Assembly: GCA_002356455.1 (NCBI GenBank) | Contig: AP017968.1 | Coordinates: 620,001-684,000 of the forward strand | Length of the DNA: 64,000 bases | Reading direction: 5' to 3' | From: Fusobacterium varium | GTDB taxonomy: Bacteria > Fusobacteriota > Fusobacteriia > Fusobacteriales > Fusobacteriaceae | Shown here: positions 1-64,000 of the stretch, piece after piece | Position numbering within the stretch: position 1 is the first letter of the stretch | Layout: the number at the start of each line of letters is the position of its first letter | Notes under the pieces: model-generated | Databases searched by the model: none | Told to the model about the DNA's origin: nothing | What the model saw: only the letters and a program-made list of their open reading frames with translations | Made by a program: the position numbers and the translations under genes

Positions 1-10
1 TACTGTTGCA

Positions 11-57
11 TTTCAGTAATTATAGCAGTTAAAATTCTAACTGCTTAATTACTGAAA
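11..57. repeat. Imperfect 20-bp inverted repeat at window edge
   Basis: Arms TTTCAGTAATTATAGCAGTT and AACTGCTTAATTACTGAAA pair with a single-base bulge around a short AT loop. There is no U-run on the minus-strand side and only a weak one on the plus side, so it is not a convincing terminator for garD. The rest of 58-185 is AT-rich sequence with nothing else recognisable. It could be the terminator of a gene lying before the window, or an operator. Confidence 0.6.
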
Positions 58-185
58 CTCGTTTTGCTCAGACAGCACTATTTTTTAAGTTTTACTTGCT
101 TCATCAATTACATAAATTCTTCTAATTTCCAAATTTCAAAAACTTATTTACTTTTAATCAACTTCTTTTTTGTTATCCTATAAAA

Positions 186-1703
186 TTATGTAATTGGAGC
201 TGGATTAAAAATACAGAAATCATTGTGAAGTTTATATTTTTCAGCCCAAGGTTGTTTTTTTCCACTTGCAACATCTATTATCATATTAAAAATCTCTGTT
301 CCTATATCTCTGATAGAAGCATCTCCAGCAGCGATAGGTCCTGCACTTACATCTATCAGATCACTCCACATATCTTTCATATCATTTCTTGAACACACTT
401 TGATAACAGGTGCAAGAGCCAGTCCATATGGAGTACCTCTTCCTGTCATAAATACCTGAAGTCCAATTCCAGAAGCCAGCTGACAAGGTCCACATACAAT
501 ATCACTTGCAGGGGTAGCTGCATAGATCAAACCTTTTTTAGTTGGAATTTCAGCTGGCGACAAAACTTCCACTATTGGAGAACTACCAGATTTTGCAATA
601 GAACCCATAGCTTTTTCCACTATGTTAGAAAGTCCCCCTTTTTTATTTCCTGGAGTAGGGTTGGCACTTCTGTCTACTTGTCCGTTTTCTAAATAATTAT
701 CATACCATTTCATTTCAGAAGCCAATTTTTTCATAACATCTTCGTTGATACAACGTTCTGCAATCATGTGTACTCCATCACGAACCTCTGTTACTTCAGA
801 GAACATAACAGTAGCTCCACCTTCAACTAACATATCAGCAGCATATCCAGCACTTGGGTTAGCAGTTACTCCAGAAAAGGCGTCACTTCCACCACACTGC
901 ATTCCAACAAGAAGCTCAGACAAAGGAAGAGTTTCTCTTTTTCTTACATTTAAATGAGCCAGCTTTTTGTCTGCCATATTCATAATAGCATCTATCATTG
1001 CATTAAAACCTTTAATTTCCTGAAGTGTGATTACATTTTCAGGGGAAATATCAGCTTCATCAATAAGCATTTCTACAGTTAATTTTTCACATCCTAAAGC
1101 TACTACCATAAGTTCACCACCAAAATTTGGATGTTTAGCAAGATTACGCAGTGCACGAATAGGAATGACAGCTTCAGGAGCATTAATGGCAACTCCACAT
1201 CCATATGCATGATTAATAGGAATTACATCATCTACATTAGGATATTTTGGTAAAAGTTCCTCTTTAATTTTTTTTACAGCTACATTTAATACACCAGTTA
1301 CACATTGTACTGTTGTACTTATGCCTAGAATATTTCTAGTACCAGCATAGCCTCCATTTGGATTACGATATCCTTCAAAAGTTCTAGTAGGTGCTTTAGG
1401 AAGAGAAGTTACAATATTAACTCCAAACTTCATTTCATCTAAAGCAGGGGGAGTAGGAAGTTTCAGCATATGTTCATTAATCCATGCTCCTTTTTTTATA
1501 TCATTGATGGCATATCCCAATTCTACACCATAACGAATAATAGGAGAATCTTTTGGAATATTACATAGAGCTATCTTATGACCTTGCGGAATTTCTTCTG
1601 TTGTAAATATTCCATTCATGATTTCTGTACCAGCTGATATTTTATCAACTGCAATTGCTACATTATCTTTTTCATTAATCTTAATGTATAAATTTTTTCC
1701 CAT
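186..1703 (-). CDS. garD: D-galactarate dehydratase
   Basis: Dehydrates galactarate to 5-keto-4-deoxyglucarate in the cytoplasm, the entry step of galactarate catabolism. The protein is 505 residues, with an N-terminal SAF-like domain (about residues 1-80) followed by the UxaA/GarD body. Motifs include [12 protein letters not shown] near residue 165, [17 protein letters not shown] near 267 and TGRGTPYG in the C-terminal third. Remembered E. coli GarD (523 aa) matches across its length, including [20 protein letters not shown] and the FNPAP tail, which favours galactarate over altronate dehydratase. The ATG at 1703 follows AAAGGAG; an in-frame TTG at 1721 lies upstream of the ribosome-binding site and is rejected. 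The gene is divergent from a LysR gene and belongs with the garR-gudD-garK cluster across the cdaR gene. Confidence 0.93.
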
Positions 1704-1828
1704 GAAAACAACTCCTTTCAAATAATTACTTGTATTCTTATTGATTTTAGTGTATAAAATAATTACAAATAAGTCAAATTCATTATAATTAGATTTCTCT
1801 TAATTTTTTTAAGAGTGATGGAGGAAAG

Positions 1829-2737
1829 ATGGAATTAAAACAGTTGGAGTATATAGTGAAAATAGCAGAGGAGAGAAATATAACAAAGGCAGCAGAAAAA
1901 ATGTATATTACACAATCAGCATTGAACCAGCAGCTTTTAAAACTGGAGAAAGAGCTTGGAAGCCAGTTATTCTATCGTTCGAGAACTAATTGGAAACTTA
2001 CAGAGATAGGGGAAATATATATAAAAAATGCAGAAAAAATATTGAACATAAAGAAGGAAACCTATGATCAGATAAATGATCTGCTGGAAAAACATAAGGG
2101 GAATTTAAGAATAGGACTTACACCAGAAAGAGGAATATCAATGTTTGCTTCTGTATATCCTAAATTTTATGAGATGTTCCCAAATGTATCTGTAGAACCT
2201 GTAGAGATGAATGTAAAAATGCAGGAGAAAATGATAGAGAATGGACAGATGGATATTGGATTTATGACTTTGTCAGAAGAACAAAGGACAGGAAATAATA
2301 CATATATTCCTATCCTTGAAGAAAATATAATAATGGCTGTTCCATCTATTCATCCTTTAGCTAAATCAGTTAAAGAAAAAAATATTCAGAGAACAGATTT
2401 AAAATTATTTAAAAATGACACTTTTGTTTTACTGTCAAAAAATACAACAATGAGAGAAATAATAGACCCACTTTTTGAAAAGGCTGGATTTGTTCCAAAT
2501 ATATTATTTGAAACAAAGAGCAGCAGGACTCTGTATCAAATGGCTTCAAGTCATTTAGCATGTACATTTATTTCTGAAACATATGCAGAAATAAATGACA
2601 GGATAGTTTATTTCTCTCTTCCAGAATCTCCTTCATGGGAGCTATGTACTGTTTACAGAAAGGGAGCTTATCTAAGTAAGGCAGCAAAAAACTTTATAAA
2701 ACTAGCAGAAGACTATTGGAAAAATAAAATTAAATAG
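1829..2737 (+). CDS. LysR-family transcriptional regulator
   Basis: A 302-residue LysR-type regulator. The N-terminal winged helix-turn-helix covers about residues 1-60, with NITKAAEKMYITQSALNQQL as the typical helix pair, and an effector-binding domain follows (about 90-295). The ATG at 1829 follows GGAGGAAAG. The gene is divergent from garD and shares a 125-bp AT-rich promoter region with it, so by the usual LysR logic it probably controls garD and/or itself. Its last 8 bp overlap the convergent end of cdaR. The ligand is unknown; a hexarate or a dehydration product is an inference from position. Confidence 0.9.
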   Translation: MELKQLEYIVKIAEERNITKAAEKMYITQSALNQQLLKLEKELGSQLFYRSRTNWKLTEIGEIYIKNAEKILNIKKETYDQINDLLEKHKGNLRIGLTPERGISMFASVYPKFYEMFPNVSVEPVEMNVKMQEKMIENGQMDIGFMTLSEEQRTGNNTYIPILEENIIMAVPSIHPLAKSVKEKNIQRTDLKLFKNDTFVLLSKNTTMREIIDPLFEKAGFVPNILFETKSSRTLYQMASSHLACTFISETYAEINDRIVYFSLPESPSWELCTVYRKGAYLSKAAKNFIKLAEDYWKNKIK

Positions 2738-3821
2738 TTCTTTGAAGTTTAAAGGCCAAACTTAAAACAATAAAATCTCTAAGCTGTCTTGGATCATATC
2801 CACTTAACTGTTTTATTTTATTCAGTTTATATTGAAGAGTATTTTTATGCATAAAAAGATCTTCAGAAGTATGAAGTATACTTCCATTATTTTCTTCATA
2901 AGAATTCATTAAAAGTGAGAATTCTTCTATTTCTTTTGGAGTGAAATTTTTTAATATTTTATTTGTAAAGTTATCTATATCAGATTTTTTTAGATTTAAA
3001 AAGATAAATTCTAAATCCATTTTTTCATATTCAGAAACAGGTTTTTTTAAAGAAAATTTAATCATAAAATTTAAGATTTCTTTTGCAGCTTTATATGAAT
3101 CTTTTAAAGCATTGTATTCAAGAGCTTTTGTTCCTATTCCAAATCTAAAATCCAGCTTTGTTTTTTCCAAAAGTTTTTCTTGAAGATGGAATATTGTTTT
3201 AGATATATCTTCATCTTTATGAAAATGATACAGAATAATGATTTCATTTCTTGATATAGTATATACATTGTTTTTATTATATGAAAGGGAATTTTTTAGA
3301 ATATCATAAATTTTATCATTTATTAAAAAACTATTATTTTTATTAAGTTTTCCAACTATTACAACATATGGAAATGTAAAATCTGCTGTAGGAAAAAAAT
3401 CATAGTCATACCCTAAAACAATACGCTCAATAAAAGTTCTGTTAATTTCTTTTGTTCTTATATCTGAGTCTTTTATCCAAGCTTCTTTTATAAGAATTTC
3501 TGTCATCATTCTTATAATTTCGCCATATTTTTCAACTTCATTTTTATCTCCGGTTATCCCAATAACTCCTATGATAGCATTGTTAAAATAAATGGGCATA
3601 TTTATTCCTTTTCTGCTTCCTTGAAATTCATCATCACTGCTGATAATAATAGGAGCTTTTTCTTTTATACATTTTAAGGCAGCAGCATGAAAAGTACCAG
3701 TTCTGTCTGGATCAGTACTAGCTATAATAATTCCTCGTTTATCTATATAATTTAAATCCTGATGTATTATTTCTTTCATTTTATTTAAAATATTAGCTGC
3801 CAGACTTACTGATATATTCAT
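2730..3821 (-). CDS. cdaR: CdaR-type sugar-diacid regulator
   Basis: A 363-residue carbohydrate-diacid regulator. The N-terminal putative sugar-diacid recognition domain (about 1-135) contains IIASTDPDRTGTFH and the IGVIGITGD stretch. A middle GGDEF-like region follows, then a C-terminal PucR-type helix-turn-helix (about 305-360; LFMHKNTLQYKLNKIKQLSG). In E. coli CdaR activates garD, gudPD and garPLRK in response to galactarate, glucarate or glycerate, and the neighbours here encode the same enzymes. The start was placed at the ATG at 3821, seven bases after AAAGGAG; an upstream in-frame start (3845) precedes the ribosome-binding site. It is divergent from the GntP permease gene, leaving about 200 bp of shared promoter. 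Confidence 0.9.
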   Translation of the reverse strand: MNISVSLAANILNKMKEIIHQDLNYIDKRGIIIASTDPDRTGTFHAAALKCIKEKAPIIISSDDEFQGSRKGINMPIYFNNAIIGVIGITGDKNEVEKYGEIIRMMTEILIKEAWIKDSDIRTKEINRTFIERIVLGYDYDFFPTADFTFPYVVIVGKLNKNNSFLINDKIYDILKNSLSYNKNNVYTISRNEIIILYHFHKDEDISKTIFHLQEKLLEKTKLDFRFGIGTKALEYNALKDSYKAAKEILNFMIKFSLKKPVSEYEKMDLEFIFLNLKKSDIDNFTNKILKNFTPKEIEEFSLLMNSYEENNGSILHTSEDLFMHKNTLQYKLNKIKQLSGYDPRQLRDFIVLSLAFKLQRTI

Positions 3822-3935
3822 TTCTCTTCTCCTTTCGTAAATCATATTTTATATTCAATTATATCATTAAAAGAGAATAATTAGAAATTATTTTTATTAC
3901 AAAGAACAAAAAATAATAAAAAAAATATTAAAATA

Positions 3936-3951
3936 ATGTTTTCTGTAACAT
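3936..3951. promoter_or_regulatory. Candidate operator ATGTT-N6-AACAT before gntP-type gene
   Basis: ATGTTTTCTGTAACAT is an inverted repeat (ATGTT/AACAT, 6-bp spacer) in the cdaR/permease promoter region. A near copy, ATGTTTTGCATAACAA, lies at 5431-5446 before garR. Two similar sites in front of two transcription units of one pathway suggest a shared regulator, possibly CdaR. This is inference from two copies in AT-rich DNA. Confidence 0.35.
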
Positions 3952-4021
3952 AGAATATTAAAAAAAGAAATGGTATCATTATATCAATCAAAAATAAAAC
4001 AAACTGTAAGGAGGAAGGTTG

Positions 4022-5419
4022 ATGGAAGCAGTAAGCAGTACACAAATGCTTGTTGGACTAGCGATAGGAATAGGTATATTGATAGCACTATCACTAAAAA
4101 CAAAAGTACATACATTTATAGCATTAATAATAGCAACTATTGTAACAGGATTAATTGGAGGAATGGAAGTTACAGTAGTTATGAAAAGTATAACTACAGG
4201 TTTTGGAAATACATTGGGAAGTACAGGAATAATTATTGGACTTGGGGTTATGATGGGAATTATCCTTGAAAAATCAGGAGCAGCAGAACAGATGGCATTT
4301 ACTGTAATCAAGATGATTGGAAAAAATAAAGAGGAGTGGGCATTAGGTCTTACAGGTTATATAGTATCTATACCAGTATTCTCAGATTCAGCTTTAGTTA
4401 TTTTAACTCCAATAGCAAAAGCATTATCAAAACTTAGTGGAAAATCAGTGGTTGGATTAGGATTGGCACTTGCAACTGGATTACAACTGACACATGTATT
4501 TGTTCCACCTACACCAGGACCTCTAACAGTAGCAGGTATTTTAGGAATAGATGTTGGAGTCATGATAATGGCAGGAATACTTTGTACAATTCCAGTATAT
4601 GTAGTTTCTATGCTTTACTGTAAATGGTTGGGAACTAAGATATATCAAGTACCATCAGATGACCCAGCTTGTGGGGAAAATGAATTTACAAGAATGGATT
4701 TTAAGAAAGAATATTTAAAATCGATAGAAAATATTGAAGAACTTCATAAAGCTAAAAATCTACCATCAGTAGGATTATCTTTTGCACCAGTTGTAGTTCC
4801 ATTAATACTGATTTTTATAAATACAATAACTAAATTTGCAGGATTAAAAGGAAGCTATATGACAGCAGTTGAATTATTTGGAAGTCCAATAACTGCTTTA
4901 ATAATAGGAACATTAATTTCTATTTATGGTCTTGGAGCTAAAATGTCTAAAAAAGAAGTTCATGATGCTATGGCAGAAGCTATTCAATCTACAGGAATGA
5001 TAATGCTTATAACTGGAGCTGGAGGATCTTTAGGATTTGTAGTAAGAGAATCAGGAATAGGAAATGCATTAGGAAATGCAGTAATATACATAGGTATACC
5101 TGGGCTACTGATTCCATTTATAATTGCAGCTTTGATGAGAATAGCATTAGGGTCAGCAACAGTAGCACTAACTACAGCAGCAACATTAACAGCTCCATTG
5201 TTAGCACAATTGGGAATCAGTCCTGTTCTTGCAGCAATGTCTACATGTGCTGGAGGAGTAGCATTCAGTTATTTTAATGACAGTGGATTCTGGGTATTTA
5301 ATGGACTGTATGGTTTAGAAGATATTAAAGATCAATTCTGGGCAAAAACAATGATTTCATTTGTTGGATCTGGAGCAGCATTGGCAGTAGTTCTCATAGC
5401 AAGTATTTTTATAAAGTAA
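4022..5419 (+). CDS. GntP-family permease, probable hexarate importer
   Basis: A 465-residue inner-membrane permease of the GntP (gluconate:H+ symporter) family with about 12 hydrophobic segments. Conserved family stretches include ALATGLQLTHVFVPPTPGPL, GGSLGFVVRESGIG, ALGSATVALTTAA and SYFNDSGFWVFN. The ATG at 4022 follows AGGAGG; a TTG just before it is rejected. It heads the plus-strand hexarate cluster. E. coli uses MFS transporters (GudP, GarP) for glucarate and galactarate, so a GntP-type protein here would be an alternative importer. That substrate assignment is inferred from context only, and gluconate or another sugar acid is possible. Confidence 0.88.
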   Translation: MEAVSSTQMLVGLAIGIGILIALSLKTKVHTFIALIIATIVTGLIGGMEVTVVMKSITTGFGNTLGSTGIIIGLGVMMGIILEKSGAAEQMAFTVIKMIGKNKEEWALGLTGYIVSIPVFSDSALVILTPIAKALSKLSGKSVVGLGLALATGLQLTHVFVPPTPGPLTVAGILGIDVGVMIMAGILCTIPVYVVSMLYCKWLGTKIYQVPSDDPACGENEFTRMDFKKEYLKSIENIEELHKAKNLPSVGLSFAPVVVPLILIFINTITKFAGLKGSYMTAVELFGSPITALIIGTLISIYGLGAKMSKKEVHDAMAEAIQSTGMIMLITGAGGSLGFVVRESGIGNALGNAVIYIGIPGLLIPFIIAALMRIALGSATVALTTAATLTAPLLAQLGISPVLAAMSTCAGGVAFSYFNDSGFWVFNGLYGLEDIKDQFWAKTMISFVGSGAALAVVLIASIFIK

Positions 5420-5430
5420 TCCAGAAAAAA

Positions 5431-5446
5431 ATGTTTTGCATAACAA
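5431..5446. promoter_or_regulatory. Second copy of ATGTT-N6-AACA site, before garR
   Basis: ATGTTTTGCATAACAA resembles the site at 3936-3951 in the same spacing. It lies in the 144-bp gap between the permease gene and garR, which has no terminator hairpin that I can see. It may mark a second promoter or a regulated internal start. Confidence 0.3.
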
Positions 5447-5563
5447 TTAATAAGCTAGAAATTTAGCATATATAACATTGTTTAGAAAAGGAAATAATTT
5501 TAAAATATATCTATAGAGAATAAACAAAAATAACATTAAAAATATAAAAATTGGAGGTAAAAA

Positions 5564-6454
5564 ATGAAAGTAGGATTTATCGGATTAGGTATCATGGGAA
5601 GACCAATGTGTAAGAATGTTTTAAAGGCAGGATATGATGTAGTGGCATTTGATATGAATAAAGCAGCATTAGATGATGTAGTGTCAGCAGGAGCAAAAGC
5701 AGCTGGATCAGCAAAAGAAGTTGGAGAAAACTGTGATGTATTGATAACAATGCTTCCAAATTCTCCACATGTGAAAGCAGTACTTTTTAATGAAAATGGA
5801 GCAGCTGAAGGGTTAAAAGCAGGAACTACTGTTATAGATATGAGTTCTATCAATCCAGTAGAAAGCCAAAGTATAGCAGCAAAATTAGCTGAAACAGGAG
5901 TGGAACTTTTAGATGCACCAGTTTCAGGTGGAGAACCAAAAGCAATAGATGGAACTATATCTGTTATGGTTGGAGGAAAGGAAGAAATATTCAACAAATA
6001 CTATGATTTAATGAAAACTATGTCTGGATCAGTAGTAAGAGTAGGAGATGTAGGAGCAGGAAATACTACAAAATTAGCAAATCAGATGATAGTTGCTCTT
6101 AATATTGCAGCATTAAGTGAAGCTTTTGTTCTTTGTGAAAAAGCAGGAGTAGACCCTCAATTAGTATTTGATGCAATAAAAGGAGGACTTGCAGGAAGTA
6201 CTGTAATGAATGCAAAAGCTCCTATGATGATATCAAGAAACTTTGAACCAGGATTCAGAATTGAATTACATATAAAAGATCTTCAAAATGCACTGGATAC
6301 TTCTCATTCAATAAATGCTTCTTTACCTTTGACAGCTCAAGTAATGGAAATGATGCAGGCTTTAAAAATAGATGGAAGAGAGAAAAAAGATCACTCAGCT
6401 ATTTTAAATTACTATGAAAAAATAAACAATGTAACAGTTGGAGAAAAAAAATAA
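5564..6454 (+). CDS. garR: Tartronate semialdehyde reductase
   Basis: A 296-residue 2-hydroxy-3-oxopropionate reductase that converts tartronate semialdehyde to D-glycerate with NAD(P)H. The Rossmann motif GFIGLGIMG is at the N-terminus, the substrate-binding [15 protein letters not shown] segment is near residue 117, and the catalytic lysine is in [11 protein letters not shown] (K170). The C-terminal all-helical beta-hydroxyacid dehydrogenase domain is complete. Length and motifs match E. coli GarR closely. The ATG follows GGAGGTAAAAA. The stop is 19 bp before the gudD start, so the two are co-transcribed. Confidence 0.94.
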
Positions 6455-6473
6455 TAAAAGGGAGAGAGAACAT

Positions 6474-7802
6474 ATGATACCTAAAATTGTAGAAATGAAT
6501 GTAATTCCAGTAGCTGGATATGACAGTATGCTGCTTAATCTAAGTGGAGCTCATGGACCTTATTTCACAAGAAATGTAGTTATTTTAAAAGCAGATAATG
6601 GAGCTATCGGAGTGGGAGAAGTTCCAGGTGGGGAAAAAATAAGAAAAACTTTGGAAGATGCTAAAGAATTAGTGGTAGGAAAAAGTATTGGAGAATATAA
6701 AAATATTATAAAAAATATTTATGATACATTTAAAGACAGAGATGCTTCTGGAAGAGGAAATCAGACATTTGACCTTAGAACAACAGTTCATGTAATGACA
6801 GCAGTTGAAGCTTCTCTATTAGATATACTGGGGAAATTTTTAAATGTACCAGTAGCAGCATTATTGGGAGAAGGGCAACAAAGAGAAAAAGTAAAAGTAC
6901 TAGGGTATCTATTCTACATAGGAGATAAAGATAAAACTGATCTTCCTTATTTAGATAATGATGATAATTCAGATGATTGGGGAAAAGTTAGAAGAAAAGA
7001 AGCAATGACACCTGAAGCTGTTGTTGAGTTAGCAAAAGCAGCTCATAAGAGATATGGATTTGAAGACTTTAAATTAAAAGGAGGGGTGCTGAAGGGAGCA
7101 GAAGAAATTAAAGCTATAAAAGCTCTTCATGAAGCATTCCCAGAAGCAAGAATAACACTTGATCCAAATGGAGCTTGGTCTCTAAAGGAAGCAATATCTT
7201 TATGTAAAGATATGCATGGAATACTTGCTTATGCTGAAGATCCATGTGGTGCAGAAAATGGATTCTCTGGAAGGGAAGTTATGGCTGAATTCAGAAAGGC
7301 AACAGGTCTTCCTACAGCAACAAATATGATAGCTACTGACTGGAGACAAATGCAGCATTCAATAGCTCTGAATAGTGTTTCCATTCCTCTTGCAGATCCT
7401 CATTTCTGGACTATGGAAGGATCAGTAAGAGTTGCACAAATGTGTAATGAATTCGGATTGACTTGGGGTTCTCACTCAAACAATCACTTTGACATCTCTC
7501 TAGCAATGTTCAGCCATGTTGCAGCAGCGGCTCCAGGAAATATTACAGCTATAGATACTCACTGGATATGGCAGGATGGACAGGACTTAACTAAAAATGC
7601 ACATAAAATAGTTGGTGGAGAAATAACAGTCCCTAAAGATGTTCCAGGTCTTGGAATTGAAATAGATATGGATAAAATAATGGCGGCCCATAAATTATAT
7701 GTAGAGAAAAATTTAGGAGCAAGAGATGATTCTGTGGCTATGCAGTATTTAATAAAAGACTGGAAATTTGATAATAAAAGACCTTGTTTAGATAGGGATT
7801 AG
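6474..7802 (+). CDS. gudD: Glucarate dehydratase
   Basis: A 442-residue enolase-superfamily enzyme dehydrating D-glucarate (and L-idarate) to 5-keto-4-deoxyglucarate. The KxK acid/base motif is in FKLKGG (K200, K202), metal ligands lie in LDPNGAW and YAEDPCG, and the HSNNH histidines are at about 334-338. GHDSM-like and [13 protein letters not shown] segments match E. coli GudD nearly residue for residue as remembered. The start was put at the ATG at 6474, after GGGAGAGAG; an ORF opening 36 bp earlier overlaps garR and has no ribosome-binding site. With garD it makes both hexarates converge on one intermediate. Confidence 0.95.
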
Positions 7803-7815
7803 GGGGAAATACAAT

Positions 7816-8715
7816 ATGGATTTAAATTTATTAAAAGGGATATATGTTCCAATTCTTACTCCAATGGACGAGAATGAGAATGTAGATATAGAAAAATTAA
7901 GGAAGCAGGTAAATTTTGTAATAGATGGAGGAGTCAGCGGAATATTGGCTCATGGAAGTAATAGTGAGTTCTATATGTTTGATGATGAAGACTATGAACT
8001 TATAGTAAAAACTATAATTGAAGAAGTAAAAGGAAGAGTTCCTGTAATAATGGGGATAGGAGCTATAAGAACATCTAAATGTATAAAATTGGCTCAACTG
8101 GGAAAAAGAATAGGTGTAGATGGAGTTGCTCTTTTACAGCCTATGTTTTTAAAACCTACAGAAGAAGAACTTTATCTTCATTATAAAACAGTTGCAGAAT
8201 CTATTGAAGAACTTCCACTTTTGATATATAATAATCCTAGAATAGGATATACATTATCTGCTGATTTAGTAGAAAAACTGGCGAGAAATGTAAAAAATAT
8301 TGTTGGAATTAAAGATTCTAGCGGAGACATTAATCAATTACTTGAGTTTATAAGAAGAACAAGAGATATAGAATTTAAAATATTTGGAGGAAAAGATACT
8401 TTATTATTTTCTTCACTTACAGTAGGAGCAGTAGGAGGAGTATGTACTGCAGCTAATATATTCCCAGAGCTTGTTACATCTATATATAATAAATATAAAG
8501 AAGGAGATCTTAAAGAATCATTGGAACTTCAGTTTAAACTTAATCCTGTCAGACTATCTATGGATAAAGCAAGTTTCCCTGTAGCTACAAAAGATATGGC
8601 AAATATCAATAAAATGAATGTAGGGGAACCTATAAAACCAAGTCTTCCGTCTAATAAAACTGTTGTAGATTTTATGGCAGAAAAGATGGCAGAAGCTGGT
8701 CAAATAAAGAGGTAA
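7816..8715 (+). CDS. DHDPS/NAL-family aldolase, probable 5-keto-4-deoxyglucarate aldolase
   Basis: A 299-residue TIM-barrel lyase of the dihydrodipicolinate synthase/N-acetylneuraminate lyase family. The Schiff-base lysine is in GIKDSSGD (K166), the catalytic tyrosine in LIYNNP (Y138), and the GSNSEFY loop near residue 48 takes the place of the family GTTGE motif. It sits between gudD and garK, where GarL would be expected. Because garR and a glycerate kinase are present, the pathway needs an enzyme cleaving 5-keto-4-deoxyglucarate to pyruvate and tartronate semialdehyde, and this protein is the only candidate. The family alternative is a KdgD-type dehydratase giving 2,5-dioxopentanoate, but no matching dehydrogenase is nearby. 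It is not biosynthetic DapA by context. Confidence 0.85.
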   Translation: MDLNLLKGIYVPILTPMDENENVDIEKLRKQVNFVIDGGVSGILAHGSNSEFYMFDDEDYELIVKTIIEEVKGRVPVIMGIGAIRTSKCIKLAQLGKRIGVDGVALLQPMFLKPTEEELYLHYKTVAESIEELPLLIYNNPRIGYTLSADLVEKLARNVKNIVGIKDSSGDINQLLEFIRRTRDIEFKIFGGKDTLLFSSLTVGAVGGVCTAANIFPELVTSIYNKYKEGDLKESLELQFKLNPVRLSMDKASFPVATKDMANINKMNVGEPIKPSLPSNKTVVDFMAEKMAEAGQIKR

Positions 8716-8718
8716 CTT

Positions 8719-9867
8719 ATGAAAGAGATAAAAGTCATTATAGCAGTTGATTCTTTTAAGGGAAGTGCATCTTCAAGAGAAGTTGCAGAAAGTATTGAAA
8801 AGGGTATAAAGAAATTAGGCAGAAATAATATTATTATAAAAAAAGTTTCAATTGCTGATGGTGGAGAAGGAACAGTAGAAGCCATCATTGAAGCTGTCAA
8901 TGGAGAATACAAATTTTTAGAAGTACCTGGACCTTTGGGAGATAAAGTTAAAGCAAGGTTTGGAGTGATACGAGGAAATACTGCTGTTCTTGAAATGGCT
9001 GAATCTTCTGGATTGAATCTGGTAAAACATGAAAATCTAAATCCATATAAAGCAAATACATATGGAGTAGGAGAGATGCTTAAAGCTATATTAGATATGG
9101 GAATAAGAGATATCTATATAGGATTAGGAGGAAGTGCAACTAATGATGGTGGAGCAGGAATGCTTGCTTCATTAGGAGTAAAATTCTATAATATAAAAGG
9201 GGAAAGAATAGGTTATACACCAGAAGAATTAAAAAATATAGCTAAAGTAGATATTTCATGCTTAGATCCAAGAATATCAGAGGCAAATATAACAGTTCTG
9301 TCAGATGTCTGCAATAGTCTTTGTGGAATAAATGGAGCATCATATATATATGGACCTCAAAAAGGAGCAACATCTGAAGATGTAAAAATTCTTGATAAAA
9401 TTCTTGAAAACTATGGAAATATTATTGATAATGCTGTTGGAAAAAATTTTTCTGAAGAGTCAGGAAGCGGTGCTGCTGGTGGTCTTGGATATGCACTGTT
9501 AAGTATATGTGGAGCAGAGTTCAAAGAAGGTATTGTTAAAATAATGGAACTTATAGAACTTGAAAATTTAATAAAAGATGCAGATCTTGTAATAACTGGT
9601 GAAGGAAGAATCGATAACCAATCTGTCAATGGAAAAGCACCAGTAGGGATTGCTAAGACTGCTAAAAAATATAATATTCCTGTTATAGCAGTAGTTGGAA
9701 GTTCTGCTAGAAATCTAGATGATATTTATGCTAATGGAATAGATTTAGTAATGGATATAATCAATGAACCTATGAATCTTGAAAGAGCTATTCGTGATGT
9801 AAAAGAGTTATTGGAATTTGCAGGAGAAAAGGCTATGAGAGCATTTTTCTTGAGAGGAGATCATTAA
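8719..9867 (+). CDS. garK: Glycerate kinase, GarK class
   Basis: A 382-residue class II glycerate kinase phosphorylating D-glycerate (2-phosphoglycerate is the usual product of this class), the last step of the hexarate pathway. Signatures include the N-terminal AVDSFKGSASSREVAESI, VSIADGGEGTVEA, GLGGSATNDGGAGM, FGPQKGA-like YGPQKGA and VITGEGRIDNQS. Length equals E. coli GarK (381). The ATG is 4 bp after the aldolase stop and follows AAAGAGGT, so the genes are tightly coupled. A strong intrinsic terminator directly after the stop closes the operon. Confidence 0.93.
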   Translation: MKEIKVIIAVDSFKGSASSREVAESIEKGIKKLGRNNIIIKKVSIADGGEGTVEAIIEAVNGEYKFLEVPGPLGDKVKARFGVIRGNTAVLEMAESSGLNLVKHENLNPYKANTYGVGEMLKAILDMGIRDIYIGLGGSATNDGGAGMLASLGVKFYNIKGERIGYTPEELKNIAKVDISCLDPRISEANITVLSDVCNSLCGINGASYIYGPQKGATSEDVKILDKILENYGNIIDNAVGKNFSEESGSGAAGGLGYALLSICGAEFKEGIVKIMELIELENLIKDADLVITGEGRIDNQSVNGKAPVGIAKTAKKYNIPVIAVVGSSARNLDDIYANGIDLVMDIINEPMNLERAIRDVKELLEFAGEKAMRAFFLRGDH

Positions 9868-9875
9868 ATAAAATA

Positions 9876-9920
9876 AGAGTGACTAAAGAGTATTTTGCTT
9901 ATAAGTCACTCTCTTTTTAT
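9876..9920 (+). terminator. Intrinsic terminator after garK
   Basis: Arms AGAGTGACT (9876-9884) and AGTCACTCT (9904-9912) pair perfectly and are followed by CTTTTTAT. Confidence 0.9.
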
Positions 9921-9948
9921 TATTTTAAAATAATTCAGGAGGAACTAT

Positions 9949-10803
9949 ATGAGAAAAAAGATATTGCTGTCAGATGGAACAGTAATAGGAAATATGGGAA
10001 TAGGAACTTGGTATATGGGAGATTTACTATCTACTCGAAATGAAGAAATAGAATGTATAAGATATGCACTTGATAATGGGATAAATCTGATAGATACAGC
10101 AGAAATGTATGGAAATGGAAACAGTGAGTCTTTAATAGGGGAAGCCATAAGAGGATATGAAAGAAAATCTTTGTTTATTGTATCAAAAGTTCTTCCAAGT
10201 AATGCAGGGAGAAACAGAATATTTAAGTCATGTGAGAATACTCTTAAAAGACTGGGAACAAACTATTTAGATATGTATCTTCTTCATTGGAGAGGAATTG
10301 TATCTTTAGATGAAACCATTGAGTGTATGGAAGAATTGAAAGCTTCTGGAAAGATTAAGCGTTGGGGAGTATCAAATATGGATATAGATGATATGTTTGA
10401 AATAACTCATGCAGCAAAAGGAGATCAATGCCAGGTGAATCAGGTATTGTACCACTTAGGTTCTCGAGGAATAGAATATTCTTTAAAACCTTTTACCGAT
10501 TCAAGGAATATTCCAACAATGGCATATTGTCCTCTGGCGCAGGGAGGAAGACTAAAAGATAAACTTTTAAGATCAAAATCTGTAATAAAAATAAGTGAGA
10601 AATATGGAATATCTCCTATTCAGGTACTTCTTTGCTTCACATTGAGTCAGGAAAATATGATATCAATACCTAAAGCATCAAAGTTAAAACATATGAAAGA
10701 AAATATTCAATGTTTAGATATAATATTAGATGAAGAAGATATAAAACTTTTAAATAGTGAATTTTCAGCTCCTAATAAAAAGATTCCATTAGATATAGAA
10801 TAA
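9949..10803 (+). CDS. Aldo/keto reductase
   Basis: A 284-residue NAD(P)H-dependent aldo/keto reductase. The catalytic residues appear in LIDTAEMYGNG (Asp and Tyr), FIVSKVLP (Lys) and MYLLHWRG (His). The cofactor-binding end ISIPKASKLKHMKEN is present. The ATG follows CAGGAGGAACTAT. It lies beyond the garK terminator and so is probably transcribed separately or by read-through. A role in reducing a sugar-acid semialdehyde in the adjacent pathway is possible but unproven. Confidence 0.88.
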   Translation: MRKKILLSDGTVIGNMGIGTWYMGDLLSTRNEEIECIRYALDNGINLIDTAEMYGNGNSESLIGEAIRGYERKSLFIVSKVLPSNAGRNRIFKSCENTLKRLGTNYLDMYLLHWRGIVSLDETIECMEELKASGKIKRWGVSNMDIDDMFEITHAAKGDQCQVNQVLYHLGSRGIEYSLKPFTDSRNIPTMAYCPLAQGGRLKDKLLRSKSVIKISEKYGISPIQVLLCFTLSQENMISIPKASKLKHMKENIQCLDIILDEEDIKLLNSEFSAPNKKIPLDIE

Positions 10804-10840
10804 ATAAAAAACCCCTCAGTTAGGGCTGAGGGATTTTTTA
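10804..10840. terminator. Bidirectional terminator
   Basis: CCCTCAG (10813-10819) and CTGAGGG (10826-10832) form a GC-rich stem flanked by A-run and T-run, serving the aldo/keto reductase gene and the convergent binding-protein gene. Confidence 0.9.
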
Positions 10841-10887
10841 TATGATAGCAAAAATTAGAATAGGCGTATCAGTAATTATATTATAAC

Positions 10888-11640
10888 CTATTTTGTCAGA
10901 TTTTGCGCTTTAAAATCTTCAAATCTTTCAGGAAAATATTTTTCAACAAGTTCAGAATACTCTTTAGTTGTCTTTAATTCAATTATAGCGTCGCTAAATT
11001 TTTCTGCAAGTTCTTTATCAGATTTTCTAAAAGCAATAGAAGCACCAGGTTTAGGATCAATAATAGAATCTATTTTTTTAATTCTGTCCATAGTGTTAAG
11101 ATATTCTTTTCCAGAGTTGTCTGCAATAATTACACAATCCACTTTTCCATTTTGAAGATCCATAAGAGCATTTGTAAAAGTATTGTATAATTTAGGGATA
11201 CTTCCATTATTTATAGCAAATTGCTCCTGCATACTTCCCATTTGAACTCCAGCAGTCTTTCCTTGTAAATCTTCTTTTGTTTTAAAAGTACTGTTTTCAT
11301 TAACTATAACATAGTGTTCAGAAGTAAAGAAAATATATGGTATAGAGAAAGACACAGCTTTTTGTCTTTCAGGAGTCTGAGACATCCCAGCAATAACAGC
11401 ATCTATTTTTTTCATTTGAAGAGCAGGAAGCAGTCCGTCAAAAGACATATTTACCCATTCTATTTCATAACCTAATTTTTTTCCAAGTTCATCCATTACC
11501 CCAATATCAAATCCAACCATTTTACCATCTTCAAGATATTCATAAGGTTTGAACTCAGCGTTAGTTCCAACATAAAGTTTTTTAGCTGCAAAAGAAAGTG
11601 TTGATAAAAGTAGTGTAAATATAAGTACAAGTTTTTTCAT
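10888..11640 (-). CDS. Periplasmic amino-acid binding protein (SBP family 3), copy 2
   Basis: A 250-residue family-3 solute-binding protein with a signal peptide (cleavage likely after SFA near residue 18) and no lipobox cysteine, so a free periplasmic protein. Typical segments are LYVGTNAEFKPYEYLEDGKMVGFDIGVMDELGKKLG, DAVIAGMSQTPERQKAVSFS, and PGASIAFRKSD (an Arg that usually contacts the ligand carboxylate). It is last in the operon after the M20 hydrolase gene and a paralogue, 11 bp downstream of it. No permease or ATPase gene is adjacent. Polar amino acid or peptide binding is likely; the exact ligand is unknown. Confidence 0.9.
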   Translation of the reverse strand: MKKLVLIFTLLLSTLSFAAKKLYVGTNAEFKPYEYLEDGKMVGFDIGVMDELGKKLGYEIEWVNMSFDGLLPALQMKKIDAVIAGMSQTPERQKAVSFSIPYIFFTSEHYVIVNENSTFKTKEDLQGKTAGVQMGSMQEQFAINNGSIPKLYNTFTNALMDLQNGKVDCVIIADNSGKEYLNTMDRIKKIDSIIDPKPGASIAFRKSDKELAEKFSDAIIELKTTKEYSELVEKYFPERFEDFKAQNLTK

Positions 11641-11651
11641 TTATTATCCCC

Positions 11652-12401
11652 CTATTTTTTAAATGCTTCTTTAAATTCTTCAGTTCTTTCAGGAAAGTAT
11701 TTTTCCAATAATTGAAGATAAGTCCCATCATCTCTTAACTTTAAAATAGCTTCATTTACGGCTTTTACAAGGTCAGTTTCTCCTTTTCTAAATGCTATAG
11801 AAGCACCAGGCTGACTGTCTACAACAATGTCAACTTTTTTTAGGCCTTTCATATTTTCAAGATAAGCATTTCCAGATACATCTGCAATGATAACAGCAGA
11901 GATTTTATCTTGCTGAAGATCCATCAAAGCTCCAGTCCATGCATTATATATCTGAGGTATTCCACCTAATGCAATAGTAAATTCTTCTTGAATAGTTCCA
12001 ATCTGAACTCCGACTTTTTTATCTTTTAGCTCCTCTTTTTTGACAATAGAACTATTTTCATTGACTATAACATAATGCTCAGATTTAGTAAACATATAAG
12101 GCATTGAAAAATCAACAGCCTTTTGTCTTTCAGGAGTTTGAGACATCCCAGCAATAACAGCATCCACTTTGTTCATCTGCAGAGCAGGAAGCAGTCCATC
12201 AAATCCCATATTCACCCAATGAACTTCATATCCTATTTCTTTTCCAATGGCATCCATAAAGTCAATATCGAACCCAGTTATTTTATCTCCTTCAAGATAC
12301 TCGTAAGGCTTAAATTCAGCATTAGTTCCCACATAAAGTTTTTTAGCTGCAAAAGAAAGTGTTGATAAAATCATCATAAATAATATAATAAGTTTTTTCA
12401 T
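11652..12401 (-). CDS. Periplasmic amino-acid binding protein (SBP family 3), copy 1
   Basis: A 249-residue paralogue of the next gene, sharing the YVGTNAEFKPYEYLE and AGMSQTPERQKAV segments and a signal peptide ending near SFA. The start was moved to the ATG at 12401, after GGGAGGAAAATTT; the upstream start lies before the ribosome-binding site. The two copies diverge mainly in the middle lobe, which suggests different ligand preference or domain exchange. It follows the M20 hydrolase gene by about 40 bp in the same operon and lacks neighbouring membrane components, so it must share a permease encoded elsewhere. Confidence 0.9.
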   Translation of the reverse strand: MKKLIILFMMILSTLSFAAKKLYVGTNAEFKPYEYLEGDKITGFDIDFMDAIGKEIGYEVHWVNMGFDGLLPALQMNKVDAVIAGMSQTPERQKAVDFSMPYMFTKSEHYVIVNENSSIVKKEELKDKKVGVQIGTIQEEFTIALGGIPQIYNAWTGALMDLQQDKISAVIIADVSGNAYLENMKGLKKVDIVVDSQPGASIAFRKGETDLVKAVNEAILKLRDDGTYLQLLEKYFPERTEEFKEAFKK

Positions 12402-12441
12402 AAATTTTCCTCCCAAGATTTTATAGTTTAAATTTTATCCT

Positions 12442-13620
12442 CTACATTTTTTTAACATTTTTGTTAAATTCATCTTTTATTTTTTTTAATAATTCAGCAT
12501 CAGTGAAAATATCCATAGCTGTAAGTGCCATTGATATAGCAGATTCTTCCATTCCTTTATAAGCTTCTGGAGCTATAGATGCACTTGCAAATTCTACACT
12601 GTGACCAGTCAAGTGTGCTGTTGTAAGTGGGAAATATGGATGTATAGCTGGGCAGCAGTGGCTTACATCTCCCATATCTGTAGATCCTCCTGATTCTTTG
12701 CTTCTGATGTCAGTAACACCTAAAGATTTTAGATTTTTTTCATAAGCTGCTGAAAGTTTTTCATTAGTAACAAGATCAGCAAAGCTAGTTTCATAGTTTG
12801 TTGTCTCTAAAGTAGTTCCACTGGCAAGAGCAGCGCCTTTAGCACAATTTTTAACTCTTTCTACAAGCCCTTTTAAATAATCTAATGTTTTAGCTCTTAC
12901 ATAAAAGTTAGCTACTGCTAAGTCAGGGATTATATTAGCTGCTTTTCCTCCATTAGAGATGATTCCATGTATTCTGGCAGTTTCTAAAGTCTGCTGTCTC
13001 AGAGCATTAATAGAGTTAAATAAAATTAATACTCCATCTAAAGCATTTATACCTTCATGAGGAGCTCCAGCAGCATGGGCAGTTTTACCTTTGAATGTAA
13101 ACTGGATAGCTTCCATAGCTTGAGAAGTACCGCTTCTGTGATGAGCCTCTCCAGTAGGATGAGCAGCCATAGCTATATCAATATCATCAAAGACACCAAG
13201 AGCAGCCATATGTACTTTTGCACCATTAGTTTCTTCAGCAGGAGTACCAATTATCATTATTTCTCCAGCTGTATCTCCCATTATTTCTTTAGTAAGAATA
13301 CCAGCAGCTACACTTGTAACACCAAATATGTTATGTCCGCAACCATGACCAATCCCAGGAAGAGCATCATATTCAGCAAGAATAGCTACTTTAGGACCAG
13401 GTTTTCCAGTACTGTACTTTCCAATAAAAGAAGTAGGAAGCCCTGCAAAGTTTGTTTCAACTGTAAAACCATGTTTTTTTAACATTTCAGTATGTGCTGC
13501 ACAAGCTTTAAATTCCTGTAATCCCAGTTCAGGATTATTGTATAGATATTCGTTTAATTCTTTGAATTCCTCTGCATATTTTGAAAAAAGTTTTGAAAGT
13601 TTTGCTGTCATATTTTCCAT
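12442..13620 (-). CDS. M20-family amidohydrolase (aminoacylase/AbgB-like)
   Basis: A 392-residue zinc amidohydrolase of peptidase family M20, amidohydrolase branch. Metal-binding residues are visible in LPGIGHGCGHNIFG (near 90-103), the GTPAEETNGAK glutamates (near 135) and AAHPTGEAHH. The lid domain has the GKTAHAAGAPHEG motif. Family members hydrolyse N-acyl amino acids, aminobenzoyl-glutamate or dipeptides. There is no signal peptide, so it acts in the cytoplasm. The ATG at 13620 follows GGAGGG. The two binding proteins downstream suggest that the substrate or product is an amino-acid derivative taken up by them. A regulated leader precedes the gene. Confidence 0.88.
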   Translation of the reverse strand: MENMTAKLSKLFSKYAEEFKELNEYLYNNPELGLQEFKACAAHTEMLKKHGFTVETNFAGLPTSFIGKYSTGKPGPKVAILAEYDALPGIGHGCGHNIFGVTSVAAGILTKEIMGDTAGEIMIIGTPAEETNGAKVHMAALGVFDDIDIAMAAHPTGEAHHRSGTSQAMEAIQFTFKGKTAHAAGAPHEGINALDGVLILFNSINALRQQTLETARIHGIISNGGKAANIIPDLAVANFYVRAKTLDYLKGLVERVKNCAKGAALASGTTLETTNYETSFADLVTNEKLSAAYEKNLKSLGVTDIRSKESGGSTDMGDVSHCCPAIHPYFPLTTAHLTGHSVEFASASIAPEAYKGMEESAISMALTAMDIFTDAELLKKIKDEFNKNVKKM

Positions 13621-13662
13621 TTTTTCCCTCCATTGATATTTTATATTTATATAATTTTTTGT

Positions 13663-13702
13663 AAAATAAAAAGTCAGTATAACATTCGAGTGCTACACTG
13701 AC
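13663..13702 (-). terminator. Intrinsic terminator/attenuator in the M20 leader
   Basis: On the minus strand GTCAGTGTAGCA (13702-13691) pairs with TGTTATACTGAC over a CTCGAA loop (12 bp with two G-U pairs), followed by TTTTTATTTT. It lies 43 bp before the M20 start codon and about 220 nt after a likely promoter, the position of an attenuator. Confidence 0.85.
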
Positions 13703-13920
13703 ATTGATTTAAAAATATGATCATGGGTTATATAAAAAATATAAGCCCAAATCTTCAAAAATAATTAAGATATGATCTAAAATTTATTCATCAAAAAGCC
13801 ATAATGTCATTTAGCAGACAAAAAAGATAAGGTATTCAATATTTTTATTGTTTTTTCTGTTCCTTATCCTTAGTTTGTTAAATAACATTCTGAACTTCCC
13901 CCTTTTTTTAATTTCTTGTT
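13703..13920 (-). ncRNA. Structured leader RNA, candidate riboswitch or attenuator
   Basis: This is a 342-bp gap between phoU and the M20 gene. Minus-strand transcription from about 13920 would make an RNA with two clear elements. The first is a long hairpin: AATGTTATTTA (13889-13879) pairs with TAAATGACATT (13813-13803), continued by a 15-bp inner stem that includes GATAAGG/CCTTATC. The second is a three-way junction: GATCAT (13777-13772) with ATGATC (13724-13719) closes ATCTT/AAGAT and a GGG(c)TTATAT/ATATAACCC hairpin (13748-13725). The terminator follows. I do not recognise any known riboswitch consensus (not a T-box, TPP, purine or lysine element). It could also be an independent small RNA. 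Confidence 0.55.
13811..13888 (-). CDS. Possible 25-codon leader peptide
   Basis: ATG at 13888 with GGGGGA nine bases upstream opens 25 codons ending in TAA, giving a basic N-terminal half and a hydrophobic end (YLIFFVC). Its stop codon abuts another ATG (13810) opening eight codons that include one Trp. Both lie inside the structured leader, and the start codon is buried in the long stem. It may be a real leader peptide or chance; no homologue is recalled. Confidence 0.3.
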   Translation of the reverse strand: MLFNKLRIRNRKNNKNIEYLIFFVC

Positions 13921-13926
13921 GTTTTA

Positions 13927-13955
13927 GGTATATCATATGAAAATATAATTGTCAA
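13927..13955 (-). promoter_or_regulatory. Promoter of the leader RNA
   Basis: On the minus strand TTGACA (13955-13950) is 17 bp from TATACC (13932-13927). It begins eight bases past the phoU stop, so the leader and M20 operon can be transcribed independently of the pst operon. Confidence 0.6.
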
Positions 13956-13962
13956 TAAATTT

Positions 13963-14655
13963 TTATTTTTTTATTTTCTTTTCTTCAAGAAGTTCAAGTT
14001 TTCTAAGGTTTTCTCCTTTTAAAATATATACAAGATCAACAACCAGATGCATTACATGATCTGAAAATCTTTCATATTTTTTATTTAAAAGAACTAGATA
14101 TGTTCCACCTTCTACATTATCTGGAGAGGCTTTCATCAAATCCATAAGAATTTTCATATTTTTTTCAGCTATTTCATCAATTTCTTCATCTTGTGTAAGA
14201 AGTAGATAAAGGGCTTTTTCATCACTATTTATGAAGGCTGAAATATAAGTTTCATAAATAACTTTTATTTTTACTACCATTGGGTAAAGAATTTCTTTTA
14301 GATATTTTGATACTTGTGGGGAAGTTTTTTCAATATCTTTAATAATTTTAAAATTAGCTTTAAGAAGATCTCCCATTCTTTCTAAAAGGCGTGCACTATT
14401 GATAAGCATGATTAAAAGTCTTAAATTTCCAGCTGCTGGCTGAAATCTTGCTATTGAAATAATAGAGTCCTCTTTTAATTTTACTTCAAAAGCATTTATA
14501 ACATCTTCTACAACTACACATTCGCCATACAGTGCAGAGTCTAGTTTTTGATTATATAACATTTCTATATTTACATCTAATACTCTATTAAGATTTTTTA
14601 AAAGTTCTAAATAATGTTGATTAAGTCCTTCAAGGCTTTCTTGCAGATTTTTCAT
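13963..14655 (-). CDS. phoU: Phosphate transport/regulation protein PhoU
   Basis: A 230-residue all-helical cytoplasmic protein with two PhoU repeats. Metal-binding motifs of the family are seen in ARLLERMGDLLKAN (first repeat, near residue 90) and YERFSDHVMHL (second repeat, near 190). PhoU couples the Pst transporter to the PhoR kinase and restrains phosphate uptake and Pho signalling. It is the last gene of pstCAB-phoU, with an ATG after CAGGAGGAATAAA, 55 bp downstream of pstB. No terminator follows it before the promoter of the next unit. Confidence 0.92.
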   Translation of the reverse strand: MKNLQESLEGLNQHYLELLKNLNRVLDVNIEMLYNQKLDSALYGECVVVEDVINAFEVKLKEDSIISIARFQPAAGNLRLLIMLINSARLLERMGDLLKANFKIIKDIEKTSPQVSKYLKEILYPMVVKIKVIYETYISAFINSDEKALYLLLTQDEEIDEIAEKNMKILMDLMKASPDNVEGGTYLVLLNKKYERFSDHVMHLVVDLVYILKGENLRKLELLEEKKIKK

Positions 14656-14710
14656 TTTATTCCTCCTGTTTGGATTTTATGATGGAAAAGTATAAACTTA
14701 AAAGAAAATC

Positions 14711-15475
14711 CTATCCAAATTTTCCTGTAATATAATCCTCTGTTTTTTTATTGTTTGGAGCTGTAAATATTATTTCTGTCTTGTCAAATTCTTCCAACAC
14801 TCCCTGATAGAAAAATCCAGTATATTCTGATATTCTGGAAGCCTGCTGCATATTATGCGTAACAATAATTATACTGTATTGTTTTTCGAGCTGTCTGATA
14901 AGTTCTTCTATTTTAGCTGTTGAAATTGGGTCAAGAGCTGATGTGGGCTCATCCATCAAAAGTATTTCAGGACTTACTGATATAGCTCTGGCTATACACA
15001 ATCTCTGCTGCTGCCCACCAGAAAGTCCGAGAGATGACTGATGGAGTTTATCTTTTACCTCATTCCATAAGGCAACAGACTTTAAAGAACTTTCAACTAT
15101 TTCTTCAAGTTTATCTTTATCCTTTTCTCCATGAAGTTTAGGAGCGTATACAAGATTTTCATATATTGTTTTAGGAAAAGGATTTGGTTTTTGAAAAACC
15201 ATTCCAATTTTTTTTCTAAGTTCAACTATATCATAGTCTTTATCAAAAATATTTTTTTCATCAAATAATATTTCGCCTTCATACTTTGCTCCTGAAATGA
15301 GGTCATTCATTCTGTTTATTGATCTTAGGAAAGTTGATTTACCACATCCAGATGGACCTATAAGAGCAGTTACTTTATTTCTTTTGATTTCCATATTTAT
15401 ATTTTTTAATGCTTGAAAACTGCCATAATAAAAATTAAAATCTTTTACCAGTATTCTGATATCTTCATTACTCAT
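14711..15475 (-). CDS. pstB: Phosphate ABC transporter ATPase PstB
   Basis: A 254-residue ABC ATPase powering phosphate import. The Walker A is GPSGCGKST near residue 39, the signature [14 protein letters not shown] is near 148, and the Walker [10 protein letters not shown] follows. Phosphate-specific features are [10 protein letters not shown] and the [15 protein letters not shown] segment. The length is typical (about 250-260). It acts with PstA, PstC and PstS from the same locus. A ribosome-binding site AGGAGG precedes the ATG with somewhat long spacing. Confidence 0.95.
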
Positions 15476-15513
15476 ATTATATTTTTCCTCCTAGTTTTAT
15501 GAATTACATAAAA

Positions 15514-16356
15514 TTATTTATTATTAAATCTTTGTCTGATTACAGCTCCGATCAAATTGAAGCTGATAGTTATTACCACAAGAACGAAAAGAGTACCATT
15601 CATATAACTTGCTGGCATATTAGGGACTTGTGTAGATATTACATATAAGTGATAAGGCAGAGCCATTACCTGATCCCAAGGAGTTTCTGGAAGGAATGGA
15701 AGATAAAATGCTACTGCAGTAAACATTATAGGAGCTGTTTCACCAGCAGCTCTTGATATGCTTAAGATAACTCCAGTAAGAATTCCTGGAAGTGCAGCAG
15801 GAAGAACTACTTTAGTGATAGTTTCCCATTTTGTAGCACCAAGGGCCAGAGAGGCTTCTCTTAAATGAGTAGGTATAGCCAGTAATGATTCCCTAGTAGA
15901 AGTGATAATTACTGGAAGACACATGATTCCCAATGTAAGAGAACCAGATATAATTGAAACGCCAAATCCTAGAAATATTACGAAAAGAGCCATCCCAAAG
16001 AGTCCATATATTATACTAGGTATTCCAGCAAGGTTGATAATAGTAAGATTTATTATTCTTGTAAGAAGATTATCTTTTGCATACTCTACCAGATATATTC
16101 CAGTAAATATTCCAAATGGAACAGATACAACAATAGTACCAATAGTTAAATAGATTGTACCTATAATAGCAGGGAATATTCCACCTTCCCTCATTCCATT
16201 TTTAGGCATTTCAGTAAGAAATTCCCAAGAAATAGCAGGAAGACCTTTATATACAATGTATCCAATGATTAAGAATACAGGGAGTATAGAAATTATTCCA
16301 ATAGCTTTTATTATATTTTCAAATATTTTTTCCCCTCTTTTTTTTATTATGAGCAT
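15514..16356 (-). CDS. pstA: Phosphate ABC transporter permease PstA
   Basis: A 280-residue inner-membrane permease with six transmembrane segments. The EAA loop REASLALGATKWETITKVVLP contacts PstB. The segment AAGETAPIMFTA is characteristic of PstA. The ATG follows AGAGGAGAAAATC. It lies between pstC and pstB with short gaps, so one transcript is expected. Confidence 0.94.
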   Translation of the reverse strand: MLIIKKRGEKIFENIIKAIGIISILPVFLIIGYIVYKGLPAISWEFLTEMPKNGMREGGIFPAIIGTIYLTIGTIVVSVPFGIFTGIYLVEYAKDNLLTRIINLTIINLAGIPSIIYGLFGMALFVIFLGFGVSIISGSLTLGIMCLPVIITSTRESLLAIPTHLREASLALGATKWETITKVVLPAALPGILTGVILSISRAAGETAPIMFTAVAFYLPFLPETPWDQVMALPYHLYVISTQVPNMPASYMNGTLFVLVVITISFNLIGAVIRQRFNNK

Positions 16357-16373
16357 GATTTTCTCCTCTGTTA

Positions 16374-17249
16374 TTAATTCATTTTTCTAGATTTTTGTAT
16401 AAAATTATCTGCAACACTGTTAGTTATGAAACTTATAAGGAATAAGATGATACCTATTGCAAATAAGGCATAGTAATGTGTACTTCCTTGAACTACTTCT
16501 CCCATTTCTGCTGCAATAGTAGCTGTAAGAGTTCTTACTGGAGAAAGTGGAGAAAGTGCAAGTATTGGAGAATTTCCAGTAATCATTAAAACTGTGAGAG
16601 TTTCCCCAATTATTCTTCCAAATCCTAACATTATTCCAGCAAATATACCAGGAAAAGCAGCTGGAAGAAGAATATTAAATATAGTTTCAATTTTATTTGC
16701 TCCAAGAGCAAGAGATGCTTCTTTATATGATTTATCAAGAGCATTTAATGAATCATCTGCAATACTTACTATAGTGGGAATTGCCATGAATGCCAGCATT
16801 ATTCCTCCTGTTAGTGCTGTCAGTCCGCTGTTTAGATTAAATAGATTTTTTATAGGACCAGAAAGAACATATAAACCTATAAACCCAAGAACAACTGATG
16901 GTATTGCTGACATTGTTTCAATGGTAACTTTCAATATACTTCTTGCTTTAGGAGAGGCATATTCTGATATATAAACTGCTGTAGAGATACCTACTGGAAT
17001 AGAAATCAGTAATGCTACAAGTGTTACCCAGAAAGATCCTGCCAGTAATGGAAGCAATCCATAAAATTCTGAAAGTGATATCCATCTTGTACCGAAGAGA
17101 AACTCTGATAAAGGATAGTGTTTAAAAAACTTTATTCCGTTTAAAAATATGAAAAGAAAAATAAGAAATATGATTACTATATTTGAGACTCCTATTCCAA
17201 ATAAAGCATGTCTCATACCAGAATCTTTAACTTTTCTTATGGAAAACAT
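16374..17249 (-). CDS. pstC: Phosphate ABC transporter permease PstC
   Basis: A 291-residue permease, partner of PstA, with six membrane segments. The EAA loop YKEASLALGANKIETIFNILLP is present, and the motif GRIIGETLTVLMITGN near residue 225 is characteristic. The ATG at 17249 follows TAGGAGGTATT. It is the first gene of the minus-strand pst operon and faces pstS across a Pho-box region. Splitting pstS from pstCAB in divergent orientation is less common than a single operon. Confidence 0.94.
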   Translation of the reverse strand: MFSIRKVKDSGMRHALFGIGVSNIVIIFLIFLFIFLNGIKFFKHYPLSEFLFGTRWISLSEFYGLLPLLAGSFWVTLVALLISIPVGISTAVYISEYASPKARSILKVTIETMSAIPSVVLGFIGLYVLSGPIKNLFNLNSGLTALTGGIMLAFMAIPTIVSIADDSLNALDKSYKEASLALGANKIETIFNILLPAAFPGIFAGIMLGFGRIIGETLTVLMITGNSPILALSPLSPVRTLTATIAAEMGEVVQGSTHYYALFAIGIILFLISFITNSVADNFIQKSRKMN

Positions 17250-17328
17250 AATACCTCCTATATAAATAAAGAATTTACATACATTTATGTATTTAATATT
17301 GTTTATTTAAAATAATCTTAAAGCCACT

Positions 17329-17395
17329 ATGTAAAATGGATATTAATCCAATGTAAAAACAATGTAAAAAAAATTTTACGCTAGTTTTACAATAA
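17329..17395. promoter_or_regulatory. Divergent Pho-box array
   Basis: The octamer ATGTAAAA occurs at 17329, 17351 and 17362, phased at 22 and 11 bp. In the opposite orientation TTTTAC occurs at 17374 and 17385, also 11 bp apart. Direct TTNACA-like repeats with 11-bp spacing are the binding mode of PhoB/PhoP proteins. The two orientations point toward pstC and pstS, so the array probably controls both directions. Confidence 0.75.
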
Positions 17396-17482
17396 TTTAA
17401 TAAGTGATTAACAAAAGAGATATATAGTGGTGTTGTAAAGATGAAAAAATTTAATTTAAGATATATTGAGGAGGTAAAAATT

Positions 17483-18334
17483 ATGAAAAAAAATTTTTTA
17501 AAAAAAGGATTAATAGCAGCATTAATAGTTGTAGGTGGTATGGGGTTAGGGCAAAAAGCTGAAGCAAGATCAAGTGTTGTACAAGTAAAAGGTTCTGACA
17601 CAATATTAAATGCTTCTCAGGCTATAGCAGAAAAATTTATGAGTGAGAACAAAGGGGCAAGAATAGCTGTAACTGGTGGAGGATCAGGGGTAGGAATATC
17701 AGCATTAATAAATAAAACTACTGATATAGCAATGGCATCAAGAAATATTAAAGATAAAGAAATTGAACAGGCTAAAGCTAAAGGAATAAATGTAGATGAA
17801 ATTGTAGTTGGATTTGATGGAATTACAATAATAGCTAATAAATCTAATCCAATAAAAGATATTGATGATAAAACTCTAGGTAAAGTATTCAGAGGAGAAA
17901 TTACTAACTGGAAGGAATTAGGTGGAGATGATGCAGAAATAGTTGTTTTATCAAGAGATTCTTCATCAGGAACACATGAATTCTTTAAAGAACACATAAT
18001 CAGAGAAGGAAATTCTAAAGGAACTCAAGAATATGGTGCTAAAACTCTATATATGCCATCTAATGAGGCTATAAAACAGGAAGTAAAAGCAAATAAATAT
18101 GCCATTGGATATATCGGTATGGGATATATGGATTCATCAGTAGAAGCTGTAACAGTGGATGGTATAGCAGCTACTCCTGAGAATGTATTAAATAAATCAT
18201 ATCCAATAGCTAGAGAAGTTTTCTGGTATGCTGATAATGCCAGAGAAGGTGTTGTTAAAGATTTAGTTGATTATGCAGTATCTCCAAAAGGACAAGAAAT
18301 AATCAAAAATGAAGGATTTGTACCTGTAAAATAG
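17483..18334 (+). CDS. pstS: Periplasmic phosphate-binding protein PstS
   Basis: A 283-residue phosphate-binding protein. The signal peptide (about residues 1-28, ending KAEA) has no lipobox cysteine, so it is free in the periplasm. Phosphate-binding motifs are KGSDTI near the mature N-terminus, GGGSGVGISALIN and SRDSSSGTHEFF. The start is the ATG at 17483 after GAGGAGGTAAAAATT; the ORF opens 42 bp earlier without a ribosome-binding site. It is divergent from pstCAB-phoU and is followed by its own terminator, then phoB-phoR. Confidence 0.94.
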   Translation: MKKNFLKKGLIAALIVVGGMGLGQKAEARSSVVQVKGSDTILNASQAIAEKFMSENKGARIAVTGGGSGVGISALINKTTDIAMASRNIKDKEIEQAKAKGINVDEIVVGFDGITIIANKSNPIKDIDDKTLGKVFRGEITNWKELGGDDAEIVVLSRDSSSGTHEFFKEHIIREGNSKGTQEYGAKTLYMPSNEAIKQEVKANKYAIGYIGMGYMDSSVEAVTVDGIAATPENVLNKSYPIAREVFWYADNAREGVVKDLVDYAVSPKGQEIIKNEGFVPVK

Positions 18335-18361
18335 CATTGACTGAAAAATGAGATTATTATC

Positions 18362-18400
18362 AAAGCTCACTTAAAGGAGATTTTTAAGTGGGCTTTTTTA
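18362..18400 (+). terminator. Intrinsic terminator after pstS
   Basis: AAAGCTCACTTAAA (18362-18375) pairs with TTTAAGTGGGCTTT (18383-18396) with one wobble, then a T-run. Confidence 0.92.
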
Positions 18401-18445
18401 TGATATAATTAAAAAAGAAATAAAAAATAAAACAGGGGGACTCAG

Positions 18446-19126
18446 ATGAGAATTCTGGTTGTAGAAGATGACAAAGAGATACAGGAATTAATAACATATT
18501 TTCTGACAAAAGAAGGTTATGAAGTAGATAGGGCCTCTGATGGATTAGAAGGATTGAAACTTCTTAAAGAAAATAGAAATGAATTAGTTGTGCTTGATTT
18601 GATGCTGCCTAATTTAGATGGAAAAAATTTTACAAAAATTGTAAGAGATATATCTTCTGAATATGGAGAACCAGTGATAATAATGCTTACTGCTAAAACT
18701 GAAATAGAAGATGTATTAGATGGACTTGAAATAGGTGCAGATGACTATATGAAAAAACCATTTGATCCTAGAGAGCTTGTTTTGAGAATAAAAAAATTCC
18801 TTAAAACAACAGATAGAGAAATTAAAAATGAAAAATATAGATTTAAAGATATAGAAATTGATGAAAGCAGACATATAGTAATTGCCAATGGCGAGGAAGT
18901 GGAACTCTCTAAAAAAGAATATGATCTTTTACTTCTTCTTATTAAAAACAGGGATCTGGTCATTACAAGAGAGAGGATATTAGATAAAGTCTGGAACAGT
19001 AATTACTATACTGGGGATAGAACTGTAGATGTTTATATATCAAAATTAAGAGATAAAATACCTGAATTATCTGGCTGTATAAAAACTGTGAAAGGAGTGG
19101 GATACAAATTAGAAGAAAAGAAATAA
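18446..19126 (+). CDS. phoB: PhoB-type response regulator
   Basis: A 226-residue OmpR/PhoB-family response regulator. The receiver domain has the acidic pair D8/D9, phospho-acceptor D51 in LDLMLPN, T82 and K104 in YMKKPFDP. The C-terminal winged helix (about 130-224) includes the TGDRTVDVYISKLRDKI recognition region. Its position directly beside the pst genes and a PhoR-like kinase supports control of the phosphate regulon through the Pho boxes at 17329-17395. The ATG follows CAGGGGGACTCAG. Confidence 0.88.
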   Translation: MRILVVEDDKEIQELITYFLTKEGYEVDRASDGLEGLKLLKENRNELVVLDLMLPNLDGKNFTKIVRDISSEYGEPVIIMLTAKTEIEDVLDGLEIGADDYMKKPFDPRELVLRIKKFLKTTDREIKNEKYRFKDIEIDESRHIVIANGEEVELSKKEYDLLLLLIKNRDLVITRERILDKVWNSNYYTGDRTVDVYISKLRDKIPELSGCIKTVKGVGYKLEEKK

Positions 19127-20799
19127 TTACCCTAATAATGATATTGATTATAGAAGGAATATTTATCAGTCTTAACTCGACTATTCTTTCAAATCTCTAT
19201 CAACAGAGAGTAAAACAGAATTTAAAACAGGATAATATTTTAATTAAAAGATTAGCAGAGGATTACAGACATGACAGATATAAAGATGTATTTTCAGAAA
19301 GTGATTTAAGATTTACATTAATAGATTATGATGGAAATGTTGTATTTGACTCTAAAAATATAGATCGAGAAGAACATATGGATAATCATCTAAAAAGAGA
19401 AGAAGTACAGGAAGCTATCAATGGAGAAGAGGGATTTGCTATAAGAAAAAGTAAAACTATAGGTCATATGTTTGCTTATTATACAACAGGTTTCACAAAT
19501 GATTTTGATGAAAAATATATAATAAGAACTTCCAGTGATTATTCAAAAGAAATTAGACAGATAAGAGAATTTTTATTTGTTCAGATAATGTTTTTTCTTG
19601 CATTAAACTTTGCTATTCATTTTTTCTATAAGAATTATATTAAAAGAGATTTCTATAATAAAATTAAAAAGATGAAAAGATTTCTTGAAATTGGAGAGAA
19701 AGAGAAAATAAATTATCTTAAAGAAGAAAAATGGTTTTTTGAATTTTGGGATATTTTGAAAGAGTGGCAGGGAAGAAATCTGAGAAATATCGAACGTTTG
19801 GAAAGAGAAAGAAAAACTTTGTCTTTAGTAATATCTTCTGTTGATATTTTTATAGGATTATTAAATAAAGAAGGAAAATTTGTCGTAAAAAATAATGTAT
19901 TAAGCTATCTTGTGGACTCTACTAGAGAAAAGTATTTAGAATGTATCAAATATATAGAGATAATAGATATAATAAAAAAAGGTGTCAATGAAAAAACAAA
20001 CATAAAAGAGGAAATATATGTTCAGGGATTGAAAAGATACTTTATTGTAACATTGAAACAGCTGGAATTTAGTAATCAGGTTCTTATTACAATAAAAGAT
20101 ATTACAAGTACAAGAAAAGCAGTGGAAGTACAGAAAAACTTTATTAGCAATGTAAGTCATGAGCTAAAAACTCCGCTTACAAATATAAAGGGATATCTTA
20201 TTGCTCTTGAAGATGCTCCAGATCCAATGAGAGAAAAATTTTTAAATGTAATTAAAGGGAATGTAGAGAAATTAGAGAATATAGTTTTAGATTTTTTGAA
20301 TATATCAAAAATAGAAAATTCAAACATATTAAATATAACACAGGTGAGTATTGATAAAATAAAAAATAATATTCAGGCAACTATGGAAATACTTCTTAAA
20401 AAGAAAAATGCTTCTATTGAATATCAAGTAGATGTAATTGATGAAAATAATTATATTAGAGCAGATTTTGATAAAATAACAATGATATTAAAAAATCTTA
20501 TTGAAAATGGAATTATATACAATAAATCTGAGAATCCTAAAATAATAGTAAAAATAACAGAAGGACAGGATAGATATAATTTTTCAGTTTCAGATAATGG
20601 AATAGGGATACCTGCAGATGAACAATATAAAGTTTTTGAAAGATTTTATAGAGTAGACAGAGCAAGAACAAGTAATCTTGGAGGAACAGGATTAGGCCTT
20701 GCAATTGTAAAAAGCCTTATAGAGAAATATGGAGGAAAAATAACTGTTGTTTCTGAAGAGGGAAAAGGAACAACATTTGAATTCTATATTTCTAAATGA
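19108..20799 (+). CDS. phoR: PhoR-type sensor histidine kinase
   Basis: A membrane sensor kinase and partner of PhoB. There is an N-terminal membrane segment, an extracytoplasmic stretch, a second membrane segment (about 145-165 counted from the first ATG), a PAS-like region, the phospho-acceptor motif NVSHELKTPLTNIKGY (H341 from that ATG), and the ATPase domain with NGIIYN, DNGIGIP and GGTGLGLAIVKSL. The first ATG (19138) has only a weak ribosome-binding site and removes the basic residues before the first membrane helix. An ATT at 19108, ten bases after AGGAG, restores RRKEIITLIMILIIEG, so I place the start there with reservation (563 residues). The gene would then overlap phoB by 19 bp. 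Confidence 0.85.
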   Translation: MRRKEIITLIMILIIEGIFISLNSTILSNLYQQRVKQNLKQDNILIKRLAEDYRHDRYKDVFSESDLRFTLIDYDGNVVFDSKNIDREEHMDNHLKREEVQEAINGEEGFAIRKSKTIGHMFAYYTTGFTNDFDEKYIIRTSSDYSKEIRQIREFLFVQIMFFLALNFAIHFFYKNYIKRDFYNKIKKMKRFLEIGEKEKINYLKEEKWFFEFWDILKEWQGRNLRNIERLERERKTLSLVISSVDIFIGLLNKEGKFVVKNNVLSYLVDSTREKYLECIKYIEIIDIIKKGVNEKTNIKEEIYVQGLKRYFIVTLKQLEFSNQVLITIKDITSTRKAVEVQKNFISNVSHELKTPLTNIKGYLIALEDAPDPMREKFLNVIKGNVEKLENIVLDFLNISKIENSNILNITQVSIDKIKNNIQATMEILLKKKNASIEYQVDVIDENNYIRADFDKITMILKNLIENGIIYNKSENPKIIVKITEGQDRYNFSVSDNGIGIPADEQYKVFERFYRVDRARTSNLGGTGLGLAIVKSLIEKYGGKITVVSEEGKGTTFEFYISK

Positions 20800-20886
20800 T
20801 GAAAATGTGAGTAATAATAATCCTTGACCAAATATTTTAAACCTAATATAATATTAGAAGAGTATACTAAAATATCAGGAGGGAAT

Positions 20887-22629
20887 ATGGGAAAGATAAG
20901 GAGTATTTTATTAGTTACATTTATGATGGTTCTTTCTGCCTTTTCATTTTCTTATGAGCCAGGAAGCTATAAAGGTGAAGCTACTGGTTATGGTGGAAAA
21001 ATAGAGGTAGAAATAGCTGTATCAAAAGACAGGATAGAAAATATAAAAGTTCTTCCTAATAAAGAAACACCATTTATATCAAGCTTAGCAATTGAAAGAA
21101 TACCAGCAATGGTACTTGAAAAACAAAGTCTTGGAATAGATACAGTAGCAGGAGCAACAGTGAGCAGCAGAGGAGTTCTCACTGCAATAACTAATGCAGT
21201 TAAAGAAGCAGGAGGAGATGTAAGAGAACTTAGAAAAAGAGTTCCAGCTCCAGAGATAAAAAAAGGAAATAAAGAATATATAGCAGATGTTGTAGTTATT
21301 GGGGGAGGAGGAGCAGGTCTTGCAGCTGCTACTTCAGCCAAACAAAATGGCGCAAGTGTTATTCTTATAGAAAAAATGCCTAGATTGGGAGGAAATACTG
21401 TATTAGCAGGGGGAGCATATAATGCTGTTGACCCCAAAAGACAGGTACCTCAAGGAATAGAAGATTCAATAGAACTTCATTATCAACATACTTATGAGGG
21501 TGGAGATAAGAAAGGAAATCCAAAACTGGTAAGAATACTTGTTGAAAATGCTTATTCAGCACTTGAATGGCTAGAAAGTTTAGGGATGACTTTCAAAGAT
21601 GAAGTATTTACAGTATTGGGAGCTCTTTATCCAAGAAGTCATAAGCCAACTACACCAGTAGGAACTGGAATGATTCTTGCACACAAAGATTTTGCTGAAA
21701 AAAATGGAATAATGATTTTCTATGAAACAGAAGCAAAAGATTTTATTGTGAAAGATGGAAAAGTAGCTGGAGTAAAAGCTGAAGATGCAAAAAATAAAAT
21801 TGTATTCAATGCTAAAAAAGCTGTAATTCTTGCTACTGGTGGATTTGCAGGAGATGTTGAGTATAGACAGAAATTCAATTCTAATTTAACAGAAAATATT
21901 CTTACTACTAATCATCCAGGTGGAGATGGAGCAGGGATAAAAATGGCTGAAAAAATAGGAGCTAAATTGATAGGAATGGAAGATATTCAGCTTCTGCCTA
22001 TGGGGGATCCTGTAACTGGAAGTTTAAGTGGAAATATTGAAACTACTGTTGAAGATAGAATATTTGTTAATAAAGATGGAAGACGTTTTGTGGCAGAAGA
22101 TGAGAGAAGAGATGTTATGACAAATGCTCTTTTCAAGCAAAAAGATGCCTATATGTGGGTAATAGTAGATTCAAAAGTTTATCCTACATTAGAAACTAAA
22201 AATAACTTTAATGAACCTATTGGAGATTTAATAAAAGCTGGAAGAGCTGTAAAAGCAGATACACTAGATGAACTTGCTGAAAAAATAGGAGTTCCTGCTG
22301 ATACTCTTAAAAAGACTATTGCAGATTATAATAAAAGTGTAGATGCTAAAAAAGATCCATTTGGAAGAAAACTTTTTGGTATAAAATTTGATAAAGCACC
22401 TTACTATGCAGGACCACGTATTCCTACTGTACATCATACTATGGGTGGAGTAGAAATTAATGAAAAAGCTCAAGTAATAAATACTAAAGGAAATCCAATT
22501 CCCGGATTGTATGCAGCTGGGGAAGTTACTGGAGGAATCCATGGAACTAATAGACTTGGAGGAAATGCTTTAACAGATATAACTGTATTTGGTAGAATAG
22601 CTGGAGAAAATGCAGCCAAAGAAAAATAA
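20887..22629 (+). CDS. Exported FMN/FAD flavoprotein reductase (fumarate/urocanate reductase family)
   Basis: A 580-residue flavocytochrome-c-type reductase without a haem domain. A signal peptide (about 1-22) is followed by an FMN-binding domain (about 23-108) with DTVAGATVSS, where T91 would carry covalent FMN attached by ApbE. The FAD-binding domain begins with VVVIGGGGAGLAAA (near 136) and ends with the GIHGTNRLGGNALTD segment. Family members are anaerobic terminal reductases for fumarate, urocanate, methacrylate and related enoates. No CXXCH haem motif is present, so electrons must come from another flavin or membrane donor. The ATG at 20887 follows AGGAGGG; the ORF opens upstream without a site. 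The substrate cannot be decided from sequence. Confidence 0.9.
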   Translation: MGKIRSILLVTFMMVLSAFSFSYEPGSYKGEATGYGGKIEVEIAVSKDRIENIKVLPNKETPFISSLAIERIPAMVLEKQSLGIDTVAGATVSSRGVLTAITNAVKEAGGDVRELRKRVPAPEIKKGNKEYIADVVVIGGGGAGLAAATSAKQNGASVILIEKMPRLGGNTVLAGGAYNAVDPKRQVPQGIEDSIELHYQHTYEGGDKKGNPKLVRILVENAYSALEWLESLGMTFKDEVFTVLGALYPRSHKPTTPVGTGMILAHKDFAEKNGIMIFYETEAKDFIVKDGKVAGVKAEDAKNKIVFNAKKAVILATGGFAGDVEYRQKFNSNLTENILTTNHPGGDGAGIKMAEKIGAKLIGMEDIQLLPMGDPVTGSLSGNIETTVEDRIFVNKDGRRFVAEDERRDVMTNALFKQKDAYMWVIVDSKVYPTLETKNNFNEPIGDLIKAGRAVKADTLDELAEKIGVPADTLKKTIADYNKSVDAKKDPFGRKLFGIKFDKAPYYAGPRIPTVHHTMGGVEINEKAQVINTKGNPIPGLYAAGEVTGGIHGTNRLGGNALTDITVFGRIAGENAAKEK

Positions 22630-22642
22630 AAAATAAAATTGA

Positions 22643-22715
22643 ATGAGAGTAATCAAAAAGAAGGACTAAATTTTAATGATATAGTTTAGCTTAAGGATTA
22701 CTCTCATTTTTTATT
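22643..22715 (+). terminator. Terminator with long loop after the reductase gene
   Basis: ATGAGAGTAATC (22643-22654) pairs perfectly with GATTACTCTCAT (22696-22707) before a T-run. The 41-nt loop contains further weak pairing. Confidence 0.85.
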
Positions 22716-22818
22716 TCAGTAATATTTTAAAATATAGTTGTAACTATTTACAAAATAAATAAAAATATGGTATATTAAAGCTAAGTGTAAAATAAAAAGC
22801 AAAAAAGGGGTAAGAGTA

Positions 22819-23532
22819 ATGGCAAAATTAAAAAGTATTGTAACAGCATACAAAGCACAGGTAAATCCACAAGTATCAGGAATGGTTGATATATTTGGAG
22901 CCTTTGATAATTTAATTCAACCAATGTTTCCATTTCCAATGGCAAACTTATCAATAGTTTTAACTTTCTCTGATTTAGAAAGACCAACAATGTTTGAAGT
23001 AAGATTAAATGCACCTGATGATACATTAATTACAAAGGGAGAATTTGGAGTATATTTAGATCCATTTGGAGTAGGTAAAAAAATACTTGATTTAGAAAAA
23101 TTTTTGATAACTGAAAGAGGAAAATATACAATAGATATATTTGAAAAAATAGCAGAAGATAAGGTAAAATTTATTCAAACAGCAGATTTATTTATAGCTG
23201 ATTATCCACCTCAAAGAAGATTTTCTGATGAGGAAATAGCTCATATATTAGCAGCTGAAGGAGTAATAAAAACTGTAAAAACAGAATTCAAACCAGTTGA
23301 AGATGCAGAACCTGTAAAAATTCAAATAAGCCTTGATAAGAATATTCCATTAGAAGAAGGACATATTGCTATTCCAGAAAATGATAGAATAACTGTTGGA
23401 GACAGAATATTTGATCTTACAGGAATAAGAAGACAAATTGAATGGATGTTTGGAAATCCTATTCCTAAACAGCCTGAAGCTGAGCCAGAAAAAAAAGAAG
23501 AAGAAAATGTTGAAAAAACTGAGGAAAAATAA
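22819..23532 (+). CDS. Conserved-looking protein of unknown function
   Basis: A 237-residue soluble protein that I do not recognise. There is no signal peptide or membrane segment. The N-terminal half (about 1-150) contains many aromatic and hydrophobic beta-like segments (LSIVLTFSDLERPTMFEVRLNAPDD, GEFGVYLDPFGVG), and TADLFIADYPPQRRFSDEEIAHILAAEG resembles a surface loop with a helix. The final 25 residues are a Pro/Glu/Lys tail. The ATG follows AAGGGGTAAGAGTA. It is a single gene between the reductase terminator and the rplM promoter, so probably monocistronic. Codon use is like its neighbours. Confidence 0.75.
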   Translation: MAKLKSIVTAYKAQVNPQVSGMVDIFGAFDNLIQPMFPFPMANLSIVLTFSDLERPTMFEVRLNAPDDTLITKGEFGVYLDPFGVGKKILDLEKFLITERGKYTIDIFEKIAEDKVKFIQTADLFIADYPPQRRFSDEEIAHILAAEGVIKTVKTEFKPVEDAEPVKIQISLDKNIPLEEGHIAIPENDRITVGDRIFDLTGIRRQIEWMFGNPIPKQPEAEPEKKEEENVEKTEEK

Positions 23533-23541
23533 AGAAAAAGC

Positions 23542-23570
23542 TTGACATAATAAGGGAAAATGAATATAAT
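23542..23570 (+). promoter_or_regulatory. Consensus promoter of rplM-rpsI
   Basis: TTGACA (23542-23547) is exactly 17 bp from TATAAT (23565-23570), a perfect housekeeping promoter starting 9 bp after the preceding stop codon. Confidence 0.9.
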
Positions 23571-23576
23571 AGTTAG

Positions 23577-23652
23577 GTATATTAAACCTTTCCCACAAAA
23601 GGACCGTTGCGTTATATTATGAAGATATAACATTTGAGGAGGAAAAATTAAA
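23577..23652 (+). promoter_or_regulatory. Structured 5' leader of rplM
   Basis: The leader forms CCTTT/AAAGG (23587-23602, 6-nt loop) and GTTATAT/ATATAAC (23611-23631, 7-nt loop), separated by GACCGTTGC, then GAGGAGGAA. Ribosomal L13 mRNAs in several low-GC bacteria carry autoregulatory leaders bound by L13, and this may be the equivalent. I cannot confirm a match to the known L13 leader family by eye. Confidence 0.5.
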
Positions 23653-24087
23653 GTGAAAAAGTATACTTTTATGCAAAGAAAAGAAGATGTTGTTAGAGAA
23701 TGGCATCATTACGACGCAGAAGGACAAATATTAGGTAGATTAGCAGTTGAAGTTGCTAAAAAATTAATGGGTAAAGACAAATTAACTTTCACTCCACATA
23801 TTGATGGAGGAGATTTTGTAGTAGTTACTAATGTAGCTAAAATAATGGTTACTGGAAAGAAGTTAACTGATAAAACATATTACAATCACTCTGGATTCCC
23901 AGGTGGATTAAGAGAAAGAAAACTAGGAGAAATCTTAGATAAAAAACCAGAAGAACTATTAATGCTAGCTGTTAAAAGAATGCTTCCAAAAAATAAATTA
24001 GGAAGAGAACAACTAACAAGATTAAGAGTGTTTGCAGGTGCAGAACATGCACATACAGCACAAAAACCAGTAAAGGTAGAATTTTAA
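23653..24087 (+). CDS. rplM: 50S ribosomal protein L13
   Basis: A 144-residue L13 with WHHYDAEGQILGRLAVEVAKKLMGK, YYNHSGFPGGLRER and the C-terminal LRVFAGAEHAHTAQKP. The start is GTG at 23653 ten bases after GAGGAGGA; an ATG six codons later has no ribosome-binding site. It is followed 10 bp later by rpsI, the near-universal L13-S9 pair, under a consensus promoter and structured leader. Confidence 0.97.
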   Translation: MKKYTFMQRKEDVVREWHHYDAEGQILGRLAVEVAKKLMGKDKLTFTPHIDGGDFVVVTNVAKIMVTGKKLTDKTYYNHSGFPGGLRERKLGEILDKKPEELLMLAVKRMLPKNKLGREQLTRLRVFAGAEHAHTAQKPVKVEF

Positions 24088-24097
24088 TAGGGGGTAA

Positions 24098-24502
24098 ATG
24101 ACAGTGGCTGAAATGATTCAATATAGAGGAACTGGTAGAAGAAAAACTTCTGTAGCAAGAGTAAGACTAATTCCTGGAGGAAAAGGAATTGAAATAAATG
24201 GAAAATCAATGGCTGAATACTTTGGAGGAAGACAAATTCTTTCTAGAATAGTAGAGCAACCATTGGTATTAACTGAAACTTTAGATAAATTTGAAGTAAG
24301 AGTTAATGTAGTTGGAGGAGGAAACTCTGGACAAGCTGGAGCTATTAGACATGGTGTAGCAAGAGCTTTACTACTTTCTGATGAAACTTTAAAAGCAGCT
24401 TTAAGAGAAGCTGGATTCCTAACTAGAGACTCAAGAATGGTAGAAAGAAAGAAATACGGAAAGAAAAAAGCAAGAAGAAGTCCTCAATTCTCAAAAAGAT
24501 AA
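24098..24502 (+). CDS. rpsI: 30S ribosomal protein S9
   Basis: A 134-residue S9 with [19 protein letters not shown] at the N-terminus, [20 protein letters not shown] in the centre and the conserved basic tail ending QFSKR, which reaches the ribosomal P site. The ATG follows AGGGGGTAA. An in-frame ATG at residue 6 (MIQYRGTG) is an alternative start nearer the typical length of 130. It is the second gene of the rplM operon and is followed by a perfect-stem terminator. Confidence 0.97.
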
Positions 24503-24532
24503 TTGGTTGGATTTATCAAAAATTGTTTATCA

Positions 24533-24563
24533 ATACCACAGAGAAATCTGTGGTATTTTTTTG
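24533..24563 (+). terminator. Intrinsic terminator after rpsI
   Basis: ATACCACAGA (24533-24542), a GAAA tetraloop and TCTGTGGTAT (24547-24556) form a perfect 10-bp stem followed by seven T. Confidence 0.95.
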
Positions 24564-24622
24564 TTCATAATTAATATCTTGATTTTTTGAATTCAAAATA
24601 TAATTGATTTAATGCATATTTA

Positions 24623-24651
24623 TTTACAACAAATAATGTGGATGTTATAAT
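24623..24651 (+). promoter_or_regulatory. Promoter of the ydbC-like gene
   Basis: TTTACA (24623-24628) lies 17 bp before TATAAT (24646-24651), giving a leader of about 75 nt to the ATG at 24733. Confidence 0.75.
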
Positions 24652-24732
24652 GAAACAAGAGATAAAAAATAAGTGTTTAAATTTTAATATTATATCAGAA
24701 CAATCTATATATGCAGTATAGGAGGAAGAGAA

Positions 24733-24972
24733 ATGGAAAAGAAAGAATTAAAATTTGAAGTATTAAATGAATTAGGTATTATTTCTGAAGGAAGTAAAGG
24801 ATGGAAAAAAGAGCTTACTCGTGTAAGTTGGAATGCTGAAGAGCCTAAATATGATATTAGAACTTGGGATCCAGAACATAAAAAAATGGGAAAAGGAATA
24901 ACATTAACTGAAGAAGAACTGAGAAAACTAAAGGAGTTAATTGATAAAGAAATAGAACTTTTAGATAGATAA
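24733..24972 (+). CDS. YdbC-like PC4-family single-stranded DNA-binding protein
   Basis: A 79-residue protein matching the bacterial YdbC family, which adopts the PC4 transcription-coactivator fold and binds single-stranded nucleic acid. Diagnostic stretches are GWKKELTRVSWN, PKYDIRTWDPEHKKMGKGITLTEEE, and a C-terminal helix (ELRKLKELIDKEI). The length is that of the stand-alone family. The ATG follows AGGAGGAAGAGAA. It is monocistronic with its own promoter and terminator. Confidence 0.85.
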   Translation: MEKKELKFEVLNELGIISEGSKGWKKELTRVSWNAEEPKYDIRTWDPEHKKMGKGITLTEEELRKLKELIDKEIELLDR

Positions 24973-24990
24973 AATTTAAATAATTGTACT

Positions 24991-25030
24991 ATTAAAAATA
25001 CCCTGCATTTTTAAACAGGGTATTTTTAAT
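24991..25030. terminator. Bidirectional terminator
   Basis: ATTAAAAATACCCTG and CAGGGTATTTTTAAT pair perfectly (15 bp), serving the ydbC-like gene and the convergent symporter gene. Confidence 0.93.
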
Positions 25031-25091
25031 CCTTTTAGAATTTTTTTATTTTATAAATAGCTTTATTTTATATTTTTATTAAATATATTTT

Positions 25092-26627
25092 TTATTCATC
25101 TAAAACCATATTTTTAGATTGATATACAGCATCTCTAACTGCCTTGATTTTTCTTCTTATAATCTCTTCTTCCTCAGCTATAACAGGATCATCTTCATAA
25201 AAAACATAAAAATTTGGATCTACTTTACCAATACCCATGTAACGGGCTTTATAATCTTTAAGAAGCGCAAAGAATTTTTCTCTAAGCATGAATAATCCCA
25301 GAAGATTAGTAAATACTGGAGCAACAAGACTGATATTAACTATTGTCCAGAATAAATCAGGTCCATTACCAGTTAAAATTATAGAAGATACAATTATAAT
25401 ATTTGGCAAAGGGAATATAAATTTGAATAATAATTCTAATCTATCCCCCAATATAGGATTATATCTAGTTCCATGTCTCATAACAGCAATATAATATGTA
25501 TACCAGCCAGCTGTTGTAGTAATACCAAATAAAGCACACATAAGTCCGATGTATACAGAGCCAAAGTGTCCAAATACACTTTCATAAGCTTTAATTGTAA
25601 GAGTAGCACCAGTATAACCATCATCCCATGCACCTGAACATAGAACAGCAAGAGCAGTTATAGAACAAACAACAAGAGTATCTATAAATACTTCAAATGA
25701 TCCCCATATACCTTGACGGAAAGGGTGAATAGTATTTGCAGAACCATGAATCAAAGGTGAAGATCCTTGTCCAGCTTCATTTGAGTTAATTGAACGAGCA
25801 ACTCCAGTTGAAATTGCTTGAGAAACAGTTGAACCTATGAATCCTCCAACAGCTGCTGTACCAGTAAAAGCATCATGAAAAATCATAGCAAAAGCGTGGG
25901 GAACATTTTGATAGTTTGCTATAACAAGAGCAAGACCACCTAAGATAAATATACTACACATAAATGGAACTGCTTTTGCAGCAAATGCAGCAACTCTTGG
26001 AGTTCCTTTCCAAATAACATAGAAAAGAATAAGAGAATAAATAACAGTTACTCCTATCATATTAAACCCAAATGATTGATTTAAAACTTCTGCTATAGTA
26101 TAAGCTTGAGAACCACCTAAAAATTGAGAAAGAAATCCAATTCCAAATGCAATTGCCAAACCTATACCAAATTTAGTAAATCCAAGCTGTTTAGAGATAC
26201 CTTTTTCCATAAAATAAGTAGAACCACCAAAGAATCTTCCAGTCTCATCTTTTGAACGATAATGACAACCTAGAGTAGTTTCAACACACTTTACAGTCAT
26301 CCCAAAGAATGCCCATACCCACATCCAGAAAACAGCACCAGGTCCTCCAACAGCAACAGCACTGGCAACTCCACCAATATTACCACATCCTACACAGCCA
26401 CCAATTGCAACACAAACAGCTTCAAAAGGAGTAACAGAACCTTTTTTCTTCTGATTGGCTTCTTCACTAAACATACTTCCAAAAGTATTTTTCAATATAT
26501 GCTTGAAATGAAAGATTGAAAAAAATCCAGATCTAATAGTAAAATACAGACCTATAAATAGGACAAAATAAGTAAATGGTTTTCCCCATAAAAAATCATT
26601 TATTCCGTTTAAAATACTTGCAAACAT
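25092..26627 (-). CDS. AGCS-family sodium:alanine/glycine symporter
   Basis: A 511-residue inner-membrane amino acid:sodium symporter with about 11 membrane segments. The family signatures are GNIGGVASAVAVGGPGAVFWMW near residue 80 and NSNEAGQGSSPLIHGSA near 290. The start is the ATG at 26627 after GAGGAGGAAAGTAGGT; the ORF opens 57 bp upstream without a site. Family members carry alanine, glycine or glutamine. It is next to two Cys/Met PLP lyases, so uptake of a sulfur or small neutral amino acid is plausible. The C-terminal tail is unusually acidic and basic (EEEEIIRRKIKAV). Confidence 0.92.
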   Translation of the reverse strand: MFASILNGINDFLWGKPFTYFVLFIGLYFTIRSGFFSIFHFKHILKNTFGSMFSEEANQKKKGSVTPFEAVCVAIGGCVGCGNIGGVASAVAVGGPGAVFWMWVWAFFGMTVKCVETTLGCHYRSKDETGRFFGGSTYFMEKGISKQLGFTKFGIGLAIAFGIGFLSQFLGGSQAYTIAEVLNQSFGFNMIGVTVIYSLILFYVIWKGTPRVAAFAAKAVPFMCSIFILGGLALVIANYQNVPHAFAMIFHDAFTGTAAVGGFIGSTVSQAISTGVARSINSNEAGQGSSPLIHGSANTIHPFRQGIWGSFEVFIDTLVVCSITALAVLCSGAWDDGYTGATLTIKAYESVFGHFGSVYIGLMCALFGITTTAGWYTYYIAVMRHGTRYNPILGDRLELLFKFIFPLPNIIIVSSIILTGNGPDLFWTIVNISLVAPVFTNLLGLFMLREKFFALLKDYKARYMGIGKVDPNFYVFYEDDPVIAEEEEIIRRKIKAVRDAVYQSKNMVLDE

Positions 26628-26740
26628 ACCTACTTTCCTCCTCATAAACTTTAACCAAAAATGATAAAGTATTTTATATTTCAAAGTTTGAGTGGATATC
26701 CAGTTAAATTTATATAGCCTGCAGAGCTAGTGAATAATAC

Positions 26741-26752
26741 TATACGCGTATA
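26741..26752. promoter_or_regulatory. Perfect 12-bp palindrome TATACGCGTATA
   Basis: The GC-centred palindrome stands out in very AT-rich sequence, about 10 bp after the stop codon of the upstream minus-strand gene and about 115 bp before the symporter start. It could be an operator for the symporter gene. No partner copy was found in the window. Confidence 0.3.
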
Positions 26753-26762
26753 AAACTTTTAA

Positions 26763-27965
26763 TTATTTATTTCCATAAGCTACCTCAAGAGCATTTGTAA
26801 AATCATTAATTAAATCTTGTGTATTCTCTATTCCTACTGATATTCTTAGCAGACCATCAGTAATTCCAATAGCAAGTCTTTCTTCCCTAGTCATGTCACT
26901 ATGTGAGCTCATAACAGGATAAGCAAGTGATGATCTATATCCTCCAAGTGTCATAGCATAATGAGCAAGTTTTAAAGTTCTCATAAATTTATTCATTTTT
27001 TCTAAATCTTCAGGAAGTTCAATACTCAACATACCTCCATAGCAATCTCCGAATTGTTCATGAGCTAAAAGATGTTGAGGATTACTCTCAAGACTTGGAT
27101 GATTCACTTTAAGAATATAAGGTGATTTTTCAAGAGCAGCTGCAAGAGCAGAAGCATTTTCACATTGTTTTTTTATTCTTAACTCAAGAGTTCTCATTCC
27201 ACGCATTATAAGCCAGCTTGAGAAAGGATCTGCTTGAGTTCCAAGGAGAACTTGCAATTCATATATTTTTTTTATAAGTTCAGATTTACCAGTAACAGCC
27301 CCACATACAGCATCACTATGTCCATTTGCAAATTTAGTAAGAGAATTTACAACAAGATCTGCTCCAAATTTTAAGGGCTTTATTAAAGCTCCTGTCATAA
27401 ATGTATTGTCTACAACTAATAGAGCATTATTAGAATGGGCAATGTCAGCTAACATTTTTAGATTTGGAACTCCAATTAATGGATTTGAAACAGTTTCAGT
27501 GTAGAGTATAACAGTTGTTGGCTTTATATTAGCTTTTACTTCTTCTAAATCTGTAAAATCTACAAATGTAGTTTCAACACCATATTTTTTTAATATTTTT
27601 GTAAATATTTCTAAAGTTTCACCATAAAGAGTTTTATCAGATAAGATATGATCTCCTGCTTTAGTGTGAGCTATTACAGTAGAAGAAATAGCAGCCATTC
27701 CTGAAGAACATCCAAGAGAATCTTCTCCTCCTTCAACATAGTTCATTAGTTCAATAAGAGCTGTTCTGTTTGGATTTCTATTTCTGTTGTAGCAAAATCC
27801 TTTTTCATCATATCTTTTTTGCAGATCAGCTAGATCTTCAACATTATGTGCAGTAGATAGATGTATTGGAAGGGCTTCAGGGTTTGAAGTAGGCAGTCTA
27901 AAATATGCACCAGCTTCCAGAATGTTAGTTTCAAAAGATAAAGATTCATCAAATTCCTTAAACAT
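26763..27965 (-). CDS. Cys/Met-metabolism PLP enzyme (cystathionine/methionine gamma-lyase family), copy 1
   Basis: A 400-residue fold-type I PLP enzyme of the trans-sulfuration family. The PLP lysine is in NSLTKFANGHSD (K211), the phosphate-binding SSGMAAIS is near 88, and DNTF contains the Asp that pairs with the cofactor nitrogen. The active-site loop reads LYGETLE, so the cysteine found in classical methionine gamma-lyases (LYGCT) is replaced by Glu. Reactions could be alpha,gamma- or alpha,beta-elimination of Met, homocysteine, Cys or cystathionine, releasing thiols or H2S. The ATG has an AGGAGG-type site. A paralogue is divergent on the other side of an inverted-repeat operator. Confidence 0.88.
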   Translation of the reverse strand: MFKEFDESLSFETNILEAGAYFRLPTSNPEALPIHLSTAHNVEDLADLQKRYDEKGFCYNRNRNPNRTALIELMNYVEGGEDSLGCSSGMAAISSTVIAHTKAGDHILSDKTLYGETLEIFTKILKKYGVETTFVDFTDLEEVKANIKPTTVILYTETVSNPLIGVPNLKMLADIAHSNNALLVVDNTFMTGALIKPLKFGADLVVNSLTKFANGHSDAVCGAVTGKSELIKKIYELQVLLGTQADPFSSWLIMRGMRTLELRIKKQCENASALAAALEKSPYILKVNHPSLESNPQHLLAHEQFGDCYGGMLSIELPEDLEKMNKFMRTLKLAHYAMTLGGYRSSLAYPVMSSHSDMTREERLAIGITDGLLRISVGIENTQDLINDFTNALEVAYGNK

Positions 27966-28074
27966 ATGTAATCCTCCTAAAAAATTATATTTTGTTTTAA
28001 AAAAAATAAAAATGTCTTTGATAAAAACAAAATTTTCATAAAATATCTATAATCAAAGTATAAAACCTATATTT

Positions 28075-28135
28075 ACAATAGAGTCAATAAATAATTTTAA
28101 AAAATTTATTTTATTTTATTTGTTGACTCTATTGT
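28075..28135. promoter_or_regulatory. Inverted-repeat operator region between the PLP lyase genes
   Basis: ACAATAGAGTCAA (28075-28087) and TTGACTCTATTGT (28123-28135) are perfect 13-bp inverted copies 35 bp apart. Each contains TTGACT reading outward, a candidate -35 for the gene it points to; on the plus side TATAAT follows at 28142. A single dimeric or tetrameric regulator could bind both and control both genes. The rest of the 245-bp gap is AT-rich. Confidence 0.6.
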
Positions 28136-28210
28136 TACAGCATATAATACACTGACTATATAAAGAAAATTAAATAAAATTTGAAATAACTTTTAAGGAG
28201 GATTATAATT

Positions 28211-29401
28211 ATGGAAAGAAAATGTTCAGAAGCTACAGAATTACTTTACAGAGGAAGGAAAGTAAAAGGGATGGATTTTAATAAGCCAGAGGCATTTCCA
28301 CTGTTTACAACAACAGCATTTACAATGAATAGTTTAACAGAAGTAAAAGAAGCATATGAAAAAAGATATACATATATAAGAACATGTAATCCTAACAGAG
28401 ATGCCCTTGCTGATATGGTAACATTTCTTGAAGCAGGAGAAAAATCATTAATATTTTCATCAGGAATGGGAGCAATTACTACTACTTTAATGACATTATT
28501 AAAACCTGGAGATCATGTAATATGTAATAGAAATATATATGGAGAAACATTTGATGTATTTACAAAATTAATGCCAAAATTTGGTATTAATGCTGATTTA
28601 GTTGATTTTGATGATATAGAAAACTGTAAAAAAGCTCTAAAACCTGAAACAAAACTAATATATTCAGAAGTTTTTGCTAATCCTACATTAAATATAGCAG
28701 ATATTCCAGCTCTGGCAGAAATAGCTCATAAAAATGGAGCGTTGTTGATGATTGATAATACATTTTCATCTCCAATAGCAATAAAACCTATAAAATTTGG
28801 TGCAGATATAGTTATTAATAGTATGACAAAATTTATGAATGGACATAGTGATGCTATTGCTGGTTCAATTACTTCGACAGAAGAGATTATAGATGCAATT
28901 CACCCAGTAAGAATGCTTTGTGGAACACCAGGTGATCCTCATGCAGCACATGCAATGATGAAAAGCTTTGCAACAATGGATCTTCGTATAAAAAAACAAA
29001 TGGCAAGTGCGGCTAAATTAGCAAAAGCATTAGAAGAAAATAAATATGTATCTAAAGTAAATCATCCAAGTCTTAAAAGTTTTAAACATCATGACTTAGC
29101 CCTTGAATTATTTGGTTCGAACGAAACAATGAGTGGAATGATAAGTTTTATTGTTCCAGAAGATTCAGAGAAAATAGATAAATTTATGTTGAAACTAAAT
29201 TTTGCACATTATGCAATGACTTTAGGGGGAATACGTACTACTCTTGTTCATCCAGTAACAAGTTCTCATAGTCATATGCCAGATGAAGCAAGAAGAGCTA
29301 TGGGAATTACTCCAGGTTTATTCAGACTTTCTGTAGGTATAGAAGATGTAGATGATTTGATTGCAGACTTTACTCAAGCCCTTGAAGTATTTGGAGAATA
29401 G
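28211..29401 (+). CDS. Cys/Met-metabolism PLP enzyme (cystathionine/methionine gamma-lyase family), copy 2
   Basis: A 396-residue paralogue of the divergent gene. The PLP lysine is in NSMTKFMNGHSD (K207), SSGMGAITT is near 83 and IDNTFSSP near 181. Again the active-site loop is IYGETFD rather than YGCT. The C-terminal region AHYAMTLGGIRTTLVHPV matches copy 1 (AHYAMTLGGYRSSLAYPV). Differences at the N-terminus, which shapes the neighbouring active site in the tetramer, suggest different substrates. The ATG follows AAGGAGGATTATAATT. A terminator follows. Confidence 0.88.
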   Translation: MERKCSEATELLYRGRKVKGMDFNKPEAFPLFTTTAFTMNSLTEVKEAYEKRYTYIRTCNPNRDALADMVTFLEAGEKSLIFSSGMGAITTTLMTLLKPGDHVICNRNIYGETFDVFTKLMPKFGINADLVDFDDIENCKKALKPETKLIYSEVFANPTLNIADIPALAEIAHKNGALLMIDNTFSSPIAIKPIKFGADIVINSMTKFMNGHSDAIAGSITSTEEIIDAIHPVRMLCGTPGDPHAAHAMMKSFATMDLRIKKQMASAAKLAKALEENKYVSKVNHPSLKSFKHHDLALELFGSNETMSGMISFIVPEDSEKIDKFMLKLNFAHYAMTLGGIRTTLVHPVTSSHSHMPDEARRAMGITPGLFRLSVGIEDVDDLIADFTQALEVFGE

Positions 29402-29428
29402 TTTAATAGAGAAATCATTAAAAAGCAG

Positions 29429-29456
29429 AAAGGGTGTTTAAATACACCCTTTTCTT
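29429..29456 (+). terminator. Intrinsic terminator after PLP lyase copy 2
   Basis: AAAGGGTGT and ACACCCTTT pair over a TTAAAT loop, then TCTT. Confidence 0.85.
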
Positions 29457-29477
29457 AATAATAATTATGGAGGGAAT

Positions 29478-30140
29478 ATGAAGATAATAATAGATGATAT
29501 GCTAAAAAATAAAGTAGAAAGTATAAGACTGGGATGTCTTATCTATGATGTTAAAGTTAAAGAAAAAAATGAAGAGTTGTGGAAAAAATTTGATAAAGAA
29601 ATATTTCCAGCATTAATTTCTTTCATGGAAAACAAAGGAATAAATGATATAGAAAATATTTTTTTATCAAAAAAAGCATATAAATCTTTAGGAAAAGATC
29701 CTAATCGTTACAGAATATCTTCAGAAGCTCTTTATAGAAGAATTAAGCAGGGAAAAGGACTATATCAGATAAATACAGTTGTAGATACCAATAATTTAAT
29801 ATCATTAGAAACAGGATTTTCTGTAGGTTCTTATGATTTAAAAAATATAAAAGGAGATATTTTACTTAGAAAAGGAAGAAGTGAAGAAATATATAAAGGA
29901 ATAGGGAAAGATGATATAAATATAGAAAATCTTCCTGTTCTCACTGATAGCGAAGGAGCTTTTGGAAGTCCTACAAGTGATTCAATAAAAGCTATGGTTA
30001 CATTAGAGTCAGTAAAAATATTGACATTAATATATTGCTTTTCAAAAAATGAAAACTTGGAAGAAATTTTAGAAAAATCTTTTAAATATTTAGAAAAATA
30101 TGCAGAAGCAGAAAATATAGAGAAACTTATAGTTGAATAA
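29478..30140 (+). CDS. Free-standing B3/B4 (PheRS beta-like) domain protein
   Basis: A 220-residue protein consisting of the B3/B4 domain that in phenylalanyl-tRNA synthetase beta holds the editing site. Motifs are LGKDPNRYRISSEAL, YQINTVVDTNNLISLETGFSVGSYD, and LPVLTDSEGAFGSPTSDS. Free-standing versions are thought to act on mischarged tRNA or amino-acid derivatives, but their role is not settled. It is soluble, with ATG after GGAGGGAAT. The following EamA exporter begins 23 bp later, so the two are probably co-transcribed, which hints at handling and export of an amino acid. Confidence 0.85.
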   Translation: MKIIIDDMLKNKVESIRLGCLIYDVKVKEKNEELWKKFDKEIFPALISFMENKGINDIENIFLSKKAYKSLGKDPNRYRISSEALYRRIKQGKGLYQINTVVDTNNLISLETGFSVGSYDLKNIKGDILLRKGRSEEIYKGIGKDDINIENLPVLTDSEGAFGSPTSDSIKAMVTLESVKILTLIYCFSKNENLEEILEKSFKYLEKYAEAENIEKLIVE

Positions 30141-30163
30141 AATATATTTTAGTGAGGGAAAAA

Positions 30164-31048
30164 ATGAAAAAAATATCATATTTATTAGTTATTTTTGCTG
30201 CATTTTTATGGGGAGGAATAGGGCTTTTTTCAAAAACAGCAGGAAATATGGGATTTACATCTATTGATATATGCTTTATACGTTCTGTATTTTCAGTAAT
30301 TATTCTTGGCATTTTCTTTTTTATAAAAGATAGAAGTATTTTTAAGCTCAAAAGTATAAAAGACTTAAAATATTTTATAGGGACAGGAATAATAAGTTTT
30401 TCCTTGTATAACTGGAGTTATATTGCAGCAATAAAGGAAACATCAATGGGGGTTGCCGCTATTCTTTTATATACAGCTCCATCTATTATAATGATACTTT
30501 CAGTAATACTTTTTAATGAAAAAATTACAAAAGTTAAACTTGCAGCTCTCATAATAACATTTTTAGGGTGCATGATGGTTACAGGAATATTTGAGGGAGG
30601 AAATATAATCTCTGTCAGAGGATTTATTTATGGAATACTTTCAGGTATAGGATATGGACTCTACAGTATTTTTGGAAAATATGCTCTTAGAAAATACTCT
30701 CCAGTTACAGTAGTGTTTTACACATTTTTAATGTCTGGTCTTTTATTTAGTATTTTAGGATCTCCATTTGTGATAATTGAAAAAATAAATAGTACAAGAT
30801 CTTGGATTTTTGTTACAGTATTTGCTGCTTTTTCAGCAGCAGTTCCATATATATTATATACTAAAGGTCTTTCAGGAATAGAAGCAAGCAAGGCTTCTAT
30901 ACTTGCCAATATAGAACCCGTTGTAGCAGCATTAATAGGAATAGTTATTTTTTCAGAAGGAGCAGGGATGTTAAAGTTATTTGGAATATTCTTAGTAATC
31001 GTGGCTGTATGTATGATAAATTTAAGTGAGAGTTTTGAGAAAAAATAA
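30164..31048 (+). CDS. EamA/DMT-family exporter
   Basis: A 294-residue membrane protein with ten predicted helices in two EamA repeats (about 1-140 and 150-290). Typical segments are AAFLWGGIGLFSKTAG near the start, AAILLYTAPSIIMILSVILFNEKIT at the end of repeat one and ASILANIEPVVAALIGIVIFSE at the end of repeat two. The ATG at 30164 after GAGGG is preferred to the GTG at 30152. Family members often export amino acids or metabolites. The preceding B3/B4 gene and the PLP lyases fit amino-acid metabolism. Confidence 0.88.
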   Translation: MKKISYLLVIFAAFLWGGIGLFSKTAGNMGFTSIDICFIRSVFSVIILGIFFFIKDRSIFKLKSIKDLKYFIGTGIISFSLYNWSYIAAIKETSMGVAAILLYTAPSIIMILSVILFNEKITKVKLAALIITFLGCMMVTGIFEGGNIISVRGFIYGILSGIGYGLYSIFGKYALRKYSPVTVVFYTFLMSGLLFSILGSPFVIIEKINSTRSWIFVTVFAAFSAAVPYILYTKGLSGIEASKASILANIEPVVAALIGIVIFSEGAGMLKLFGIFLVIVAVCMINLSESFEKK

Positions 31049-31130
31049 AATTGATTTTACTTTCTTAATTTAGTAAGTAATAAAATTGCAGAAAAATTAA
31101 GGAACAGAGAAAAAATAAAAAATTAATTAA

Positions 31131-31176
31131 AAAAGCAGAGTAATTTTTATTTGTAAATTATACTTCTGCTTTTTTA
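31131..31176. terminator. Bidirectional terminator
   Basis: AAAAAGCAGA... and ...TCTGCTTTTTT arms with an imperfect stem and A/T-runs on both sides, between the convergent EamA and MerR genes. Confidence 0.8.
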
Positions 31177-31255
31177 TATAAAATTTAATTTGTATATTTT
31201 CCAAAATTTTAAGCTTTTATATTACATAAATTATTATTTAAAACAGATAAACTTA

Positions 31256-32062
31256 TTATTCCTGTGGGATTAAAATTTGAACTTCATAAACAGATCTAGA
31301 ATATTCATAAAGGCTATTCTCATATTCATTTGCAAGAACTATTGATGGCTTCTTTTTTCCTTGAAAAAATAGTTTTGTAAAATATGGATTCCATCCATCA
31401 CTCAAAATTCTTGCCTTAAAACATAAATAGTTCCCTTCTGGAATTTCAATAATATTTTCTGATTTAATATTTGGAGCTTCTTTGATAAACATTCCAAGAT
31501 AATGTGGTTTTAATTCACCATTTATTAAGGCCTCATAATCAAGAATATATGAAAATTGTCTCATGTATTTAAGATGTTTGCATTCATTACTATTCCTTAT
31601 TTCATTAAGCCTGATGTGAAAATCTTCTTTTGGCTCATTTTTTATAACTTTTGCAGCAACCATATATCTTTTCTCAAGATGAAGACTATAAGAATGGTCA
31701 TCTATACTTCCTTCACCTATATAAGTAAAATAGTCTTTATACCATTGAATGTCATCAATGGTGTCTTTTAATTTACTGATTTCTTCCTCAAGAGATTTTT
31801 TACATTTGTCTAAATATTGAACAAGAGTATTGATATTGTTTTCAGCTAGAATTTCTCTTATTTCTTCAAGACTTAAATTGAATTTTTGAAGATATTTTAT
31901 TCTATCAATAAGATGAAACTGATCAACAGAGTAATAACGATATCCTGTAGAAGGATTAATATACTTTGGAGCAAGTAAATTAATATTATTATAATGCCTT
32001 AATGTTTGCACAGAGACTCCCATTATTTCAGCTACTTCACCTATTGAATACAGTTCTTTCAT
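31256..32062 (-). CDS. MerR-family regulator with effector-binding domain
   Basis: A 268-residue MerR regulator of the BmrR/TipA type. The winged helix at the N-terminus has YSIGEVAEIMGVSVQTLRHY and INPSTGYRYYSVDQ. A coiled-coil dimerisation helix covers about 80-125, and a C-terminal GyrI-like ligand-binding domain about 130-268. Such proteins bind lipophilic compounds and activate promoters with long spacers. The ATG follows AAAAGGGGAGAAAGAG. No target gene is obvious next to it; the TonB receptor upstream is transcribed the same way but 419 bp apart. Confidence 0.88.
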   Translation of the reverse strand: MKELYSIGEVAEIMGVSVQTLRHYNNINLLAPKYINPSTGYRYYSVDQFHLIDRIKYLQKFNLSLEEIREILAENNINTLVQYLDKCKKSLEEEISKLKDTIDDIQWYKDYFTYIGEGSIDDHSYSLHLEKRYMVAAKVIKNEPKEDFHIRLNEIRNSNECKHLKYMRQFSYILDYEALINGELKPHYLGMFIKEAPNIKSENIIEIPEGNYLCFKARILSDGWNPYFTKLFFQGKKKPSIVLANEYENSLYEYSRSVYEVQILIPQE

Positions 32063-32116
32063 CTCTTTCTCCCCTTTTAGATATCTTTGTTAAAAAATAA
32101 AAGTATTATATTTTAT

Positions 32117-32148
32117 AGTGTAAAAATAATTTTAATTTATTATACACT
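32117..32148. promoter_or_regulatory. Imperfect palindrome upstream of the merR-type gene
   Basis: AGTGTA (32117-32122) and TACACT (32143-32148) flank AT-rich sequence with further symmetry (ATAAT/ATTAT). On the minus strand GTATAAT within it could be the -10 of the regulator gene. It is a candidate autoregulatory site. Confidence 0.35.
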
Positions 32149-32219
32149 TTTATTTTAAAATAGACAAATGATGATAAAGAAAAATTAATGTTATAGAGAT
32201 GAAATTGTATTTTTTACAC

Positions 32220-32431
32220 TTGACTTACCAAATTATTTATTAATAGAATTTTTATAGAAATTTGATATATAAAAAATAGAGTTAAAATATTAAAAAGTTA
32301 TATGAATAGTGAATGACCTGATAAAATATAAAATTTTTAATTTATAAATATAAGTGTCAAAAAATAATATTACAGAGTAAAGGGAAATTAAATAAAAAAA
32401 GGTTATCATAGACAGCCTTTTTTTATTTAAC
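32220..32431 (+). ncRNA. Candidate small RNA between MerR and TonB-receptor genes
   Basis: In the 419-bp gap, TTGACT (32220-32225) lies 18 bp before TAGAAT (32244-32249) on the plus strand. A hairpin with T-run follows at 32393-32431, which would delimit a transcript of about 175 nt. It has no ORF with a ribosome-binding site that I can see. It converges on the 3' end of the TonB-receptor gene. The promoter call in AT-rich DNA is weak evidence. Confidence 0.3.
32393..32431. terminator. Bidirectional terminator after the TonB-receptor gene
   Basis: AAAAAAAGG and CCTTTTTTT pair around a 13-nt loop, with T-runs in both directions. Confidence 0.7.
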
Positions 32432-32481
32432 AAGTAATTTTTTTATAAGTTAATTTTATAGTTTAGAGGGGAAATTTATTA

Positions 32482-34551
32482 TTAAAACTGGAATTTGAAT
32501 CCTACATAGTAATTTCTTTCATATGCAGGGTCATATAAAAATTCATTACTAGAAGAACTGTATGAAACATAATCATAGTATTTTTTATCAAAGACATTAT
32601 TTACTCCAGCATATAAATTAAGACTTTCAGTAGCTTTAAAGTTAGCTCTGATATTAGCTACAGCATGTGCATTTTTCTTTCCGCCTTCATTATTGTTTGT
32701 AAGATAAGTTGCACTTTTATAAACAACATCTCCACCAATATTAAATCTTTCATTAAATGAATATAATACACCTAAAGACAATTTATGGTTAGGAACGTAA
32801 GCTATTCTTTTTCCATCTAATTTTTCTCCATTATCATTAGCTTTTTTTACTTTAGCATGTACATAATTATAACTCTCACTAAAAGTAAATTTACCTATAT
32901 CTTGTTTAGCTGCAAGTTCAAATCCATATCTTTCTGTTTTATCCAGATTTATATTTTCTATTGAATGTTGTGTATTAGACGCATGACCTGAACTTCTAAT
33001 TTCATCATTTGTCAAAGTATAAAAAACAGCTCCATTTAATTCTGAAATTCCAAATGTATCCCTAAATCCTAACTCAAAAGTATTATAAGTTTCAGAGTCA
33101 AGATCATTGAAATAATATAGACCAGCTTTACTTGGATCTGGATGTGAAGTAGAGTATCTATTAGTAATTAAAGCAGGAGCAGGAGATGTGAATCCTCTTT
33201 CATACTTTAAATAAACATTACCAGTATCAGAATAAAGATAATTTACTGCTAATTCAACAGCAAAATTGTCTGCATCTTTTGTATTTCCACCAAGATCTAA
33301 TTTATTTCCAAAACTTTTTCTTTTCATATCATAGTCAGCTTTTTCATATCTAAATCCTTGAATAAATTCAAAATTTTCATATTTATATGTATTTAATACA
33401 AAACCGCTGATAGATTGTTTAGTAGCTTTTAAATCAATGCTAGTCATTGGTATTGTAGTACCCATTCTTTTCATATACATATTTTGTTTTCTGTGCAATT
33501 CATTATCTAAATATTCTATACCAAAAATAATATTGCTGTCATTTCCATATTTATATTTTAATTTTGCTGTTGCACCTTTTTTCTCATCATCAAAAGCAGC
33601 TTTCATATTCATACCACTTGCAGCAGTAACCATTTTATAGTGCATATCAGTATCTTGGAAATAACCTATTAAATTTAATTCCATATTATCACTTATTTTT
33701 CCTGCATATTCCAATGAGAATTCATCTTTATCTCTATCCCATTTATCAATATCGCCAGGATTTTTTCCACTTTGTTTTCTATCGTTGTCAACTTGTGCTT
33801 TAGTTAATGAATCAGGAATTTCAGATTCACTGTCATATTTTGAATATCTAAAAGTAATACTATGGTCATCAGATATATCATATCTCAATTTAGTGCTGAA
33901 ATGATTTGCATCTTCTTCATTATATTTTCTGTATCCATTTACTTCATTTCTTGTATAGGCTAAATCTATATCAAGTTTTCCAATTGTATGTCCAGCAGAT
34001 ACTTCATAGGTATTTCCTCTATAGTTTCCATAACTGTATCCAGCAGTAGCTCTGGGGCCAGTTTGTTTTTTAGTAATAACATTTATTACTCCCCCAGAAG
34101 TTCCGCTTCCGTATAGAACTGCTCCTCCTCCAGGAATTATTTCTATTCTTTCTATCTGACTGATAGACACTGTATTTACAGGAGTACCTACATGAGAAGT
34201 ATCTGAAGCATTAGCACGAATACCATCAACAAGAAGTTGAACATTAGTCATAGCCTTTGCCATTCCTTGTCCTCTCATATCAATGACAGGCATTCCCATT
34301 TGATACTGTACATTAACAGCTGGAACATCTTTCAAAGCATCTTCAATTGAAGGATAATGTTTTTCTTCAATTGTTTCACTGACAACAATAGTAGGATTAC
34401 TTGCTACATCCCTTACAGTAGTTTCAAAACCTGTGCTGGAATAAATGACAGTATTTCCTAGATTTACCCCTTCTGTATTTTCAGAGCTTGAATTAGCAAA
34501 AATTGTAGTTGAAATTAATAATGAATGTAAAGCTAATTTTTTAAAATTCAT
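32482..34551 (-). CDS. TonB-dependent outer-membrane receptor
   Basis: A 689-residue outer-membrane receptor. A signal peptide (about 1-19, ending IFA) is followed by a plug domain (about 50-165) with YPSIEDALKDVPAVNVQ, IDMRGQGMAKAMTNVQLLVDG and IERIEIIPGGGAVLYGSGTSGGVINVITKK. A 22-strand barrel of alternating aromatic residues ends in the terminal Phe (YVGFKFQF). It would import a chelated metal, haem, cobalamin or similar ligand using TonB energy. No ABC importer, TonB or ExbBD gene is adjacent, so the ligand is not deducible. The ATG follows AAGGAGAAACAA. The long leader is described separately. Confidence 0.92.
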   Translation of the reverse strand: MNFKKLALHSLLISTTIFANSSSENTEGVNLGNTVIYSSTGFETTVRDVASNPTIVVSETIEEKHYPSIEDALKDVPAVNVQYQMGMPVIDMRGQGMAKAMTNVQLLVDGIRANASDTSHVGTPVNTVSISQIERIEIIPGGGAVLYGSGTSGGVINVITKKQTGPRATAGYSYGNYRGNTYEVSAGHTIGKLDIDLAYTRNEVNGYRKYNEEDANHFSTKLRYDISDDHSITFRYSKYDSESEIPDSLTKAQVDNDRKQSGKNPGDIDKWDRDKDEFSLEYAGKISDNMELNLIGYFQDTDMHYKMVTAASGMNMKAAFDDEKKGATAKLKYKYGNDSNIIFGIEYLDNELHRKQNMYMKRMGTTIPMTSIDLKATKQSISGFVLNTYKYENFEFIQGFRYEKADYDMKRKSFGNKLDLGGNTKDADNFAVELAVNYLYSDTGNVYLKYERGFTSPAPALITNRYSTSHPDPSKAGLYYFNDLDSETYNTFELGFRDTFGISELNGAVFYTLTNDEIRSSGHASNTQHSIENINLDKTERYGFELAAKQDIGKFTFSESYNYVHAKVKKANDNGEKLDGKRIAYVPNHKLSLGVLYSFNERFNIGGDVVYKSATYLTNNNEGGKKNAHAVANIRANFKATESLNLYAGVNNVFDKKYYDYVSYSSSSNEFLYDPAYERNYYVGFKFQF

Positions 34552-34559
34552 TTGTTTCT

Positions 34560-34716
34560 CCTTATCTTTCTATATAAATATAGAAAATTTTGTAATATAG
34601 TACATTTTTACTTTAAATAAAAGTAAGGCTGAATTCCCCTCAGTCATCATTTTTAACTATAGTTTGGTAAATCAAACTAAATCAATATGTAAACTTATAA
34701 AATGAAATCATCTTTT
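34560..34716 (-). promoter_or_regulatory. Structured leader of the TonB-receptor gene
   Basis: The promoter below gives a leader of about 160 nt. On the minus strand it holds TAGTTTG/CAAACTA (34660-34679), CTGA/TCAG within a GC-richer patch (34629-34643) and TTACTTT/AAAGTAA (34606-34624). The first repeat could be a protein operator; the set could be an RNA element. No riboswitch or classical Fur box was recognised. An ATG-initiated 26-codon frame inside lacks a ribosome-binding site. Confidence 0.4.
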
Positions 34717-34718
34717 TT

Positions 34719-34747
34719 ATAATAATATTTTTATTTTATTTTGTCAA
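34719..34747 (-). promoter_or_regulatory. Promoter of the TonB-receptor gene
   Basis: On the minus strand TTGACA (34747-34742) is 17 bp from TATTAT (34724-34719). The remainder of the gap up to 34933 is AT-rich with nothing further recognised. Confidence 0.65.
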
Positions 34748-34933
34748 CAAATATTTTGAATATAATAATATTTGAAAAACAAGATAAATAAATTAATTAT
34801 GAAATATATTCAGAGATGTATTTGGTTTTAAAAATATTATTTAAAAAATTAAAAAAGAAGCATTTTAGAAATCTAGAGAATAGTTTTGAAATTATTATTA
34901 AAAAGAGATTTTAACAGTTTAAGAAAATATTTT

Positions 34934-35004
34934 TATAAAAAAATAGGGTAATCTATTCAGTAGAAATTTTTTAAAATTTAACTACTTTTCAATTACTCTA
35001 TTTC
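34934..35004 (-). terminator. Terminator of the cyclophilin-like gene
   Basis: On the minus strand AAATAGAGTAAT pairs with ATTACCCTATTT (one mismatch), inner AGTAG/CTACT extends it, and a T-run follows. Confidence 0.7.
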
Positions 35005-35043
35005 AAATTAATAAAATATATACTTTTATTTTTAAGAACAATA

Positions 35044-35502
35044 TCAATACAAAATATTTAATTTTACTTTTATATTTTCATTTCCTAAAGCAGCTGTGAG
35101 TTCAGCTATATTTTCAATATAGCCAATCTTTGTATAGCTGTAGGAAGTGTGAAAGTTTTTATAAAACAGTACTAAACAATCAGAACCAAATAACATCAAA
35201 TCTCCTGTTTTAATTTCACTAATATTTTGAGAATCAGTAGGTAATTTTTTAGTGAGATAGGAATATTTTTCATTTCCATTTAATTCTTTCATATCTAATG
35301 TCAAGGGAAGCTGGGTAATTAAATTTTGAGCAGCATTATTATTAAATAATTTTATCATAAAATTTTTATTACCTATTTGCATATTTATACTTTTTATAAC
35401 TTCTTTTTTTAAATTATCATCATTTAAATTACTATAACTTTTATAATTTTTAAAAAATAAAATTATAAAGAATATACAAAAATAAATAAAGAATTTTTTC
35501 AT
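35044..35502 (-). CDS. Exported cyclophilin-like fold protein
   Basis: A 152-residue protein with an N-terminal hydrophobic signal or anchor (about 1-23) and a cyclophilin-like beta-barrel domain of the small bacterial type. Recognisable stretches are NNAAQNLITQLPLTLDMKELNGNEKY, KKLPTDSQNISEIKTGDLMLFG, and LVLFYKNFHTSYSYTKIGYIEN. The domain is known structurally but its activity is not established, and the residues for peptidyl-prolyl isomerase activity of true cyclophilins are not evident. It is divergent from a LysR gene, a pairing I recall as common for this family. The ATG has an AGAAGGATAAA site. Confidence 0.8.
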   Translation of the reverse strand: MKKFFIYFCIFFIILFFKNYKSYSNLNDDNLKKEVIKSINMQIGNKNFMIKLFNNNAAQNLITQLPLTLDMKELNGNEKYSYLTKKLPTDSQNISEIKTGDLMLFGSDCLVLFYKNFHTSYSYTKIGYIENIAELTAALGNENIKVKLNILY

Positions 35503-35683
35503 TTTATCCTTCTTTTAAAAAATTAAATATTGTGTACTATAATTAAGTTTAAACTTAAAATTTTTATTTCATAAAGCTGTAAAACTTAGTAAGATTACTA
35601 TGCATATTCATTTTTAAACTCTTTGTTTATTAATTATAGAGTATAGATATTTTAATATCAAATACCTATATTAAATATAAAAC

Positions 35684-35700
35684 TATGCTTGATAAGCATA
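35684..35700. promoter_or_regulatory. 17-bp inverted repeat before the LysR gene
   Basis: TATGCTT-GAT-AAGCATA is a perfect interrupted palindrome 50 bp before the LysR start, in the 247-bp gap shared with the divergent cyclophilin-like gene. It fits a LysR T-N11-A site. Confidence 0.5.
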
Positions 35701-35749
35701 TTAAAAAAAGGTATAATTTTAAAAATGAAATTATTTGGAGGGATGGAAC

Positions 35750-36625
35750 ATGGAATTAAGGGTTTTACGTTATTTTGTTGCTGTAGCTAGGGAAGAAAGC
35801 ATTACAGGTGCAGCAGAGTCTTTACATGTAACACAACCTACTCTTTCTAGACAACTTATGGAATTAGAAGAAGAATTAGGAAAAAAATTATTTATTAGGG
35901 GAAGCAGAAAACTTACTTTAACAGATGAAGGAGTCCTTCTAAGAAAAAGAGCAGAGGAAATAATTGAATTAGTGGAAAAGACAGAAACAGAAATTATAAC
36001 CTCTGATGAGATTATAAATGGGGATATTTATATAGGTGGAGGAGAAACAGATGCTATGAGAATAATTGCTCAAACAGCAAAAAAATTACAAAAGGAATAT
36101 CCTAATATAAGATATCACATATTCAGTGGAAATGCAGATGATGTTACAGAACGGTTAGATAAGGGATTATTAGATTTTGGGATATTAATTGAGCCAGCAG
36201 ATATAAAAAAATATGAATATATAAAACTTCCTGCAACAGATATATGGGGATTATTAATGAGAAAAGATAGTCCATTAGCATCATGTGATACAATAAAGCC
36301 AGAAAATTTATTGAATATTCCGCTTTTATGTTCCAGGCAATCAATGGTTGGAAAAGAAATTTCAGAATGGATAGGTTTAGATTATGATAAGTTGAATATT
36401 GTAACTACATATAATTTAGTTTACAATGCTTCTCTTATGGTAGAGGAAGGTATTGGATATGCACTGAGTCTTGATAAATTAGTAAATACTACAGGAAATA
36501 GTGTTTTATGTTTTAAACCATTAGAACCAAAATTAGAAGTCGGTTTAAATATTGTATGGAAAAAATCTCAAATATTTTCTAAAGCAGCTAAAAAATTTTT
36601 AGAAAGATTAGAGATGGAAGTATAA
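35750..36625 (+). CDS. LysR-family transcriptional regulator
   Basis: A 291-residue LysR regulator. The winged helix (about 1-60) contains ESITGAAESLHVTQPTLSRQLMELEEELG, and the C-terminal periplasmic-binding-like effector domain covers about 90-290. The start is the ATG at 35750 after GGAGGGATGGAAC; the upstream TTG is part of the site. It is probably the regulator of the divergent cyclophilin-like gene through the palindrome at 35684-35700. The terminator that follows is shared with the convergent GntR gene. Confidence 0.9.
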   Translation: MELRVLRYFVAVAREESITGAAESLHVTQPTLSRQLMELEEELGKKLFIRGSRKLTLTDEGVLLRKRAEEIIELVEKTETEIITSDEIINGDIYIGGGETDAMRIIAQTAKKLQKEYPNIRYHIFSGNADDVTERLDKGLLDFGILIEPADIKKYEYIKLPATDIWGLLMRKDSPLASCDTIKPENLLNIPLLCSRQSMVGKEISEWIGLDYDKLNIVTTYNLVYNASLMVEEGIGYALSLDKLVNTTGNSVLCFKPLEPKLEVGLNIVWKKSQIFSKAAKKFLERLEMEV

Positions 36626-36675
36626 AAAAATTAAATAGTATCAAAATTTTATATGTATATTATCAAAAATAAAAT

Positions 36676-36728
36676 AAGAACCCATAGATTTTTAAATAAT
36701 CATTTTTTTAATATATGGGTTCTTTGAT
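36676..36728. terminator. Bidirectional terminator
   Basis: AAGAACCCATA (36676-36686) pairs with TATGGGTTCTT (36714-36724) between convergent LysR and GntR genes. Confidence 0.8.
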
Positions 36729-36750
36729 AATATATTTTAATATAATAGAA

Positions 36751-37470
36751 TTATTTTTCAACTTTCTTTACTATGTTTAATTGGTATAATTCTGTATTCA
36801 TATATAGCTCATTATAGTCAAAAAGTTCTCCATTTGATAAGTATGTAACATTTGATAATTTTAAAATAGGTGTCTTAGAAGAAATTTTTAATTTTTCAGC
36901 TATATTTTCAGGAGGAAACACAGGAGTTATATTTTGGTAAGAAATAGAAATTTCCATTCCTTGCTTTTTAGCATATTCATACTTAGAACCTTCTAATATT
37001 TTTACAGACATCTCAGGATGCTTAGATATTTCCATATATGTTTTTTCAAAAAGAATAGGATCATTATCAGCAAATCTGATTCTTTCAATATAATAAATCT
37101 TTTCATTAGGTTTTAATCCCATTATCCTTCCAATATGTTCTCCAACTTTTGTTATATGAAAAGTTTCTACTATTGACCATGGCTTTTTTCCCATATCAAG
37201 AATATCTTCAGTAAAGCTTTTAAGGAGAGGAGAACGCTTCAAAGTATTTTCTTTTGATACAAAAGACCCCTTTCCCTGTATTCTGTATATGATACCTTTA
37301 TATGCCAGATTACTTAGTGCTTGACGAACAGTAACTCTGGAGCAGTTAAATTTTTCAGACAGTTCTGCTTCTGTTGGAAGAATATCATTAACCTTATAGT
37401 GATTACTTTGTATTCCTTCAACTATATAACTTTCCACCAATTGATATTTTGAAACTTTTTTATCTTCCAT
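36751..37470 (-). CDS. GntR/HutC-family regulator (UTRA domain)
   Basis: A 239-residue GntR regulator. The N-terminal winged helix (about 8-75) has DILPTEAELSEKFNCSRVTVRQALSNLAYKGIIYRIQGKGSFV, and a UTRA ligand-binding domain covers about 95-235. HutC-type regulators of PTS operons usually respond to the phosphorylated sugar or amino sugar. It is divergent from the PTS operon, and three ATACAA/TTGTAT half-sites lie between them, so it is the likely repressor. Confidence 0.92.
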   Translation of the reverse strand: MEDKKVSKYQLVESYIVEGIQSNHYKVNDILPTEAELSEKFNCSRVTVRQALSNLAYKGIIYRIQGKGSFVSKENTLKRSPLLKSFTEDILDMGKKPWSIVETFHITKVGEHIGRIMGLKPNEKIYYIERIRFADNDPILFEKTYMEISKHPEMSVKILEGSKYEYAKKQGMEISISYQNITPVFPPENIAEKLKISSKTPILKLSNVTYLSNGELFDYNELYMNTELYQLNIVKKVEK

Positions 37471-37511
37471 AATATACTCTCCTTATTTATATTTACAACT
37501 TTTAAAAAAAT

Positions 37512-37556
37512 AATACAAGTTTTATATAATGTATAATACAACATATAATTTGTATT
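37512..37556. promoter_or_regulatory. Candidate GntR operator
   Basis: AATACAA (37512-37518) and TTGTATT (37550-37556) are inverted copies symmetric about GTATAATAC (37531-37539), and another ATACAA occurs at 37536. The right arm overlaps the -35 of the PTS promoter, as expected for a repressor site. Confidence 0.55.
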
Positions 37557-37583
37557 GACAAGTTATTTTTTATGAATTATAAT
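37555..37583 (+). promoter_or_regulatory. Consensus promoter of the PTS operon
   Basis: TTGACA (37555-37560), 17 bp, TATAAT (37578-37583): a perfect promoter that would need repression, consistent with the overlapping operator. Confidence 0.85.
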
Positions 37584-37642
37584 CAATTTAATTAAAGTAT
37601 CTTAATAAAATAAAGTACATAAATAAAATGTGGAGGTTGATT

Positions 37643-39217
37643 ATGGAAGGGAAAGTTAGTTTAAAAGACAATCTTTTTAGCTTAGGACAACAGTTAGGTA
37701 AAGCTATTATGATGCCTATTTCTATTTTGCCAGTAGCAGGGCTTTTACTTGGTATTTCTGCTGCATTATCATCAGGAGCAGTAATAAAAGCTTATTCTAT
37801 CTTGGATAATGCTGTTTTACAAGGATTGCTTAAATTAATGAATGCTGTAGGAAATGGGGTTTTTGCTGCACTGCCATTAATTTTTGCTGTTGGTATAGCT
37901 GCTGGGTTAGCAAAAAATGAAAAAGGGTCTGCTGGTCTTTCAGCAGTTGTTGGGTATTTTGTTCTTTTAACAGGAACAGGGGCATTTATAAGTATTTTTG
38001 GAAAAGAAGCTCCTGCTGGCGCAGATATACGTCTTTATGGACAGGCTGTACAGTTTGGAATAAAAACTCTTAATATGAATGTCTTTGGAGGAGTTTTAGC
38101 TGGTATTGTAACTGGGGTTGTTCATAATAAATACTATAAAACTAAACTTCCAGATGTATTAGCTTTCTTTGGAGGAGCAAGATTTGTTCCAATAGTTAAT
38201 ACTGTCGTCTTTATGTTTGTATCTTTAATCATGGTTTTTGTTTGGCCAGCAATAGCTGCTATGATTGCTTATTTTGGAGTTTTAACTCAAGGGTTAGGAA
38301 TATTTGGAGCATTTATGTATGGACTTGTTCTTAGAGGATTCTATGTTTTAGGTCTTCACCATGTATTCTATCTTCCGTTCTGGACTACAGCTGCTGGAGG
38401 AACATTAGAAGTTGGGGGAAAAGTTATTGAAGGATGGCAAAATATATTCCTTGCACAATTAGCTGATCACAATACAGTACATTATTTTTCAAATATAGCT
38501 TTATACAACAGTGGAAGATATTTCCATATGATATTTACAATGCCTGCTATATGTTTAGCTATGTATACAGCTATTCCAAAAGGACCGAAAAGAAAAGCAA
38601 CATTTGGATTTTTACTTTCAATAGGACTTACAAGTTTCTTAACTGGAGTTACTGAACCAATATCATTTGCTTTACTATTTGCTTCACCTTTACTTTTTGT
38701 TGCAGAAGCAGTTTCTTTTGCAATATCTTTTGTTATTGCAGCAATAGCTAAAATTACAATAGGATCTACTTTCTCAGCTGGATTGGTTGAATTTTTACTA
38801 TTTGGAGTATTCCAAGGAAATTCTAAAACTAATTATATCTGGATACTTATTCTTGGAATTCCAATCTTTATAGTAAATTATCTGTTGTTTAAATTCTTAA
38901 TAGAAAAATTGAATGCTAAAACACCTGGAAGAGAAGATGACGAGGAACAAGAAAAAGGACTGAAAGGAAAATATACCTCTGGAGAAGCTAAAACAATAAT
39001 AGAAGCTTTGGGAGGAATGGGAAATATTTCTGACATTGATAACTGTGCAACAAGATTAAGAGTTACTGTAAAAAAATTAGATGTTGTAAATATTGATTTA
39101 TTAAAACAAACAGGAGCACATAATGTTGTTACTAGAGGAAAAAATCTTCAAATAATTTATGGTCCGACAGTAAATCTTATCAGAACAGAAATTGATGAAT
39201 ATGTTGCTACACTATAG
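37643..39217 (+). CDS. PTS EIICB transporter, glucose/maltose/N-acetylglucosamine superfamily
   Basis: A 524-residue fused PTS permease. The EIIC domain (about 15-420) has ten membrane segments with LPVAGLLLGISAAL, AALPLIFAVGIAAGLAKNEKG, RGFYVLGLHHVFYLPFW and FLTGVTEPISF, the last being the conserved substrate-site motif. The EIIB domain (about 445-524) carries the phosphocysteine in DNCATRLR (C468). There is no fused EIIA, so an external one is needed. The start at 37643 follows GGAGGTTGATT. The operon context (NanE-like, sulfatase) suggests an amino sugar or a modified one; MalX-type alpha-glucoside transport is the main alternative. Confidence 0.9.
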   Translation: MEGKVSLKDNLFSLGQQLGKAIMMPISILPVAGLLLGISAALSSGAVIKAYSILDNAVLQGLLKLMNAVGNGVFAALPLIFAVGIAAGLAKNEKGSAGLSAVVGYFVLLTGTGAFISIFGKEAPAGADIRLYGQAVQFGIKTLNMNVFGGVLAGIVTGVVHNKYYKTKLPDVLAFFGGARFVPIVNTVVFMFVSLIMVFVWPAIAAMIAYFGVLTQGLGIFGAFMYGLVLRGFYVLGLHHVFYLPFWTTAAGGTLEVGGKVIEGWQNIFLAQLADHNTVHYFSNIALYNSGRYFHMIFTMPAICLAMYTAIPKGPKRKATFGFLLSIGLTSFLTGVTEPISFALLFASPLLFVAEAVSFAISFVIAAIAKITIGSTFSAGLVEFLLFGVFQGNSKTNYIWILILGIPIFIVNYLLFKFLIEKLNAKTPGREDDEEQEKGLKGKYTSGEAKTIIEALGGMGNISDIDNCATRLRVTVKKLDVVNIDLLKQTGAHNVVTRGKNLQIIYGPTVNLIRTEIDEYVATL

Positions 39218-39246
39218 AATATAATAAATATAAGGATAGTGATTTT

Positions 39247-39975
39247 ATGAATGATAAGAACAAGAAAATAATAGAAGATATAAAAAATGGTTTGATATTA
39301 TCATGCCAAGTAAAAAAAACAGACCCTCTTTATCTTCCTGAAATAATAGAAAAACTGGTGGCATGTGGTGAATGGGGAGATGCTTGTGGATATAGAATAG
39401 ATACCCCTGAAAACATAGCTAGAATAAGAAAAGTTACTAATAAACCTATTATAGGTTTATGGAAGATAAATATTGATACAGAAGATGTTTTTATCACTCC
39501 AAGCATGAAAGAGGTAGATGAAATAGTAAAAGCTGGAACTGATATTGTAGCAATTGACGCTACAAACAGAATAAATAGTTATGGCAGAAAAGCTTATGAA
39601 CTTATTTCAGAAATAAAAGAAAAATATCCAGATTTATTAATACTTGCTGATATTAGAAATGCTGAAGAGGCAAAAGAAGCTTTAAAAATGGGAGCACATA
39701 TGGTTGCTCCGACACTATATAGATTTAATGATAATCCAAAATCTACAGACTCTCCTGATTTTGAGGAGTTAGCAAGAATTGTAGAAGCTTGTGAAGGATT
39801 GGGACTTGTAATTATGGAAGGAAAAATAGCTTCTCCAGAAGAGGCTGTTCAGAGTCTTTATCTTGGAGCTCATGCTGTTGTAATTGGAAGTGCAATCACA
39901 AGACCTCATCTGACAACATTGAGATTTACAAGTGTTATGAATAAGTACAAAAGAAAAATTCCATTAAAATATTAG
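39247..39975 (+). CDS. NanE-like N-acetylmannosamine-6-phosphate epimerase
   Basis: A 242-residue TIM-barrel protein of the NanE family, which converts ManNAc-6-P to GlcNAc-6-P. Typical strands and loops are NGLILSCQVK, KPIIGLWK, DIVAIDATNR, LLILADIRNAEEA, VIMEGKIASPEEA and HAVVIGSAITRPHLTT. Several substrate-side residues differ from classical NanE: GDACGYRIDT replaces the usual GGA-GIR, and VAPTLYRF replaces the TTL-GYT loop. This suggests a related but modified substrate. It follows the PTS gene by 29 bp in one operon. No sialic acid lyase or ManNAc kinase is present here. Confidence 0.82.
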   Translation: MNDKNKKIIEDIKNGLILSCQVKKTDPLYLPEIIEKLVACGEWGDACGYRIDTPENIARIRKVTNKPIIGLWKINIDTEDVFITPSMKEVDEIVKAGTDIVAIDATNRINSYGRKAYELISEIKEKYPDLLILADIRNAEEAKEALKMGAHMVAPTLYRFNDNPKSTDSPDFEELARIVEACEGLGLVIMEGKIASPEEAVQSLYLGAHAVVIGSAITRPHLTTLRFTSVMNKYKRKIPLKY

Positions 39976-39993
39976 ATAGGCTGGTGAAAAGTT

Positions 39994-41526
39994 ATGAACA
40001 AATATAAAATATTATGGAGTGATATGCATAGTAATCTGCATCATGAAAGCATAGATAAACTGCCTTCATGGTTTGAACAGGTAAAAGATATTTTTGATTT
40101 TTGGCCGTTTGCATATTATCCATATTATATGAGAAAAGATGAGTGTGGACTGGGAGTAGAGGACATTTACCCTATAGATAAAGTACAGGCTGACTGGGAA
40201 TATATAAGAAAATTTACTGAAAAAGTAAATGAAGAAGGGTTTCCTATGTTCATGGGGTATGAATGGCAGGGAGCAGGAAAAGATGGAGATCATAATGTTT
40301 TCTTTTTGAAGAATGATAAAAACCCATATTTTCCTCTTAGATATTCAGAGCTTGAAAAAAACTTTAGAGAGGCTGATTGTATAGCTATTCCTCATCATTT
40401 GGCTTATGAACTTGGTCATAGAGGAAAAAACTGGGAAACACATAATGATAAATTTTCACCATTTGCAGAAATTTATTCATCACATGGTTCTAGTGAAAAT
40501 GACGAAAGTCAATTTACAATGGACAGACATATTCATATGGGACCTAGAACAGGAGTGACAGCTGTAGAAAAGGGATGGGAGAAAGGACATCAATTTGGAG
40601 TTATAGCTTCAGGTGATAATCATTCTGTTCCCGGAGTTTATGGATTTGGGTATATTGCTGTATTGGCTGAGGATAATACAAAAGAAAGCATCTGGGATGC
40701 CTTTATAAATAAAAGAGTCTATGGAGTAAGCAAAGATAGAATAAAAGTAGATTTTTTAATAGATGATACTGTTATGGGGGGGAGTGTATCTCCAAAAAAA
40801 GACTCTAAACTTGTACTGAATGTAGAAGCTTCAAATGCAATAGATAGAATAGAAATTATAGAAGATAACATAACAACTGAAATGATTCCTCATACTTCAA
40901 CATGGGAAAAGGAATCTCTTGGAAAAAATGTTCAATTTAAATTTAAAGCGGACTTTGGATGGGGACCAGACAGAAGAATATTTCCTGATATAAAATCAAG
41001 AAACTGGAGCGGTTCACTTTCAACAGAAGGGAAAATTTTATCTATTGAGAAATGCTGGAGCAATTTTGGACAACGTCTATATGATGTTACAGACAGTAGT
41101 TGTAAGTTTGATTTAACTTCGTATAAAACAACAGCTACAGGAAAATGGATGGGACCTAGTGCTGTAACTACAGAAGGATTTATATTTGAAATATCAGCTC
41201 CTATTGATAGTTTTATTGTCCTTACAGTTGATGGAAAAGAATATAAGTTTGAGGTAAAAGAATTGTTTGAATCTTCAAGATTGATACCATTATTAGAAGA
41301 AGCAGAAGAACTTTTAAAAGAAAACTTTAACTTTACAGAGTACTACAGAACTGATCCTTGGTGGCATAATGCCTACAAAATAAAACTTTCCAAGGCTGTT
41401 CCTGTTTCAGGATACACAAGAAGAATAGAAAAAACTATAGATACTACCAACATTTCAAATGTTAGGGTAAGAATATGGCAGAAAGATGGTGGAGCTGCAT
41501 GGAGTTCACCTATATTTGTAAAATAA
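39994..41526 (+). CDS. DUF3604-type PHP-like metal-dependent hydrolase
   Basis: A 510-residue cytoplasmic protein resembling DUF3604/PHP-fold hydrolases. Probable metal-site motifs in order are WSDMHSN (residues 8-14), MGYEW, CIAIPHHLAYE, EIYSSHGSSE, and GVIASGDNH, which together give the His/Asp/Glu set of a PHP-type trinuclear site. A C-terminal beta-rich region (about 240-510) lacks motifs I know. There is no signal peptide. The activity of this family is essentially undescribed. Lying between a NanE-like epimerase and a sulfatase, it may cleave a phospho- or sulfo-ester or a glycan linkage of the imported sugar, which is inference. Confidence 0.7.
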   Translation: MNKYKILWSDMHSNLHHESIDKLPSWFEQVKDIFDFWPFAYYPYYMRKDECGLGVEDIYPIDKVQADWEYIRKFTEKVNEEGFPMFMGYEWQGAGKDGDHNVFFLKNDKNPYFPLRYSELEKNFREADCIAIPHHLAYELGHRGKNWETHNDKFSPFAEIYSSHGSSENDESQFTMDRHIHMGPRTGVTAVEKGWEKGHQFGVIASGDNHSVPGVYGFGYIAVLAEDNTKESIWDAFINKRVYGVSKDRIKVDFLIDDTVMGGSVSPKKDSKLVLNVEASNAIDRIEIIEDNITTEMIPHTSTWEKESLGKNVQFKFKADFGWGPDRRIFPDIKSRNWSGSLSTEGKILSIEKCWSNFGQRLYDVTDSSCKFDLTSYKTTATGKWMGPSAVTTEGFIFEISAPIDSFIVLTVDGKEYKFEVKELFESSRLIPLLEEAEELLKENFNFTEYYRTDPWWHNAYKIKLSKAVPVSGYTRRIEKTIDTTNISNVRVRIWQKDGGAAWSSPIFVK

Positions 41527-41545
41527 AGGAGGCTATCAGTCAAAG

Positions 41546-42910
41546 ATGAATGTTATATATATAAATACACATGACAGTGGAAGAATGTTGAGTCCTTATG
41601 GATATGATATTCCAACTGAAAATCTAAAAAAACTGGCAGAAGACTCTGTGGTCTTTACAAATGCTTTTTGTGCAGGGCCGACTTGTTCTCCAAGCAGAGC
41701 TGCTCTTTTAACAGGAACTTTTCCACATCAAAATGGGATGCTTGGGTTAGCTCAAAGAGGATTTTCTCTTTACAACCCTGAAAAACATTTAGCTAATTTT
41801 TTAAAGAATAATGGATATAATACTTGTTTATGTGGAATACAGCATGAATATGGATGGTACCTAGATTTAGAAAAAAATGGGCTGCATAATTTAGGATATA
41901 AAGAAATAATTACAACTGATTCTAAACCATTTAAAAAAGAAGAACTTCATTTATGGGATAGAAACAATGCCATAGAAGTAGTAAGATGGCTTGATAACTA
42001 TAATGAAGAAAAACCATTTTTATTGTCTTTTGGGATGCACAGCACACACAGACCTTATCCAGTGGAAGTAGCTGAGTTTATAGATGAAAGATACATAGTT
42101 CCTCCTTATCCAATTACAAATAATGAGGAAAACAGGCATGATCATGCTCAGTATATGACAACAGCTCATTATGCAGATGAAAATATAAAAATGATAGTAG
42201 ACGCTTTAAAGAGAAATAATCTTTATGAAAATTCTATTATAATTTTTACTACAGATCATGGACTGGCACTTCCATTTAATAAATGTAATCTTACAGATAC
42301 TGGAATAGGAGTTTCATTGATAATGAAAGTTCCTAATGCAGATTCTAATGGAAAAGTTGTGGATAGTCTGGTTTCACAAATAGATGTATTTCCTACATTG
42401 TGTGAACTTCTTAAGTTAAATAAACCTGATTATCTGGAAGGAAAGTCTTTTGCTGAGGCTTTTGCTGATAATAAGGCTTTTCTTGATGAATACATATTTG
42501 CTGAAGTCAATTTTCATACATCATATGAACCTGTGAGATGTGTAAGAACAAAACGTTACAAATATATAAAATACTATGATGAAACTTGGAATAAAGTTAA
42601 TCTTTCAAATATGGATGAGTCTGTACCAAAGGATTTTCTTATGAATAATGGACTAAAAGAAAAAGTTAAATATAGAGAAGGGCTTTTTGACCTCTATTAT
42701 GATCCAACAGAAAGAAATAATCTTGCAGATGATATTAAATATAAAGAAATTCTGAAAAATCTAAGAAAAGTATTACTTGAAAAGCAGATTAAAACTGATG
42801 ATCCTATTTTAAAAGGTGCACTTGAGATAAAAAAAGGATATAAAGTAAATAAAGTAGAGTGTGAAACAGCTTCAAGTAAAAATAAAGATGACTATATTTC
42901 ATATAATTAA
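41546..42910 (+). CDS. Cytoplasmic Cys-type sulfatase (S1 family, SGSH-like branch)
   Basis: A 454-residue alkaline-phosphatase-superfamily sulfatase. The CSPSR signature (C47) marks the cysteine converted to formylglycine. Other metal or substrate residues are in INTHDSGR near the N-terminus (the common DD pair is HD), MHSTHRPYP, and FTTDHGLALP. The HD variant and YPHQNGMLG-like stretch resemble the N-sulfoglucosamine sulfohydrolase-like branch, from memory. There is no signal peptide, so it acts on a substrate already imported, probably by the PTS. A ribosome-binding site AAAGGAGG lies 13 bp before the ATG, a long spacing. Maturation by an anaerobic radical-SAM enzyme encoded elsewhere is required. 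Confidence 0.9.
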   Translation: MNVIYINTHDSGRMLSPYGYDIPTENLKKLAEDSVVFTNAFCAGPTCSPSRAALLTGTFPHQNGMLGLAQRGFSLYNPEKHLANFLKNNGYNTCLCGIQHEYGWYLDLEKNGLHNLGYKEIITTDSKPFKKEELHLWDRNNAIEVVRWLDNYNEEKPFLLSFGMHSTHRPYPVEVAEFIDERYIVPPYPITNNEENRHDHAQYMTTAHYADENIKMIVDALKRNNLYENSIIIFTTDHGLALPFNKCNLTDTGIGVSLIMKVPNADSNGKVVDSLVSQIDVFPTLCELLKLNKPDYLEGKSFAEAFADNKAFLDEYIFAEVNFHTSYEPVRCVRTKRYKYIKYYDETWNKVNLSNMDESVPKDFLMNNGLKEKVKYREGLFDLYYDPTERNNLADDIKYKEILKNLRKVLLEKQIKTDDPILKGALEIKKGYKVNKVECETASSKNKDDYISYN

Positions 42911-42930
42911 AAAATAAAAAAATTTGAAAG

Positions 42931-42966
42931 GCTATAGATAATTTGATTTGTCTGTAGCTTTTTTTA
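42931..42966 (+). terminator. Intrinsic terminator of the PTS-sulfatase operon
   Basis: GCTATAGATAA (42931-42941) pairs with TTGTCTGTAGC (42948-42958) using two wobbles, followed by seven T. Confidence 0.85.
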
Positions 42967-43074
42967 TTTATCAGAAAAAAACTTTATCAACCACTTATAA
43001 ACAAATATTTTATCATAAAAAATTATTATTTAGAAAATATTAGAAAAAATCTATAGAGGTATATAAAAAATGTA

Positions 43075-43091
43075 CCAATTTATGAAATTGG
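43075..43091. promoter_or_regulatory. 17-bp inverted repeat upstream of hsdR
   Basis: CCAATTT-ATG-AAATTGG is a perfect interrupted palindrome 112 bp before hsdR. No controller gene lies nearby. It might be an operator of the restriction operon. The rest of the 292-bp gap is AT-rich and empty after the terminator. Confidence 0.4.
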
Positions 43092-43202
43092 GAGAAGGAA
43101 GAACTATTAATCTCCTTTAAAAAATGATACAATTAAAAATAAGGAAGAAAATTAATATCAAAAATATTTAAATATAAGTTCTAAAATATGGAGGGGAAAA
43201 GA

Positions 43203-46200
43203 ATGCATACAAATTTTCAATTTTTAAAAAAAGACTGGGATATTTTAGCTAAAATTGGAGAAATGGCAGAGTACACTCTTCATAAAGACCCTAATACTGC
43301 AATTATAAAAATAAGACAATTGGGAGAATATATAGCAAAGTCTATGCTGAAAGTTGAAAGATTAGCTGAACCAGAAAGTGGGAGTCAATTAGATAGAATA
43401 AAAATTTTAAAAGCTTATGATCTAATTCCAGAGGATATAGAAAATATATTACAGCTTATTAGGAAAAAAGGAAATACAGCTGTACATGATATGTCTGGAA
43501 ATGAAAGTGAAGCAGAGACTCTTTTGTCATTAGTGGTAAAACTTTGTAGTTGGTTTAATGAAATTTATGGAAGTGATTACTCTTTCAATTCAGAATTAGT
43601 TCAATACAAAAAGCCAGAGAGAGTTGATTACAAAGAAGCTTATGAAAAGCTTTTATCAAAAGTACAAGAAGAAGAGGAAAAGAATAAATTTGAAAAATTA
43701 GTACCTGAAAAACTTTCTTTTAGAACACCTGAAGAAAGAATTCAATTGATAAAAAATAAAAAAAGTGTTGAATTAACTGAAGCTGAAACAAGAGCTCTAA
43801 TTGACCAGCAATTAAGAGATGCTGGATGGGAAGCAGATACAATAAAGTTTAATTATAAATCAAATAAAACTATGCCTGAAAAAGGTAGATTTATGGCAAT
43901 TGCAGAATGGCCATGTATAAAAGAAGATGGGAAAAATGGATATGTAGATTATGCTCTTTTTTATGGAAATACTCTATATGGAACTTTAGAAGCTAAAAGA
44001 AAAAAAGTTGATATAGGCAATGCTTTAAGAAGAGAAAGTAGAATGTATTCCAAAGGAGTGATGATATTAGATGGAATTAAACTTTGCGAAGGAGCTCCTT
44101 TTTTAGATGAATATAAAGCTCCATTTATGTTTTCAAGTAATGGACGAGCTTATAATAAGGAATTAATTGATAAATCAGGAATATGGTTTTTAGATGGAAG
44201 AAGACAGAAAAATTCTCCTAAAGCTTTAAAAGGATTTTATTCTCCAAGAGATATTAAAGAATTATTAGCTAAAGATGAGATGTTAGCAAATAAAATTTTG
44301 CAGGAAGAACCTATGGAATATCTAAAATCTAAAAGTGGATTAGGTCTTAGAAATTATCAGATTGAAGCAGTAAAAGCTGTGGAAGAAGCTTTGATAAGAG
44401 GACAGAATAAAGTTCTTTTGACTATGGCTACTGGAACTGGAAAAACAAGAACTGCTCTGGCTATCTTGTATAGGTTACTGAAAAGTAAAAAATACAATAG
44501 AATATTATTTGTAGTAGATAGAGCAAGTTTAGGTGAACAAGCAAAAGATGCTTTTGATAATGTCAAAGTAGATCAACAATTAAAAATTTCTGAAATTTAT
44601 GATATTAAAGGATTAAAAGATAAAAAGCCAGAAGATACTACAAAAATACATGTAGCTACTGTTCAAGGACTTATGAAAAGAGTACTATACTCAAATGATG
44701 ATACAGTTACAGTAGGACAATATGATTGTATTGTAATAGATGAAGCTCATAGAGGATATATTTTAGATAGAATTCCGACTGAAGAAGAAGCGTTTTTTAA
44801 TGATGAAAAAGAATATCAGAGCAAATATCGTAGTGTGGTAGATTATTTTGAGGCTGATAAAATAGCTCTAACAGCTACTCCAGCAGTTCATACTTATGAA
44901 ATATTTGGTGAACCTGTATATCAATATTCATATAGACAGGCTGTTTTAGATGGACATCTTGTTGATTTTGAACCACCTTACAGAATTATAACAAAGTTAT
45001 CTAGTGATGGAATACATTTTGAAAAAGGAGCTGAAGTAAAAGTTTTTGACTCAGAAACACAAGAGATAAAAGTTATAAAAGATTTAGAAGATGAATTGGA
45101 TTTTGATGTAGACAAATTTAATACTAAAGTTATAACAGAAGGATTTAATAGAGCTGTTTGTTCTGCATTGGCAAATTATATAAATCCAGAAGGTCCTGAA
45201 AAAACTCTTATTTTCGCAGCTACTGATGAACATGCAGATATGTTAGTTAGAATATTGAGGGAAGAATTCGATAAACTTGAGATGTATTCTATGAATAATG
45301 ATATGATAGAAAAAATTACAGGGTCAGTAAAAGATGTAGATAAGCTTATAAAAAAATTTAAAAATGAGAATTATCCAACAATAGCAATTACAGTAGATCT
45401 TTTAACTACAGGAATAGATGTTCCTAAAATTTGTAATCTTGTATTTTTAAGAAAGGTAAAAAGTAGAATTCTTTATGAACAAATGATAGGAAGAGCTACA
45501 AGATTATGTGATGAAATAAATAAGGAATATTTTAAAATTTATGACGCAGTTGATATCTATCCAGATTTAAAAGACTATACAGATATGAAACCAGTTGTAG
45601 TAAATCCTAAAATAAATTTGAAAAAACTCCTTGGAGATTTGGATAAAATTGATGGAAATGATAAAAATATGGAATATCTTTTAGATGAAGTAGTTGGAAG
45701 AATTCAAAGAAAGAAGAATAGAATAAAAAAAGCTGGTTCAGATCATTTAAAAGTTTTTTCTAACTATATAAGAGGAGAAGAAGTTTCTGATATTGATGAA
45801 TATGTAGATTATCTGAAAAATACTCCAAAAGAAAAAATCTATGAAACATTGATGAAAGAACAAAAATTTCTTTTACATTTAGATGAACTAAAAATAGCAG
45901 AAAAAGAAAAAGTAATTTCTGAACATGCAGATGAAATAAAATATATTAGACAAGATTTTGGAAAAGCTGAGAGACCAGAAGACTATTTGGAAGGTTTTAG
46001 AGAATATGTTTTAAATTCTTCTGACAAAATAGAAGCAATTAAGATATTGAAAAAATCACCTCAAGATTTTAAAAAAACAGATTTAGAAGAAATTATAAAA
46101 GTTCTGGATATAGAAGGATATAATAAAGCAAGTTTAAATGCTGCATATAAACAAGTTAGAAATGAGGATATTTTAGCAGATATGCTGACTTTTATTAAAA

Positions 46201-46475
46201 ATGCAATGTATGGATCTCCTATAGTAGATAGAGAAAAAAAAATAAATGATGTTATGATTAAAATAAAAAGACTAAAAAATTGGTCTCCAAAACAAAAAAT
46301 TATTCTTGAAAGAATAGAAAGTCTGTTAAGAAGTGATGGATATTTAACTAAGGAAGACTTTGAAGCTGGAATATTAAAAGAAACATATGGAGGATATTCA
46401 AAAGTTGATAAGAATTTAGAAGGCATGTTAGATGAAATTTTAAATGTAATTAGCAAGGAAATAATATTAAACTAG
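43203..46475 (+). CDS. hsdR: Type I restriction enzyme R subunit
   Basis: A 1090-residue restriction/translocation subunit. It starts with a DUF4145-like helical domain (about 1-115, with KGNTAVHDM). The HsdR_N nuclease domain follows, with YVDYALF near 245 and LEAKRK near 261 (PD-(D/E)xK site). Then comes the SF2 motor: Walker A ATGTGKT near 408, DEAH near 512, TATPA and the C-terminal helicase half with GIDVPKICNLVFLR and QMIGRATR. It cuts unmodified DNA after ATP-driven translocation, bound to HsdM and HsdS. The ATG at 43203 follows GGAGGGGAAAAGA. It is intact with no frameshift. Confidence 0.95.
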   Translation: MHTNFQFLKKDWDILAKIGEMAEYTLHKDPNTAIIKIRQLGEYIAKSMLKVERLAEPESGSQLDRIKILKAYDLIPEDIENILQLIRKKGNTAVHDMSGNESEAETLLSLVVKLCSWFNEIYGSDYSFNSELVQYKKPERVDYKEAYEKLLSKVQEEEEKNKFEKLVPEKLSFRTPEERIQLIKNKKSVELTEAETRALIDQQLRDAGWEADTIKFNYKSNKTMPEKGRFMAIAEWPCIKEDGKNGYVDYALFYGNTLYGTLEAKRKKVDIGNALRRESRMYSKGVMILDGIKLCEGAPFLDEYKAPFMFSSNGRAYNKELIDKSGIWFLDGRRQKNSPKALKGFYSPRDIKELLAKDEMLANKILQEEPMEYLKSKSGLGLRNYQIEAVKAVEEALIRGQNKVLLTMATGTGKTRTALAILYRLLKSKKYNRILFVVDRASLGEQAKDAFDNVKVDQQLKISEIYDIKGLKDKKPEDTTKIHVATVQGLMKRVLYSNDDTVTVGQYDCIVIDEAHRGYILDRIPTEEEAFFNDEKEYQSKYRSVVDYFEADKIALTATPAVHTYEIFGEPVYQYSYRQAVLDGHLVDFEPPYRIITKLSSDGIHFEKGAEVKVFDSETQEIKVIKDLEDELDFDVDKFNTKVITEGFNRAVCSALANYINPEGPEKTLIFAATDEHADMLVRILREEFDKLEMYSMNNDMIEKITGSVKDVDKLIKKFKNENYPTIAITVDLLTTGIDVPKICNLVFLRKVKSRILYEQMIGRATRLCDEINKEYFKIYDAVDIYPDLKDYTDMKPVVVNPKINLKKLLGDLDKIDGNDKNMEYLLDEVVGRIQRKKNRIKKAGSDHLKVFSNYIRGEEVSDIDEYVDYLKNTPKEKIYETLMKEQKFLLHLDELKIAEKEKVISEHADEIKYIRQDFGKAERPEDYLEGFREYVLNSSDKIEAIKILKKSPQDFKKTDLEEIIKVLDIEGYNKASLNAAYKQVRNEDILADMLTFIKNAMYGSPIVDREKKINDVMIKIKRLKNWSPKQKIILERIESLLRSDGYLTKEDFEAGILKETYGGYSKVDKNLEGMLDEILNVISKEIILN

Positions 46476-46488
46476 CAGGGAGATAAAA

Positions 46489-47928
46489 ATGACAAGTAAT
46501 GAAGTAGTACAAAAATTATGGAACTTATGTAATGTTTTAAGGGATGATGGAATTACATATCATGAATATGTAACTGAATTAACATATATATTGTTTTTGA
46601 AGATGTCTTCAGAACTAGAAAATGAAGAAAAAATAGGGATTCCATTAAAGTATAGATGGAAAGAATTGGCAAAGTTAGAGGGAATAGAATTAAAAAATAA
46701 TTATCAAAAATGTTTATTAGATTTGGGGCAAATTGATGGGAAGCTTGGAATTATCTACAGAAATGCTCAAACGAAAATTGAGGAACCAGCAAATTTAAAA
46801 AAGATTTTTAATGAAATTAATAAAATTGATTGGTATTCTGTAGATAAAGAAGATTTAGGAGATCTATATGAAGGACTTTTAGAGAAAAATGCTTCTGAAA
46901 AAAAATCAGGAGCAGGGCAATATTTTACTCCTAGAGTTCTTATTGATTCAATTGTTAGAATTATAAAACCAGAATTAGGGGAAAGAATATGTGACCCAGC
47001 AGCAGGAACATTTGGGTTTATAATAGAAACAGATAAATATTTGAGAGGAAAATATGATGACTATTTTGGTACTAAAGAAAGACCAGTAACAGATGAAGAG
47101 AGAGAATTTCAAGCAATGGAAGCTTTTTCTGCCTGTGAACTTGTGCCAGATACACATAGATTAGGAATAATGAATGCATTGCTTCATGGAATAAATGGAA
47201 ACTTTATCCAAGGAGATTCTTTGTCTGAAACAGGTAAACAGCTTAGAAACTTTGATCTTATCCTTTCAAATCCACCATTTGGAACTAAAAAAGGTGGAGA
47301 AAGAGTAACAAGAGATGACTTGGTTCATGAAACTTCAAATAAACAGCTAAACTTTTTACAGATTATTTATAGATCTCTGAAAACAACAGGAAAAGCTAGA
47401 GCAGCTGTAATTATTCCTGATAATGTATTGTTTGAAGGTGGAGTTGGAAAAGATATAAGAATAGATTTATTAAATAAGTGTAATCTTCATACTGTATTAA
47501 GATTACCAACTGGAATATTTTATGCTCAGGGAGTAAAAACAAATGTATTATTTTTTGAAAGAGGAAGAACTGATGTAAATAATACAAAAGAAATCTGGTA
47601 CTATGATTTAAGAACTAATATGCCAAATTTTGGAAAGAATACTCCTCTTACAAGAAGCCATTTTGAAGAGTTTGAAAAAACATTTGATTCAGTAGAAGAG
47701 AAAGAAAAATTAGAGAGATGGAATTTAATAACTCTTGAAGATATTGTAAAAAAAGATTATTCATTGGATTTAGGTCTAATAAGAGATGACTCAATGATTG
47801 ATTCTGATGATCTGCCTGATCCTATTGAAAGTGCTCAAGAATCTATAGATAAATTAGAAGAAGCAATAGATTTGCTTAAGAGTGTGATAAAGGAGTTAAA
47901 TCTTTGTGAGGTGGAAAACAATGGCTAA
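46489..47928 (+). CDS. hsdM: Type I DNA methyltransferase M subunit
   Basis: A 479-residue N6-adenine methyltransferase. The helical N-terminal domain (about 1-130) is followed by SAM motif I in CDPAAGTFGF near 168 and catalytic motif IV NPPFGTKKGG near 260. GQYFTPRVLIDSIV is the classic HsdM lead-in. The ATG follows GCAGGGAGATAAAA, 13 bp after hsdR. Its last 8 bp overlap hsdS, which implies translational coupling. Methylation of host sites protects them from HsdR. Confidence 0.95.
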   Translation: MTSNEVVQKLWNLCNVLRDDGITYHEYVTELTYILFLKMSSELENEEKIGIPLKYRWKELAKLEGIELKNNYQKCLLDLGQIDGKLGIIYRNAQTKIEEPANLKKIFNEINKIDWYSVDKEDLGDLYEGLLEKNASEKKSGAGQYFTPRVLIDSIVRIIKPELGERICDPAAGTFGFIIETDKYLRGKYDDYFGTKERPVTDEEREFQAMEAFSACELVPDTHRLGIMNALLHGINGNFIQGDSLSETGKQLRNFDLILSNPPFGTKKGGERVTRDDLVHETSNKQLNFLQIIYRSLKTTGKARAAVIIPDNVLFEGGVGKDIRIDLLNKCNLHTVLRLPTGIFYAQGVKTNVLFFERGRTDVNNTKEIWYYDLRTNMPNFGKNTPLTRSHFEEFEKTFDSVEEKEKLERWNLITLEDIVKKDYSLDLGLIRDDSMIDSDDLPDPIESAQESIDKLEEAIDLLKSVIKELNLCEVENNG

Positions 47929-49438
47929 AAACAAAGAATTAACTCTTGAAGAAAAGCTCAGAGAAGCTCTCATTCCAAAAGAAGATCAGCCATATGAGAT
48001 ACCTGAGAGTTGGGAGTGGGTGAAGCTTGGAAAGGTAAATAATGTAATTACAGGGAATACACCTTCTAAAATAAATAAAGAGTATTGGGAAAATAAAGAT
48101 ATTTTTTTTGTTAAGCCAAGTGATTTACATCAAAAAAGAAATTTAAAAAGTTCAGAAGAATGTATTGATAAAAGAGCCAGAAATAATGTTAGGATTTTAC
48201 CTAAATATTCAACACTTCTTTGCTGCATAGGAAGTATTGGGAAAGTAGCATATTCAGAAGTTGAAGTATGTACTAATCAACAAATAAATAGTTTAGTTCC
48301 TAAAAAAGAAATAATTTTTTCACCATATAATTATTATGTTGCTAATTCTAATTTTTTTCAATTACAAATACTAAATTCAGCTGTGGCTACTACAATAGCG
48401 ATATTAAATAAAACAAATACAGAAAAATTAATATTTCCCTTACCTCCTTTAGAAGAACAAAAAAGAATAGTAGAAAAATTAGATTCTATGTTTGAAAAAA
48501 TAAATAAAGCAAAAGAGCTTATACAAGAGGTAAAAGAAAATATTGAAAACAGAAAAGAATCTATTTTAAATAAGGCATTTAGGGGAGAATTAACTTCAGA
48601 ATGGAGAAAAAATAATCAAACTGAAGATGCAATAGAACTTTTAAAAAGTATTAATGAAGAGAAAATAAAAAATTGGGAACAAGCATGTATTGAAGCTGAA
48701 AAAAGTAGAAAGAAAAAACCAAGTAAACCTAAAATCGAAGAAATTGAAAATATGATAATTTCTAAAGATGAAGAACCATATGAGATACCTAAGAATTGGA
48801 AGTGGACTAAATTAAAAAATATTTGTTTTTCTTTTACATATGGAACTTCTGAAAAATCAAGTATTGAAGGAAAAATTCCTGTTATCAGAATGGGAAATCT
48901 TCAAAAAGGAAAAATTATTTATAAAAATTTAGCTTATACTTCTAATTTATTAGAAATAGAAAAATATAAGTTAAAAAAGGGAGATATACTTTTTAATAGA
49001 ACTAATAGTCCAGAATTAGTTGGGAAAACAGCCCTTTTTGATGGAAAACAAAATTGTATATATGCTGGATATTTAATAAAAATAGAATTTCCTCAAAATA
49101 GAGTTATACCTTATTATTTTAATCAGTATATGCAGACAAACTATATAAAGCAGGTATGTTTAAATGTAAAAAGTGATGGAGTTAGTCAATCTAATATTAA
49201 TGCTCAAAAATTAAGTAATTTTATTTTTCCTCTTCCTCCATTAAAAGAACAAGAAGAGATTGTAAGAATATTAGATGAAATATTAGAAAAAGAAAGTAAA
49301 ATAAAAGAGCTTATAGAGTTAGAAGAAGCAATAGAATTACTTGAAAAATCTATTTTAGATAAAGCTTTTAGAGGTGAATTAGGAACTCAAAATAAAGAGG
49401 ATGAACCTGCAATAGAACTTTTGAAAAAAATATTATAA
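47921..49438 (+). CDS. hsdS: Type I specificity subunit
   Basis: A 505-residue specificity subunit with two target-recognition domains. The first starts at YEIPESWEWVKLG and the second at YEIPKNWKWTKLK, each ending in a conserved coiled-coil repeat (FPLPPLEEQKRIVEKLDSMFEKINKAK and FPLPPLKEQEEIVRILDEILEKE), followed by ILNKAFRGELTSEW and ILDKAFRGELGTQN. Each half reads half of a bipartite site. The ATG at 47921 lies after GAGGTGGAAAACA inside the hsdM end. Near-identical DNA at the two domain starts could allow domain exchange by recombination. No inverted second hsdS copy or recombinase is seen, so phase variation is not supported. Confidence 0.95.
   Translation: MAKNKELTLEEKLREALIPKEDQPYEIPESWEWVKLGKVNNVITGNTPSKINKEYWENKDIFFVKPSDLHQKRNLKSSEECIDKRARNNVRILPKYSTLLCCIGSIGKVAYSEVEVCTNQQINSLVPKKEIIFSPYNYYVANSNFFQLQILNSAVATTIAILNKTNTEKLIFPLPPLEEQKRIVEKLDSMFEKINKAKELIQEVKENIENRKESILNKAFRGELTSEWRKNNQTEDAIELLKSINEEKIKNWEQACIEAEKSRKKKPSKPKIEEIENMIISKDEEPYEIPKNWKWTKLKNICFSFTYGTSEKSSIEGKIPVIRMGNLQKGKIIYKNLAYTSNLLEIEKYKLKKGDILFNRTNSPELVGKTALFDGKQNCIYAGYLIKIEFPQNRVIPYYFNQYMQTNYIKQVCLNVKSDGVSQSNINAQKLSNFIFPLPPLKEQEEIVRILDEILEKESKIKELIELEEAIELLEKSILDKAFRGELGTQNKEDEPAIELLKKIL
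47990..48019 (+). repeat. hsdS internal direct repeat, first copy
   Basis: A 30-bp segment encoding PYEIPESWEW matches the copy at 48776-48805 in 27 of 30 positions, with the first 15 identical. It marks the start of target-recognition domain 1. Confidence 0.85.
48776..48805 (+). repeat. hsdS internal direct repeat, second copy
   Basis: Second copy, encoding PYEIPKNWKW at the start of target-recognition domain 2; see the first copy at 47990. Confidence 0.85.
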
Positions 49439-49564
49439 TTTAAAATAAAAAATATAAAAAATTTATAAATATTTCAGTTGAAGATATTTCTAAAAAATGA
49501 GAATAATTAAAACTAGAAAATTAATATTTTAGAATGATTCAATTTGAAATAATTGGGGTGAGAT

Positions 49565-50455
49565 ATGTCAGATATAAATTTATTTGAAATAAAAAATGGA
49601 GTGAAAGAACTGAGTCAAAGTGCAGTAGTATTAGAAAAAGAAATTCAAAATTTAATTGAGAATAATATGGAAACATTTTTTGGAATTAGATTTTTACAAA
49701 GTGAATATTCTATAACTAATGGAAGAATGGATAGTTTGGGAATAGATGAAAATAATTGTCCAGTTATATTTGAATATAAAAGGAGTAGAGATGAAAATGT
49801 TATTAACCAAGGATTGTTTTATTTGGATTGGTTATTAGATCATAAGGCAGATTTTCAAATATTAGTCATGGAAAAATTAGGCATTGAGATTGCAAAAAAT
49901 ATAGATTGGTCTTCCCCTTGCGTTATCTGTATTGCTAAGGAATTTACTAAATATGATGAACATGCAGTTAATCAAATGCAAAGGAATATAAAATTAGTAA
50001 AATACAATAAGTTTGAAGATAGTCTTCTTCTTTTTGAACATATAAATACTCCCATGGTAAGACCCATAAAAGAAAAGATAATTACAAATAAAGGAAATAT
50101 AAAAGAATGTGGTATAGAAGAAAAGATAAAAAAATCTCCTAAAAATACACAAGAATTATATTTTTCAATCAGGGATTACATATTGTCAAAGGGAGATGAT
50201 ATTTCTGAAAATAAATTAAAACTTTATGTAGCTTTTAAAAAAGTTAAAAATATTGTTTGTCTGCAGCTTGATAAAAAAGGGATAGTTTTATACTTGAAAT
50301 TAAATCCAGATAAAGAAGTATTAATAGAAGGATTTACAAGAGATGTAAGAAATATAGGACATTGGGGAACAGGAGATTTTGAAATAACTATAAAAAATAT
50401 AGAAGATTATGAAAAAGCTAAAGTCTATCTAGATAAAGTTTATGATATAAATTAA
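49565..50455 (+). CDS. DUF5655 protein with nuclease-like N-terminal domain
   Basis: A 296-residue cytoplasmic protein. The N-terminal half (about 20-150) resembles restriction-endonuclease-like NucS/RecB-type domains, with a possible PD-(D/E)xK site in GRMDSLGIDENNCPVIFEYKRS (Asp near 57, Glu-x-Lys near 71-73). The C-terminal DUF5655 domain (about 195-295) has KLYVAFKKVKNIVCLQLDKKG, LYLKLNPD and RNIGHWGTGDFEITI. Such proteins often sit beside restriction systems, and this one starts 126 bp after hsdS, so an accessory defence role is plausible. The ATG follows GGGGTGAGAT. Its actual activity is not known. Confidence 0.8.
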   Translation: MSDINLFEIKNGVKELSQSAVVLEKEIQNLIENNMETFFGIRFLQSEYSITNGRMDSLGIDENNCPVIFEYKRSRDENVINQGLFYLDWLLDHKADFQILVMEKLGIEIAKNIDWSSPCVICIAKEFTKYDEHAVNQMQRNIKLVKYNKFEDSLLLFEHINTPMVRPIKEKIITNKGNIKECGIEEKIKKSPKNTQELYFSIRDYILSKGDDISENKLKLYVAFKKVKNIVCLQLDKKGIVLYLKLNPDKEVLIEGFTRDVRNIGHWGTGDFEITIKNIEDYEKAKVYLDKVYDIN

Positions 50456-50605
50456 AAAAACTAGTTACCAAAAATCATTTTTATTTTAATAAAATTTATC
50501 TATAAAACTGATAAAATTTTTGAATTTCAAATTGTATATACGTAATTTATTAAAAAATGAAAATATATATATTTAAAATATATATAGTGAAATAGGTATA
50601 AAAGT

Positions 50606-50634
50606 TTGATTTTTAAAATTTAGTGTGTTAGAAT
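50606..50634 (+). promoter_or_regulatory. Promoter of the DUF3870 operon
   Basis: TTGATT (50606-50611) is 17 bp from TAGAAT (50629-50634). Transcription from about 50641 makes the ATG at 50646 almost leaderless and supports the start at 50670. The rest of the 214-bp gap is AT-rich, with alternating TA runs. Confidence 0.5.
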
Positions 50635-50669
50635 AAATACAAAATATGGAGTTATTGGAGTATATTAAA

Positions 50670-50978
50670 ATGGATAAAAAATATATTGTAGGAAATGCGA
50701 AAACTAATTTAGATAATCCTATAACTAAAAATTATAATAAATTTTTTCTAGCATTTATAGTATCAGACAAAGACGACATTATATTAGAAACAGAAGTATC
50801 ATCTATCCTGAAAATAACTAATTCTTTTGTGAGAGAGATATTTGTAGGAAAAAATTTTATAAAAGATCAGGATAAAATAATAGCAGAAGTTGAAAGAACT
50901 TATTTAGGAAGTTCACAAAAGTCGATAATAGTTGCATATAAAGATGCGATAAAAAAATATATAAAGTCTAAGAATTAA
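50670..50978 (+). CDS. DUF3870-family small protein
   Basis: A 102-residue soluble protein resembling DUF3870: YIVGNAKTNLDNPITKNYNKFFLAFIVS, then ILETEVSSILKITNSFVREIFVGKNF, and the end ERTYLGSSQKSIIVAYKDAIKKY. Function is unknown. I recall the family lying near amino-acid or peptide catabolic genes, which fits the D-aminoacylase cluster downstream. The ATG at 50670 has GGAG nine bases upstream and is preferred to the ATG at 50646. An intrinsic hairpin separates it from the permease gene. Confidence 0.75.
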   Translation: MDKKYIVGNAKTNLDNPITKNYNKFFLAFIVSDKDDIILETEVSSILKITNSFVREIFVGKNFIKDQDKIIAEVERTYLGSSQKSIIVAYKDAIKKYIKSKN

Positions 50979-51011
50979 AACACTTGTTTACAGTTAAACA
51001 TTTAAGTAAGT

Positions 51012-51066
51012 AAGGTCTAAAATTCTACCATTTCTTTTTGAATGCGTGAATTTTAGACCTTTTTTA
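51012..51066 (+). terminator. Internal terminator/attenuator between DUF3870 and permease genes
   Basis: AAGGTCTAAAATTC (51012-51025) pairs perfectly with GAATTTTAGACCTT (51048-51061), followed by a T-run. Only 26 bp separate it from the permease start, with no room for a full promoter. Expression of the downstream genes would therefore need read-through or antitermination. Confidence 0.88.
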
Positions 51067-51092
51067 TTTATAAAACACAGAGGAGGGATTTT

Positions 51093-52397
51093 ATGATATT
51101 TGGATTACCAGCATTAATAGGGTTTTTACCACTAGTTATTTATTTGTACCTTGCATTTAAGGGGAAAAATCTGCTTTCAACAGTTATCATCTGCGTTTTA
51201 GTAGGAGCAGTTTTGACAGGGCAGACACCAGTGAGTTTATCAAATGAAATAGCAAATGGACTTAAATCATTTTTGGGACTTATTGGATTTATTATAATGA
51301 TGGGAGCAGGATTGGGAGAAGTGCTGACTGAAACAAAAGTTGCCAGAAATCTAGTAGAAATACTAATAAAAAAAGTGGGAATAAAAAGTCAGAATCAAGC
51401 TATAATAGTAACAATGGGAACTTCAACTTTGCTAGTTTCTCTTTTGGGAACATTAGCAGGGGCAAATGCTATGATAGCACCAATTTTGATACCGATAGTT
51501 GCAAGTTTCGGATTGACACCTAATGCACTGGCAGTTATTCTTCATGGGGCTGGAGCATGTGGATTATTTTTAGGGCCGTTTGTTCCTCCAGTAATTACAT
51601 TAATGGGACTTACAGGACTTACATATGGAGCATATCTGGCTAATGTGGGAATACCAGTAGCTGTTCTTGTACTTATAACTACTTATTATACAGGAAAAAA
51701 AGTACAGAAGCAGTATGAAGGAATTGAAATGTATTCAACGGAAGATATGGATAAGGATGAAGAATTTGTATCTACACCTGAGATAAATAAAGCAACAATG
51801 GTATTTGCTGCAGTAATGATAGGAATGCTTGCATATGGTATATATGCAAAAGCAGGAGCAGCCTATGCAATTGTAGTTATGCTTGCAGTGGCTTTTACAA
51901 CAGGACTGGCAGCAGGAAGAAGTATGATGGATATCATTGGAAGCCTGACAAAAGGAGCAACAAGAATGTTCTGGCTGTTCTTTATGTTTGTATTGTATGA
52001 TCCATTCCTGAAATTTGTTACAATGACAGGAGCATTTACTACATTGGGAGATATGCTGAAGCCATTGATAGATATAAGTGGAGATATAGGATTTATAATA
52101 ATAAGTACACTTGTAGGAATATTTGGAGTATCAGGAGCAGCAGTTGCACAATCAGTTGTATTAAATGATTTATTTAAAAACATAGTAGCTGATATAAATC
52201 TTCCTATGACAATATGGGGAACTGTACTTTTAATAGGTTCACAAATAACATCTTTTGCTTATCCAACTGGAGATATGATAGGGCAGATGGGATTGGCACG
52301 TTCAAAAGATTTAAAAAGCATGATAAGAAATGGAATGTCAATAACAATAGTAATGATAATATATGTAATAGTAAGAGCAGTTATTTATTCAATTTAA
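51093..52397 (+). CDS. GntP/NhaC-like anion or amino-acid permease
   Basis: A 434-residue membrane protein with about 12 hydrophobic segments of the ion-transporter superfamily. Stretches such as MGAGLGEVLTETKVARNLVEILIKKVG, AGANAMIAPILIPIVASFGLTPNALAVILHGAG and FLGPFVPPVITLMGLTGLTYG resemble GntP/CitMHS/NhaC-type carriers. I cannot name the exact family. The ATG follows AGAGGAGGGATTTT. Together with the hydrolase and D-aminoacylase genes it probably imports the N-acyl or D-amino-acid substrate. Confidence 0.75.
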   Translation: MIFGLPALIGFLPLVIYLYLAFKGKNLLSTVIICVLVGAVLTGQTPVSLSNEIANGLKSFLGLIGFIIMMGAGLGEVLTETKVARNLVEILIKKVGIKSQNQAIIVTMGTSTLLVSLLGTLAGANAMIAPILIPIVASFGLTPNALAVILHGAGACGLFLGPFVPPVITLMGLTGLTYGAYLANVGIPVAVLVLITTYYTGKKVQKQYEGIEMYSTEDMDKDEEFVSTPEINKATMVFAAVMIGMLAYGIYAKAGAAYAIVVMLAVAFTTGLAAGRSMMDIIGSLTKGATRMFWLFFMFVLYDPFLKFVTMTGAFTTLGDMLKPLIDISGDIGFIIISTLVGIFGVSGAAVAQSVVLNDLFKNIVADINLPMTIWGTVLLIGSQITSFAYPTGDMIGQMGLARSKDLKSMIRNGMSITIVMIIYVIVRAVIYSI

Positions 52398-52421
52398 AAT
52401 AAAATATGGAGGGGTTGAATA

Positions 52422-53147
52422 ATGGAAAAAAGAATAAAAGAAATAATAAATGAAAATAGTGGAGTAGCTGGAGTAGTAATAAGGGATTCCTTTGGAAAGT
52501 TACTTATGATAAATGAAGAAGTAGTATTTCCATCAGCAAGTATAATAAAACTTTTTATTCTTATGGCATTAAATAAAGAGGATTATAATAAAAGGATAGA
52601 ATTAAAAAAAGTTGATAAAGTTGGAGGATGCGGAATATTAAAAGTAATGGAAGATGGACTTCCTCTTACTGTAAAAGACACAGCTTATCTTATGATATGT
52701 CTTAGTGATAATACCGCAACAAATATCCTTATAGACTATATTGGAATGGATAAAATAAATGCATGTATAAAAGAGAAAGGATTTACAGGAACTGTTTTAG
52801 GAAGAAAGATGATGGATGCAGAAGCTAGAAAAGCTGGAAAAGATAACTTTACTACTCCTAAAGATGTTTTGGGAGTGCTGAAAATGTTATGCAAGAATCC
52901 AGATGATTTGGATATGTTAAGAAATCAGGCATATAATAATAAAATACCTCTTTATTTTGCACGAGAAGTAGATTTTGCTCATAAGACAGGGGAACTTATG
53001 TATATAGAACACGATGCAGGAAGATTATTCTTTGATGGAGGATGGGTAGATGTTATAGTTCTTACAAAGGATTTAGAGAAAAATGAAGATGGGATTAAGA
53101 TAAATAGTTTAATTGGAAAAGTAATTTTTGATAACTATTGTAAATAA
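52422..53147 (+). CDS. Cytoplasmic class-A beta-lactamase-fold serine hydrolase
   Basis: A 241-residue serine hydrolase with all three motifs of the penicillin-binding/beta-lactamase fold: SxxK as SIIK (S40, K43), SDN (95-97), and KTG near 187. No signal peptide is present, unlike true beta-lactamases, so it stays in the cytoplasm. The neighbouring D-aminoacylase suggests that it hydrolyses D-amino-acid peptides or amides rather than antibiotics. The length is shorter than usual class A enzymes (about 265 mature). The ATG follows GGAGGGGTTGAATA, and it is tightly spaced within the operon. Confidence 0.85.
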   Translation: MEKRIKEIINENSGVAGVVIRDSFGKLLMINEEVVFPSASIIKLFILMALNKEDYNKRIELKKVDKVGGCGILKVMEDGLPLTVKDTAYLMICLSDNTATNILIDYIGMDKINACIKEKGFTGTVLGRKMMDAEARKAGKDNFTTPKDVLGVLKMLCKNPDDLDMLRNQAYNNKIPLYFAREVDFAHKTGELMYIEHDAGRLFFDGGWVDVIVLTKDLEKNEDGIKINSLIGKVIFDNYCK

Positions 53148-53162
53148 GGAATGGGAGGAGCA

Positions 53163-54743
53163 ATGGTGTTTGATTTAGTTATAGAAAATGGAAAAGTTGT
53201 TTTTGGAGGGAAAAAAGCAGCTGAAAATATCAATATAGGAATAACTGGAGATAGAATAACTGAAATATCATCAGAAAAATTAGAAGGAAAAAAAGTAATA
53301 GATGCTTCTGGAAAAATTGTTTCTCCAGGTTTTATAGATCCCCATTGTCATTCTGATTTAGCAGCATTTTTTTCTGAAGAAATGACAAGTAAAATACTTC
53401 AGGGAGTGACAACAGAAGTAAGTGGCAATTGTGGAATAGGAATATCTCCAGCAGGTGAAGAATATAATAATGAGTTTAAGCAATATGTGAAAGATCATTT
53501 TGTATTGCCAGATGATAGCACTGAATTGGAAGATATAAAAAGTATGAAAGATTTAAAAGAGGCAATAAATAGAAAAGGATTTATTACAAATCAGGCTTAC
53601 CTTGTAGGAACTGGTTGTATAAGGGTAGATAGTGTAGGATTCAGCACTAAAAAATTAAATGAAGATGAGTTGAAAAATATGCTTGGAGTTTTAGAAAAAG
53701 AACTTCAGGAGGGGGCATATGGAGTATCTTTTGGACTTGTATATCAGCCAGGAAATTTTATGGATAAAAATGAAATTACTGAAATATTAAAAACTACAGC
53801 TAAATATAATAAAACAGCTTCTTTTCATATAAGGAATGAAGGAGAAAATGTTGTAGAATCTATAAAAGAGGTGCTGGAATGTACTGAAAAAAGTAAATGC
53901 AGAGTAAATATATCACATTTGAAAATAATGGATAGAAGACTTTGGGGGAAATCGGATGATATTTTAAAATTAATAATAGAAGCGAGAGAAAAAGGATTGG
54001 ATATAACATATGATCAATATCCATATACAGCAACTTCTACTACTCTTATGGTACTTATTCCAGAAAAAATATTTGATGGTGATGTAAAGAAATTTATTGA
54101 GAGAATAAATATTCTTACTGAGGATGAAAAAAAAGATATTATGGATATTGTATATAAAAGGGGGGGAATATCTAATATATTGGTATCTAATAGTTTTCTC
54201 CCAGAGAATAAGTTTTCCGGAAAAACAATTTTAGAAATAAAAGAAGAAACTAAAATGGAGGATATAGAAATAATTCTTTATCTCATAAGAGAAAGTGCAG
54301 GCAGAGCAAAAGCAATTTATTTTTCTATTGGAGAAGAGGATATGTACAACTTTATGAATACTGGAATAGGGGTAATAGGAAGTGATGGAAGTTCAGTACC
54401 AGTTGAAAAAATTCAAAAATTTGGTATTCCACATCCAAGAAACTTTGCAACTTTTCCTAAATTTATAAGAATAAACAGAGAAAGAAAAATGTTCAGCATT
54501 GAGGAAATGGTAAATAAAATAACTTCTAAGACTGCTGATATTTTTTCTATAAAAGAAAGAGGAAGAATAGAAAAAGGATATTTTGCAGATATAACAATAT
54601 TTGATTATGAAAAAGTTCAGGATAAAGCTGGATTTGAAAATCCTTTTATAAAGTCTGAAGGAATAGAATATGTTATAGTTAATGGAAAAATAGCAGTGAA
54701 TAATGGAATATTTACTGGAGAAAAAGCAGGAAAATGTATTTAA
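53163..54743 (+). CDS. N-acyl-D-amino-acid deacylase (D-aminoacylase)
   Basis: A 526-residue amidohydrolase-superfamily enzyme. Metal-site motifs are DPHCHSDLAAF near 60, the ASFHIRNEGE segment near 220 and RVNISHLKIM near 250, with the downstream IGSDGSSVP Asp near 400. It would remove acyl groups from N-acyl-D-amino acids; related members act on D-glutamate or D-aspartate derivatives. The start is ATG at 53163 after GGGAGGAGCA; the upstream ATG at 53151 overlaps the ribosome-binding site. It is the last gene of the operon before a terminator. Confidence 0.88.
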   Translation: MVFDLVIENGKVVFGGKKAAENINIGITGDRITEISSEKLEGKKVIDASGKIVSPGFIDPHCHSDLAAFFSEEMTSKILQGVTTEVSGNCGIGISPAGEEYNNEFKQYVKDHFVLPDDSTELEDIKSMKDLKEAINRKGFITNQAYLVGTGCIRVDSVGFSTKKLNEDELKNMLGVLEKELQEGAYGVSFGLVYQPGNFMDKNEITEILKTTAKYNKTASFHIRNEGENVVESIKEVLECTEKSKCRVNISHLKIMDRRLWGKSDDILKLIIEAREKGLDITYDQYPYTATSTTLMVLIPEKIFDGDVKKFIERINILTEDEKKDIMDIVYKRGGISNILVSNSFLPENKFSGKTILEIKEETKMEDIEIILYLIRESAGRAKAIYFSIGEEDMYNFMNTGIGVIGSDGSSVPVEKIQKFGIPHPRNFATFPKFIRINRERKMFSIEEMVNKITSKTADIFSIKERGRIEKGYFADITIFDYEKVQDKAGFENPFIKSEGIEYVIVNGKIAVNNGIFTGEKAGKCI

Positions 54744-54759
54744 AAAATATTTTAATCAA

Positions 54760-54802
54760 AATGGGCTTAAAAACTATTCAGTTTTTAGGCTCATTTATTT
54801 TT
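54760..54802 (+). terminator. Terminator of the D-aminoacylase operon
   Basis: ATGGGCTTAAAAACT (54761-54775) pairs with AGTTTTTAGGCTCAT (54780-54794) with two wobbles, then a T-rich run. Confidence 0.85.
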
Positions 54803-54825
54803 ATGTAAGAAAACAAGATTTTTTA

Positions 54826-54854
54826 TTGACTTTTTGGATAAAAAAGTTTATATT
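54826..54854 (+). promoter_or_regulatory. Promoter of the GltS-like operon
   Basis: TTGACT (54826-54831), 17 bp, TATATT (54849-54854). The predicted start of transcription is about 54861, just before the palindrome at 54868. Confidence 0.55.
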
Positions 54855-54867
54855 TAAAATATAATAT

Positions 54868-54879
54868 ATTCTATAGAAT
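54868..54879. promoter_or_regulatory. FadR/GntR-type operator ATTCTATAGAAT, copy 1
   Basis: A perfect 12-bp palindrome just downstream of the predicted promoter. A near-identical ATTCTGTAGAAT precedes the GntR gene at 57306-57317, and a partial TTCTATAGA occurs at 54938. Repression by the nearby GntR protein is inferred. Confidence 0.6.
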
Positions 54880-54899
54880 GTATAATGTTTGGAGGGAAA

Positions 54900-54923
54900 A
54901 TGGAAATGACTATGACATTATAA
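54900..54923 (+). CDS. Possible seven-codon leader peptide
   Basis: ATG at 54900 directly after TTTGGAGGGAAA reads MEMTMTL and stops. The strong ribosome-binding site without a long ORF is unusual, 53 bp before the transporter start. It may be a translational leader or chance. Confidence 0.25.
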   Translation: MEMTMTL

Positions 54924-54975
54924 AAAGCCCAAAGCAGTTCTATAGATAAATCACTGAGAATAAAGGAGGAAAATT

Positions 54976-56169
54976 ATGGTAATTGATTTAAACTTGTTTC
55001 TTACAACTGCATTGGCTGTTATCGTTTTATTAGTGGGAGATTATGTTAAAAAAAGAGTAGAAATACTTAGAAAATTCTGCATACCTATACCAGTAATTGG
55101 AGGACTTATTTTTACAATTTTGGTATCAATTGGTTACAGTACACAATTATTTACATTCAAGCTTAATTTTGCCCTCAGTGATGTATTTATGCTTGCATTT
55201 TATTCAAGTATAGGATTTACTGCAAGCTATAAATTATTGAAAAAAGGTGGACCTAAAGTTATAAAATTCCTTATAGTTTCTATAATAGTAGTTATTCTAC
55301 AGAACTTCTTAGGAGTATACCTAGCAAAACTATTAGGATTAAGTCCTTTAGTAGGGCTGGCAACAGCATCTATACCAATGACAGGAGGACATGGAACATC
55401 AGCAGCATTTGCTCCAGTATTGGAAGAGGCAGGACTTCAAAATGCTCTGACTATAACTCTTGCAGCAGCTACATTTGGACTGGTAGCAGGAAGTTTAATA
55501 GGTGGACCTACAGGTAAGTTTTTGATTGAAAAGTATAAACTTATAACAGGTAAGGAAACAGAAAAAGTAGAAAGAATAGAGAAAGTTGAAAAGGGAAATG
55601 AAAAACTTGATGAAAAAAGAATATATTCAGCTGTTTATCAATTATTAGTATCTATGGCTCTTGGAAGTATAATATCAATGCTTTTGAAGAAAACAGGGCT
55701 TACATTTCCAGCATCAGTTGGAGCAATGATTGCAGCAGCAATAGTAAGAAATATTGCAGACTACTCAACTTGGCTGAAAATAAAAGAAACTGAAATAAGA
55801 ATAATAGGAGATATTTCGTTGATACTATTCTTAGCATTCTCTATGATGAGTTTAAAATTATGGCAGCTTACGGATCTTGCAATTCCAATGATAATACTAT
55901 TGATAGCTCAAACTATATTGATGGGGCTGTGTGCAGTATTTTTAACATATAAAGTGATGGGAAAAAATTATGAAGCTGCAATGATGGCAGTAGGACATTG
56001 TGGATTTGGACTTGGAGCAGTACCAACAGCTATGGCAAATATGCAGTCTGTTGAAGAAAAATATGGACCAGCACCTACAGCATTCTTTATACTTCCATTG
56101 GTAGGAAGTTTATTTATAAACTTTTTTAACTCAGCAATAATAGTAGCTTTTATAAACATATATAAATAA
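54976..56169 (+). CDS. GltS-family sodium:glutamate symporter-like protein
   Basis: A 397-residue inner-membrane symporter related to GltS, with two inverted halves of about five helices. The family features are IPIPVIGGLIFTIL near the start, the IGFTASYKLLKKGG segment, PMTGGHGTSAAFAP near 140 and GHCGFGLGAVPTAMANM near 335. A charged cytoplasmic loop (about 190-215; KETEKVERIEKVEKGNEK) separates the halves. It would import glutamate or a similar acidic compound. The ATG follows AAAGGAGGAAAATT. It is co-transcribed with the M29-like gene and probably repressed by the GntR protein. Confidence 0.9.
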   Translation: MVIDLNLFLTTALAVIVLLVGDYVKKRVEILRKFCIPIPVIGGLIFTILVSIGYSTQLFTFKLNFALSDVFMLAFYSSIGFTASYKLLKKGGPKVIKFLIVSIIVVILQNFLGVYLAKLLGLSPLVGLATASIPMTGGHGTSAAFAPVLEEAGLQNALTITLAAATFGLVAGSLIGGPTGKFLIEKYKLITGKETEKVERIEKVEKGNEKLDEKRIYSAVYQLLVSMALGSIISMLLKKTGLTFPASVGAMIAAAIVRNIADYSTWLKIKETEIRIIGDISLILFLAFSMMSLKLWQLTDLAIPMIILLIAQTILMGLCAVFLTYKVMGKNYEAAMMAVGHCGFGLGAVPTAMANMQSVEEKYGPAPTAFFILPLVGSLFINFFNSAIIVAFINIYK

Positions 56170-56211
56170 TAAAAAATAACATAAAAGTATATAAAATACT
56201 AGGAGGTAAAT

Positions 56212-57186
56212 ATGAAAAAAATATTAATGGCTAAAGGTGCAAGATCAATAGTAGAAATAAATTTAGGGGTAAAAGCTGGAGAAAGTATAGTTATAGTTAC
56301 AGAACCTAAACAAATGAGAATAGCCGAAGCCTTAGCAGCAGCAGTAATAGCAGCAGGAGCAGAACCAACTATACATATAATGACACCAAGAGAGAGAGAT
56401 GGACAGGAACCGCCTAAAACAATAGCAGCTGCAATGAAAGAATCTGATGCATTTATAGGAGCAGTATTTACATCAATAACTCATACTCATGCAGTAAAAG
56501 ATGCATGTGCAGCAGGTTCGAGAGGTGTAATGCTTACACAGTTTAATGAGGATCAAATGATAACAGGGGGAGTAAATGCAAATTTCTATGAAGCAGCAGA
56601 AAATTGTAAAAAAGTAGCAGCTGCAATGGCAGGAGCAGAAGTAATAACTATAACGACTCCTATGGGAACAAACTTAAAACTTTCAGGAAAAGGAAGAAGG
56701 GGAAATGCCATGACAGGATTGGTAGAACCTGGAAAATTTGGTCCTATACCAACTGTAGAAGCTAATGTATCACCAGTAGAAGGGACTGCAAATGGAGTAA
56801 TAGTTGCAGATGCAAGTATACCATATATTGGAATAGGATTATTAAAAACTCCAGTAAAAGTAGAAGTAAAAGATGGATATATTATTCCTGAAAGTATTTC
56901 AGGAGGAGAAGAAGCTAAAAAACTTGCAGCTGACTGGATAGATAAAAAAGATCCGCAAGTATATAATATAGCAGAAGTTGGAGTAGGTTTAAACCCAGAA
57001 TGTAAATTTACAGGAAGTATGCTTGAAGATGAAGGTGTATTTGGTTCACTTCATATAGGAGTTGGAACAAGTATAACTTTAGGGGGAATAATAAAAGCAG
57101 CCTGCCATTATGATCTTATAATGACAAAACCAACTCTTATTGCTGATGGTGTAGTAATATTAAAAAATGGAGAATTGATGATTTAG
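56212..57186 (+). CDS. M29/NicX-like metal-dependent enzyme
   Basis: A 324-residue protein resembling the M29 aminopeptidase-like family that also includes 2,5-dihydroxypyridine dioxygenase NicX. Supporting features are VKAGESIVIVTEPKQMRIAEALAAA (N-terminal domain), TTPMGTNLKLSGKGRR in the middle, and the C-terminal metal-site-like VGVGLNPECKFTGSMLEDEGVFGSLHIGVG, where Glu and His are the expected ligands. The overall length is shorter than true M29 peptidases (about 410). It probably acts on the compound imported by the preceding symporter. The ATG follows CTAGGAGGTAAAT. The precise activity is uncertain. Confidence 0.75.
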   Translation: MKKILMAKGARSIVEINLGVKAGESIVIVTEPKQMRIAEALAAAVIAAGAEPTIHIMTPRERDGQEPPKTIAAAMKESDAFIGAVFTSITHTHAVKDACAAGSRGVMLTQFNEDQMITGGVNANFYEAAENCKKVAAAMAGAEVITITTPMGTNLKLSGKGRRGNAMTGLVEPGKFGPIPTVEANVSPVEGTANGVIVADASIPYIGIGLLKTPVKVEVKDGYIIPESISGGEEAKKLAADWIDKKDPQVYNIAEVGVGLNPECKFTGSMLEDEGVFGSLHIGVGTSITLGGIIKAACHYDLIMTKPTLIADGVVILKNGELMI

Positions 57187-57215
57187 TCGATACCCTATAT
57201 AAATTTAAATTAAAA

Positions 57216-57290
57216 TTGACCCAAAAGAAAAATGATATTTCAGAATTTTCTCTAGAAATCATTCTATCTTTTGGGTTGATTTTTTTTATT
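57216..57290 (+). terminator. Terminator of the GltS-M29 operon
   Basis: TTGACCCAAAAGA pairs with TCTTTTGGGTT (outer), with inner AATGAT/ATCATT, followed by eight T. Confidence 0.85.
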
Positions 57291-57305
57291 AAAACTAAAT
57301 AAATT

Positions 57306-57317
57306 ATTCTGTAGAAT
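57306..57317. promoter_or_regulatory. FadR/GntR-type operator ATTCTGTAGAAT, copy 2
   Basis: It differs by one base from the palindrome at 54868 and is followed by a half-site ATTCTAT at 57320. A candidate promoter TTGAAT-17-TAAAAT starts about 18 bp downstream, so the site fits autoregulation. Confidence 0.55.
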
Positions 57318-57397
57318 ATATTCTATTTTAAAATTGAATTTATTAATTTTATATAGTAAAATATTCTTGTAAAATAAAGTTTTTATTGGGAGGAATA

Positions 57398-58045
57398 ATG
57401 AAGTTTATAAAATTAGATGACAAGAAAACTTTAAGTGAAAAAGTTTATGACAGATTAAAAGAACTTATAATGGATGGAGAATTAGAAAGAGGAACAAAAA
57501 TAACAGAAACTTCAATAGCTAAGATGTTTGATGTAAGTCCTACCCCTGTAAGAGAAGCATTTAGAAAACTAGCTTCAGATGGACTTATAGAAGTTGCTTC
57601 ATGGAAAGGTGTAATAGTAAAAGGGATAGAACAGAAAGATTTATTAGAAATATATGAATGCAGAGAAGCTTTAGAAGGTATGGTTGGAAAATTAGCAGTC
57701 AGAAATATTACTGAAGAAGATATAAAAATATTAGAAAAAATATTAGAAAAATGTAATGAGGCAGAAACTCCAGAAACACTTATAGAATTAAATACAGAAT
57801 TCCATAATGAGTTATTGAGAATAGCAAAAAATGAAAGACTGAGTAAACTTCTTAATGAACTTATGGTAGTAATTCTTTACGACAGAGATATTTCAGGAAG
57901 ATATTCAGTGAGAAGAAAGGAAATAGTGCAGGAACATTTGGATATTCTTGAGTATTTGAAAAAAAGAGATGAGAAGAAAGTATCTGAACTTATGGAAAAA
58001 CATATTAGAAATGGATATGAATTTATAAAAAATCATAATAAATAA
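57398..58045 (+). CDS. GntR-family regulator, FadR subfamily
   Basis: A 215-residue regulator. The winged helix (about 8-75) has LSEKVYDRLKELIMDGELERGTKITETSIAKMF and VSPTPVREAFRKLASDGLIEV. The FCD all-helical ligand domain (about 80-210) has FHNELLRIAKNERL and EHLDILEYL, whose His and Asp residues usually bind a metal. Ligands of this group are usually carboxylic acids. The ATG at 57398 follows TGGGAGGAATA. It probably represses the upstream GltS-M29 operon and itself through the shared palindrome. Confidence 0.9.
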   Translation: MKFIKLDDKKTLSEKVYDRLKELIMDGELERGTKITETSIAKMFDVSPTPVREAFRKLASDGLIEVASWKGVIVKGIEQKDLLEIYECREALEGMVGKLAVRNITEEDIKILEKILEKCNEAETPETLIELNTEFHNELLRIAKNERLSKLLNELMVVILYDRDISGRYSVRRKEIVQEHLDILEYLKKRDEKKVSELMEKHIRNGYEFIKNHNK

Positions 58046-58133
58046 AATAAAAAAATCTTATAAAAATAGAAATTTTTTTCAGAAAAGTATATAATTGAAA
58101 TAGTAGGAATTAAATTATCACAAGGAGAATAGC

Positions 58134-58934
58134 ATGGTAAGTATTGACAAAGAAAAATGTGTAGGCTGTGGAGCTTGTGTAAAGGATTGTTTTCCAGAAA
58201 ATCTTTTTTTAGAAAATGGAAAAGCTGAGATAAAAGGGAGATGTATGCAGTGTGGTCATTGTATAGCAGTATGTCCAGTAGATGCAGTTTCTATTACCAA
58301 TTATCCACAGGAAGGAATAGAGGAGTATAATAAAGAAGATTTTGATATTTCTCCTAATAAACTTTTGAATTTTATAAAATTCAGAAGAAGTATACGTCAT
58401 TATAAAAATAAACCAGTAGAGAAAGAAAAACTGGAAAAAATTATTGAAGCTGGACGTTATACAGCTACTGGTTCAAATATGCAAGATGTATCCTATATAG
58501 TGGTGCAGGAAACTTTAGAAGAGATAAAACCAATAGTATGGGAAAGTTTATATGAGTTTGCATTGGAAAATATAAATGAAAAAGGTGTAATTGGGGCATA
58601 TGCACCTAGATGGATAAAGATGTATGAAGATTATAAAAAAGATCCAGAGAAGGATATGCTGTTTTTTAAAGCACCAGTACTTTTGATTGTTACAGCTCTT
58701 TCTCCGTTAAATGGAGGATTAGCATCTTCAAATATTGAACTTATGGCAAATGCAGAGAAATTAGGAGTTTTATTTACAGGTTTTATTGAGAGAGCATTAA
58801 AAAATAGTGAAAAAGCTAAAAAAATACTGGGAATAAATAAGAAAGAAATTATCTCATGTATGCTTATAGGTTATCCAGATATAAAATTTAAAAGAACTGT
58901 TCCTAGAAAGACAGCAGAAATTTCTTGGAAGTAA
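58134..58934 (+). CDS. Ferredoxin-nitroreductase fusion protein
   Basis: A 266-residue fusion. The N-terminal 2x[4Fe-4S] ferredoxin domain has cysteines 9, 12, 15, 19 and 37, 40, 43, 47. The C-terminal FMN nitroreductase-fold domain (about 80-266) has RRSIRHYKNKPV, ARYTATGSN-like AGRYTATGSNMQ, and NAEKLGVLFTGF. Ferredoxin-fused nitroreductases are common in anaerobes and reduce nitro, quinone or other electron-poor compounds. It is cytoplasmic and monocistronic; the ATG follows AAGGAGAATAGC. The natural substrate is unknown. Confidence 0.9.
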   Translation: MVSIDKEKCVGCGACVKDCFPENLFLENGKAEIKGRCMQCGHCIAVCPVDAVSITNYPQEGIEEYNKEDFDISPNKLLNFIKFRRSIRHYKNKPVEKEKLEKIIEAGRYTATGSNMQDVSYIVVQETLEEIKPIVWESLYEFALENINEKGVIGAYAPRWIKMYEDYKKDPEKDMLFFKAPVLLIVTALSPLNGGLASSNIELMANAEKLGVLFTGFIERALKNSEKAKKILGINKKEIISCMLIGYPDIKFKRTVPRKTAEISWK

Positions 58935-58943
58935 AATAAAAGA

Positions 58944-58992
58944 TGGTGACAGAAATTATAGAATATTTCTATATGGATGTCACTTTTTTTAT
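58944..58992 (+). terminator. Terminator after the nitroreductase gene
   Basis: GTGACA (58946-58951) and TGTCAC (58978-58983) enclose GAAAT/ATTTC and are followed by a T-run. Confidence 0.8.
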
Positions 58993-59166
58993 TGCATAAA
59001 AAAATACAAAAAATCAAATAATCCTGAAAAGTACTTTAAAATAGATTGAAAAATGGAAAAGAGGAGATAAACACAGTGATATTATATATTTGACTTATTA
59101 TTGAATTATAATATGATATATCTATGGGGATACTTAAATTAAAATAATAAAACATCGAGGGAAAAA

Positions 59167-60624
59167 ATGAATAATAAAATGATAAGATATGTAATAAGTT
59201 ATATACTTAAATTAGAAGCTGCATTTATGCTTGCTCCACTTACTTTAAGTTTTTTTTATCAAGAGGGATTTAAATTGAATAGGGCTTATTTAATAACTAT
59301 TATATTTCTTGTAATTTCAAGCTTTCTTTTATCAAAAAAGATACCAGAAAATCAGAAAATATATACACAAGAAGGAATGATAATAGTTGCTGTATCATGG
59401 ATAGCATTATCTTTTTTTGGATCTCTGCCTTTTGTTTTCAGCGGGCGGATTCCTTCCTTTGTAAATGCTTTTTTTGAAACAGTAGCAGGGTTTACGACAA
59501 CAGGGGCAAGTATTATAGCCAATATAGAGAGTATAGAGAAATCTCTTCTGTTCTGGATAGGGTTCTCGCATTTTATAGGAGGAATGGGAATACTTGTCCT
59601 TGCCCTTGCTATTCTTCCTAAAAGCAGCAATCAATCTCTTTATATAATGAAAGCTGAAGTTCCTGGTCCTTCTGTAGGGAAAATGGTAGCAAAGATTTCT
59701 TATAATTCAAAGATATTGTATGTAATGTACATATGTATAACTATTATAATGATTATTTTATTGAGAGCAGGAGGAATGCCTTTCTTTGATTCTATCATTC
59801 ATGCTTTTGGCACAGTGAGTACAGGTGGAGCGAATATAAAAAATAATAGTATAGGCTTTTATAATAATGCATATATAGACTTTGTTCTTGGAGCTGGAAT
59901 GCTGCTGTGTGCTGTAAATTTTAATCTTTTTTATGCTCTGTTTTTAAAAAACTACAGGCAGGTTTTTAAAAATGATGAATTAAGAGCCTACTTATTGATT
60001 ATAGCTTTTTCAATCATAATTATCTGTATAAATATTTATCCTTTTTACAAAAATAATTTTAATATGGTGAGAGATGTATTTTTTACAGTTTCATCAATTA
60101 TAACAACAACAGGATATTCAACTGTAGATTTTAATGCATGGCCTGTATTTTCAAAGACTGTTCTTATGATGTTAACATTTATTGGCGGCTGTGCTGGTTC
60201 TACAACTGGAGGAATAAAAGTTTCAAGAATTGTTATTATATTTAAGAAAATAGTAGGAGAAATAAAAAAAATTGGAACTCCCAATAGAGTTATTGCAGTT
60301 AAAATGGATGGGAAGAAAATACCAGATGAAATGTTTTCTAAAATATCTACATATCTTATAACATACATTTTTATTTTTCTGGGAATTATTTTAATTATTT
60401 CAATTGAATTTTCTGATTTTACTTTAGCCTTTAGTGTTGTTTCAGCTACATTTAATAATATTGGAACTGGAATAGGAACGCTTGGAACTACATTCGATTA
60501 TTCTTCCCTCTCAAATTTAAGCAAAATAATATTATCATTTAGCATGCTTTTGGGGAGGTTAGAAATATTTCCTGTTTTAATACTTTTTTCTCCTAAAATA
60601 TATAAAATAAAAAACAAATTTTAA
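59167..60624 (+). CDS. TrkH/KtrB-type potassium uptake membrane subunit
   Basis: A 485-residue membrane channel-like protein of the Trk/Ktr/HKT superfamily with four pore repeats. Filter-like loops are TTGASI near 115, TGGANI near 220, TTGYST near 315 and NNIGTGIG near 435. WIGFSHFIGGMGILVLALAI is characteristic of TrkH. The usual cytoplasmic NAD-binding partner TrkA is not adjacent. The ATG follows CGAGGGAAAAA. The gene is monocistronic between two terminators. Confidence 0.92.
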   Translation: MNNKMIRYVISYILKLEAAFMLAPLTLSFFYQEGFKLNRAYLITIIFLVISSFLLSKKIPENQKIYTQEGMIIVAVSWIALSFFGSLPFVFSGRIPSFVNAFFETVAGFTTTGASIIANIESIEKSLLFWIGFSHFIGGMGILVLALAILPKSSNQSLYIMKAEVPGPSVGKMVAKISYNSKILYVMYICITIIMIILLRAGGMPFFDSIIHAFGTVSTGGANIKNNSIGFYNNAYIDFVLGAGMLLCAVNFNLFYALFLKNYRQVFKNDELRAYLLIIAFSIIIICINIYPFYKNNFNMVRDVFFTVSSIITTTGYSTVDFNAWPVFSKTVLMMLTFIGGCAGSTTGGIKVSRIVIIFKKIVGEIKKIGTPNRVIAVKMDGKKIPDEMFSKISTYLITYIFIFLGIILIISIEFSDFTLAFSVVSATFNNIGTGIGTLGTTFDYSSLSNLSKIILSFSMLLGRLEIFPVLILFSPKIYKIKNKF

Positions 60625-60651
60625 TATTAAATAATATATAAGTAAAATTAA

Positions 60652-60700
60652 AAGAGTGATAAAGCTATGAATATATCTTAGTTATTTATCACTTTTTTAT
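60652..60700 (+). terminator. Terminator after the trkH-type gene
   Basis: AGTGATAAA (60655-60663) and TTTATCACT (60685-60693), followed by seven T. Confidence 0.85.
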
Positions 60701-60782
60701 ATTATAATTTTTATTTTCTCAATATTAGAGGCTTCCTAGAAATTTATTGTTAAAATTACGATAAATTCATGATGAAATAATA

Positions 60783-60833
60783 TAGTTGACACTTCAACTA
60801 AAATAAGTTAAAATATAATTGAAAATTCAACTA
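60783..60833. promoter_or_regulatory. marR-type promoter with two operator copies
   Basis: TTGACA (60786-60791), 17 bp, TAAAAT (60809-60814) forms the promoter. TAGTTGACACTTCAACTA (60783-60800) covers the -35, and TAATTGAAAATTCAACTA (60816-60833) lies just after the -10. They match in 14 of 18 positions, each is an inverted repeat, and they are 33 bp apart (three helical turns), fitting binding of two MarR dimers on one face. Confidence 0.75.
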
Positions 60834-60855
60834 TTATAAAAAGGAGGCGAGAAGT

Positions 60856-61311
60856 ATAAAAAGATTAAACAGCGAGATATTAAGAAAAATAGGAACATTA
60901 TCCAGGGCTATTCATTCTGTAAGCGATATAAAATATAGAGAATTATTTTTACAAAAAGGGCAATTTATATTTCTTACAAGAATATGTGAAAATCAGGGAA
61001 TTAATTTTAGAGAATTATCCAGAATATTAGCTGTGGATAAAAGTACCACAACCAAGGCTGTAAAAAAACTGATAGAAGCCGGATATTTAAACAAAGAACA
61101 GGATGAAAAAGACAAGAGAGAATATAAGCTGTATCCAACTAAAAAAGCATTAGAAGTCTATGAACTTATAATTGAAGAAGAAAACAGAAATATAGAAATA
61201 TGTATGGAAGGATTATCAAAAAAAGAAAGAGAAATAGCTGAAAATTTATTGGAAAAAATGAGTGTAAATGCAGAAAAAGACTGGTTAAAAGTAAAAGGAG
61301 GAAAAGAATGA
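60856..61311 (+). CDS. MarR-family regulator with apparent ATA start
   Basis: A 151-residue MarR regulator when read from ATA at 60856, eight bases after AGGAGG. This reading gives the full fold: dimerisation helices (SEILRKIGTLSRAIHSV), then the winged helix (INFRELSRILAVDKSTTTKAVKKLIEAGYL) and wing (EQDEKDKREYKLYPTKKA). The only canonical start in frame is GTG at 61033, inside the recognition helix, and would leave a useless 92-residue fragment. There is no TTG, GTG or ATG between 60856 and 61033. Either ATA is used or the gene carries a start mutation. It overlaps the acetyltransferase gene by ATGA and probably represses both through the two operators. Confidence 0.8.
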   Translation: MKRLNSEILRKIGTLSRAIHSVSDIKYRELFLQKGQFIFLTRICENQGINFRELSRILAVDKSTTTKAVKKLIEAGYLNKEQDEKDKREYKLYPTKKALEVYELIIEEENRNIEICMEGLSKKEREIAENLLEKMSVNAEKDWLKVKGGKE

Positions 61312-61802
61312 TAAGAAAAGCAGAAGTAAAAGATTTAGATAGAATAATGGAAATAATAAAGGCTACTATTGCAGAGATGAAAACATATGGCAATACACAA
61401 TGGGATGAAAATTATCCGCAGAAGAATGACTTTATTGGAGATGTAGAAAGTGGTTCTCTTTATGTAAGTGAAGAAAATGGAGAATTATACGGATTTATAT
61501 GTGCTAATTTTGTAGAACCAGATGAATATAAAGATATCAGATGGGCATCAGATGAAAAATGTTTGATACTTCATAGAATGTCTATAAATCCAAAATACAG
61601 AAATCAGGGAACTGCGACAAAACTTATTGAATTTGCAGAAAAAACAGCAAAAGAAAATGGGGTAAACTATATTAAAACAGATACATATTCAGTCAATAAA
61701 AAAATGAATACTCTTTTATTAAAACTTGGATATATTCATAGAGGGAATATGAATTTCTTAGGAAAAGAAAAAGAGTTCTACTGTTATGATAAAAAAATTT
61801 AA
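61308..61802 (+). CDS. GNAT-family N-acetyltransferase
   Basis: A 164-residue GNAT acetyltransferase. The acetyl-CoA-binding motif A is ILHRMSINPKYRNQGTATKLIEFAEKTAKENG (Q/RxxGxG/A as RNQGTA). It starts with MIRKAEVKDLDRIMEII and ends with the usual GFERRG-like LGYIHRGNMNF. The start codon overlaps the marR stop as ATGA, so the pair is translationally coupled. A MarR-GNAT pair often handles detoxification of a small amine or antibiotic-like molecule, but the substrate is unknown. Confidence 0.9.
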   Translation: MIRKAEVKDLDRIMEIIKATIAEMKTYGNTQWDENYPQKNDFIGDVESGSLYVSEENGELYGFICANFVEPDEYKDIRWASDEKCLILHRMSINPKYRNQGTATKLIEFAEKTAKENGVNYIKTDTYSVNKKMNTLLLKLGYIHRGNMNFLGKEKEFYCYDKKI

Positions 61803-61852
61803 ATATTATGATAAAATATTTATAAAATAAGGTGAAAAAGAAGAGGGAAAAT

Positions 61853-62689
61853 ATGATATATATAGCAGTAGCTTTGACAGTAGAAGCTAAACCACTGATA
61901 ACATATTTTAAGCTGAAAAAGGATAATGAAATAAAAAAATACCAAGTATTTAAAAATGAAGAAATAATTTTGATAATAACTGGTTCAGGAATGCTGCAGG
62001 GGGCCATAGCAGTTACATACGTATTAGGCAGGTTAGATATAGGAGAAGAAGATATTTTTGTTAATTTAGGTATTTGCGGAGCTGTAAAGGATACTATCTC
62101 TATAGGAGATATAATTCTCTGTAATAAAATTATTAATAACAGCAGCAAAAAAAATTTTTATCCAGATATGTTATTTAAGCATAAGTTTAAAGAGGGAGCT
62201 TTGGAAACGTTTTTTCATGTTGTAGATAAAAAAATGGAATTAGATAAGATACAGGGTGAAATAGTGGATATGGAAGGGGCTGGAATATGTGAGGCAGCAT
62301 CTTTATTTTTTTCACAGCACCAGATAAATGTAATAAAAATAGTATCAGATTATTTAAGTACTTTAGAAATAACTCCAGAAAAAGTTATGGGATTAATAGA
62401 AAATAATATTGAAAGAACAGCAGAATGGCTGGAAGAAAGAAAAAAATTTTATGCTGGAAATAAGGAGATATTCACTTCTGAAGAAAAAGAGAATATAAAA
62501 AAAATAGAGGGAAATTTAAAACTTACAGAGAGCATGCATTATGAATTTATGGAACTTATGAAATATTATAAAATTCAAAATAAAAGTATTGAAAATATAA
62601 TTTTAAAATATTCTGATATAAAGATAAAGGACAAAAGAGAGGGGAAGATAAATTTTGAAAGAATCAGAAAAGAAATTATTGAACTCTAG
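61853..62689 (+). CDS. Nucleoside phosphorylase/MTA-SAH nucleosidase-like protein
   Basis: A 278-residue protein. The N-terminal two-thirds (about 1-195) resemble the PNP/UDP superfamily: AVALTVEAKPLI, VNLGICGAVKDTISIGDIIL and the signature EIVDMEGAGICEAASLF, in which Met-Glu usually binds ribose. The C-terminal extension (about 200-278) is charged and helical, and unlike classical nucleosidases (about 230 aa). The start is ATG at 61853 after GAGGGAAAAT. The last 35 bp overlap the SPL-like radical SAM gene, implying a joint function, perhaps on 5'-deoxyadenosine or a nucleoside product. Confidence 0.82.
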   Translation: MIYIAVALTVEAKPLITYFKLKKDNEIKKYQVFKNEEIILIITGSGMLQGAIAVTYVLGRLDIGEEDIFVNLGICGAVKDTISIGDIILCNKIINNSSKKNFYPDMLFKHKFKEGALETFFHVVDKKMELDKIQGEIVDMEGAGICEAASLFFSQHQINVIKIVSDYLSTLEITPEKVMGLIENNIERTAEWLEERKKFYAGNKEIFTSEEKENIKKIEGNLKLTESMHYEFMELMKYYKIQNKSIENIILKYSDIKIKDKREGKINFERIRKEIIEL

Positions 62690-63665
62690 TTTTTCACACA
62701 TATACATAGAAAAAGAAGCTTTTGATTATCCTCTCACAAAAAAAATATTAGAAAAATTTCCAAATTCAAATATTGTAGAATTAGAAATATATAAAGAGAT
62801 CTTCTCTAAAGGAAATCAGAACTTTATTATACAGAAAAAATCTCCTAAACTTATATTAGCAGTTAAAAAAGAGAACTATCTTTATGAAGGAGCAAAAGTA
62901 TGTGAAAGTTTTGGAAATGATAATTTTTATTACACATCATCTATAATGAATTGTATATATGACTGTGAATATTGTTATTTACAAGGAGTATATACATCTG
63001 CTAATATAGTTATTTTTGTGAATATAGAAGATTGTTTTAAAGAAATAGAAAAAATTCTTCAAAAAAAATCAATGTATATATGTATTTCTTATGACACTGA
63101 TCTTTTGGCATTAGAAGGAATAACTGAATTGGCAGAACAATGGTATCATTTTGTAAGAAAAAATAAAAATTTAAAAATAGAACTTAGGACAAAGAGCAGT
63201 AATATAAAAGTATTAAGAAATTTAGAGCCAGCAGATAATTTTATACTTGCATGGACACTTTCACCAGCGGAATTTGCTGTACAACATGAAAATGGAGCAG
63301 CTTCCTTGGAGCAAAGATTAAAGGCTGCAAATGAAATGCTGGAAAAAGGTTGGAAAGTAAGGATTTGTTTTGATCCAGTCATATATATGAAAAATTTTGA
63401 AGGAGAGTATGGAGAACTCATAAAAAAAACTTTTAAAGAGCTGTCTCCTGATGAGATTTTAGATGTTAGTATAGGAACATTCAGAATATCTAAAGAATAT
63501 CTTAAAAGAATGAGAAAATATAGAGTGACTTCAGAGGTGCTTTCATATCCATTTTTTTGTAAAGATGGAGTATATAGCTATTATCCGCAGCATATAAATA
63601 AAATGATGGACTTTATGGAGAAAGAAGTAAAAAAATATGTAGAAGATAAAAAAATATTTATCTGA
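62655..63665 (+). CDS. Spore-photoproduct-lyase-like radical SAM protein
   Basis: A 336-residue radical SAM enzyme of the SPL family. The [4Fe-4S] cluster motif CIYDCEYCYLQG (C100, C104, C107) has the standard CxxxCxxC spacing. SPL-like features are YTSSIMNCIYDCEYCYL, ISYDTDLLALEG, and KIELRTKSSNIKVL. True spore photoproduct lyase repairs UV lesions in spores and also uses a downstream cysteine, which I could not assign here. The start is TTG at 62655 after GAGGGGAAGATAAATT, inside the preceding gene. A non-sporeforming host suggests another substrate. An SDR gene follows. Confidence 0.85.
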   Translation: MKESEKKLLNSSFSHIYIEKEAFDYPLTKKILEKFPNSNIVELEIYKEIFSKGNQNFIIQKKSPKLILAVKKENYLYEGAKVCESFGNDNFYYTSSIMNCIYDCEYCYLQGVYTSANIVIFVNIEDCFKEIEKILQKKSMYICISYDTDLLALEGITELAEQWYHFVRKNKNLKIELRTKSSNIKVLRNLEPADNFILAWTLSPAEFAVQHENGAASLEQRLKAANEMLEKGWKVRICFDPVIYMKNFEGEYGELIKKTFKELSPDEILDVSIGTFRISKEYLKRMRKYRVTSEVLSYPFFCKDGVYSYYPQHINKMMDFMEKEVKKYVEDKKIFI

Positions 63666-63678
63666 TAGGAGAATGAAA

Positions 63679-64000
63679 ATGAAAAGTGCTGTTGTAACAG
63701 GAGCTACATCAGGTATAGGGGCGGCAATAACAAATAGGCTTATTGATATGGGATATACAGTATATGGAATAGGAAGAAATTTTGAAAAGATAATGCCCAA
63801 TGATAGATTAAAAAAAATAGTATGTGATCTTACAAAAATTTTTGATATCGAAAAAATTGTAAAAGAGATAAAAAAAGAAACTGAAATAGAGCTTTTAATA
63901 AATTGTGCTGGAATAGGATATTTTGGACCTCACGAAGAAATAAATGTAAATAAGATACATAATATGGTAGCTCTCAATCTTGAAGCTCCTCTTGTTCTTG
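63679..64000 (+). CDS. Short-chain dehydrogenase/reductase (partial, cut by window end)
   Basis: The first 107 residues of an SDR oxidoreductase, running off the window. TGATSGIG (residues 7-14) is the nucleotide-binding motif, and INCAGIG near 75 is the NAG motif of the fold. The start is ATG at 63679, about eight bases after AGGAGAA; an ATG two codons earlier is too close to the site. It starts 13 bp after the SPL-like gene, so it is likely the third gene of that operon. Catalytic Ser-Tyr-Lys residues lie beyond the window. Confidence 0.85.
   Translation, partial: MKSAVVTGATSGIGAAITNRLIDMGYTVYGIGRNFEKIMPNDRLKKIVCDLTKIFDIEKIVKEIKKETEIELLINCAGIGYFGPHEEINVNKIHNMVALNLEAPLVL

Follow-up and report, generated by a model that had tools for sequence, protein, structure and literature searches.

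The leader of about 250 bases that separates phoU from the M20 amidohydrolase gene on the minus strand of Fusobacterium varium is very probably a ribosome-mediated transcription attenuator of the trp/his type, which would sense arginine through charged tRNA-Arg. It contains a short open reading frame (ORF) with two early AGG codons, overlooked in the preliminary description of this locus, and this ORF sits inside the long hairpin that the description had reported. From the sequence we infer that the ORF is translated, that ribosomes stall at AGG and that arginine governs the response. Most likely, the cell uses the leader to turn on genes for arginine acquisition when arginine is short.

The features of the window, meaning the whole stretch of 64,000 nucleotides that was analysed, are collected in Table 1. 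The sigma-70-type promoter just past phoU, the long interrupted hairpin, the GATCAT/ATGATC arms and the 12-bp terminator with its T-rich DNA upstream of M20 were all found as previously claimed. Similar -35/-10 pairs precede the orthologous leaders. The folding energy of the 306-nt region is -56.8 kcal/mol, compared with -42.8 +/- 4.1 in 100 dinucleotide shuffles (z = -3.4), none of which was as low. Between 13400 and 14200 there are 2 terminator-like sites, one of them the leader terminator, against 0.1 expected. The statement that no known class is recognisable also held, since scans of the leader with Rfam 15 at gathering and relaxed thresholds matched no family. At E <= 10 only far sub-threshold snoRNA and miRNA noise was returned for the region, and no T-box covariance match was among the results. 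The leader is single-copy in the 4.1-Mb genome G000; G008-G010 have almost the same sequence, and more diverged versions occur elsewhere.

Table 1. Coordinates of the leader, of the genes behind it and of related leaders (window positions unless a locus is named).
Feature	Position	Strand	Remarks
Promoter, sigma-70-type, TTGACA (13955-13950), 17 nt, TATACC (13932-13927)	13927..13955	-	Downstream of phoU; sequence
Shine-Dalgarno AGGGGG of leader ORF	13898..13903	-	Sequence; most orthologues AAGGAGG-type
Leader ORF MLFNKLRIRNRKNNKNIEYLIFFVC, then stop; 25 codons	13811..13888	-	Sequence; orthologous ORFs in 3 genera
Candidate regulatory codons AGG-ATA-AGG, codons 7-9 (AGG at 13870-13868 and 13864-13862)	13862..13870	-	AGG enrichment
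Segment 1, ORF start, after Shine-Dalgarno to codon 9	13862..13896	-	Pairs with segment 2
Segment 2, ORF end, stop codon and downstream bases	13797..13832	-	Pairs with segment 1 or 3
Three-way junction, arms GATCAT (13777-13772) and ATGATC (13724-13719)	13719..13777	-	Between segments 2 and 3
Hairpin motif, window copy (modified)	13712-13770	-
Segment 3, predicted antiterminator partner AATGTCAGTGTAGCA	13691..13705	-	Overlaps terminator 5' arm; nascent-RNA folding
Intrinsic terminator, 12-bp stem 13702-13673 (segments 3:4) and T-rich tail	13663..13702	-
M20 amidohydrolase (TIGR01891), first gene of operon	12442..13620	-
Lys/Arg/Orn (ArtJ)-like substrate-binding protein (SBP)	11652..12401	-
Second Lys/Arg/Orn (ArtJ)-like SBP	10888..11640	-
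Hairpin motif, L250	1309-1375	+
Hairpin motif, L229	921-980	+
Hairpin motif, L264	525-571	+
Hairpin motif, L225	1648-1696	+
G000 leader before permease-ATPase-SBP (amino-acid ABC transporter), MKFRNNRIRNLLIEN, then stop			AGG at codons 4, 7, 9
G000 leader before SBP-argG, beginning MLKALKLRNRKYTT			AGG at codons 8, 10, 40
G000 leader before SBP-Fe-ADH-aminotransferase (sbp4), beginning MLFKNLRSMPQLN			AGG at codons 7, 22; one early AGG only; weakest

The ORF reads AGGGGG, 9 nt, and then ATG TTA TTT AAC AAA CTA AGG ATA AGG, ending in TGC TAA. The long hairpin arises when this ORF folds back: the stretch from immediately past the Shine-Dalgarno sequence through the AGG codons forms its 5' side, and the ORF end, the stop codon and the next bases form its 3' side, giving 30 pairs (13896-13862 with 13832-13797) and -25 kcal/mol as a duplex. 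The end of the ORF is also complementary to the 5' arm of the terminator, a second relation absent from the preliminary description.

Orthologues of the M20 gene occur in 39 of the 98 Fusobacteriota genomes. A Shine-Dalgarno sequence and a short ORF precede M20 in all g1, g4 and g5 genomes with upstream DNA read. A terminator lies between the leader ORF and the first gene in 19/19 M20 leaders scanned, a count that leaves out G028, whose leader is about 440 nt upstream of M20; terminators are likewise found in the leaders of the other operons. The M20 genes of the g3 genomes read and of G047 are without such an arrangement. One leader-like ORF, in G031:C11, was rejected as the start of a long gene. 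In G028 (L161, upstream of M20; L265), a GC-richer segment (beginning TTGACGGCCGTATGAGTTCTACGAGC) with the look of an insertion is placed between the AGG leader and M20.

Across three genera of Fusobacteriaceae, the Shine-Dalgarno sequence, the short ORF, the early AGG codons and the terminator are kept, while the peptide and RNA sequences diverge. The M20 leader peptides begin, for example, with MFFSRLRIR, MFFSKTRIR, MLLRTLKLR, MLSSILKLR, MMLLRRRQLN, MLKNTRRQR or MKLSVRRQ. What stays constant is the AGG codon, usually two of them, at positions 4-9. AGG is enriched about 25-fold across 15 M20 leaders, relative to a background of 63,658 codons where it makes up 0.3% of all codons and about 11% of Arg codons. 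The ten g1/g4 leaders have 20 AGG in 252 codons against 0.8 expected (P ~ 1e-21) and the five g5 leaders 11 in 116 against 0.4 (P ~ 2e-13), although these P values overstate the significance because the species are related. For most genomes the ORF was picked by its Shine-Dalgarno match before codons were considered, and the ORFs of the G000 clade were taken by homology. The Leu codons CTA and TTA are likewise enriched. This conserved ORF with arginine codons agrees with the earlier suggestion of an amino-acid-type signal.

As for RNA structure, the leaders are predicted to form mutually exclusive 1:2, 2:3 and 3:4 pairings, conserved together with the short arginine-codon ORF. Covariation of the stems among homologues had been proposed as a check, and the outer 1:2 stem does covary, with a score above 500/500 shuffles and 93% of cells paired, against 41-58% in slid controls. 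The 2:3 pairing of the M20 leaders is 88% paired, against 22-52% when slid, and is largely invariant, with one double change; because these columns hardly vary, covariation argues neither for nor against the antiterminator. For the window leader taken alone, the antiterminator duplex is no more than modestly better than shuffles (p = 0.10).

Each leader was also folded as a nascent RNA whose 3' end lies in the terminator loop, for three situations: no ribosome, a ribosome at the last early AGG, and a ribosome at the stop codon. The probability that the 5' arm of the window leader's terminator pairs with upstream RNA is 0.02 without a ribosome, 0.76 with one at AGG and 0.28 with one at the stop. 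Pooling 27 leaders, the arm is sequestered at 0.63 when stalled. Stalled minus free gives 0.283 (shuffles 0.029 +/- 0.042) and stalled minus stop 0.343 (shuffles 0.052 +/- 0.040), and for each of the two 0/20,000 pooled shuffles reach the observed value. Pooled nascent folding thus predicts an antiterminator that excludes the terminator and is freed by a stall at AGG. The partner segment mostly falls 60-90 nt past the leader ATG, although the operons and terminators are unrelated. The same pooled test was negative for four g13/g14 leaders, which had been chosen by eye. In equilibrium (partition-function) folding of the full transcript the terminator is mostly favoured in every ribosome state; since it nearly always wins there, only truncated (kinetic) folding reveals the switch. 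Blocking by a ribosome at the stop is not predicted for the permease leaders of the G000 clade or for G002, as their stop codon is placed well before segment 2.

The three-way junction between segments 2 and 3 has a more limited distribution. Its arms are present in the window, as had been claimed, but it is kept only in the G000/G008/G009/G010 clade and is not conserved in the orthologous M20 leaders of G007, G011, G027, G029 and the F. mortiferum group. In G010 a single compensatory change (GGG/CCC to GAG/CTC) speaks for the second hairpin of the junction. The junction holds a version (AAGATT..GGG/CCC..ATGANCATA) of a conserved hairpin motif, AAAGATT[G/A]G..stem..[C/T]ATGAGYATAAA, that lies between segments 2 and 3 in transporter-type leaders. 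Among 11 aligned leaders of that type the stem varies with compensatory changes and the flanks AAAGAT and TGAGYATA are near-invariant. The hairpin recurs in the sbp4 leaders and, modified, in the window junction, and it has no match in Rfam. A kink-turn reading (possible tandem G.A pairs) was dropped, as the outer helix is without convincing pairing. The role of the hairpin may be to keep the two arms of the antiterminator close, to make polymerase pause or to bind some partner. A possible but doubtful extension is that the transporter, sbp4 and window leaders are composites of an arginine-codon attenuator and a separate conserved RNA element. If so, the element, by binding a protein or a metabolite or by making RNA polymerase pause, could turn the leader into a two-input switch, a kind that has not been described. 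Some permease leaders also have a second hairpin and T-run (TCAATAGAT..ATCTATTGATTTT) before the main terminator (L250 near 1400-1430; L264 near 600-640), possibly tandem terminators.

In terms of the controlled genes, the best matches of the window SBPs are the Gln/Arg ancestor AncQR, ArtJ and related proteins; these matches fall below equivalog cut-offs, so arginine is a likely and not a proven ligand. Pattern and homology searches of G000 found three further leaders of like build (Table 1). Protein homology identified the permease gene in 12/12 genomes of the genus. Upstream of every permease operon examined, and of the one in the g5 genome G034, there is a leader whose AGG codons fall around codons 3-9 and which carries a terminator; outside the G000 clade the transporter and argG leaders were mostly found by their AGG pattern and are therefore a biased set. 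Identities of ArgG and ArgH are above NCBIfam cut-offs. In the two further genera g13 and g14 the M20-SBP operon continues through argH, another SBP and argG (L169:1779-8203, L170, L171, L168), in some with an octopine-dehydrogenase-family gene between, a content that suggests salvage of an arginine conjugate or opine. A search for ArgR (PF01316) found it in 0/12 genomes of the genus and in 9/14 control genomes. Next to the M20 operon, on the plus strand (window:4019-10803), there is an operon resembling one for sugar-acid degradation, with gluconate-type permease, tartronate-semialdehyde-reductase-, glucarate-dehydratase-, aldolase-, glycerate-kinase- and aldo/keto-reductase-like ORFs, named by eye only.

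In the proposed mechanism, RNA polymerase would start at the promoter past phoU and a ribosome would begin the 25-codon ORF. With ample arginine, the ribosome would pass the AGG codons, reach the stop and cover segment 2, and the 3:4 terminator would form. When arginyl-tRNA is short, it would wait at the AGG codons 7-9 and cover segment 1, leaving segment 2 to pair with segment 3; no terminator would form and the M20 and binding-protein genes would be transcribed. Without translation, 1:2 would pair and termination would follow. The same device on the amino-acid ABC transporter operon and on the binding-protein-argG operon would constitute an arginine regulon, and a fourth operon (binding protein and aminotransferase) is probably under it as well.

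The recurrence of basic R/K-x-R motifs among the leader peptides also fits nascent-peptide arrest, where an Arg-x-Arg peptide (LRIR, LKLR, RRQ), with a co-factor such as free arginine/ornithine or a macrolide, would stall in the exit tunnel and switch the same RNA, in the manner of SpeFL/ORF34 or the Arg-Leu-Arg leaders. Arg-x-Arg peptides are known to stall ribosomes and Arg-Leu-Arg uORFs are tied to drug-induced stalling (PMC8632094), Salmonella orf34 senses arginine by consecutive Arg codons (PMC6386406), and the Leu-codon enrichment points the same way. However, the peptides vary greatly from one operon or genus to the next (MFFSKLRIR, MLLRTLKLR, MMLLRRRQ, MKFRNNRIR, MLKALKLRNR), the position of AGG shifts, and the targets are arginine genes, not resistance genes. 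Since the peptides diverge and the AGG codon, not a peptide motif, is the constant, we favour tRNA charging and regard arrest as unlikely.

The preliminary description left the choice between a riboswitch and an attenuator; the attenuator stands, and the riboswitch is unsupported because the junction, its would-be aptamer, is not conserved in orthologous leaders. A metabolite riboswitch, in which the junction or its hairpin motif binds a ligand and drives the terminator with the ORF incidental, could draw on the conserved flanks and compensatory stem changes shared by the transporter, sbp4 and (modified) window leaders. It is very improbable, as Rfam gives no match, orthologous M20 leaders that lack the junction have the ORF, AGG codons and terminator, and the AGG enrichment and ORF conservation would be left unexplained. 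Reinitiation, possible for leader genes (PMC4833913), would suit an ORF that is a conserved small protein or a translation enhancer, with the hairpin before M20 merely terminating an upstream transcript. Several points make this reading extremely improbable: the leader starts from a promoter of its own past phoU, the terminator separates it from M20, the enrichment of AGG is about 25-fold, and unrelated arginine operons show the same arrangement. The arginine attenuator remains our preferred explanation.

If it is correct, Fusobacteriota gains an arginine regulon whose attenuation is coupled to translation, in a genus that yielded no ArgR and in a phylum where RNA-based amino-acid control has been barely described. 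It would also give an arginine-related role to the M20 amidohydrolase, its binding proteins and the amino-acid transporter. The attenuator reading yields codon-level predictions, testable by simple reporter or RNA-seq experiments.

When a survey from 2010 added a leader-peptide attenuator from Firmicutes, those known to it were confined to Proteobacteria and Actinobacteria (PMC2965389). In the open-access literature that we searched, we found no report of attenuation in Fusobacterium. The kind of attenuator is known, and the amino acid, phylum and four-operon regulon appear to be new. Classic attenuators (trp, his, ilv and leu of Proteobacteria and Actinobacteria, besides a his leader predicted for Bacilli) share with this leader an ORF with codons of the operon's amino acid, the 1:2/2:3/3:4 pairings and an intrinsic terminator. 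Here, in contrast, the amino acid would be arginine, the phylum is Fusobacteriota, the leader has its own start codon inside the 1:2 stem, the regulatory codons are only 7-9 codons in, and the regulon would comprise uptake and argG operons where ArgR was not found. The T-box riboswitches also sense tRNA charging and control a terminator, but here the sensing apparently occurs via a translated ORF, and no Rfam T-box matches. ArgR/AhrC regulons similarly control arginine transport and argG-type genes, although through a DNA-binding protein, for which the 12 genomes have no PF01316 match. Finally, orf34/SpeFL of Salmonella speF is alike in being a short ORF with consecutive arginine codons that senses arginine; it acts on speF with Rho and RNase G, whereas the leader described here has an intrinsic terminator and a different peptide.
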